Assembly: GCA_903847935.1 (NCBI GenBank) | Contig: CAINEX010000119.1 | Location: 1 to 34,937, forward strand | DNA: 34,937 nucleotides | Reading direction: 5' to 3' | From: an uncultured Spartobacteria bacterium | GTDB taxonomy: Bacteria; Verrucomicrobiota; Verrucomicrobiia; Chthoniobacterales; UBA6821 | Shown: positions 1 to 34,937 of the stretch, one piece after another | How the letters are laid out: each line of letters begins with the position of its first letter | Position numbering within the stretch: the stretch's first letter is position 1 | The notes under the pieces: model-generated | The model's input: the letters and a program-made list of their open reading frames with translations, nothing else | Told to the model about the DNA's origin: nothing | Databases searched by the model: none | Program-made: the position numbers and the translations under genes

Positions 1-591
1 AAGTGTCGGGACCAAAGTAAAAGACTCTCCAAGGTTTTTCAGTTTTTCGTGGCGAGAGGGACGGTGAAGCCAAAGTGCCAGGGGTGTGATCCAGAGGATA
101 ACCCCGGAAATATGAAGGATCCCGTAACGCAGCAGAACAAAAGCCAACAGGATCAGTAGAAGATCACGGTAATCAGTCACCGCTTTTTTTCCGATCTCAA
201 GAAGGGTTCCTCCAATAATGGCGCAGACAGCGGCTCCGGCACCAGCTGCTACAGCGACTACCCAAGAAACCTTATGAAAATGAATGAAGGTGCTGCCAAT
301 AACGAGAGCAATAAGGAACGAGGGCAGGATCATCGCCACGGCCACAACAAGCGCTCCTAGGATCCCCCTCACCCGATGACCGACATGAACGGCCAACCCG
401 AAGGTGCTGTCCGGCTGAGGAAGAAACTCCGCAAGGGCAAAGCTCTCAAGGAACTCCTCTTCCGAGATCAGTTTACGACGTTGAACGACCTGACGACGCA
501 TGTGGCCTGCTGCTCCCTGAACGGTGGTCAGGGCAATTAGGAAGAAATACCAAGCCAACTTGAGAAGTGAGATTTTTGAACCAAGTTTCAC
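1..591 (-). CDS. ChrA-type chromate transporter family protein, partial (cut by left edge)
   Basis: My own translation of the minus strand from GTG 591 stays open to the window edge, giving about 197 residues. It resembles the N-terminal half of the CHR family, inner-membrane anion transporters best known for chromate efflux. The segment RRKLISEEEFLESFALAEFL followed by PQPDS matches the family pattern of a positively charged loop, then L(S/T)EEEF, then an LxPGP-like turn. A long hydrophobic stretch with VRGILGALV and ILPSFLIALV follows. Family members usually have a glycine-rich FGGG motif in the first helix; here it reads TTVQGAAGHM, so substrate specificity is uncertain. The frame is open upstream to about 673, so a GTG near 624 is an alternative start. 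The gap of 116 bases from the cupin gene leaves co-transcription open. Confidence 0.72.
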   Translation of the reverse strand, partial: MKLGSKISLLKLAWYFFLIALTTVQGAAGHMRRQVVQRRKLISEEEFLESFALAEFLPQPDSTFGLAVHVGHRVRGILGALVVAVAMILPSFLIALVIGSTFIHFHKVSWVVAVAAGAGAAVCAIIGGTLLEIGKKAVTDYRDLLLILLAFVLLRYGILHISGVILWITPLALWLHRPSRHEKLKNLGESFTLVPTL

Positions 592-707
592 ATCTGAATC
601 ATCTGCTGAACTCTCATGAAAATTCACCTCATTACTCTTGGTGCTACCTTGGTTCGTGTCATCAAAATAATGGTGACTTTATTTCCCTCATCTCCTGAAT
701 CACCTAC

Positions 708-1028
708 TCACCCAGTGTGAAGAGCCAACCAGACAGAATCAATAGAGGTGAGTTTTACACGGTGTCTGCAATGAGGGGGAATCAGAAGATAATCCCCCGC
801 CTTGAGATTGAGATTCTCATCTCCCTCAAAGGTCAGGATTCCAGTCCCCTTAAGTAGCAGCACCCACTCGGCATCCAGCTGATCATACCAGAAATCCTTA
901 TCACTGCAGTGTCCCTTGGACACAATCGACTCCAACCGAAAGGAGGCACCCTCCAGAAGTGTGTGAAACTCTTCAGGTCCTTCAGGCGCATAAGCTTCTG
1001 CAAATAGGTTGCGGACAACGGGGATCAT
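708..1028 (-). CDS. Small single-domain cupin protein
   Basis: This 106-residue protein has a cupin_2-type beta-barrel pattern. Motif 1 is degenerate: the usual metal-binding HxH is replaced by the stretch DQLDAEWVLLLKG, which keeps the glutamate and the glycine turn. Motif 2 is recognisable as GDYLLIPPHCRHRV, with two histidines. Metal binding is therefore uncertain, and the protein could be a binding or regulatory cupin instead of an enzyme. Its ATG overlaps the stop of the acyltransferase gene by 4 bases (ATGA, 1025-1028), so it is almost certainly co-translated with the two lipid acyltransferase genes. No specific function is assigned. Confidence 0.8.
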   Translation of the reverse strand: MIPVVRNLFAEAYAPEGPEEFHTLLEGASFRLESIVSKGHCSDKDFWYDQLDAEWVLLLKGTGILTFEGDENLNLKAGDYLLIPPHCRHRVKLTSIDSVWLALHTG

Positions 1029-1774
1029 GGGAGTGAATGATGAATCTCTGAAACTTCCAAGTGAATGAGTTTTGCCTCACTTTTTCTATCAGTCAGCAGA
1101 TCTCGCGTGGGACCGAGCGCGAGTCTGGCTCTGAATGATTTCTTGGAGAGGAGATTGATAAGATGGGAAATCAGCGTCAAATCTCCCCAGTAGGCAATTT
1201 CTCGGCCGACATCCCCATCACTAAGCTCATATCCAATCGCAGCAGGCGTGATCGGACAACCTGTGCGGATGGCTGATTCAAAAAGGGAACTGCGGAAAGG
1301 AAGAACTGTAGACCCATCCGAACTTGTTCCCTCCGGAAAGAGAACCACGGGGTAGCCCTTACTAAGGGGAGATTCCATCTCACGAAGCTGCGCTGCGACT
1401 TTGGTAGGTTCCTGCCGACTGACAAAAATAGTTCCCGCACGAGAGGCGAGCCAACCGAAGACCGGCCAGTCCTGCACATCGCTCTTGGCAACAAAGATAG
1501 CAGGGCAGAGGGAACCAATGACCAAGATGTCGACATATCCGAGATGATTGCAGGCGATGAGTCCACGTGTTGGCATGACACCCGAAACGGTGACATTGCA
1601 ATGGAGAAGAGCGAGAAAGCGTCGGCTCATCCACTGCATCCAAACGATCCTTGCATCCACGGCATATTGCCCTCCTCGGCTCAAAAACCAACTCAGTGCC
1701 ACCATACCGGAAGCAATCACCCATCCCAAATGAGCAAGGCGAATTGCTACGCGTGGGAGTGCCCTTGTTTTCAC
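1025..1774 (-). CDS. 1-acyl-glycerol-3-phosphate acyltransferase family protein (PlsC/OlsA-like)
   Basis: The protein transfers an acyl chain to a lyso-lipid at the inner membrane. The PlsC catalytic motif NHxxxxD is present as NHLGYVD (residues 76-82), and the second block is FPEGTSSDG (146-154). One or two hydrophobic helices lie near residues 16-31. I chose GTG 1774 because its GTGA overlaps the TGA of the OlsB-like gene, giving 249 residues. A longer ATG start at 1852 would read 26 extra residues inside the upstream gene. Because it directly follows an OlsB-like gene, the likely substrate is lyso-ornithine lipid (the OlsA role). Lysophosphatidate is the alternative, since the family cannot be split by motif alone. 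Confidence 0.88.
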   Translation of the reverse strand: MKTRALPRVAIRLAHLGWVIASGMVALSWFLSRGGQYAVDARIVWMQWMSRRFLALLHCNVTVSGVMPTRGLIACNHLGYVDILVIGSLCPAIFVAKSDVQDWPVFGWLASRAGTIFVSRQEPTKVAAQLREMESPLSKGYPVVLFPEGTSSDGSTVLPFRSSLFESAIRTGCPITPAAIGYELSDGDVGREIAYWGDLTLISHLINLLSKKSFRARLALGPTRDLLTDRKSEAKLIHLEVSEIHHSLP

Positions 1775-2532
1775 GTTGGATCCTTGGTGACCTTCAGTCC
1801 ATTGGGACGTTCGAGAAAGCGTTCCGTGGCAATCGGGGATCCGTTCTGGCAATCAAGGATCGTGAGGAAGTCGATCGTTCCGAATTCCCGGTCAATGGCG
1901 GGCTCCCCGCAAATCTTGGCCCCCACCCCGAGGTAGGCACGAAGTAGTTTGGGTGGAGGCGGGCAGGGTGAAACTGGTGCCGCGTCAGGAAGGATGTAGT
2001 CGGCAAGCGGCCTGGTAAGAAATGGTGGCTCGGCAAGGACTCTATCCTTGGCGAACTTAAGGTACATGGCCTGTCCCAAAGCAGGATCCAGTGAGGAGAG
2101 TGAGCTGCAGCCGATCATGTAGCGGGCACCGTGCTTCAGGACGTAGCGTACGATCTCCTTCCAGAGCAGGCTGATGACGATGATGCTACGGTGGTCACGG
2201 TGGACGCAGGCCCGTCCTAGTTCGATCAAAGACTCCTGAAAGGGGGCGAACGGGGTAAAATCGAATTCCCTTGCACAATAGAAACCGATGTTTTTAGCGG
2301 CTTTCGCACCACTCTGCATCCGGTACGTCCCGACCACGGAACCGGAGCCCTGCTCAATAATGATGAGATGATCACAGACTGCATCGAACTCATCCTCATC
2401 GACCCCAGCGGCATGGGAAGATTGCAATCCCTCATTCATCTCGAGATTAAAGATTTCGTAGCGGAGCCTCAGGGCGTCCCGAACCTCTTCGGGTGAATCT
2501 GCAAGGCGGACCGTGTAGCTGTTTCTAAACAT
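1771..2532 (-). CDS. olsB: OlsB-like L-ornithine N-alpha-acyltransferase (GNAT fold)
   Basis: This 253-residue protein matches the OlsB/'hemolysin-like' acyltransferase family, which makes the amide-linked 3-hydroxyacyl chain of lyso-ornithine lipid from acyl-ACP. Visible family features are LRYEIFNLEMNEGL near residues 23-36, DEDEFDAVCDHLII near 45-58, VVGTYRM near 66-72, and ELGRACVHRDHRS near 104-116. The C-terminal block has PPKLLRAYLGVGAKICGEPA, then IDFLTILD. It is the first gene of a tightly overlapped minus-strand set with the PlsC-like and cupin genes. Known OlsB-OlsA pairs make ornithine lipids in two steps, so the pairing supports the call. Other amino acids, such as lysine or glutamine, are used by some relatives. 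Confidence 0.85.
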   Translation of the reverse strand: MFRNSYTVRLADSPEEVRDALRLRYEIFNLEMNEGLQSSHAAGVDEDEFDAVCDHLIIIEQGSGSVVGTYRMQSGAKAAKNIGFYCAREFDFTPFAPFQESLIELGRACVHRDHRSIIVISLLWKEIVRYVLKHGARYMIGCSSLSSLDPALGQAMYLKFAKDRVLAEPPFLTRPLADYILPDAAPVSPCPPPPKLLRAYLGVGAKICGEPAIDREFGTIDFLTILDCQNGSPIATERFLERPNGLKVTKDPT

Positions 2533-2613
2533 CTTTATACTGTTGGAGAGGTCGGAAATCTTCTTTCAACTCAATGTCCTGTTGTCTACTCAAATCCGTA
2601 CAAGTTTCCCTCG
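2533..2613. promoter_or_regulatory. Divergent intergenic region between the olsB set and the YHS-DoxX-DinB set
   Basis: These 81 bases are the only space from which both divergent sets could be transcribed, so promoters for both probably lie here. I see no convincing -35/-10 pair on either strand. A TATAAA on the minus strand (2539-2534) lies only 1-2 bases from the olsB ATG, too close to serve as its -10 box for that start. Confidence 0.35.
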
Positions 2614-3063
2614 ATGAAAAAACCCTCTTTGATCCTCGGCGCCTTTCTTGCACTGAGCCACCCTATCCCGGCTAAGACCTTGGTGAATGTTGACCGCAGC
2701 GGTGTCGGAATCCGGGGCTACGATCCGGTTGCATATTTCAAGGAGGGGAAGGCCGAAATGGGCCTATCTAAACATAGCAGTTCCGCCGATGGAGTGACTT
2801 ACCTATTTACTTCAACGGAAGACAAAGCGGAATTCGATGCTCATCCGCTAAAATATGCACCCAAGTTCGGGGGTTACTGCGCCTATGGTGTCTCCAGGGG
2901 ATCTCTGGTCGAAATCGATCCCTCCGCTTTCCAGATCGTGGATGGGCAACTCCTGCTTCAGTACAGCAAGGGGATCATGGAAAAGTTCAACAAAAACCAA
3001 TCTCTGTCGCTCCAAAAAGCAAAATCCAACTGGCCAATTCTTGTCGAGAAGAGGGGTAAATAA
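2614..3063 (+). CDS. Exported YHS-domain protein
   Basis: This 149-residue protein starts with a probable signal peptide (about residues 1-20, ending near PIPAKT). A YHS domain follows, with the characteristic RGYDPVAYFKEGKAEMG near 34-50, a YLFTS strand, a F-DAHPLKYAP segment and GGYCAYGVSRG near 86-96. YHS domains are small and often associated with metal binding or metal enzymes, and exported stand-alone versions are common but uncharacterised. The single cysteine in GGYCAYG is the family residue. It heads a plus-strand run with the DoxX-like and DinB-like genes. Function is unknown beyond the domain. Confidence 0.85.
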   Translation: MKKPSLILGAFLALSHPIPAKTLVNVDRSGVGIRGYDPVAYFKEGKAEMGLSKHSSSADGVTYLFTSTEDKAEFDAHPLKYAPKFGGYCAYGVSRGSLVEIDPSAFQIVDGQLLLQYSKGIMEKFNKNQSLSLQKAKSNWPILVEKRGK

Positions 3064-3108
3064 CGGCTTGGAAGCAGTGGAGCCTTTCTTCAAAGTTATC
3101 ACGATCTG

Positions 3109-3516
3109 ATGAAACCTCCCTCCTCCACAATAGCTCTCACAAGTTCCTGGTTCCTGCGGCTCACGGCGTCACTGATTCTGCTGCAGACACTCTATTTCAA
3201 ATTCAGCGCAGCTCCTGAATCGGTTTATATTTTCAACAAGGTGGGACTGGGGGCACCAGGGCGTATAGGATCCGGTATTGCCGAACTGATTGCAGCCATC
3301 CTTCTACTCATTCCATCCACCACATGGCTGGGTGCAGGGCTAGCCCTTGCCGTCATGGGGGGCGCCATCATGAGCCATCTGACAGTTTTGGGAATCGATG
3401 TCATGAATGATCATGGGGAACTCTTCTGCCTCGCTCTGATCGTGGCACTCTGCTCGTCAGTTCTGCTCCTCCTGAACCGCCGATCAATCCCACTCATAGG
3501 AAAGTTGCTCCCCTGA
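3109..3516 (+). CDS. DoxX-like family membrane protein
   Basis: This 135-residue protein has about four hydrophobic helices (near residues 14-30, 54-70, 74-92 and 105-122). The sequence YFKFSAAPESVYIFNKVGL, followed by GRIGSGIAELIAAILLLIP, matches the DoxX-like family pattern of a first helix, a short loop, and a glycine-rich second helix. Family members are small inner-membrane proteins of mostly unknown role, some linked to redox or sulfur metabolism. The stop overlaps the next gene by one base (TGATG, 3514-3518), which suggests translational coupling to the DinB-like gene. Confidence 0.8.
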   Translation: MKPPSSTIALTSSWFLRLTASLILLQTLYFKFSAAPESVYIFNKVGLGAPGRIGSGIAELIAAILLLIPSTTWLGAGLALAVMGGAIMSHLTVLGIDVMNDHGELFCLALIVALCSSVLLLLNRRSIPLIGKLLP

Positions 3517-4046
3517 TGAGTCACTGGATGTTGCTTCCAGCCCTGCAGGAGGTACTCGAGCAAGGGTTAACCCTTCTTAAGACCATTGACGATGCTGCCT
3601 ACAAGGCCAAGCTAACGGTCGCTTCCGACGCCTCCGTGGGGGCACACTACCGTCATTGTCTGGATCATTTCAGCAGTCTCTTGGGTGGCATTCCCTTGGG
3701 AACCATCGATTACGATACCCGCAAACGTGATCCCCAGCTAGAAACGGATCGCAGAACCGCTGCTGAAATGACCCTTTCCCTCCAAAGGATGGCAGGAAAA
3801 TTGGAGGAGACCAGCCTGAGTGATCCCATCCGGATCCGATGTAAGATTTCCTATGCGAGTGATTTGGTACCGCTGCTTCACTCCCGACTCGATCGGGAAA
3901 TCATGTTCTGTATCTCCCACGCGATCCATCACTATGCCCTGATCGGCATGATGTGCCGACTTCTCGAGGTTCCCCTCCCTGATGGTTTCGGAGTGGCTCC
4001 ATCGACCGTTAAATATCAGCGGGAAATGGCTCACATCAGAGCCTGA
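3516..4046 (+). CDS. DinB-like four-helix-bundle protein
   Basis: This 176-residue protein has the DinB/YfiT-type layout. An early helix contains HYRHCLDHF (near residues 44-52) and a late helix contains EIMFCISHAIHHYALIG (near 128-144). The histidines in these helices match the usual trio of metal ligands. The C-terminal end reads VAPSTVKYQ, typical of a DinB-like subgroup I associate with NRDE neighbours in several phyla. The superfamily includes thiol-dependent transferases using bacillithiol or mycothiol, but many members have unknown substrates. It overlaps the DoxX-like gene and precedes the DedA/ATP-grasp fusion by 22 bases. Confidence 0.78.
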   Translation: MSHWMLLPALQEVLEQGLTLLKTIDDAAYKAKLTVASDASVGAHYRHCLDHFSSLLGGIPLGTIDYDTRKRDPQLETDRRTAAEMTLSLQRMAGKLEETSLSDPIRIRCKISYASDLVPLLHSRLDREIMFCISHAIHHYALIGMMCRLLEVPLPDGFGVAPSTVKYQREMAHIRA

Positions 4047-4068
4047 TCAGTATCAGGCATCCGGACCG

Positions 4069-5673
4069 ATGGACCAAGGAATCTGGTATCTTGGAGGCCT
4101 CTTCCTACTGACATTCCTCTCCGAGGATGCAGCCGTCATTGCGGGGGGCATTGCGGCTAGTGAAAAAACCGGGGCGTGGCTTCCGGTGTTCCTGACCATT
4201 TTTCTCGGCGTCTGGGCAGGTGATATCGGGATCTATCTCTTGGCACGTTTCTTTGGTCGCCCTCTGGTGGATCGGTTATGGGGTGCAAAACGAAGGATGG
4301 AGAAAGGTGTCGAACGAGGTGAGGAGTGGTTCCACCGATACGGATTTGTGGCTCTCTTGCTCTGTCGTGTGGTTCCGGGAATGAGACTCCCCACTTATAT
4401 TTCGGCAGGATTACTGAAGATGCCATCTTCCTCCTTTACCTTTCTGACGGGAATCTTTGCTCTCGGTTGGATCCTCCTGATCTTCTGGGTGGTTGAGCTT
4501 TTGGGGAAAGCAGCACCTGGATTTCTTCAACAGATCCGATCGCATCTGTGGTGGACGGCGCTGGCAGTGATGCTCTGCGTTGGCATCCTGAAACTCTTGG
4601 AGTGGGCCTTTAAATGCTTCTCACGCACCGGTCGTCCATGGCTCTGGCTGCAGTGGGAATTCTGGCCGGCATGGATCTTCTACATCCCGGTCGCGCTGAA
4701 TTACCTTCGTCTGGCGCTATGGTACCGTGGACTAATACTCCCCACCTGTGCCAACCCAAGCATGCCGAGCGGTGGACTCATCGGTGAGTCGAAATACGTC
4801 ACCCTAAGCGAACTGCAGGCATCCTCTCCGGAATTTGTCGCAACGACATTTCTCTTGGAGGGTGGAACCGAGAGAATGTCCGAACTAGAGAAGATCCTGA
4901 ATGCGGGGGAACTCTCCTACCCGATCGTTCTAAAACCTGATGTAGGTCAGCGCGGCGATGGATTCAAGGTGATCCGCTCACCCGATGCCGCACAGGCCTA
5001 CCTCTCGGAGGTTTCAAACCCTATTGTTGTTCAACGCTATATTCCCGGCCCCCATGAGGCAGGGATATTCTATTACCGACTTCCGGGTGAAAGCAGTGGG
5101 CATATTCTAGCCATCACCGAGAAGCTATTCCCCATCGTGACAGGTGATGGTCGGAGCACTCTGGAGGAATTGATTCTGGGTGATCAGCGTGCCTCCATCA
5201 TTGCCGAGACCTACCTGCACAGATTTGAGAAGGAACGCAGTAGGATTTTCCCAGTCGGGGAACACGTTCGCCTTGTGGAGGCTGGAAACCATGCCCAAGG
5301 ATGCATTTTCAAAGATGGCATGCACCTCTGGAGCGACCAACTCGAGACGTGTATCGATACGATCTCCAGACGGATCAATGGATTCTTCATTGGCCGATAC
5401 GATCTCCGCTACAGCGATCCGGAACTTCTTCGGACAGGGCAATCCTTTCAGATCTTGGAACTCAATGGAGCCTCAGCAGAGGCCACGAGCGCTTATGACG
5501 CCTCAAAATCGTTGATTCAGTCCTATGCTCTTCTCTTTAAGCAATGGGATCTGGTCTTTCAAATCGGGTTTCGCAACAGGTCTCTCGGGCATAAGCCCGA
5601 ATCACTCGTAAAGATTCTCTCCGAGTGGTCCGATTATCGGCAAAATAGCCGAAACTATCCCACCGCAGACTGA
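4069..5673 (+). CDS. DedA/VTT membrane domain fused to an ATP-grasp ligase-like domain
   Basis: From ATG 4069 the protein has 534 residues. Residues 1-185 form a DedA/SNARE-associated membrane domain. It shows the acidic early motif FLSEDAAVIAGG, the GDIGIYLLARFFGRP motif and the later R-VPGMRLPTYISAGLLKM motif. DedA proteins include lipid flippases. After a linker with WEFWPAWIFYIPV, an ATP-grasp fold occupies about 235-515. It has the nucleotide lysine in IVLKPDVGQRGDG (K289), VVQRYIPGPHEAG, a TGDGRSTLEELI block like that of amino-acid ligases, and metal-binding residues in RYDLR and LELNGAS (E464). The protein probably links an amine to a carboxylate near the membrane, but the substrate is unknown. 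An in-frame ATG at 3982 would read inside the DinB gene, so I reject it. Confidence 0.85.
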   Translation: MDQGIWYLGGLFLLTFLSEDAAVIAGGIAASEKTGAWLPVFLTIFLGVWAGDIGIYLLARFFGRPLVDRLWGAKRRMEKGVERGEEWFHRYGFVALLLCRVVPGMRLPTYISAGLLKMPSSSFTFLTGIFALGWILLIFWVVELLGKAAPGFLQQIRSHLWWTALAVMLCVGILKLLEWAFKCFSRTGRPWLWLQWEFWPAWIFYIPVALNYLRLALWYRGLILPTCANPSMPSGGLIGESKYVTLSELQASSPEFVATTFLLEGGTERMSELEKILNAGELSYPIVLKPDVGQRGDGFKVIRSPDAAQAYLSEVSNPIVVQRYIPGPHEAGIFYYRLPGESSGHILAITEKLFPIVTGDGRSTLEELILGDQRASIIAETYLHRFEKERSRIFPVGEHVRLVEAGNHAQGCIFKDGMHLWSDQLETCIDTISRRINGFFIGRYDLRYSDPELLRTGQSFQILELNGASAEATSAYDASKSLIQSYALLFKQWDLVFQIGFRNRSLGHKPESLVKILSEWSDYRQNSRNYPTAD

Positions 5674-5697
5674 TCCACGAATCTCACGCCGACTCAG

Positions 5698-6414
5698 ATG
5701 TGCACCCTCTCTTTTACCCCTGATTCAGGAGGCTTTCATCTACTCATGAACAGGGACGAACAGCGCAGTCGTCCTATCGCTCTTCCACCAAAGGAGCACA
5801 CCTGTGGAGCTCTTTCCTCAATCTATCCTAGCGAGCCCTCAGGGGGAACCTGGATTGGAATCAATCAGCATGGACTGACACTTGCACTGATCAATTGGTA
5901 CTCAACGCCTCAACTTCAAGAGGCACCTGCCTTCAGCAGGGGAGCAATCATTCCGAAATTACTCGTAATGGCCTCTGTATCAAAAATGGAAGAGGAACTT
6001 CATCAACTTCCCCTCGCCCAACTCAATCCCTTTCGACTCATTCTTGTTTCCTCTCGAGATCAATCCCTTCACGAATTCCGTTCGGATAGCGTGACATGCC
6101 AGAAACTTTTATTCCCGTGGGCAAGAACCCATTGGTTCTCTTCCGGCTTTCAAGAAGCGGAAGTCATGCGGATCCGGGGGCAAACTTGTGAGAAGGAATC
6201 AGGTCCCGATTCCCTAGCCCTGCTCCGGAATCTGCATTCCTCCCATGCGCCCGAAAAAGGACCATTTTCCATATGCATGCACCGTGAGGATGCATGCACC
6301 ATTAGCTACACTGAAATCAGTGCGGCGAACGACCTAGCAACCTTGTCATATTATGATTCGTCACCCTGCAAGGAAGTCAAACCGACGGTCGCTACTCTAA
6401 AACTATTTCCCTGA
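5698..6414 (+). CDS. NRDE family protein (TANGO2-like)
   Basis: This 238-residue protein starts MCTLSFTPDSGGFHLLMNRDEQRSR in sense. That is the MC-T start and the NRDE motif that define the family (residues 18-21). The conserved segments GGTWIGINQHGLTLALINW (50-68) and SRGAIIP (about 81-87) follow. The cysteine at position 2 suggests an Ntn-hydrolase-like fold, with the nucleophile exposed after methionine removal, but no bacterial substrate is established. Eukaryotic TANGO2 is linked to lipid, CoA or haem handling. The gene lies 24 bases after the DedA/ATP-grasp gene and ends the plus-strand run. Confidence 0.87.
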   Translation: MCTLSFTPDSGGFHLLMNRDEQRSRPIALPPKEHTCGALSSIYPSEPSGGTWIGINQHGLTLALINWYSTPQLQEAPAFSRGAIIPKLLVMASVSKMEEELHQLPLAQLNPFRLILVSSRDQSLHEFRSDSVTCQKLLFPWARTHWFSSGFQEAEVMRIRGQTCEKESGPDSLALLRNLHSSHAPEKGPFSICMHREDACTISYTEISAANDLATLSYYDSSPCKEVKPTVATLKLFP

Positions 6415-6469
6415 TTCGGATAACGATGAGCCAAGGGTAAGTAGAGGCTACATCAGGTCATCTAAAAAG

Positions 6470-6545
6470 TGGTAGCGCGTACGGGATTCGAACCCGTGCG
6501 CCAGCCTTGAGAGGGCTGTGTCCTAACCGACTAGACGAACGCGCC
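6470..6545 (-). tRNA. tRNA-Glu (anticodon CUC), CCA encoded
   Basis: The reverse complement folds as a 76-base tRNA. The acceptor is GGCGCGT against ACGCGCT, the D arm holds GTCTAGTCGGTTAGGACAC, the anticodon stem is CAGCC/GGCTG around the loop CTCTCAA, and the T arm reads ACGGGTTCGAATCCCGT. The anticodon is CTC, which reads the glutamate codon GAG. The 3' CCA is encoded (6472-6470). The first acceptor pair is G1-U72 with A73, not the usual G-C. A run of T follows the 3' end on the minus strand. The tRNA sits between two convergently placed plus-strand genes with no obvious link to either. Confidence 0.96.
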
Positions 6546-6615
6546 ATGCAGCCAAGTAAACTGATTGATTCCGTGCATGCTGGCAAGTGGAGAAATGAGG
6601 TGTTATCTTGCAACC

Positions 6616-6843
6616 ATGGTTCTTTACATTAAGAGAGGTTGCCCATGGTGCGTCGAGGCGGAGGCGTGGTTAAGCAAACACGGCGTTAAACACAGCTCTG
6701 TTGACGTGCTCTCAAACAGGGATGCCTTTGCCGAAATGATCAGAATATCAGGCCAATCCAAGGCCCCTGTACTGGTGGATGATAAGGATAATGTCCTAGC
6801 CGACTTCGGTGTGGAGGAGTTACCGGACTTCCTTCAACGATAA
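6616..6843 (+). CDS. Glutaredoxin-like protein
   Basis: From ATG 6616 the protein has 75 residues, the length of a minimal glutaredoxin fold. It starts VLYIKRGCPWCVEAEAWL, with the CPWC active site at residues 9-12, a KHGV loop, an SVDVLSN strand, and a cis-proline segment KAPVLVDD. The GG of classical glutaredoxins is replaced by ADFGVEEL. It should act as a small cytosolic dithiol reductant or mixed-disulfide reductase. Upstream in-frame ATGs at 6565 and 6598 exist, but they add residues not typical of the fold. It converges with trpD, with 7 bases between the stops. Confidence 0.86.
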   Translation: MVLYIKRGCPWCVEAEAWLSKHGVKHSSVDVLSNRDAFAEMIRISGQSKAPVLVDDKDNVLADFGVEELPDFLQR

Positions 6844-6850
6844 CGGACCA

Positions 6851-7906
6851 TCAAAGACGGGCAGCCTCGGAGGCCTTCCGAAGCAATTCAAGTGCTCGGG
6901 CAGCCCCGCCTGAATCAATGCTTTCAGCGGCAAGTGAGGCCGACTCTGGAGGCGATGATCCGATGCCTGCCAGGAAGAGAGCAGCGCCCGCATTGAGAAT
7001 GATCATCTCCCTGGCAACGCCGTGCTCCTCTCCCGCCAGAATTAAAGATATCCTGCCTGCATTCTCCTTGGCGTCGCCTCCAACCAGACCTTGCATGGAG
7101 GATGCTTGGGACAGGCCAAAATCCTTGGGATTGATGGTGAATGTCTCCATCAACCCGTTACGAACGGAGACCACATGGGAGGGGCCGATCAAGGAAATCT
7201 CATCGAATCCCCCATCCCGACTAATTCCCTGTCCATGGACGGCCCAGGCAGCTCGGCGTCCCAGGATGTCCATCGCCTCGGCGTAGAGATTGAGTTTCTT
7301 AGGTGAGTAGATGCCAGCGAGCTGCACCTCGGGAGAGGCAGGGTTGAGCAGAGGTCCCAATAGATTGAAAATGGTCATCATCCCCTTTGAAGCCAGTGAG
7401 CGCCTAAGAGCGGCAACAGCCGCTACAGCCGGATGAAAATCGCTCGCCAGCAGGAAAACACAACCAGCCTGATCGACAATATCTCCGACACATTCAGGCC
7501 TCAAATGAAGGGTCACTCCCAATGCCTCGAGCACATCGGCACTGCCACACTTGGAACTGACAGCACGGTTCCCATGCTTCACCACCCTGGCTCCAGCTCC
7601 TGATGCGACAAACATCGCTGCCGTGGAAATATTCAGCAGTCCTGCATGATCACCACCGGTGCCGCAAAGTTCCAGGAGGGGCGAATTCTCATCGCGCCTA
7701 ATCGTCGGAATGACTGCCCCCTTGAGGATTTCGGAGGCAAATCCGGCAAGTTCACCGGCCTTCTCACCACGCCGGTGAAGCTCGGTCAAGAAAGCACCCT
7801 TCGACTCGTCTGAGACTAGGGGATCGAGCAGGAGATTCACGGAAGCTTCCATCTCTTCAAGCGATAGCGAATGCTTGGGGTTGGGATTGGGAAAAGCTTT
7901 GCTCAT
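6851..7906 (-). CDS. trpD: Anthranilate phosphoribosyltransferase
   Basis: The enzyme joins anthranilate to PRPP in the second step of tryptophan synthesis. The 351-residue protein carries the PRPP-binding CGTGGDHAGLLNISTAA (GTGGD at 82-86, NIST at 92-95), and KHGNRAVSSKCGSADVLEAL at 110-129. The family usually has serine where this cysteine 120 sits. FNLLGPLLNPA and the later GFDEIS segment are also present. I chose ATG 7906 because upstream extensions run through the transporter gene; an ATG at 7918 adds only four residues. It is the last gene of the minus-strand aroD-EamA-trpD set, 23 bases after the transporter. No other trp genes are visible nearby. Confidence 0.95.
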   Translation of the reverse strand: MSKAFPNPNPKHSLSLEEMEASVNLLLDPLVSDESKGAFLTELHRRGEKAGELAGFASEILKGAVIPTIRRDENSPLLELCGTGGDHAGLLNISTAAMFVASGAGARVVKHGNRAVSSKCGSADVLEALGVTLHLRPECVGDIVDQAGCVFLLASDFHPAVAAVAALRRSLASKGMMTIFNLLGPLLNPASPEVQLAGIYSPKKLNLYAEAMDILGRRAAWAVHGQGISRDGGFDEISLIGPSHVVSVRNGLMETFTINPKDFGLSQASSMQGLVGGDAKENAGRISLILAGEEHGVAREMIILNAGAALFLAGIGSSPPESASLAAESIDSGGAARALELLRKASEAARL

Positions 7907-7929
7907 CCGGAGAATCATTATCTCGTTTT

Positions 7930-8835
7930 TTAGGAAAGGACGAGAGCCATCGCCGCAAAGAGCAGAAGGGCACCGATGAGCCTGCGAACCATGATGATTC
8001 GGTGGTCTCCCACAGAGGGAAGACCTCCGGCAATCGATCCCAGCAACCAGACGAGGATCACGCTCCAAAGGCACCGAGATCCGTAAAGGATATTGGTGAC
8101 GGTGGCACTCCCGAAATGGCCGATCGATGTGTACATCCCAAGGCACTGGAGCGCGAGAAGGAGAACGCCTGATGCAAGCCAAATTAGCGTCTCCCGGCGG
8201 TCCACATCGGACAGAAAAATCCTTCTTCGCAGGAGTCCCGGCACATAGACAACGGAGAGAAATCCGGGCACGGCGAACATCAGCGGAGCAAAACGGGCGA
8301 AACCGAAAAGCGGAACCCAGTGCTGAACAAGCACATCGGTCAGAGCAAATACCCCTGCGGCAAGCAGGGACCAGATGATCGTGGCTCCATGCCGATGGAC
8401 GGACTTTCCGGAAGTGTATGAAATCAGACCTATCCCAAGGGTGGCCAGCAGGGAGGCAAACCACCAACTTGCTGGCAATGCCTTACCCAATAAGAAGAAC
8501 GAAAGAAGGGCAACCATCAGGACCTTGGTGCCTAGAAGAGGAGTAGCCACGGAGACATCGCCCGCCGCAATCGCCCGAAAGGTGCAGGCCTGCCCGAAAA
8601 AGAAGAGAGCGCCACAGGCGACGGGTGTCAGAAAAAGAACAAACGGCGTTCCATGACTTTGCGACGTCTGGGGAAAGATCCAGAAGATCTGGAAGAGCAA
8701 AGCCATGGAGGCATTGCTGAGCAGGTTTACCCATCCGCCCGGGATCCCTGCCCCAAGCGCTCTCTTGAGGGCTATGGCAGCGCAGGCATAAAGAAGTCCC
8801 GCTCCGAGCGGAAGGATCAACGCTTCCAGACTCAC
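7930..8835 (-). CDS. EamA/DMT-superfamily transporter
   Basis: This 301-residue protein has about ten hydrophobic helices in two repeats, the usual layout of drug/metabolite transporters. Signs are the early LPLGAGLLYACAAIALKRAL helix, VATPLLGTKVLMVALLSFFLLG in the first repeat, and SATVTNILYGSRCLWSVILVWLLG in the second. It starts at GTG 8835, and that GTGA overlaps the TGA of aroD. Translational coupling to aroD and the downstream trpD suggest a role in moving an aromatic compound or pathway intermediate. This is inference from context only, because family members export many different metabolites. Confidence 0.86.
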   Translation of the reverse strand: MSLEALILPLGAGLLYACAAIALKRALGAGIPGGWVNLLSNASMALLFQIFWIFPQTSQSHGTPFVLFLTPVACGALFFFGQACTFRAIAAGDVSVATPLLGTKVLMVALLSFFLLGKALPASWWFASLLATLGIGLISYTSGKSVHRHGATIIWSLLAAGVFALTDVLVQHWVPLFGFARFAPLMFAVPGFLSVVYVPGLLRRRIFLSDVDRRETLIWLASGVLLLALQCLGMYTSIGHFGSATVTNILYGSRCLWSVILVWLLGSIAGGLPSVGDHRIIMVRRLIGALLLFAAMALVLS

Positions 8836-9572
8836 GCCGGAAGAACCTCGGACAGGACTCCCGCAAGCTCAAGCGCTGGCCACTGGCCAGGGACTTGGGG
8901 CTTGCCTAGCCAACCATAGCAGAGGGGGGCACCGAAACCGCTCAGCACAATCCGGGAGAAGCGACCCGCGGCTCCCATTCCCATGGCAGTCACAGGGATC
9001 GGTGTCTTGGCTGTCTGCAATCCGATGAGGCGCTCAAGATCGGCAGGGTTTCTTAGGAAAGTCGCCACCTTGAAAAGGTCAGCACCAAGATCGGAGGCCC
9101 TCAAGGCCAGTTCCTTCATTGTAGCAAGCGAAGGCGTTGAGGAAAAATTATGATGGGAGAGGATCACCGTCCGACCATGCTGGTGGGCGGTAGCGATCAA
9201 GGGAGCCAGAGATTGAGCAGATCGGAGCTCCACATCGATGGCGGAGGCCCATGAAAGGGACTCCTCCAAGAGGCTGCGTCGCTGTGCAAGGGTGAGATTA
9301 CCAACTCCCCCTTCACCCGGATGCCGGGCCGTGGCAATCATTGGGAGGTCAACCGGTAACTGAGAGGAAAAAGCAGATATAAGATGATTAGGGAGTGAGT
9401 CGAGTCGGGCCTCCAATAAGTCAACAAACTTTACCTTCTTTGCATTTGATTTGGAGAGAAGACGAAGGCCGGTTTGCTCGTGGAGGGTTCCCACCACAAG
9501 CGTCCGACCCCTCTCCAACATGGGATGGAGTGACAGCTCTTGTTTCTTGAATTTCTTTCTGATACTTAACAT
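8832..9572 (-). CDS. aroD: Type I 3-dehydroquinate dehydratase
   Basis: The enzyme dehydrates 3-dehydroquinate to 3-dehydroshikimate in the shikimate pathway through a Schiff base. The visible catalytic residues are EARLD (54-58), the general-base histidine in ILSHHNF (138-143), and the Schiff-base lysine in LFKVAT (K168). The C-terminal substrate loop reads AMGMGAAGRFSR, and the end has CYGWLGKPQVPGQW. The 246-residue length is usual. The start could be ATG 9572 or ATG 9521; the shorter form removes a basic N-terminal tail. It is the first gene of the minus-strand set and diverges from the sugar transferase gene with only about 23 bases between them. Confidence 0.93.
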   Translation of the reverse strand: MLSIRKKFKKQELSLHPMLERGRTLVVGTLHEQTGLRLLSKSNAKKVKFVDLLEARLDSLPNHLISAFSSQLPVDLPMIATARHPGEGGVGNLTLAQRRSLLEESLSWASAIDVELRSAQSLAPLIATAHQHGRTVILSHHNFSSTPSLATMKELALRASDLGADLFKVATFLRNPADLERLIGLQTAKTPIPVTAMGMGAAGRFSRIVLSGFGAPLCYGWLGKPQVPGQWPALELAGVLSEVLPA

Positions 9573-9595
9573 TTCTCCCTTATTTAATCCAGACA

Positions 9596-10978
9596 GTGAA
9601 TCACAAACAAGAAATCTCCAAGGATTTGCCGATGCTCGCCGACGGCCTCCTGATGGGACTCTGTCTCTGGCTCAGTTATCTCCTCAGGGTTTCCCTGAAT
9701 GCATGGCCCAGCTTCTTCAGCGAGATCCCTCCCTTCTCGACCTTTCTCTGGATGGTTGTCGTGGTTATTCCACTGACACCATTGATTCTGGATCTGAACG
9801 GGTACTACGAAAACCCGGTTATCCGCACCTTCGAGAGCATATTACCCCGCATGCTGAAAGGGGGAATCTGGCTGGCCTTGATCATCACCCTGAGTTCAAT
9901 CCTGAGCAGGCTTGAAGTTCCCAGTCGCACGGTACTGATTTTCTTTTTCATTCTGGCGCCGGCGGCACTAATTACCAGACTGACGCTCACTAAAAAAATA
10001 CTGCTGAGAAAATATGAACGTGGAGAATTGGGTGAGGAGAGTGCCATCATCGGAACGTCGGAGGATGCGGATGTTTTTCTCGGAAAGTTGAACCCAACCG
10101 AACTTCTCTCCCTGCGAATCAATCATCGTTTTAACATCGATGAGATGGATGCCGAAACTATCCGCCGAAACCTCCGGGAGCACCCTGTAGGAAGGGTTAT
10201 CTTTGTTTCCGCGGAATCTCCTAAAAATGAATCTCTTCCGATGGAATCTGAGTCCGAAGGTATGGAGGTATGGATTGTGACCAATCAAATCAACGGCATC
10301 GTGGGACCCCCCCAAGTCTCCACGGCGGGAACAAGTCGTATCCTGGTCTTTCACAGAACTAGAAGCGAGGTCTGGTACAACTATATAAAAAGGGTAACCG
10401 ATATTATCGGGGCCTTAGTTGGACTGCTCCTGCTTTCACCCCTCCTTATTGTGATCGCCCTGACCGTGAAGTTCACCTCCCCGGGACCGGTTATTTTCAA
10501 ACAGGTACGCAGCGGCAAGAGAGGCAAGCGCTTCACGATCTTCAAATTTCGCTCGATGGTCGATAACGCCTCAGAATTACATGAAAATCTCCATCATCAG
10601 AACGAAATGGAGGGGCCAGTCTTCAAAATCACAAAGGATCCACGGGTAACTCCGGTCGGAGCATTTCTCAGGAGAACGAGCCTTGATGAGTTCCCCCAGT
10701 TGTGGAACGTCCTACGCGGTGAGATGAGCCTTGTCGGCCCGCGTCCACTACCAGATTACGAGACGAAAAAAATCGAGGTCAGCGCTCATCGCAGACGACT
10801 CAGCGTGAAACCCGGACTGACCTGCCTCTGGCAGATCAAGGGCAGAAGCTCCATCACAAGCTTTGAGGAATGGGTTAATCTTGACCTTGAATACATTGAT
10901 CATGCCTCGTTAGCGCTCGATCTCTGGATTATTTTGAGAACAATTCCGGTGGTACTCTTCCGTTGCGGCGCCCATTAG
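9596..10978 (+). CDS. Polyprenyl-phosphate sugar-1-phosphate transferase (exopolysaccharide initiation)
   Basis: The protein (460 residues, GTG start) transfers a sugar phosphate to undecaprenyl phosphate as the first step of a surface glycan. Four N-terminal helices lie near residues 14-30, 42-62, 85-103 and 108-125. A cytosolic nucleotide-binding-like domain (about 140-245) follows, then a membrane helix near 268-287 ([20 protein letters not shown]). The catalytic PF02397-type domain shows KFRSMV, the segment [16 protein letters not shown], the [13 protein letters not shown] motif, MSLVGPRP, and [14 protein letters not shown]. No glycan cluster adjoins it, so the transferred sugar and final polymer are unknown. 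It diverges from aroD and is followed by the pilus-like locus after 114 bases. Confidence 0.92.
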
Positions 10979-11049
10979 CAACAGCTTCTGATAACTCCGC
11001 TTTGTTTAAAATTGAGGCCCACACATTGAACCATCTTCTTACTGGATAA

Positions 11050-11091
11050 GGGGGAGATTTTCTTATTTGATAATCGACTCTTCACTCCCCC
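11050..11091. repeat. 7-bp inverted repeat GGGGGAG/CTCCCCC just upstream of the pilus-like locus
   Basis: GGGGGAG at 11050-11056 is mirrored by CTCCCCC at 11085-11091, with a 28-base AT-richer spacer containing GATAAT. The right arm ends one base before the ATG of the Amuc_1102-like gene. It could be a leader hairpin that hides the translation start, an operator, or chance. No U-run follows, so it is not a terminator. Confidence 0.4.
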
Positions 11092-11092
11092 G

Positions 11093-11731
11093 ATGTCACC
11101 GATCAGACAATATCTTCCGAGCTTCCTTGGGACAACTCTGCACGTGGGGATTTTTATTGCAGCCACTTTTTTATCCGCGAGTGCCCAACTGAACACGGAG
11201 TTTCAGATCAGGAAAATATCCCCGTCAATCATTACGACTCCTGCGCTGAACTACGTCACGGGACCAGTGAAGCCCTCGCGCTCCAAGAACTGGATGGAGT
11301 TGGAGGTTGCTTTCGAGTGGCATCCCGTCAACGCAGCCGAAAAATTCGCGGACGACGTGATTGTGAACTACTATGTCCTGATGGCTGGGAAATCCGTGGA
11401 TTCTCCCAACGGGACTTTACTGACAGGACAAGTGACCCTTATTTCCGTACCTGCGAAAACAAGCACCCCAAGGAGGACCGTCATGTACCTGAGTCACCGG
11501 ACCATGCAGCATTTTTCGGGGGGCAAGGAGCATTACAGCACTCAATCCGTCCTGAATAATGTCGGCGTAACCATCTCCTACCATGGCAAGGTCGTTGCAG
11601 AGAAGAGCCTGAACGGTACGGGGGAGTGGTGGAAAAATTTACACCCTGTCAGCGGTTATCTCGTTTCGAAAGAGATGAGTCCCTTCGCCCCCCTCTTTTC
11701 AGATTACTACGAGGATGTCAAAAAACCTTGA
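11093..11731 (+). CDS. Amuc_1102-family pilus-like exported protein
   Basis: This 212-residue protein starts with a basic-hydrophobic signal sequence (about residues 1-31, ending near LSASAQ). Then follows a mainly beta sequence with LEVAFEWHPV, FADDVIVNYYVLM, TLLTGQVTLISVPA and VMYLSHRTMQHF, consistent with a single beta-sandwich domain. I identify it with the Akkermansia Amuc_1102 family by size, by this pattern, and by position immediately before the PilM-like gene. In Akkermansia the corresponding protein is reported with a pilus-like operon, and its exact role is not known. It is 54 bases upstream of the PilM-like gene and is probably the first gene of the operon. Confidence 0.8.
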   Translation: MSPIRQYLPSFLGTTLHVGIFIAATFLSASAQLNTEFQIRKISPSIITTPALNYVTGPVKPSRSKNWMELEVAFEWHPVNAAEKFADDVIVNYYVLMAGKSVDSPNGTLLTGQVTLISVPAKTSTPRRTVMYLSHRTMQHFSGGKEHYSTQSVLNNVGVTISYHGKVVAEKSLNGTGEWWKNLHPVSGYLVSKEMSPFAPLFSDYYEDVKKP

Positions 11732-11785
11732 TTTTCTGACCCCTGATTTCACCAAGAGCAACGACCGATTCCATTCTTACCACTC

Positions 11786-13507
11786 ATGGCAAAACCAAAA
11801 AAAATCCTGGTTCTGGATCTCGGCATGCAGTCTCTGCGCCTTGCCGAGTTCTCCATCGATAAGAATGGTGAACTGACCCTCGCGCGTGGTGCCAGCAGGG
11901 ATTTCCTGCTGGATCCCACCATGGAGCAGTCTCGACCCGAGCAAATCCGTCTTTCCGTGCTGGAGATCTTGAAAAACTGGGGTCTCCGAAGCGCGGATGT
12001 CTGCTGCATCCTTCCCGCTCACTCGGTCTTCACCAGGGTCGTGGCTTTAGATATCCCGGGAGGGCCTGGAAGCTCGAATGACCGGATTAAAGAAGTCATC
12101 CGCTTTGAGGCCCAGCAGAACATACCATTCCCACTGGACGAGGTCGCCTGGGATTACGTCACCATGGGAGAGACGGCATCGGGTTCGGTCAATGTTGTCT
12201 TTGTAGCCGTGAAGTCAGACCTGCTTGAATCCATCTGTCAGTCGCTCCGCTCGGCAGGCCTGATCGTTGTCTCCGTGACCGCGGCTCCACTGGCTCTCTA
12301 CGATGCCTTCCGAAACACCTATCCGGAGTGCGCCGACTCAACCACGCTCCTGCTTGACATGGGTTCACGCACGACGAATCTCGTGATCGCCGGTCCCGGG
12401 ACATTCTTTGCACGCAGCATCCCTTCAGGGGGACTTGCATTGACAGCCGCGATCGCAAAGGAACTGAATGCCGAACTGGAGGCAGCCGAGCAGATCAAGG
12501 TCACCCGAGGATCCGTCGCATCCGGCGTCACGGGTGAACAATCTTCCGATCAACTTGATGCCAACCTTGGTCTCATCGCACGACGAGTCCTGCTGAAGAC
12601 TCAGTCCGATATCAGCCGCTCCTTGAGTTTTTATCTCTCGACCCACGGCGGGCAGGGCCCCTCCCAGATACTCCTGACTGGCGGGATGGCCGGCCTTCCG
12701 AATCTCAGGGAGTTCCTTGCCGAGAGGTTCCAGCGCGAAGTTCATCTCTTCGACCCCTTGCGGACGCTTTCGGCCAAGGATCAGTCTTCAACGATTACCT
12801 CCTTCATTGCCTCTCATTCCAACAATCTCGGCGAACTCATCGGCGGGGCGCTCACCCTTTCCGGTGAAAGTGCTTATACAAAAGTCGAACTCCTCCCTCC
12901 CTCTCTGATGAAAAGGCGGGAGTTCTTCAAGAGGCTCCCATTCCTTTCCAGTGCGGCTGCCCTTTTCTTGGGAACCTTAGCGATCTGGTATGGTTACCTC
13001 TCCTACGAAGAGAGTGAGATCAGGGGAGTGACATCCGGACTCAAGACCATCGTTGATGGTGAGACACGCCTTGCATCGGGGATCAAGCAGGTTATGGAGA
13101 AAACAGATGCGGTCCAGAAAACAGGTTCGGACCTCCTCTCTCTCATCGAACTCCGCTCCGCCTACCCGAATTTACTCGCGGATCTGAGTGCCAGAATACC
13201 CCAGCGCTATCTGTGGATGACGGATATTCAACCCGTGGGGGATACAGCTCCAAAAAACTCCGCCAAAAATTCGGAGCCCATGGTGGTGAAGGCACTGCTG
13301 GTCAAGGGACTCTATCTTGACAATCCCCGACAGGCGGCCGTCATTGATGATTTCGTGAACTCGCTTCAAACCTCGGATCTCTTTTCCGTGAATGAGAACG
13401 AGAAATCAAAAATCATCACCCAAAGGGGAAGCCCCAGCGGTGATCTCTGGGCCTATCCATTTGCTCTGAGAATACCACTCCGTAATCCCCTCACTTTCCT
13501 GCCATGA
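11786..13507 (+). CDS. Amuc_1101-family PilM/PilN-like fusion protein
   Basis: This 573-residue protein has an N-terminal PilM-type actin-like domain (about 1-370). Phosphate loop 1 is LVLDLGMQSLRLAEF (8-22), phosphate loop 2 is LLLDMGSRTTNLVI (near 188-201), and an adenosine loop ILLTGGMAGLPNL lies near 296-308. One transmembrane helix (about 384-406) follows, then a coiled region and a small alpha/beta domain resembling PilN (about 430-570). In type IV pilus systems PilM is cytosolic and recruits separate PilN; here the two are joined, so the cytosolic and periplasmic parts are one polypeptide. The end overlaps the next gene by ATGA (13504-13507). Confidence 0.88.
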   Translation: MAKPKKILVLDLGMQSLRLAEFSIDKNGELTLARGASRDFLLDPTMEQSRPEQIRLSVLEILKNWGLRSADVCCILPAHSVFTRVVALDIPGGPGSSNDRIKEVIRFEAQQNIPFPLDEVAWDYVTMGETASGSVNVVFVAVKSDLLESICQSLRSAGLIVVSVTAAPLALYDAFRNTYPECADSTTLLLDMGSRTTNLVIAGPGTFFARSIPSGGLALTAAIAKELNAELEAAEQIKVTRGSVASGVTGEQSSDQLDANLGLIARRVLLKTQSDISRSLSFYLSTHGGQGPSQILLTGGMAGLPNLREFLAERFQREVHLFDPLRTLSAKDQSSTITSFIASHSNNLGELIGGALTLSGESAYTKVELLPPSLMKRREFFKRLPFLSSAAALFLGTLAIWYGYLSYEESEIRGVTSGLKTIVDGETRLASGIKQVMEKTDAVQKTGSDLLSLIELRSAYPNLLADLSARIPQRYLWMTDIQPVGDTAPKNSAKNSEPMVVKALLVKGLYLDNPRQAAVIDDFVNSLQTSDLFSVNENEKSKIITQRGSPSGDLWAYPFALRIPLRNPLTFLP

Positions 13508-14601
13508 CACGGATGAATTTCACCGCCTGGTTCGCCGAAAACAAACTCATTGCCACCCTCTCGGCCCTCTTCCTGACCGCTGTGGCCGTCATGGGATATC
13601 TTACCTGGAGCGCCTGGGATGCTTATTCCAACGCATTGCAGGAGCAGGAGACGATGAACTCCAAACTCGTCGCGCTTGCCAAACCCGACCATCCATTCCC
13701 CAATGAGGCCAACCTGAAAAAGCTGAATGAAGTCCTCACCAACGATCAGACCGACTTAAAAAAACTTCAGCAGGAACTTCTGAAGTACAGGATACCCACA
13801 TTCGCAGAGCTCGAAAAAGCAAAGCCCCAGGATCGGCCTCAACTTTTCCAAGATGCGCTTAGGACCGCTGTCACGAAGGCCAAGACTACGTCCGCTGCCT
13901 CGGCATGCACTCTGCCGGCAACCTTTTATTTGGGACTGGGGGAGTACGAAAACAGTGTCCCCAGAAGTGATGACGTGCTGATCTTGGCGAAACGACTGAC
14001 AGTCCTTGATTGGGTGGCGGGAGCCCTGTTGAATCAGAACGGAGTACTGGTGGACAACTTCTCCAGGCTTGAGACCGAGTCCACGGCAAAAACGGACTCA
14101 TCCGCAGCGCCTTTGGCAGGGACCGGATCGAAAAAGGGAGCCTCTCCCGCTCCGACCTCAGGAAACACGCAGCGCACCAAAGCCGTCACAGCCACTGCCA
14201 CTCCGGCTCCAAATGCGCCAGCGGCTCCCTACTCGTCAGTTGGCGGCATCCAGATCACCTTCCGTTGCTCTCAGGAGGCCTTTAGGAATTTTGTGAATGC
14301 CATCACGTCCTCACCTTATTTCCTGGTTATTGAAAACCTCCAGGTCCAGAACACCAACAAGGAGGCTCCGAAGCGGAATGAGACCCAACAGCAGCCGCCT
14401 AAGTCCCCATCGGGAAAGCCTCTAACGGCAAGCCGCCTTCACTTTGTGGTCGGAGGTCCGGATGAATTGTTAAACATTGCCATGAAGGTTCGGATCCTTG
14501 AGTTCCCCGAACCGACTCCCTCCAAAGCCGATAAACTTCCCCCGGGAGTTCTGTCGCCGGCAACCTCGGGGATCAACCAAGATAGGGGGACAGCAAAGTA
14601 A
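13504..14601 (+). CDS. Amuc_1100-family pilus-like periplasmic protein
   Basis: This 365-residue protein has one N-terminal membrane helix (about 16-36), then a coiled-coil with many Lys/Gln/Leu residues (about 60-100), then PilO-like alpha/beta domains. One is around residues 140-195 (FYLGLGEYENSVP, VLDWVAGALL), the other around 245-345 (GGIQITFRCSQEAFRNFVNAI). A low-complexity Ala/Pro/Thr/Lys linker (about 195-245) separates them. I identify it with the Amuc_1100 family by position and layout. Amuc_1100 of Akkermansia is about 317 residues and is reported to act on host TLR2; this homologue is longer because of its linkers. It overlaps the PilM-like gene by four bases and precedes the Amuc_1099-like gene by seven. 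Confidence 0.85.
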   Translation: MTRMNFTAWFAENKLIATLSALFLTAVAVMGYLTWSAWDAYSNALQEQETMNSKLVALAKPDHPFPNEANLKKLNEVLTNDQTDLKKLQQELLKYRIPTFAELEKAKPQDRPQLFQDALRTAVTKAKTTSAASACTLPATFYLGLGEYENSVPRSDDVLILAKRLTVLDWVAGALLNQNGVLVDNFSRLETESTAKTDSSAAPLAGTGSKKGASPAPTSGNTQRTKAVTATATPAPNAPAAPYSSVGGIQITFRCSQEAFRNFVNAITSSPYFLVIENLQVQNTNKEAPKRNETQQQPPKSPSGKPLTASRLHFVVGGPDELLNIAMKVRILEFPEPTPSKADKLPPGVLSPATSGINQDRGTAK

Positions 14602-14608
14602 AGCGCCG

Positions 14609-15631
14609 ATGAAAACTTTCCTTTCACTCTACTACGACCGACTGCTACTGGCGCTTGCGGGCTTCACCACGCTGCTCTCCGCAATAGCCGTGATTTATCT
14701 CTGCCTGGCAGGATCCCCCTCATCCGCCGCAAACTCCACCGCTAATGCTAGCGACAAACTTCTTACTCCTCCGTCAAAGGGAGCCGTTGCTTTGGGTCGT
14801 CTTGTAAAAACTCAAGTCTGGAATCCACGGGACGACGCCTCATCCCCCCTTGTCTCACGGCCATACATCCTGAAAGAGGGGAAACTGTTTGATCCTCTCG
14901 ACGGCACGGAACCTCTCCACCCTCCCGTTCCTAACAAGTGGCTTGTTGATCACCAATTGGACTATGCTGATGTCGATATCCTGAATCGGGATCCCAAGGG
15001 GAAGGGTTTCACCATCCTGGAAGAGTTCACTGCGGGAACAGATCCGAACAATCCCCATCAGTTCCCCCCACTCTATACAAAACTGAGTTATACCGATGCC
15101 GATCTCATCAAGAACAACTATAGTTTTGATTTCCTGGGAGTCGATGACTCGGAGGGGGCGAAAAAGTATCAACTCCGGCCGTTGAAACCCCTAGCAAACC
15201 CATCAAGAAAAGAGTCCAAAGCAGACACCACCAGCAGATTTGTGGCACTGGGGGAAACAATTCCCGGGGCCCCGAGTCTTAAGGTTGTTGATTATGTCGA
15301 AAAGAAAAAGGTGATCAATGACACGGAGTATGATTTCAGCGAATTGATTCTGGAGAACACACTCAACGGCAAGCGAACCAACTTGATCCGAAAGAATATC
15401 TCCAAAGAGTACCAACCCACCGCCATTACAACGGTTGAGAGTGTTACCCTTCATTATCAACTCACCGGCGCACCTGACCAGGCTTATCCCCTGAAAAGGG
15501 GGGATGTGATTCCCTTGGCGAGCCTTGACAAGAGTTTTTCGGAAACTTACAAACTAAAGGACTTTTCCGAGGAAGGGATCCTTCTGGAAAAAGAGGGGAA
15601 CACTTACGTTGTCAAAGCCCCTGCGCAGTAG
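14609..15631 (+). CDS. Amuc_1099-family pilus-like protein with a TSP3-like segment
   Basis: From ATG 14609 the protein has 340 residues. I prefer this start because it begins with a clean basic/hydrophobic membrane anchor (about 9-35), while the ATG at 14498 reads inside the upstream gene. Residues about 118-149 read DYADVDILNRDPKGKG and then LEEFTAGTDPNNP, closely resembling the D-rich thrombospondin-type-3/EF-hand-like calcium loops of exported proteins. Two further beta-rich segments (about 210-335) follow, containing FSELILENTLNGKRTNLIRK and YPLKRGDVIPLASL. It lies between the Amuc_1100-like gene and the first secretin and probably links inner-membrane and secretin components. Confidence 0.8.
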   Translation: MKTFLSLYYDRLLLALAGFTTLLSAIAVIYLCLAGSPSSAANSTANASDKLLTPPSKGAVALGRLVKTQVWNPRDDASSPLVSRPYILKEGKLFDPLDGTEPLHPPVPNKWLVDHQLDYADVDILNRDPKGKGFTILEEFTAGTDPNNPHQFPPLYTKLSYTDADLIKNNYSFDFLGVDDSEGAKKYQLRPLKPLANPSRKESKADTTSRFVALGETIPGAPSLKVVDYVEKKKVINDTEYDFSELILENTLNGKRTNLIRKNISKEYQPTAITTVESVTLHYQLTGAPDQAYPLKRGDVIPLASLDKSFSETYKLKDFSEEGILLEKEGNTYVVKAPAQ

Positions 15632-15774
15632 TCGATCCCTTGCTTATTTTCATCCCCTCCCCTCTTATTCCCGTGCCACGCTCTCCAGTAATGGGTACCT
15701 TGTTTGACATTTTCACAGTGACCTCCCCTCCAAAGAGTAAGATCCCAAATGATTCCGATGCAGGAACTAAAGTC

Positions 15775-18276
15775 ATGAGTATATTTGCCTTTTCACGGAA
15801 CCGATTACCCCTTGCCCTACTTTCTGCTATCTTAATCCTGAACGCCACCTGGGCCAATGCCCAGCAGTCGGGTGTCGTGGGTCAGACCGAGAGGGAAATC
15901 CGCATCATTCAGGAACGAAGCAACTGGGCGCGCACCCAGATTTCCAAGGCCCAATCAGCACTTGTCGAGAACGATTACGAGTCCGCTTACGCCCTCTCCA
16001 AGAGTGCCGTGGATGCGTTGCCCTCCGGCGGGGATGCCCTCAAGGGCCTGCGGCCGCTCGCCATTGAAACCTTTTCAAAATCCGCACTCATGTTGGCCGA
16101 GCAGAGAATCTCGGAGGGTCGGTTCGAGGATGCTCAATTGGTCGTCTCATCGGTCACGGGTAGCCCGTACGAGTCGCAGTATGCCCCGCTTCTCACCCTG
16201 GAAAAGAAGCTGCACGACCCCAAAGAATTTAACAAGACAGTGACCCCGGCCTTCGTGGCCAAGGTGGAGGAGGTCAAACAACTCCTCAGCGAAGCCAAGG
16301 GATGCTATGATCGTGGAAACTTTGATAAGGCCTTCAGAACCTATGAGAAGGTTCTCAATCTCGATCCTGAGAACACCTCTGCCCGCCTTGGCATGGAGGA
16401 GGTTAATAAACAGCGAACCACCTATGCCGAGACCGCGTATAATGAACAGCGAAGCAAGATGGTTGAGGATGTGGCGCAGGCATGGGAGCTACCAGTGGCC
16501 AAATTCGATACCGGAGCCTCCACGATCATCGAGCAGAATCCCATCGACATCATGGGCACCAGTTCCATCACCCGTAAACTGCAGGAGATCAGAATTGAGA
16601 AACTTGTTCTCCAGGACGACAGCGTCAGGGAGGCCATCGCAAAACTTCAGAAGAAATCAAGGGAGCTTGACACGGGTGAAAGTGATCCCACCAAGAAGGG
16701 CGTTAATATCGTTCTAAAACTCGACCCAGCAAAGGAGTCGACAGACGGAGGGACAAGAATTTCCCTGGCTCTCAACGACCTTCCGTTGGGAGAGGCCCTG
16801 AAATATGTCGCCTCTGCAGCAAATCTTAAAGTCAAGGTGGAGCCTTATGCCGCAGCACTGGTACCCCTCTCAGAACCTTCCGAGGTAATGCTTTCAAAGG
16901 AATACAAGGTTCCCCCGGGCTTTATTTCTTCAGCCCCTAGCTCCGCTGCAAAACCAGGAGATCCGAATGCCGGAAAAGTTGTCGGACAGACCGGAGCCAA
17001 GGATTTCTTACAAGCCCAAGGGGTGACCTTTCCCGCGGGAGCCAGCGCCACGTACCTGGCCTCCAGCAGCAGGCTTCTGGTCAAGAATACACAATCAAAT
17101 CTCGATCTGATCGATTCGCTGGTGGAAGTCGCGCAAGCTACTCCTCCTAGCCAAGTCGAAATTGAGGCCCGATTCCTCGAGATCACCCAGAATAATCTCC
17201 AAGAACTTGGCTTCGACTGGCTCATGGGATCCTTCCAACTTCCAGGCGGCACGGGTGCTTACGGCGGGGGGGGGACTGTCGGCAATCAGGCCAATCAACC
17301 CGTCTCAAGCTTTCCGTTTGTCAATCCTGCCACCGGATTGCCTACGGGGGCGATGAATGCATCAGGAGGTAATGTAACGGCTGGTAATATTACTGCCGGC
17401 AATCGTACGGGTGCCGCAGGCATCTCTGCAAACGCACTGGATGCCCTACTCTTCGGTAGCCCGGCAGGACCAGCTCCCGGTGTGCTGGCCTTGGCGGGAG
17501 TTTTCACGAATCCCCAGTTTCAAGTCGTTCTCAGGGCACTCAACCAGCAGAAGGGGACCGATCTTGTTTCGGCTCCCAAGGTCACTGTCACCAGCGGTCG
17601 CAAGGCGACCATCAATATTAACAGGAAGTTTCCCTACCCGAAAGATTACGCCCCTCCCCAGATTCCCCAAACCCAATATGGAGGTGGTGGCGTTGCTACT
17701 CCGGCAACCCCCACTTCGTTTGAGACAAGAAAGGTGGGTGTCCAACTGGAAGTTGAGCCAACGATCGGTCCAGATGGATACACCATTGAACTGAGCCTCT
17801 CACCTCAGATCGTTGAGTTTGAAGGAATGATCAACTATGGCACTCCTATTAATGCTGTGGCACCCGTTAAGACGATTACCGGTGTCAGCTTGGGGCAGAC
17901 GGCAAAGGTCGTGCTCTCCCAAAACCCGATCCTACAACCCGTTTTCAGCGTTCGCCAAGTCGATACACAAGTCACCGTTCAGGATGGACAGACCGTGGTG
18001 CTGGGCGGACTCATGCGAGAAGATGTTCAGAAGGTCCAGGACAAGACGCCGATTGTGGGAGACCTCCCCTTGGTTGGTTCGCTCTTCCGGAGTTCAGACA
18101 ACCAACGGGTCAAAAGAAACCTCCTCATTTTTGTGACCGCGGGCCTTCTTGATCCAGCCGGCCAACCCCTCATCAAGCAGGATGATGAATCATCCCTTCT
18201 GGTTCCTGACGCCACAGCAATCAGATCCGAGGCTGTTCCGGGTGATGCCTCTACCGCTACTCGAAAATCACGATGA
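15775..18276 (+). CDS. Amuc_1098-family secretin, copy 1
   Basis: From ATG 15775 the protein has 833 residues and a signal peptide ending near WANA-QQ. The start at 15640 would add a non-signal N-terminus. A TPR-like helical region follows (about 160-215, with YDRGNFDKAFRTYEKVLNLD), then secretin N-type domains (about 275-480), with VEIEARFLEITQNNLQELGFDW near 461-482. A Gly/Asn/Ala-rich insert lies near 490-560. The secretin barrel has LVSAPKVTVTSGRKA (near 594-608), VTVQDGQTVVLGGL (near 733-746) and the VGDLPLVGSLFR closing motif. It should form the outer-membrane channel of the pilus-like system. It overlaps copy 2 by four bases. Confidence 0.93.
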   Translation: MSIFAFSRNRLPLALLSAILILNATWANAQQSGVVGQTEREIRIIQERSNWARTQISKAQSALVENDYESAYALSKSAVDALPSGGDALKGLRPLAIETFSKSALMLAEQRISEGRFEDAQLVVSSVTGSPYESQYAPLLTLEKKLHDPKEFNKTVTPAFVAKVEEVKQLLSEAKGCYDRGNFDKAFRTYEKVLNLDPENTSARLGMEEVNKQRTTYAETAYNEQRSKMVEDVAQAWELPVAKFDTGASTIIEQNPIDIMGTSSITRKLQEIRIEKLVLQDDSVREAIAKLQKKSRELDTGESDPTKKGVNIVLKLDPAKESTDGGTRISLALNDLPLGEALKYVASAANLKVKVEPYAAALVPLSEPSEVMLSKEYKVPPGFISSAPSSAAKPGDPNAGKVVGQTGAKDFLQAQGVTFPAGASATYLASSSRLLVKNTQSNLDLIDSLVEVAQATPPSQVEIEARFLEITQNNLQELGFDWLMGSFQLPGGTGAYGGGGTVGNQANQPVSSFPFVNPATGLPTGAMNASGGNVTAGNITAGNRTGAAGISANALDALLFGSPAGPAPGVLALAGVFTNPQFQVVLRALNQQKGTDLVSAPKVTVTSGRKATININRKFPYPKDYAPPQIPQTQYGGGGVATPATPTSFETRKVGVQLEVEPTIGPDGYTIELSLSPQIVEFEGMINYGTPINAVAPVKTITGVSLGQTAKVVLSQNPILQPVFSVRQVDTQVTVQDGQTVVLGGLMREDVQKVQDKTPIVGDLPLVGSLFRSSDNQRVKRNLLIFVTAGLLDPAGQPLIKQDDESSLLVPDATAIRSEAVPGDASTATRKSR

Positions 18277-20888
18277 AAAAGGCTTCCAATCCTTCTGTTT
18301 TATTTTCATCAGCCCTGCCAACCACGTTCAACCTCATGAGAAGGCTTCACATTCTTAGAACAGCCAACATCGGCATGGTTATCATGATCGGAGCCATGGC
18401 TCTGCCTGCATTAAGCGCTCAGAACCTAGCCGACCAGAGCGAGAAGGCGATCGTCAGGAGTCAGGCCGATCTCCAGCAGTCCCAGACACTCATGCGCGAG
18501 GCCTCTAAAAAGCAGCTTCTTGCAAAAAACAACGGTGAATCACTGGAGGAATCGTATCAACTGGCTGAGAAGGCAATCCAACTCGCACCCGCTCCAAGCG
18601 TTGAGACCGGATCATCCCGATCGCTCCTTGCTTCCGATTACACGAGGATCGCACTGGCCTATGCCAGGGAACTGATCAACAACGGACGCTACTCCGATGC
18701 AGAGTCGATTGTAAAAGGGGTGCTCGTTCCCTCCGTGAACCCCTCAAGCAGAGAGGCCGTGCAACTTCTTTCCGACCTAGAGCAACCGGAGGTCATCAAC
18801 AAGACAGTAACTCCGAAGTCCGCTGCTCACCGGGATCAAGTGATCAAGCTACTCCAGGAAGGACAGGGACTGGCCGAGAGTGGACGCAATGCCCTCGCCA
18901 TTGCGAAATACAACGAAGTCCTGATACTTGACCCGTATAACAAGGCCGCCCGTCACGGGATGGAAGCCATTCATAATTCGGAAATCAAATATGACGAAGA
19001 GGCCTACAATGAAACTCGTAGCAGAATGCTCTGGCAGGTCGAAAAGGCCTGGGAACGCCCTATTGCCAAACCGAAACATGGCCGAACAAGCGAAGCCATG
19101 GGACACCTCCAAGAAACCAAGGGAACAGATCAGATCGTTGCCAAGCTTAACTCAATCATCATTCCCAAGATCGATCTGAACGACTCACCCGTGGGCGAAG
19201 CTGTGGAATATCTCAAGCAGAAAGGTCGGGAACAAGACCCCGAGAAAAAGGGTGTGAACATCTTCCTGAAACTTGCATCCACAGCTGATTCCGGTTCGAA
19301 AACCGACTCTAAGACATCCGGAGGAACGTCTGATGCCGCAACCACTGAACCGACGATCAATCTCTCACTCAACCATGTTCCTCTCTATGTCGCGCTCGAT
19401 TATGTGAGCAAGTTGGCAAACATGAAGCTGAAGATTGATCCCTATGCCGTATCGATCGTGCCGCTCTCGGAACCGACAGATCTCCTGATCACCAAGGAGT
19501 ACAAGGTTCCACCAAACTTTATTCCCGCAAAACAATTGGACCCTGCATTAGGCACAACGACCCCCAAGACTAAGGCGGGTAATGACGAGACAAATAACGT
19601 CTCCAGAATCGGCGAGCGCTTTAACGCCCAAGATTATCTTACATCTCAGGGTGTCGATTTCCCGACAGGTGCGAGCGCCAACTATGTCCCCTCCTCGAGT
19701 AAACTGATCATACGTAACACACGCGACAACATTGATCAAATCGATGCCCTCGTCGATGCCTCGATGGAATCGAGCCCTACTCAGGTTGATATCCAGACAA
19801 AGTTCCTGGAAATCAATCAGAACAATCTGCAGGAACTCGGCTTTGACTGGCTCCTTGGTCCCTTCAGTGTCGGGGGAGGCGTCTACGGGAGCGGCGGGGG
19901 AGGAAATGGAAATTCGGCCAATTACCCGTTTGGTAATCCTTATCCCGGCAGTTATCCCATGAGCCAAGTAGGGTCGCTACGTTCCGGAGATTCTGCAATC
20001 ACTGGGAACTCCGTCGACTCGCTTCTGGCTGCTCAAAATGCTGGAAATTTCTCCTCGGGTAATGGGAATTTGGCAGCTCCCGCGCCCGGCATCTTCAGTA
20101 TTGCCGGAGTCTTCTCAGATCCACAATTCCAGATGGTGATCCATGCGCTCAACCAAAAGAAAGGGATTGATCTCATGGCGGCGCCAAAGGTGACCACCAA
20201 GAGCGGCATTAAAGCAACGATCCAGATCGTCAATGAGTTCATCTATCCGACCCAGTACGACCCGCCAACCATCCCCCAAACAACCTCAAATGCGGCAACT
20301 GGATTTAGTGTTCCACCAACGGTCACTCCCTCCTTCCCGCGAAATTTCGTGATGGAGCCACTGGGCGTCATCCTGGATGTCCTACCAACGATCGGGCCCG
20401 ACGGATACACGATCGACATGGCGCTTAATCCGAAGGTGACGGATTTCGACGGTTTCATCAACTATGGCTCACCGATTAACGAAGTTGGCTATCAGATTTC
20501 CGGAGCCCTTGCACTTCCTGTTGCGCAAGCAGTGACGACGAATAACATTAATCAGCCGGTCTTCTCGACCCGTGAGGTCAATACTTTCGTGACCGTCTGG
20601 GATGGACAAACCGTAGCCCTTGGAGGACTCATCAGGGAAGATGTCCAGAAGGTTCAGGACAAGGTTCCCTTCCTGGGCGATGTCCCTTTGGCAGGACGCC
20701 TTTTCCGCTCGGATGTGGATCAGAAGCTCAAGAAGAACCTGGTGATCTTCGTCAAACCGACCATCTTGGATTCACAAGGCCAACCGCGCCGTGGAAACGA
20801 TGAGGAACTCGAGCAGGTTCAGACCTTAGGATTACCCCGAGATCTTCCTCAACCTTCAGATCGCTCAACTGCCGGAAGAACGAAATAA
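18273..20888 (+). CDS. Amuc_1098-family secretin, copy 2 (tandem paralogue)
   Basis: This 871-residue protein is collinear with copy 1. It has a TPR-like region (about 175-255, with VILDPYNKAARHGMEAIH), N-domains, QVDIQTKFLEINQNNLQELG near 504-523, a Gly/Asn/Ser-rich insert, LMAAPKVTTKSGIKA near 633-647, and VTVWDGQTVALGGL near 773-786. The closing motif is LGDVPLAGRLFR. ATG 18273 overlaps the copy 1 stop as ATGA. A second in-frame ATG at 18336 would leave a cleaner signal peptide (MRRLHIL...LPALSA-QN), so either start is possible. Both copies are intact, so neither looks like a decaying duplicate. They could form mixed or separate rings. Confidence 0.92.
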   Translation: MKKASNPSVLFSSALPTTFNLMRRLHILRTANIGMVIMIGAMALPALSAQNLADQSEKAIVRSQADLQQSQTLMREASKKQLLAKNNGESLEESYQLAEKAIQLAPAPSVETGSSRSLLASDYTRIALAYARELINNGRYSDAESIVKGVLVPSVNPSSREAVQLLSDLEQPEVINKTVTPKSAAHRDQVIKLLQEGQGLAESGRNALAIAKYNEVLILDPYNKAARHGMEAIHNSEIKYDEEAYNETRSRMLWQVEKAWERPIAKPKHGRTSEAMGHLQETKGTDQIVAKLNSIIIPKIDLNDSPVGEAVEYLKQKGREQDPEKKGVNIFLKLASTADSGSKTDSKTSGGTSDAATTEPTINLSLNHVPLYVALDYVSKLANMKLKIDPYAVSIVPLSEPTDLLITKEYKVPPNFIPAKQLDPALGTTTPKTKAGNDETNNVSRIGERFNAQDYLTSQGVDFPTGASANYVPSSSKLIIRNTRDNIDQIDALVDASMESSPTQVDIQTKFLEINQNNLQELGFDWLLGPFSVGGGVYGSGGGGNGNSANYPFGNPYPGSYPMSQVGSLRSGDSAITGNSVDSLLAAQNAGNFSSGNGNLAAPAPGIFSIAGVFSDPQFQMVIHALNQKKGIDLMAAPKVTTKSGIKATIQIVNEFIYPTQYDPPTIPQTTSNAATGFSVPPTVTPSFPRNFVMEPLGVILDVLPTIGPDGYTIDMALNPKVTDFDGFINYGSPINEVGYQISGALALPVAQAVTTNNINQPVFSTREVNTFVTVWDGQTVALGGLIREDVQKVQDKVPFLGDVPLAGRLFRSDVDQKLKKNLVIFVKPTILDSQGQPRRGNDEELEQVQTLGLPRDLPQPSDRSTAGRTK

Positions 20889-20948
20889 ATTCCAAGAGCC
20901 CAAGATATACGGGCCATCCCTTGCTTCCGCGTACAGTGAGCCAGTGAC

Positions 20949-21557
20949 ATGCCTTCAATAGCCATCACAGGAACGATTGGAAGCGGTAAATCAGAATTTC
21001 TGAGCTTGCTGGGGCAGATTCTTGCAAGTTTCACCCCGACTTCCACTTTTTGTGCAGACGATATGAATCGGAAATTACTGGATACCGATCCTAATGTCAG
21101 GGAAGCAATTATTCAAAAGCTGGGAAAGGACACTTATCAAACAGACGGGAAGGCGGATAGGGTTCGTCTCTTTTCGATGATCAGCACGGATCCGCAGGCA
21201 CGCACAACGCTTGAAGAAATCATGCATCCTAGGATTGAGAGCCTCTGGAGACCCGAAGCAGAAAAACATGCTTCCTCCAGATCCACCTTTTTCGTTGCTG
21301 AAATTCCCCTTCTTTTTGAAAAAGGATTGGAATCCTACTTCTCCAAGAGCATTGTGGTGGGGGCTTCAGACTCGATCCGCAAAGTGAGGCTGATGCGCCG
21401 CTCCCTTGCTCCTGAAAAAGCCGAAGTCTGGATGAATCTTCAGGAGCCACAGCAGGGTAAAATCTCAAAATCCGATCACCTGATCTGGAATGACGGTTCC
21501 CTGGAGGCACTGAAAAACCAAACATCTCTTCTTGCATCACATCTCTTGAAACAATGA
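20949..21557 (+). CDS. coaE: Dephospho-CoA kinase
   Basis: The enzyme phosphorylates dephospho-CoA in the last step of coenzyme A synthesis. The 202-residue protein has the P-loop GTIGSGKS (8-15), a FCADDMNRKLL acceptor region in place of the usual DxxxR/H pattern, EEIMHPRIESLW, and the family segment VAEIPLLFEKGLE near 118-130. A later RRSLAPEKAEVWMN lid and an SDHLIWNDGSLEAL tail match the family. Its stop overlaps the ATG of rho by four bases, so the two are co-translated. It follows the secretin pair by 60 bases and may share the upstream transcript. Confidence 0.92.
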   Translation: MPSIAITGTIGSGKSEFLSLLGQILASFTPTSTFCADDMNRKLLDTDPNVREAIIQKLGKDTYQTDGKADRVRLFSMISTDPQARTTLEEIMHPRIESLWRPEAEKHASSRSTFFVAEIPLLFEKGLESYFSKSIVVGASDSIRKVRLMRRSLAPEKAEVWMNLQEPQQGKISKSDHLIWNDGSLEALKNQTSLLASHLLKQ

Positions 21558-22888
21558 CCACCTCTTTCACTGAGAACGAGATAGCCCATCCCGCGGAAGG
21601 TGAAACTCCTACTCCTGCAGCACCTCCCGTACCGGAACCAACGGAATTTTCCAACCTGCAGAGGTTGAACCACGCCGAGTTGCTTGCTCTGGCGACATCC
21701 CGGAATCTTTCCGTTTACCACGATTCTTCACGCAACCATCTTATCCTCGATCTGGTTCGTGACCTACTGAAACGAGGTGGCCTTGTCACGGCGGAGGGAA
21801 TCTTGGAGTTCGCGCCCGATGCACCAATGATCCGTTGGCCGCTCGTCAACTTCAAACCGACTCCGTGTGATCTTACTCTGCCTATCCCTCTACTCCGTCA
21901 ATATGAACTGAGGCCCGGCCTAAGGCTTCGGGGAACGATACGAATGGTTGGAGACCGTCGATTGGGACTCGATACCCTTCTCTCCATCGAGGGAATACCA
22001 GTGGAAGAATGGAAGAGTCCCCCGGAATTCGACAAGTTGACCGCCATGTTCCCGAACAGGAGGATTCACTTGGAGCAACCGGGTAAACATAACCCCACGG
22101 CACGAGCCATCGATCTCATCGCCCCCCTTGGCATGGGGCAGCGTGGACTCATCGTGGCCCCACCCCGCGTAGGAAAGACAATGATGCTCAAAAGTCTTGC
22201 CCTTGCGATACGGGCAAATCACCCCGACATCCATCTCATGCTCCTCCTTGTGGATGAAAGACCTGAAGAGGTCACCGACCTGCGTCGATCTCTGGACTGC
22301 GATATCTTCAGTTCCACCTTCGACGAACCCACCAGCAGGCATGTTCAGGTAGCTGAAATGGTCTCTGAGCGCTCCAAGAGGTTGGTGGAACTTGGGAAGG
22401 ACGTCGTCGTTCTCGTCGATAGTGTTACCCGTCTTTCCAGAGGGTACAACAACGGGATCAAGGGTAAGGGCAGAACAATGAGCGGAGGTGTCGATGCCAC
22501 AGCACTTGCTCGTCCAAAACGCTTCTTCGGATCAGCCCGAAACGTCGAGGAGGGGGGGAGTCTGACCATTTTGGCGACAGCCTTGATCGAGACCCATAGC
22601 CGCATGGATGATTTAATTTTTGAGGAATACAAGGGCACCGGAAATATGGAGATTCATCTGGACCGTTCCATCATGGAACAACGCATCTTCCCCGCCATCC
22701 ACATCACGAAATCAGGTACCCGCCGCGAGGAACTCCTCTATCATCCTGATGAGTACAGTCGGGTGACGCTCCTGCGGAAGCAACTCTCCGAGTTGCCCGC
22801 TGTCGAGGCGATGCAGATCCTGGGACTGAATCTCGAAACGACAAAGACCAATGCGGAGCTCTTGCTTCAGGGACTTAAGGGCCTTTGA
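21554..22888 (+). CDS. rho: Transcription termination factor Rho
   Basis: The hexameric RNA helicase ends transcription of unprotected RNAs. The 444-residue protein has a short acidic/proline-rich N-terminus (about 1-32) and an N-terminal helix bundle with LNHAELLALATSRNL. An RNA-binding OB fold follows at about 75-150 (GILEFAPDAPMIRW, LRPGLRLRGTIR). The ATPase domain has the Walker A APPRVGKT (202-209), LLVDERPEEV (231-240), FDEPTSRHVQVAEMV, VVVLVDSVTRLSRGYN, and GTGNMEIHLDRSI. Length and motifs agree with a full, active Rho. It overlaps coaE by four bases and converges with the rhomboid gene, separated by 57 bases with no clear hairpin terminator. Confidence 0.97.
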   Translation: MTTSFTENEIAHPAEGETPTPAAPPVPEPTEFSNLQRLNHAELLALATSRNLSVYHDSSRNHLILDLVRDLLKRGGLVTAEGILEFAPDAPMIRWPLVNFKPTPCDLTLPIPLLRQYELRPGLRLRGTIRMVGDRRLGLDTLLSIEGIPVEEWKSPPEFDKLTAMFPNRRIHLEQPGKHNPTARAIDLIAPLGMGQRGLIVAPPRVGKTMMLKSLALAIRANHPDIHLMLLLVDERPEEVTDLRRSLDCDIFSSTFDEPTSRHVQVAEMVSERSKRLVELGKDVVVLVDSVTRLSRGYNNGIKGKGRTMSGGVDATALARPKRFFGSARNVEEGGSLTILATALIETHSRMDDLIFEEYKGTGNMEIHLDRSIMEQRIFPAIHITKSGTRREELLYHPDEYSRVTLLRKQLSELPAVEAMQILGLNLETTKTNAELLLQGLKGL

Positions 22889-22945
22889 AAAATCAGGTGA
22901 TCGTCCCTTGAGTCAACGAAGATACGGGAAAGAAAGTTTGAGGAT

Positions 22946-23581
22946 TTAGCGGATCGGGGGGGATGCGATCAAAAGATCCGACAGTACCCCTCTCCTCTTA
23001 AAGTAAGTGCAGATCAGAAATCCTGCGATAGCACCCCCGAGGTGCGCCATGTGCCCCACTTTCTTCTCTATCCCGAAAAGCCAGAAGACAATAGAACCAA
23101 GAACCACCAACCAACCGAGAGTCGCCGCTTTCATACGGACTGGTATCAAGAAAAAGATCAATGCCGTGATCTCGAGTCTTGGGAAGAGCGTAGCAAAGCC
23201 GACCAGGAGGGCGCACACCGCACCCGAGGCCCCAACCAGATCGATGCTGGCCGGTGAGGAAAAGGTCTGGAGCATTCCTCCCGCGACAATTCCTCCGAAG
23301 TAGAGCATCAGGTAACGAACAGAACCTAGGATCTCTTCAAGCGCCGGCCCCGTGAACCAAAGGGCCGCCATATTGACCATCAAATGAAGAAGATTTCCAT
23401 GAAGAAAGGCGTGGGAAAACAACTGCCACCAAGCTCCGCCGACAATCCCCTCCCTACTCAGGGCAAGAGCGGGAAAGAGAGATGAATCGAAGAGATGGCG
23501 GAAGATTTCCTCCGAGAGGAAGAAAGCCAGATTCACCCCGATAAGGGCACAAGTAAGGGGGGCTGAGCGAAGCCGATTCAT
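22946..23581 (-). CDS. Rhomboid-family intramembrane serine protease
   Basis: This 211-residue protein is a minimal six-helix rhomboid. The conserved WWQLFSHAFLHGNLLHLMVN (51-70) supplies the early His and Asn residues, VGASGA has the nucleophile Ser119 in GxSG, and HMAHLGG carries the catalytic His180. The serine-histidine pair is intact, so the enzyme should cleave membrane helices. It overlaps the upstream lipid kinase gene by four bases (ATGA, 23578-23581), so the two are co-expressed. Its substrates are not predictable from this sequence. Confidence 0.92.
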   Translation of the reverse strand: MNRLRSAPLTCALIGVNLAFFLSEEIFRHLFDSSLFPALALSREGIVGGAWWQLFSHAFLHGNLLHLMVNMAALWFTGPALEEILGSVRYLMLYFGGIVAGGMLQTFSSPASIDLVGASGAVCALLVGFATLFPRLEITALIFFLIPVRMKAATLGWLVVLGSIVFWLFGIEKKVGHMAHLGGAIAGFLICTYFKRRGVLSDLLIASPPIR

Positions 23582-24498
23582 TCCCCAGCGCTCTTTCCCG
23601 ACATCAATGAACGGCCCGCCGGCACGATCACTCGTAGCGCAGCCTGCTCCAATTTGAAGGATAGCGGAAGATACCCAACCATCTCACCATCAAGTTCGTA
23701 AGGAACGATCCCCTCCGAATGCAGGTGGAGTGAGGATGTTTGGAAATACTCGACATCATCGAGTTCAGCATGATGCCCCATCAGGATGGCATGCATGTAG
23801 CGAAGCAGATCCCATGGGCTTTGATTCTGGAACACGAGGACATCAAGAAGCCCATCGCTAGAGGATCCACTACGGAACATCTTGAAAGGACCTCCGTAAA
23901 AGCGTCCGTTTCCTAAAAGGACAAAGGATCCCTTTCGAACTTTCCCATCATCACTCTCCATCGTGATCGGTGAGGGCTTCCTGAACGCAACCTGGGCTAA
24001 CGAGATCAGATAACTCAGAGGACCAAATGTTTTCTTGGACTTTCGTGACGTGCGGCGAACCACCTCCGCATCAAGTCCGACTCCGGCCAGTTGGACAAAG
24101 TATCGGGATCCCTCCGTGGTTTCGCACCTGGGGAGATCAATGTATCCCAACTCTCCCTTCATGATAATGTCCCAAGCCTTCCTCACCGAATTCAGGGGGA
24201 TTCCCAGTTCAAGAGCAAAGACATTCATCGTGCCGACCGGCAAGATCCCAAGCGAGACCCCGGGTACAGCCGAAGAAATAATACCGTTCACGACTTCATT
24301 GATGGTTCCGTCCCCACCCGCCGCAATGATTGTCGTGAACCCCTGGTGCGCAGCCGTGTGTGCGATCTGCTCGGCATCACCAGGCATCTTGCTCAGACGG
24401 ACTTCCAAGTCATCGCCGAGGGATTGAATTTGATCCTCCAACGAGGAAGCCCTGTCACTATGGGCGGCTGGATTGAGGATAATAAGGTTCTTCTTCAC
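23578..24498 (-). CDS. Diacylglycerol kinase-family lipid kinase
   Basis: This 306-residue protein has the DAGK catalytic fold, with NPAAHSD near 9-15 and the nucleotide motif GGDGTINEVVNG (61-72). LPVGTMNVFALELGIP lies near 85-101, FVQLAGVGLDAEVVR near 133-147, and YELDGEMVGY near the C-terminus. Bacterial members phosphorylate diacylglycerol or other lipids at the inner membrane; the true substrate cannot be told from motifs. It is translationally coupled to the downstream rhomboid gene and diverges from the AsmA-like gene with only 36 bases between the starts. Confidence 0.92.
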   Translation of the reverse strand: MKKNLIILNPAAHSDRASSLEDQIQSLGDDLEVRLSKMPGDAEQIAHTAAHQGFTTIIAAGGDGTINEVVNGIISSAVPGVSLGILPVGTMNVFALELGIPLNSVRKAWDIIMKGELGYIDLPRCETTEGSRYFVQLAGVGLDAEVVRRTSRKSKKTFGPLSYLISLAQVAFRKPSPITMESDDGKVRKGSFVLLGNGRFYGGPFKMFRSGSSSDGLLDVLVFQNQSPWDLLRYMHAILMGHHAELDDVEYFQTSSLHLHSEGIVPYELDGEMVGYLPLSFKLEQAALRVIVPAGRSLMSGKSAGE

Positions 24499-24534
24499 AC
24501 TTCACAAAATCTGCAGTCCATCTAACTTCTCCCT

Positions 24535-25980
24535 GTGCGCCTGATTGCCAAGTTCATTTTTTCTCTGGTGGTCGTTCTTGTGGCGGTCGCCGTGATTGTT
24601 TCCGTCTTGGTGAGTATCGTGTTGCAGACCCAGTATGGCAAAGAACGTCTACAGGGGAGCCTTGCGGGTATCACTGGGGTCCCTGTCACGGTGAAGGGGG
24701 CTTTTGGTGTGCCACCCGCCTCCATAAGAGTGAATGGAATTTCCGTGGGAAACCCTGGGGAGCCCCCCCTTTTCACTTCCGAATCAATCACTCTTACACC
24801 TGACTACACGGCCCTGATCCATGGTCAACTTCAGATAGCCGGCATCACATTGCGCCACCCATGCCTGCATCTTCACAATGGCATGGTGGCGATGCCGAAA
24901 ACTTCCAACCACTCCCCCTTGTCACCGACATCGACTTCGACAGATGTTGCAACGACACCTCGGGATAGGGCATCAGGGATGACGCTCCAGGCACCCGGGT
25001 CCGGCAATCTGCCCAAACAGGTCCGATCGCTTGCACCATCACTCAGAAGCATCACGATCACCAAAGGTGAAGTCGTGCTCCTTGATAGCTCAGGGATCTC
25101 CTCATTATCAGTCCAAGGACTCGATCTGCGTGGGAACGATCGTGGTGATGGATGGAGTGGAATCCTCAAGGCATCACGCGTGATCTCCGGGAACCAACTC
25201 ATGATACGAGACGTTGAATCTCCGGTGAGTTTTACCTATGGAACGGCTTCCTCATCTCTTGCCATGGAACAGATCAAGGCAACTTTTGGGGGTGGCAAAC
25301 TCTCTGGAAAAGGAGTTCTTGATCTCTCATCAACGACTCAGGCCTACACTCTTTCACTCAACCTCACGGGGGCTTCCATGAAGGAGTTGCTAACCGATGC
25401 TTCCATGGATGGTTCCGGTGCAGAGGGAGGTGTGACGGGCGTCATTGAACTAGCAGGACAGGTCGGCAAAGGCTCCACCATGACGGGTAGTGGCACCCTG
25501 AACTGCGCGGAGACCATCATTCAACCGGCAGGTTTTCTCAAGCAGATCGGTCAACTTCTGCAGGTCGAGGAACTCCAACTCCTGAAAATAGCAGAGGGAA
25601 AATGCCTCTTCAGAATCGACGCCGGGCATGTGGTGATCGATGATCTGATGCTTCGCACTGAAAATCTCATCCTGGCGGCTAAGGGCCCGCTTCATCCCTC
25701 CGGCGAACTTGATCTTGATTCCAGACTCCTCTTCAACGAAAAGCTCACGGGCCGTTTGAGGGGACTTCTTGGGTCTCAACTTTCACCCGCCCCTGAATCC
25801 GGTTATTCGCAGGTTGCTTTCCATGTTTCGGGATCTGTCATGAATCCTAAAACGGACCTCCTTGAACGTCTCACGGGGATTCGCCTGGGCGGTGATTTGG
25901 GAGGCCTGCTGCAGGGTCTTTTCGGACGTCCGGCCCCACGCACCCAACCCGCTCTCTCAAACGGCGCCTCCCCACACTGA
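24535..25980 (+). CDS. AsmA-like envelope protein
   Basis: This 481-residue protein (GTG start) begins with a single N-terminal membrane helix (about 6-26). Then comes a long, mostly beta sequence typical of the AsmA/YhdP/TamB-like group, with the early segment VTVKGAFGVPPASIRVNGISV. Repeated short hydrophobic strands and GEVVLLDSSG follow, and a C-terminal AsmA-type region (about 245-450) has LSGKGVLDLSST, GTLNCAETIIQP and HVVIDDLMLRTENL. Proteins of this group are proposed to assist phospholipid movement or outer-membrane assembly. The C-terminus, rich in Pro and Ala, is likely flexible. It precedes rsmD by seven bases. The AsmA call rests on layout and a few segments, not a diagnostic motif. 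Confidence 0.72.
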   Translation: MRLIAKFIFSLVVVLVAVAVIVSVLVSIVLQTQYGKERLQGSLAGITGVPVTVKGAFGVPPASIRVNGISVGNPGEPPLFTSESITLTPDYTALIHGQLQIAGITLRHPCLHLHNGMVAMPKTSNHSPLSPTSTSTDVATTPRDRASGMTLQAPGSGNLPKQVRSLAPSLRSITITKGEVVLLDSSGISSLSVQGLDLRGNDRGDGWSGILKASRVISGNQLMIRDVESPVSFTYGTASSSLAMEQIKATFGGGKLSGKGVLDLSSTTQAYTLSLNLTGASMKELLTDASMDGSGAEGGVTGVIELAGQVGKGSTMTGSGTLNCAETIIQPAGFLKQIGQLLQVEELQLLKIAEGKCLFRIDAGHVVIDDLMLRTENLILAAKGPLHPSGELDLDSRLLFNEKLTGRLRGLLGSQLSPAPESGYSQVAFHVSGSVMNPKTDLLERLTGIRLGGDLGGLLQGLFGRPAPRTQPALSNGASPH

Positions 25981-25987
25981 TCATATC

Positions 25988-26548
25988 ATGAGAGTGATTG
26001 CGGGATCAGCCGGAGGACTCTCCCTCCTTCCTCCGGGCAAGGGTACTAGGCCCACCATGGACCGCGTCAAGGGGGCCATCTTCTCCTCGCTGGGCGACCG
26101 GATTCCGGAATCCCGCGTGCTGGACCTTTTCGCGGGAAGCGGCGCGTTGGGTATCGAGGCCATGAGCCGTGGAGCGGCATCCGCAACCTTTGTCGAGAAC
26201 CACGGTCCGACGGCGGCCCTCATTCGTCGCAATCTCCGGGAGACGCATCTTGAAGGAAATGTCCAACAGATGGATGTCTTCCGGTTTGTTGATCTCTACC
26301 TCGTACCGGACAGCCTCGACGTGATCTTGGCAGATCCACCGTATCTGAAGCATTTCAAGGGCGGAGAGGCGAATCCTGCGGAAGCACTCCTGTCTCATCC
26401 TGCCATTGCCAAGGCGCTTGGATCCGAGGGCCTTCTTGTCCTGGAGTGCGAGCGACGTCAACCCCTCACCTCACTTGGTTCATGGGACATTCTCTCGGAT
26501 CGGAATTACGGGGAATCACGCATCCTTATCCTGAGAAGTCCGGCATGA
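25988..26548 (+). CDS. rsmD: 16S rRNA (guanine966-N2)-methyltransferase
   Basis: The enzyme methylates G966 of 16S rRNA using S-adenosylmethionine. From ATG 25988 the 186-residue protein has MRVIAGSAGG at its start, RPTMDRVKGAIFSSL near 21-35, the SAM loop DLFAGSGALGIEAMSRG near 46-62, and the catalytic ADPPY motif near 116-120. This start fits the usual RsmD N-terminus; an ATG at 25862 lies inside the AsmA-like gene. It overlaps the ATG of the Kdo transferase gene by four bases (ATGA, 26545-26548). Confidence 0.94.
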   Translation: MRVIAGSAGGLSLLPPGKGTRPTMDRVKGAIFSSLGDRIPESRVLDLFAGSGALGIEAMSRGAASATFVENHGPTAALIRRNLRETHLEGNVQQMDVFRFVDLYLVPDSLDVILADPPYLKHFKGGEANPAEALLSHPAIAKALGSEGLLVLECERRQPLTSLGSWDILSDRNYGESRILILRSPA

Positions 26549-27864
26549 AGCGAATTACACTCTTCCTTTACAATCTGCTTTTTGTCCCGGTTCTACTGAT
26601 CCTGCTTCCCGGATACGCTTTGAGGAACTGGCGCCGCGGCGGATACGGGACCAAACTCAAACAGCGGTTTGGCATTCTTGACCGGGAAACCCTTGCACGC
26701 ATCGGTAAGGGTAGAGTCTGGATCCATGCCGTCAGTGTGGGAGAAGTTGGCATCGGACTCCGATTTGCCAAGGCTTATCATCGTATCCATCCAAGGGCTC
26801 GTTTTCTGATCAGCAGCACCACTCCAACAGGATTGAAGATCCTGCAGCAGGAGGCCTCGGAATGGCTGGAACCAATGGCCAATCCCGTTGATTTTCCCAT
26901 CCTGACCTCACGTCTCGTGAAGGCACTGGCGCCCGCAGCCCTGTTGATGGTGGAGGCTGATATCTGGCCCAACCGTATTGCTGCTTGCACGGTTCTCGGG
27001 ATTCCCACTGCTCTCCTCAACGCACGTCTCTCAAGTCGTTCTGAATCCCGTTTCCGATGGTTCAGAACGATCACTTCACCATTCTTCAATGATCTCCGGC
27101 TGATTACACTATCCGAAAAGGAGGATCAGGCACGATGGCGCTCTCTGGGAGTAGGGGAGCAGGTGCTGCGATGGACCGGAAACATGAAGTATGATCCGCA
27201 GTCAGACACAAGGTTTTCGAACATCTCCATCCCATGTGAAACAGGCTGGAGTTCAGGGGATCCCATCCTTCTCGCAGCAAGCACCCATGCAGGGGAAGAA
27301 TCCGAAATAGCACAAGCCTTCCTGACCCTACGCGCAAAAAATCCCTCGTTGCGACTGGTCATTGCCCCGCGGCATGTGGAGCGCCGCAAAGAGATTCTCG
27401 GAGAACTCTCCAAACTCGGACTCACCTGTTCTCTTCGATCGGAGGGGGTTGCCGTTCCATGCGATGTCCTTTTACTCGATACGACAGGGGAACTCTCGGG
27501 ATGGTATCCCCTCGCCACCGTCGTCTTTGTCGGAAAGAGTCTTCCCTGTTCGGTTAATCACGGGGGTCAGAACATGATCGAACCAATCCAGGCCGGGTGT
27601 GCCGTGATCACGGGACCACATACCGGCAACTTCGAACCGTTGGCCACGAGGCTAGCCGATGCAGGGGCCCTGCTGCGTTGCGACGATTCTATCACAATGG
27701 CCTCGCAAATCGGGCAATTACTTTCGGACGAAGGCCTGCGGCAAAGAATGATCCTTGCGGCAGGTTTCATTCTTGAGCCCAACGCGGGGGCCACGATACG
27801 AAACTGTCAACTCATCGAACGCCTACTCGGGAGCCCCCTCCCAGAAGAGTCTCGCAGCAAGTGA
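26545..27864 (+). CDS. waaA: 3-deoxy-D-manno-octulosonic acid transferase
   Basis: The enzyme adds Kdo from CMP-Kdo to lipid A precursors, so its presence indicates LPS. From ATG 26545 the 439-residue GT30-type protein has an N-terminal membrane anchor (about 7-24). Other features are the early RFG segment, HAVSVGEVGIGL with the catalytic glutamate E67, and ISSTTPTGLKIL. EADIWPN, a GNMKYD linker between the two Rossmann halves, LVIAPRHVERR, and HGGQNMIEPIQAGCAVITGP for nucleotide-sugar binding follow. It overlaps rsmD by four bases. Its end overlaps the convergent PHP/GT4 gene by 42 bases. Confidence 0.95.
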   Translation: MKRITLFLYNLLFVPVLLILLPGYALRNWRRGGYGTKLKQRFGILDRETLARIGKGRVWIHAVSVGEVGIGLRFAKAYHRIHPRARFLISSTTPTGLKILQQEASEWLEPMANPVDFPILTSRLVKALAPAALLMVEADIWPNRIAACTVLGIPTALLNARLSSRSESRFRWFRTITSPFFNDLRLITLSEKEDQARWRSLGVGEQVLRWTGNMKYDPQSDTRFSNISIPCETGWSSGDPILLAASTHAGEESEIAQAFLTLRAKNPSLRLVIAPRHVERRKEILGELSKLGLTCSLRSEGVAVPCDVLLLDTTGELSGWYPLATVVFVGKSLPCSVNHGGQNMIEPIQAGCAVITGPHTGNFEPLATRLADAGALLRCDDSITMASQIGQLLSDEGLRQRMILAAGFILEPNAGATIRNCQLIERLLGSPLPEESRSK

Positions 27865-30219
27865 CCAATCTCGCTCCGCCACACGAACCCGGGAGAGAAC
27901 TCCCATTTTCATTCGGAGCGATTGATCAACCACGAGACGCTTCACAGCGATCGTAAGGGCTTCGAGATCGAGTCCCTTGGTGACAAAACCATCCTCGCCA
28001 TCGTTGACAAGATCCTTGGGACCTCCGACATCCGAGACTATGACGGGCAATCCGCTGGCCTGAGCCTCGATCACAACATTTCCGAAGGTATCCGTGGTAC
28101 TCGGGAACACAAAGAGATCGGCGGAGGCATAAGCTGATGCCAGTTCGTCACCATGAAGGCTTCCAGTATAGATTCCCTCGGGAAGCAGTTCCTTCATCAT
28201 GGCTGCATAGGGACCATCGCCGACGATGAGCGGACGGACAGGCACGCCTCCGGAAAGCAAGCGGCGCATTGCCGCGGCAAAGAGGTCAAGGTTCTTTTCC
28301 CGCGAGACACGGCCCACGTAGAGGGCACCGACTTCCCCCTCAAGCAGCCCTCTTTTTTGCCAGAAATCAGGATTCTTTTTCGATGGATGAAATAGTCCCG
28401 TATCCAACCCTCGTGGCAGGATTCTTAGCTTCTCGGGAGCAATACCCCTATCCACCCAGCAGCGACGATAGTGATCGGAGTTCACATAGATCATGTCCAT
28501 CTGGGAATAGAACCAATGCATGTAGTTCCAAGTGAGTGACTCCATCAGTCCGTCTTCGGTCAGGATCCGGACATACTCCGGGAAATCAGTATGATAGATC
28601 CCAATCGTTGGAAGCCCAAGGACCCTAGCCGCAGCGAGGGCAGCGAGTCCGACCGGACCGGGGGTGCTGATGATTACTTCCGTAAAATTCCCTGACTGCA
28701 AATGGTCAATAATCTGGAGGAGCGGAGGAAAACTAAGTTTCTGTAACTCATACTCCGGCAATTCAAACTCTCCGATCGGGGGAAAGTTTTTAAGCGGGAT
28801 TCCCGGAACCGAGACCTCATTCCTCGAGACCATGACCTCGACGAATTTACCAATGGCCACAAGTTGGGAACTCATTCGCTGGATCGTCGTCGAGACTCCG
28901 TTCACGTCATCAAGCGTGTCGGTAAACCAAGCCCTTCTTGTGTTACGGAGAACTGGTGGGATCGCTTCACGTAGCACCATCGCGGCCTCTCTAAGGCGGA
29001 TTCTTGATGGTGTCCTGAACGCGTAAAGATAGGGGCTTAGGAGGGCGACCAATGGCACCACCGGACCGATCATCTGGATGCTTTCCAGAAAACGCCCCTC
29101 CATGAGTTGCTGGAGGAACTGGAGGGTCAGTCTGTAAGCGAGGCGGCTTGCCATCATGTTTGCCATCAGAAAGGCCCGCCTGCTCGGCTCCACAACGCCT
29201 TTCAACTCCCTGTTCAGTTCGGCCCTCATCGCCGGTTCGTGCAGCGAGTTGGAAAGTTCCTTCCAGAGGGAACGTGGACCCGGATTAGCCAGTTCAAATA
29301 TTTTGCCGCTGGCGATTCCCTGCGCCAAAAATGCCAGTTTTTCACCGGCCGAGAAGGTTGTGGGATCCTTACCCTCCATGAACCGGCCAAAGGCTTTCTC
29401 GACAAGCCGAAGCGTCGGGGAAGCCGCATGACCGGCCATGCGCTCCTTGGCATAGGAAAAAGCGACCTGATAAGTTTCCAGTGCCGTGCGAAGCGGAGAA
29501 CCGGAGGTTCCTCGTGCCTCGCAATTTCCGGATCGCAGTTGTTTCAGGAACTCCGACGCATCCCTCACCGATGCCGTCTCCGTCCATGCATGCCCCGGCG
29601 TCGTTCCTCCGTGATCATCAGAACCCCCAAACCAGACCTTAACCCAAGGTTCAGCATGGGTCGGGAGAAGTCCCGTCACCGCACTGAATCTCTCGATATC
29701 CTCCCGACGCAGATCAAAGAGATAGCGGGAGACATTCGTAATCAGCGTGCCATCACGCCCGTTAACACCCTCGAAGTGTCGAAAGAGCAAGGCCAAGCGC
29801 ATCAGATGAATCGGACGAAGGCGGTCTTCAAGCCCTCTTAGCGGACTGGCCACCCCGTGGGCAATCTCTTCCCGGGAGAGGTACTGCTGTAACTCGTAGA
29901 TGTTCGTGCGGAGTTGTTGGATCTCCCTGTGATGGCTTTCGCTGATCCCCCAAACCAGCAGGGAGATGCGGCATCCATCCTCGGGAAAGAGGGCACTCAC
30001 CGATTCACTGAGAAAGACGCCGGGGCGATCCGCCACCTCAAGGCACCCACCGAGGGAATCTTCGTCCGTGAAGGTGATGAAATCCATTCCCGCCTCCCTC
30101 AATTTCACGTAGAGGACCTTCGGATCAGAAACACTCGCCGGCACGTCAAGCCGACGTAAAAGCCACTCGGAGGATCTTTTGCTGTGGCGGGTATGGAGGT
30201 GAAGATCGGCGCGTGACAT
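27823..30219 (-). CDS. PHP-domain/GT4 glycosyltransferase fusion protein
   Basis: From ATG 30219 the protein has 798 residues. ATG 30249 is the alternative, but it would overlap the upstream gene and add ten residues before the PHP start. Residues 1-205 are a PHP-type metal-dependent domain, with DLHLHTRHS (5-13) and GGSDDH (198-203). Two expected metal positions look altered: TDED (51-54) where relatives have TDHD or TDHN, and HGVASPL (121-127) where they have HxxAHPL. A helical middle follows, and a GT-B/GT4 domain occupies about 420-795, with IYHTDFPEY, LPRGLDTGLF, LYVGRVSREKNLD, and VFPSTTDTFGNVVIEAQASG. It likely transfers a sugar at the cell envelope. Confidence 0.88.
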   Translation of the reverse strand: MSRADLHLHTRHSKRSSEWLLRRLDVPASVSDPKVLYVKLREAGMDFITFTDEDSLGGCLEVADRPGVFLSESVSALFPEDGCRISLLVWGISESHHREIQQLRTNIYELQQYLSREEIAHGVASPLRGLEDRLRPIHLMRLALLFRHFEGVNGRDGTLITNVSRYLFDLRREDIERFSAVTGLLPTHAEPWVKVWFGGSDDHGGTTPGHAWTETASVRDASEFLKQLRSGNCEARGTSGSPLRTALETYQVAFSYAKERMAGHAASPTLRLVEKAFGRFMEGKDPTTFSAGEKLAFLAQGIASGKIFELANPGPRSLWKELSNSLHEPAMRAELNRELKGVVEPSRRAFLMANMMASRLAYRLTLQFLQQLMEGRFLESIQMIGPVVPLVALLSPYLYAFRTPSRIRLREAAMVLREAIPPVLRNTRRAWFTDTLDDVNGVSTTIQRMSSQLVAIGKFVEVMVSRNEVSVPGIPLKNFPPIGEFELPEYELQKLSFPPLLQIIDHLQSGNFTEVIISTPGPVGLAALAAARVLGLPTIGIYHTDFPEYVRILTEDGLMESLTWNYMHWFYSQMDMIYVNSDHYRRCWVDRGIAPEKLRILPRGLDTGLFHPSKKNPDFWQKRGLLEGEVGALYVGRVSREKNLDLFAAAMRRLLSGGVPVRPLIVGDGPYAAMMKELLPEGIYTGSLHGDELASAYASADLFVFPSTTDTFGNVVIEAQASGLPVIVSDVGGPKDLVNDGEDGFVTKGLDLEALTIAVKRLVVDQSLRMKMGVLSRVRVAERDWSLAARLFWEGAPE

Positions 30220-30226
30220 GAAATGA

Positions 30227-30997
30227 CTAGCAGGGGAGCGCCCCTTCATGAACGCTTGTGCGCCACAGGTCGAGCCAATCCCTATAAGTGGTCACCCGTC
30301 GCTCAACGATTGCGGAACGGATGAGGGAGAGAATATGGGACCGTATTGCGGGATGCTCCCAGTCGGGAGGATGGAGTCCCAAGCGCATCAGGGGGGATCT
30401 CTTCAATCTTCTGAAGAGTATTTTGTTCCATAGAGGACTGAGGGCCCTCCTCCAAGGTGCCCTGACACTGTAAACGAGGCTTCTGGAGAAAAACTGGCCC
30501 CCTTCCCGGCAGTCCAACATCGATCCAATCAACGTGGTGTACTCAAAACCCTCCTCCTTGACCGCGCGTTGAGCCTCCCAGCCTAGCAACCAGGCCGGAG
30601 CAATGAAGCCCGATGAAGAAATTCCACAGGCCGTAAGAGCCCCCTTTCCAAGGCGTAGCAATCTGGAGGCCTCCGCGAAGGATAGATCATAAAACTCCCC
30701 CTCTCCGGCAGTATAGAAGCGGGTCATCAGGCGGGTCATCATTCCCTCTCCCGGCATTTGAGGCCTGAGGTGATGGAATCCATGAAGGACGGGCTCGTGA
30801 CCTCTCGCGACGCACGAGGCCAGCCACGCGGTAAAATCGGGATCCTGATCAATCCTGCCGCGATGGTGGTGGTCGGGGATCACAAGGAGGGAAGTGACCG
30901 GCACCCCCTCGCTCTCCAAATCAGCCAGCATCCGTTCCACCAAGGGGCGGGTCACCGTGGAGACATCGTGGATCGAGACAACGAGCGATCTACCCAT
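30227..30997 (-). CDS. Polysaccharide deacetylase-like protein (DUF2334 type)
   Basis: From ATG 30997 the protein has 256 residues. The NodB-like fold is suggested by LVVSIHDVS (5-13, with the acidic residue D11), the PDHHHRG segment (41-47), and the pair of histidines in VLHGFHHLR (70-78). A later GFIAPAWLLG also fits the family. Such enzymes remove acyl groups from glycans or peptidoglycan-related polymers. An ATG at 31066 would add 23 residues lacking family similarity and extend toward the ftsH start, so I prefer 30997. It is just upstream (7 bases) of the PHP/GT4 gene on the same strand, which suggests a shared surface-glycan role. Confidence 0.82.
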   Translation of the reverse strand: MGRSLVVSIHDVSTVTRPLVERMLADLESEGVPVTSLLVIPDHHHRGRIDQDPDFTAWLASCVARGHEPVLHGFHHLRPQMPGEGMMTRLMTRFYTAGEGEFYDLSFAEASRLLRLGKGALTACGISSSGFIAPAWLLGWEAQRAVKEEGFEYTTLIGSMLDCREGGQFFSRSLVYSVRAPWRRALSPLWNKILFRRLKRSPLMRLGLHPPDWEHPAIRSHILSLIRSAIVERRVTTYRDWLDLWRTSVHEGALPC

Positions 30998-31116
30998 TAA
31001 GTGCTCCCTTTCAGGGAGGGGCTGCAAGCCGGTCACCACACTTGAACTTGAGGGAGCAGTTTGCATTGGCGGCAGGATATGTTATCTGATGTAGTCCAAG
31101 ACCGATACCAAGAGCA

Positions 31117-33165
31117 ATGCCAGACGAGACACCAAACCAAAAACGTAACAATCCCAACCAACCGGGCTCCCAGGAGCCTCAGTTTAACTGGAGGTCGATT
31201 GTTCTTATCGTCATCGCCACGGCCTTGATCGGCGGAGCCCTCTTTTTCAGGGGAACGACCATGGCCAGTACCGAGGAACTGACGCTTCCTAAATTCGACA
31301 CGCTGCTCAAGGATGGAAAAATTATTTCCACGGCGGATAAGCCCCTTGAACTGGTCATCGAAGAGGGCCGCAACACGCAATACCTCTCCGGTTTTTACCG
31401 CAAAAAATCCCCCCCTGCCACGGAAGAGATCCCGACCCCTTTCAAGACATCCGTCTACATGCCCTTCAACGGGACAAGTCTTGAGAAGGATCTGGCTGCA
31501 GCAGGCATCACTCCGAATGTGCGCCCCGAGTCCAACGTGCTTGCCTCGACCATCCTGAACATCCTTCCGATCCTGCTCTTCTTAGTCGTCCTCTACTTCT
31601 TCTTCCGCTCCCAGATCAAGATGGCTGGACGTGGCGCGATGAACTTCGGCAAGAGCAAGGCCAAGATGCTGGCCCGTGAGAAGAACAAGATTACTTTCAA
31701 GGATGTGGCCGGCGTCGAGGAGGCCAAGGAGGAGGTCGTGGAGTTGGTCGAGTTCCTCAAGGACCCCAAGAAGTTCCAGAAGCTTGGGGGACGCATCCCC
31801 AAGGGGGTCCTCATGATAGGATCCCCGGGAACAGGCAAGACACTTCTCGCCCGTGCCATCGCTGGTGAAGCCGATGTTCCATTCTTCAACATCAGTGGAT
31901 CCGACTTTGTCGAAATGTTTGTCGGCGTGGGCGCCTCCCGCGTCCGTGACATGTTCGAGCAGGGCAGGAAGTCTGCACCCTGCCTTATCTTCATCGACGA
32001 GATCGACGCGGTTGGTCGTCATCGCGGACACGGGGTTGGCGGTGGTCATGACGAACGTGAGCAGACCCTCAATCAACTTCTGGTCGAGATGGACGGGTTC
32101 GACGCACAGGATGGCGTCATCATCATCGCCGCCACCAACAGACCTGATGTCCTCGACCCGGCACTCCTTCGTCCCGGACGCTTCGACCGACAGGTCACGG
32201 TCTCATTGCCCGATGTGAAAGGGCGTGAGGAGATCCTCAATGTCCATGCCCGCAAGGTGAAGCTCTCGGAGAATGTCGACCTCAGCCTGATTGCCCGTGG
32301 AACGCCGGGTTACTCGGGGGCGGAGTTGTCGAATGTCCTCAACGAGGCGGCGCTGATGGCCGCCCGCAAAGGACAGAAAGCCATCGAGCAGTGCGATCTC
32401 GAGGAGGCCCGCGACAAGGTGCGCTGGGGCAAGGAACGCCGCAGTATGGCGATGAGTGAAAAGGAAAAAACCTCCACAGCATGGCACGAGGCCGGACATG
32501 CCCTTCTCAACGTGGTGATCGACCACACCCACCCGCTTCACAAGGTGACCATCATCCCCCGTGGACAGTATCTCGGGGCCACCATGTATCTTCCGGAGGG
32601 CGACAAATACGCCACCCAACGCAAGGAGGCCCTAGCCATGCTCATCATGACCATGGGCGGGCGCATTGCCGAGGAGATGTTCACGGGGGACGTTTCCAAC
32701 GGCGCCTCCGGCGATATTGCGCAGGCGACGAAACTGGCTCGCCGCATGGTTTGCGAGTGGGGCATGAGCAATTTGGGAATGATCCGCTTCAGCGAGGAGA
32801 ACGAAATGGTCTTCCTCGGCCGTGACGTCTCCCGGGCGCGAGAGTACAGCGAATCCACCGCCCAGCAGATCGACTCCGAGGTAAAGCGCCTTATCGACGA
32901 CGCCTATCATCAGGCCACCGAGATTCTCAAATCAAAACAGGGTAAGGTGGAGTTGATTGCTAAGGCCCTGCTTGAGTTTGAAACACTCGAGGGCTCACAG
33001 ATCGAGGACCTCATCAATCTTGGCTACATGCGCAATCCTCCCGTGATCGCCCAGAAACCACCTCCACTCCCCCCGCCGCCCAGCGACACACCCGCTGGCG
33101 AGGCGACCATGCCGATCAAGCCGGATTACCCGACAGGCGGTTTAGCAGCTCCCGTGCCGGCCTAG
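31117..33165 (+). CDS. ftsH: ATP-dependent zinc metalloprotease FtsH
   Basis: The membrane-anchored AAA+ protease degrades regulatory and misfolded membrane proteins. The 682-residue protein has a first helix at about 27-43, a periplasmic domain, and a second helix near 147-166. The AAA domain has the Walker A GSPGTGKT (235-242), the Walker [10 protein letters not shown] (290-298) and an SRH region with [16 protein letters not shown]. The protease domain has HEAGH (457-461) and the third zinc ligand in ASGDIAQ (D533). The C-terminus is proline-rich (about 645-680, [10 protein letters not shown]), a tail not required for activity in well-studied homologues. A hairpin follows the stop. Confidence 0.97.
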
Positions 33166-33179
33166 ACCCGGTAAATAAG

Positions 33180-33208
33180 CCCCCTTTAACAAGCTTCATG
33201 CAAGGGGG
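33180..33208 (+). terminator. Hairpin after ftsH, terminator candidate
   Basis: CCCCCTT (33180-33186) pairs with AAGGGGG (33202-33208) around a 15-base loop that contains the palindrome AAGCTT, followed by only TTT and then G. The tail is short for a strong intrinsic terminator. The right arm is purine-rich and sits just before the GNAT start region, so it could also act as a hidden ribosome-binding site. Confidence 0.55.
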
Positions 33209-33232
33209 TTTGTGAGCGGCATAAAAAAGTCG

Positions 33233-33922
33233 ATGATCTCCACTGGCTACAGGCTACCGGAGGGATATTCGATCCGCTTGATGACAGCGGGTGATTACCC
33301 GGAAATCTCGGCCATCTGCAGCATGGTCTACCCCACTGAAAGGCCCTACACCGATCAGGAGCTTGCCGATCACCATCGTCTTTTCCCCGAAGGTCAGTTT
33401 GTCGTAGTCCATGATTTTAGCGGTAGCGTGGCCGGCGCACACTTTACTCTCCTGATTCAGCTAAAGCATTTCCACCTCGATGACTCCTGGGAAACACTCA
33501 CTGCGGGGGGAAGTTTTTCAGATCATGATCCCGAGGGACACACCCTCTACGGTGCTGATCTCTTCATTCATCCGGACCATCAGCATCATGGTCTTGCCAA
33601 AGCACTCACCCTGGCAACCAGGGAGCTGGTTTCTAAAATCAGGCTTTGGAGGATGGTCGGGGGAAGCCGCATGCCGGAATACGGGAAGGTTGCCGGGAGG
33701 ATCAAGCCCAACGACTACATCGCCATGGTGCGTCGAGCCGAAATAGCTGATCCGGTACTGACGGCTCATCTCCATGATGGATGGGAGGTGATCACTGCCA
33801 TCCGGGGTTATCTCCCGCATGATATTGAGAGCGCCGGTTGGGCTGCCGTCATCCAGTGGGTCAATCCCGAGTGTGAAACTCCTCCTGCATTTTCAATCTC
33901 CCGGATCCCCCTGAAAGGCTGA
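33233..33922 (+). CDS. GNAT-family N-acetyltransferase
   Basis: From ATG 33233 the protein has 229 residues. A GTG at 33212 would add seven residues, but it directly abuts the hairpin that follows ftsH, so I prefer 33233. The fold is suggested by SIRLMTAGDYPEIS at the start. The acetyl-CoA-binding region LYGADLFIHPDHQHHGLAKALTLATRELV has the R/Q-x-x-G-x-A pattern altered to QHHGLA. The segment KVAGRIKPNDYIAMVRRAEIADPVL resembles GNAT domains often seen with carbon-nitrogen hydrolases, but no such gene is adjacent. The acceptor substrate is unknown. Confidence 0.8.
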   Translation: MISTGYRLPEGYSIRLMTAGDYPEISAICSMVYPTERPYTDQELADHHRLFPEGQFVVVHDFSGSVAGAHFTLLIQLKHFHLDDSWETLTAGGSFSDHDPEGHTLYGADLFIHPDHQHHGLAKALTLATRELVSKIRLWRMVGGSRMPEYGKVAGRIKPNDYIAMVRRAEIADPVLTAHLHDGWEVITAIRGYLPHDIESAGWAAVIQWVNPECETPPAFSISRIPLKG

Positions 33923-33987
33923 AGTGTGGTGGCTTCAACGGCTAAATCTTGCTCTCCATGGCTTGGAGGGGGAGAGTGTGCGTAGCC

Positions 33988-34623
33988 TCAAGTCCTCATT
34001 GCCCACCACTTCCTGAACTGCTGCAGCGCGCGACTGCGGTGGCTCATCGTGTGCTTCATCTCGGCCGGAAGCTCCCCGAAGGTCTGCTGATGCCCCTCCG
34101 GCATGAAGATAGGATCATATCCGAATCCCCCCTCTCCGCGGACCTCATGGGCCAGCATCCCCTCGATGGTTCCGTCGAAGAGAGCAAGCGTGGTCCCGTT
34201 CTCCGCCACGGCCAAAACACAGCGAAAACGGGCTGATCGGACTTCATCAGGAAATCCTTTCATCTTTTTCAGAACGAGGGCGGTATTGGCCTCATCGGTG
34301 CAACCGGGGCCCGCGTAGCGGGCCGAATAGACCCCTGGCGCCCGTCCCAAGGCATCGACTTCGAGTCCGGAATCGTCAGCCAAGACAATCCCGCTCACAT
34401 GGCGGGAGATCCCCTCGGCCTTCAGTTTGGAGTTCTCCTCGAAGGTGACGCCAGTCTCCTCAATCTCGGGAAGATGTGCCATGCCGGTCACATCACTGAC
34501 AATGACCCCTTCCCCGAGCATGGTCTGAATCTCAAGTGTCTTGTGCCTGTTCCGGGTGGCCAAAAGAATCTTGGGCTTTTCGGAAGAGAGCGGCTTGGCG
34601 GATGCGGTGTTTTCGGGTCTCAT
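33988..34623 (-). CDS. rdgB: XTP/dITP diphosphatase (RdgB/HAM1 family)
   Basis: The enzyme removes non-canonical purine triphosphates such as dITP and XTP from the nucleotide pool. From ATG 34623 the 211-residue protein has [14 protein letters not shown] near 19-32, with the early TxNxxK pattern. [10 protein letters not shown] and [10 protein letters not shown] follow, then [12 protein letters not shown], and the C-terminal [13 protein letters not shown] and [11 protein letters not shown]. An ATG at 34662 would overlap the leuS start, and no other start codon lies between 34623 and the domain, so 34623 is the shortest possible start. It is divergent from leuS. Confidence 0.94.
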
Positions 34624-34645
34624 GTCAGTCCAACGTTCCAACGAG

Positions 34646-34937
34646 ATGTCCCTTACCCGCAAGCACTATCCCTTTCCTGAATTCGAAGCCCGCTGGCAAA
34701 AGCTCTGGCTCGAAACCAACGCCTTCCGTGCATCCAACCCCGGGGATCCCGGTTTTCGCCCCGATTCAGGCAAATACTTCGTGCTTGATATGTTCCCCTA
34801 TCCCAGCGGGGATGGCCTCCACGTGGGGCATGTCGAGGGATATACGGCGACGGACATCCTTGCCAGATACCGCCGCCTGCGCCGCGACAACGTCCTCCAC
34901 CCGATGGGATGGGATGCCATTGGGCTTCCTGCCGAGC
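34646..34937 (+). CDS. leuS: Leucyl-tRNA synthetase, N-terminal part (cut by right edge)
   Basis: My own reading of the last 292 bases gives 97 complete codons with the LeuRS N-terminus. After [20 protein letters not shown] there is [20 protein letters not shown], including the class I signature HVGH in place of HIGH. It continues with [14 protein letters not shown] and [13 protein letters not shown]. An in-frame ATG at 34622 would add eight residues and shares the CATG with the rdgB start. The enzyme charges tRNA-Leu. Only the beginning of the catalytic domain is in the window. Confidence 0.96.

Follow-up and report, generated by a model that had tools for sequence, protein, structure and literature searches.

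The locus analyzed here raises the question of why a pilus-type operon should carry two adjacent secretin genes behind one set of inner-membrane genes, and whether the second is a working partner of the first or a redundant copy of it. The window, by which we mean the whole stretch of DNA under analysis (34,937 nucleotides), is a complete 34.9-kb contig from the metagenome-assembled genome of an uncultured freshwater Spartobacteria bacterium (order Chthoniobacterales). When family assignment, phylogeny, and a survey of relatives are placed side by side, it is very probable (about 0.9) that the two genes encode functional paralogues that stem from one old duplication and have one platform in this genome.

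Both genes lie on the forward strand, copy 1 at positions 15775 to 18276 (833 amino acids) and copy 2 at 18273 to 20888 (871 amino acids), and both reading frames are intact. The products score 778.7 and 775.0 bits, respectively, against the NCBIfam family NF042912 (Amuc_1098_fam), each above its curated cut-off of 750 bits, and the Pfam Secretin domain PF00263 is matched at residues 588 to 792 of copy 1 (E = 2.3e-34) and 625 to 832 of copy 2 (E = 7.2e-35). The initial annotation had described two tandem, intact secretins at this place, and the exact coordinates, the open frames, and the matches to NF042912 and Secretin bear this out. The collinearity that it reported extends over 846 alignment columns at 41% identity (E = 0), and the common blocks that it singled out, LEI-QNNLQELGFDW and EDVQKVQDK, are found in both copies. 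The two proteins share one layout, in which a predicted signal peptide is followed by a helical, TPR-like N-terminal part, N domains, and the secretin core, but they differ in the tail, which is SEAVPGDAST in copy 1 and LGLPRDLPQP...K in copy 2.

Scores against other secretin models lie below their cut-offs for both copies, at 123.0 and 109.1 bits for the TIGR02515 PilQ subfamily (cut-off 284) and at 134.7 and 136.0 bits for the TIGR02517 GspD equivalog (cut-off 351). The TPR-like part comprises predicted helices at residues 34 to 238 in copy 1 and 49 to 261 in copy 2, and the Pfam TPR matches in this part of both proteins are under their cut-offs. The models of the single chains reach only medium to low confidence (pLDDT 68.5 for copy 1 and 66.9 for copy 2, pTM 0.30 to 0.33); in a fold-library search, the top matches of both are solved secretins, including Vibrio cholerae PilQ (6w6m), and N-domain-like folds are present in both models. 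The two copies have signal-peptide-like N termini and may lie in the outer membrane. Amuc_1098 (PilQ) of Akkermansia muciniphila has been placed in the outer membrane by immuno-EM, where it is more abundant than any other protein of that membrane (PMC4960237).

The two genes meet in an ATGA at 18273 to 18276 on the forward strand, in which the stop codon of copy 1 overlaps the first of the possible starts of copy 2. The overlap seen in the initial annotation is therefore present in the DNA, but its use is less certain, as copy 2 may instead start at an in-frame ATG at 18336, likewise ahead of a signal-peptide-like stretch, and it is not conserved. Several relatives of the same genus (L033, L034, L094, and L098) lack the ATGA and keep a short spacing; it is consequently the tight spacing, and not the overlap, that is conserved. 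In the relatives, the copies are for the most part -8 to +32 nt apart, and the space between them holds no other gene.

The genes upstream, all on the forward strand, encode an Amuc_1102-family protein (11093 to 11731; 212 amino acids; NF042424, 79.3 bits, cut-off 55), an Amuc_1101-like PilM protein (11786 to 13507; 573 amino acids; PF11104 PilM_2, E = 3e-30; NF045709, 440 bits, below the cut-off of 650), an Amuc_1100-like protein of T2SSM-b/PilO-like type (13504 to 14601; 365 amino acids; NF038287, 141 bits, below the cut-off of 180; PF10741, barely above its cut-off), and an Amuc_1099-family protein (14606 to 15631; NF042425, 128 bits, cut-off 50). By NCBIfam standards, the 1102 and 1099 relatives are thus over their cut-offs, and the 1101 and 1100 relatives are clear matches below theirs. 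With the relatives of Amuc_1102, 1101, 1100, and 1099 upstream in this order and two secretins closing what is apparently one operon, the earlier label of Amuc_1098-type is appropriate. The Amuc_1098-1102 locus of A. muciniphila has the same order, ending in a secretin of the NF042912 family with a TPR-like N-terminal part and a C-terminal secretin domain; unlike the present locus with its two adjacent secretin genes, that operon has one.

Downstream on the forward strand lie a coaE-like dephospho-CoA kinase gene (20949 to 21557) and a rho-like transcription termination factor gene (21554 to 22888), which we take to be such from their translations and general knowledge; homologues of both stand downstream in most relatives. 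Just upstream of the pilus operon, at 9596 to 10978, is an exopolysaccharide-type sugar transferase gene, a homologue of which is found at the same site in many relatives from several families.

Beyond the window, the genome (2.2 Mb) was searched family by family, and the Amuc_1101-like PilM protein, a part of the inner-membrane/cytoplasmic platform, is the sole full Amuc_1101 match found. Because this match is single, one Amuc_1099-1102 set apparently serves both secretins, in an assembly of 140 contigs that is 95% complete. The earlier suggestion of shared inner-membrane parts agrees with the genome, in which one such set is found. A separate GspD-type secretin gene adjoins pseudopilin-type genes on another contig (L159), so the type II secretion system has a GspD of its own.

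The survey of where the pair occurs took in 38 relatives, roughly 200 genomes from the order, and roughly 290 from the phylum, with follow-up on odd cases; the relatives retrieved with the protein are Spartobacteria/Chthoniobacterales metagenome-assembled genomes, mostly from freshwater and including UBA6821. Six families of the Chthoniobacterales (f1, f2, f7, f8, f10, and f13) carry the adjacent pair, and families f3, f4, f6, f9, f11, and f12 carry one operon secretin. A culturable relative, the Spartobacteria isolate LR76 (L147), is among the bearers of the pair. Among the surveyed genomes of pair-bearing families, no single intact copy was seen on uninterrupted sequence. In three genomes that are close to complete but gave a single counted match (G007, G018, and G022), the second copy is truncated or absent where the contig apparently breaks, and in genomes without any match (G088, G092, G103, and two of 0.9 Mb) both copies are absent.

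A few cases stand apart. The 0.9-Mb genomes G028 and G038 of family f8 are without both secretins, and their larger relative G046 retains the pair. Genome G077 of family f7 has two secretin pairs on separate contigs (C24 and C75), either because it has another such locus or because the assembly is mixed. In family f6, which otherwise has one family member, two genomes of genus g30 (G071 and G076) and one of g32 (G138) have two full-length, unlinked members on different contigs. Apparent pairs in family f9 were rejected, as the two matches there are halves of a single gene, divided by an insertion or a contig boundary. In genus g2, which belongs to the same family as the present genome (L039, L040, and L041), copy 1 and copy 2 alike are fast evolving and no longer have their C-terminal tails, their residue make-up is unusual, and the DNA at the junctions is AT rich.

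Phylogeny places this distribution in an evolutionary context. In a tree of 81 proteins in which the pair is represented by 22 loci, all 22 copy 1 proteins form one clade (SH-aLRT 99) and all 22 copy 2 proteins another (SH-aLRT 100); the two clades are sisters, with joint SH-aLRT support of 95 to 96, and adjoin 13 proteins from the order that are encoded as single copies. The simplest account would be one old tandem duplication in the ancestor of the six families. Purifying selection acts on both copies, with dN/dS against a sister species of about 0.03 for copy 1 and about 0.05 for copy 2, values of which only the low level is meaningful because dS is near saturation. The initial annotation had proposed to look in a tree for a second copy that is recent, decaying, and present in this genome only. 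The tree gives the contrary result, and the claim of a conserved, nondecaying pair stands: it recurs in dozens of genomes independent of one another, its orthology is consistent throughout, both frames are open, and dN/dS is far below 1. These same observations, together with the lack in the window of any exact DNA match of at least 14 nt between the copies, make a recent redundant duplicate decaying in this genome alone, or an artefact of assembly, a reading that tree, survey, and dN/dS practically exclude. The lack of such a match also led us to reject gene conversion as the process that keeps the common blocks alike.

Comparison of the copies with each other gives an impression of what has been kept and what has diverged. 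All 52 columns in which conservation reaches at least 95% in each copy hold the identical residue in copy 1 and copy 2, and it follows that neither copy has lost the invariant positions of the family. Consistent differences between the copies at a 70% threshold are confined to 13 of 787 columns and are scattered; the sharpest are A554 in copy 1 against S580 in copy 2 and, in the TPR-like part, L107 against Y130 and R111 against L134, with the single-copy proteins mostly matching copy 1 at the latter two. The tails differ in a more concerted way: copy 2 ends in lysine at 34 of 35 loci and has DAEG before the tail at 34 of 35, whereas copy 1 has a terminal lysine at 3 of 35, DPAG at 33 of 35, and a PGD/PDD tail at 27 of 35, and single-copy proteins combine both states (terminal lysine in 14 of 16, DPAG in 13 of 16), all of these being counts that are phylogenetically non-independent, for motifs chosen after inspection of the tails, with genus g2 excluded and a few broken or frameshifted copy 1 rows among them. 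The pattern is as if ancestral features had been divided between the copies.

That the single-copy proteins join the terminal lysine of copy 2 to the DPAG of copy 1 also agrees with an earlier date, on which the copies would be older than the split from the single-copy families and each of these families would have lost one. In an AU test with 33 rows, neither a grouping of copy 1 with the single-copy proteins (p = 0.58) nor one of copy 2 with them (p = 0.45) is rejected; the clade of copy 1 with copy 2 nevertheless has the best likelihood in that test, by about 10 and 18 log units over the alternatives, and has the SH-aLRT support of 95 to 96 in the larger tree, and the earlier date requires more losses than a later duplication. 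We consider the earlier date unlikely; it would alter when the copies arose and not what they do, and hence does not compete with the readings of mechanism.

The small number of consistent differences could be taken to mean that the copies are near-equivalent secretins kept for a high demand for protein, with little division of labor, and the abundance of Amuc_1098 in A. muciniphila noted above (PMC4960237) would be in keeping with such a dosage role. The identity of 41%, the separation into two clades without mixing, the lack of a shared exact DNA match of at least 14 nt, and the strictly paralogue-specific tails all argue against interchangeable copies, and we regard a pure dosage role as rather improbable.

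A different line of evidence comes from evolutionary rates. With rho removed, pairwise distances of copy 1 and copy 2 give a partial r of 0.93 (0.88 without genus g2), those of copy 1 and PilM give 0.91 (0.75 without g2), at or below the value for the two copies, and coaE gives 0.03 (0.30 without g2), below that value, in distances that are not mutually independent. Such covariation fits membership of both copies in one machine, and adjacency, the lack of single-copy loss, and correlated rates only point to mutual dependence. It could be speculated, and is the reading that we tentatively prefer at somewhat less than even odds, that the copies form a mutually dependent pair in a mixed ring over one platform. 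Copy 1 and copy 2 would be made from one transcript, exported via their signal peptides, and inserted in the outer membrane as secretin subunits, both above the same PilM/1100/1099/1102 platform, where the conserved core that they have in common would let them co-assemble into a single mixed ring. The differing TPR-like N-terminal parts and C-terminal tails could then contact different partners, be it peptidoglycan, an assembly factor, or the platform. One apparent transcript and one platform together suggest that both copies are produced together. Against a mixed ring, an identity of 41% would suffice for each copy to build a homomeric ring of its own, and paralogues under common constraints may covary in rate without contact. 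All solved secretin rings are, to our knowledge, homo-oligomers of 12 to 15 copies. V. cholerae PilQ, with its C14 symmetry, is an example (PMC7545093).

It is conceivable instead that the copies are two specialized homomeric channels that both dock on the same inner-membrane platform, such as a pilus ring and a ring for secretion or DNA uptake, or rings for different sites or times, and we regard this as a close contender. The sequences agree about equally well with the hetero-oligomeric channel, the two-state channel, and the two machines that the initial annotation had suggested. The identity of 41%, the conserved copy-specific tails, and the residues by which the copies differ in the TPR-like part (L/Y at 107/130 and R/L at 111/134) would agree with specialization, and unlinked second family members are known in Akkermansiaceae and f6. 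The genome encodes three PilB-like and two PilT-like ATPases and two PilC-type proteins, with which more than one filament mode would be possible. However, genomes with one secretin have tandem PilB/PilT pairs as well, as does an Akkermansia-like genome, and a link between the secretin pair and these tandem motors was rejected on this ground. Loss of just one copy is not seen in any pair-bearing genome, and as adjacency in one apparent operon is always kept, a transcriptional switch from one copy to the other is hardly feasible. PilB-like (MshEN-T2SSE) and PilT-like ATPase genes stand in adjacent pairs at L156:7145-10496 and at L151/L152 (G000:C140 and G000:C16).

Should the mixed ring that we tentatively prefer exist, it could be the first naturally hetero-oligomeric secretin, an outer-membrane pilus channel for which two paralogous subunits are both obligate and have stayed fixed since one duplication in the ancestor of the six families, a claim that we hold possible but somewhat doubtful. 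In the open-access literature, to which the search was confined, no paper was found that describes a pilus operon with two secretins.

Known systems offer partial parallels. The type IVa PilQ of V. cholerae and Pseudomonas aeruginosa resembles the present proteins in its secretin core, in the fold match to 6w6m, and in an operon with PilM, but the proteins described here lie below the TIGR02515 cut-off, have a TPR-like N-terminal part, and are encoded by two genes. In P. aeruginosa, a single inner-membrane machinery probably works with two paralogous secretins, XcpQ and the orphan XqhA/XphA; they belong, however, to type II secretion and not to a pilus-type locus, and the extra gene is not in tandem within the same operon. 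Among other Verrucomicrobiota, two loci (L144 and L089/G271) have two adjacent Amuc_1098-like secretins after 1102-1101-(1100)-1099, as here, but each pair groups with itself in the tree, which suggests separate duplications. The L144 genes (8881 to 11253, and from 11477 onward) both have frames that look broken or incomplete, and those of L089 (at 9210 and 11868) are on long branches, so their independent origin is unsure.

Akkermansia itself is less simple than had been supposed. In genome G306 (2,664,102 bases), which we take to be the A. muciniphila type strain, the operon secretin has 907 amino acids, presumably the published operon secretin (PilQ), whose length is the same, and an unlinked family member of 841 amino acids lies over the NF042912 cut-off (L160:5147-7672, on G306:C1 at about 1.979 Mb), between amylase-like and folD/fabI-like (folate/lipid) genes. 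The other sampled Akkermansia-like genomes have two family members as well, and no paper on the unlinked one was found in the open-access literature. The statement that Akkermansia has one such gene is thus right for the operon and wrong for the sampled Akkermansia-like genomes as a whole, and it follows that two secretins per inner-membrane set are not unique to the present lineage.

Additional unlinked secretin copies occur in Akkermansiaceae and in family f18. Extra Amuc_1098-type secretins have thus arisen repeatedly in Verrucomicrobiota, and what is special here is a single old tandem pair that has been kept together in six families. A lineage with two diverged subunits in the same operon lends itself to asking whether a mixed secretin ring is possible or whether one platform may serve two pores.
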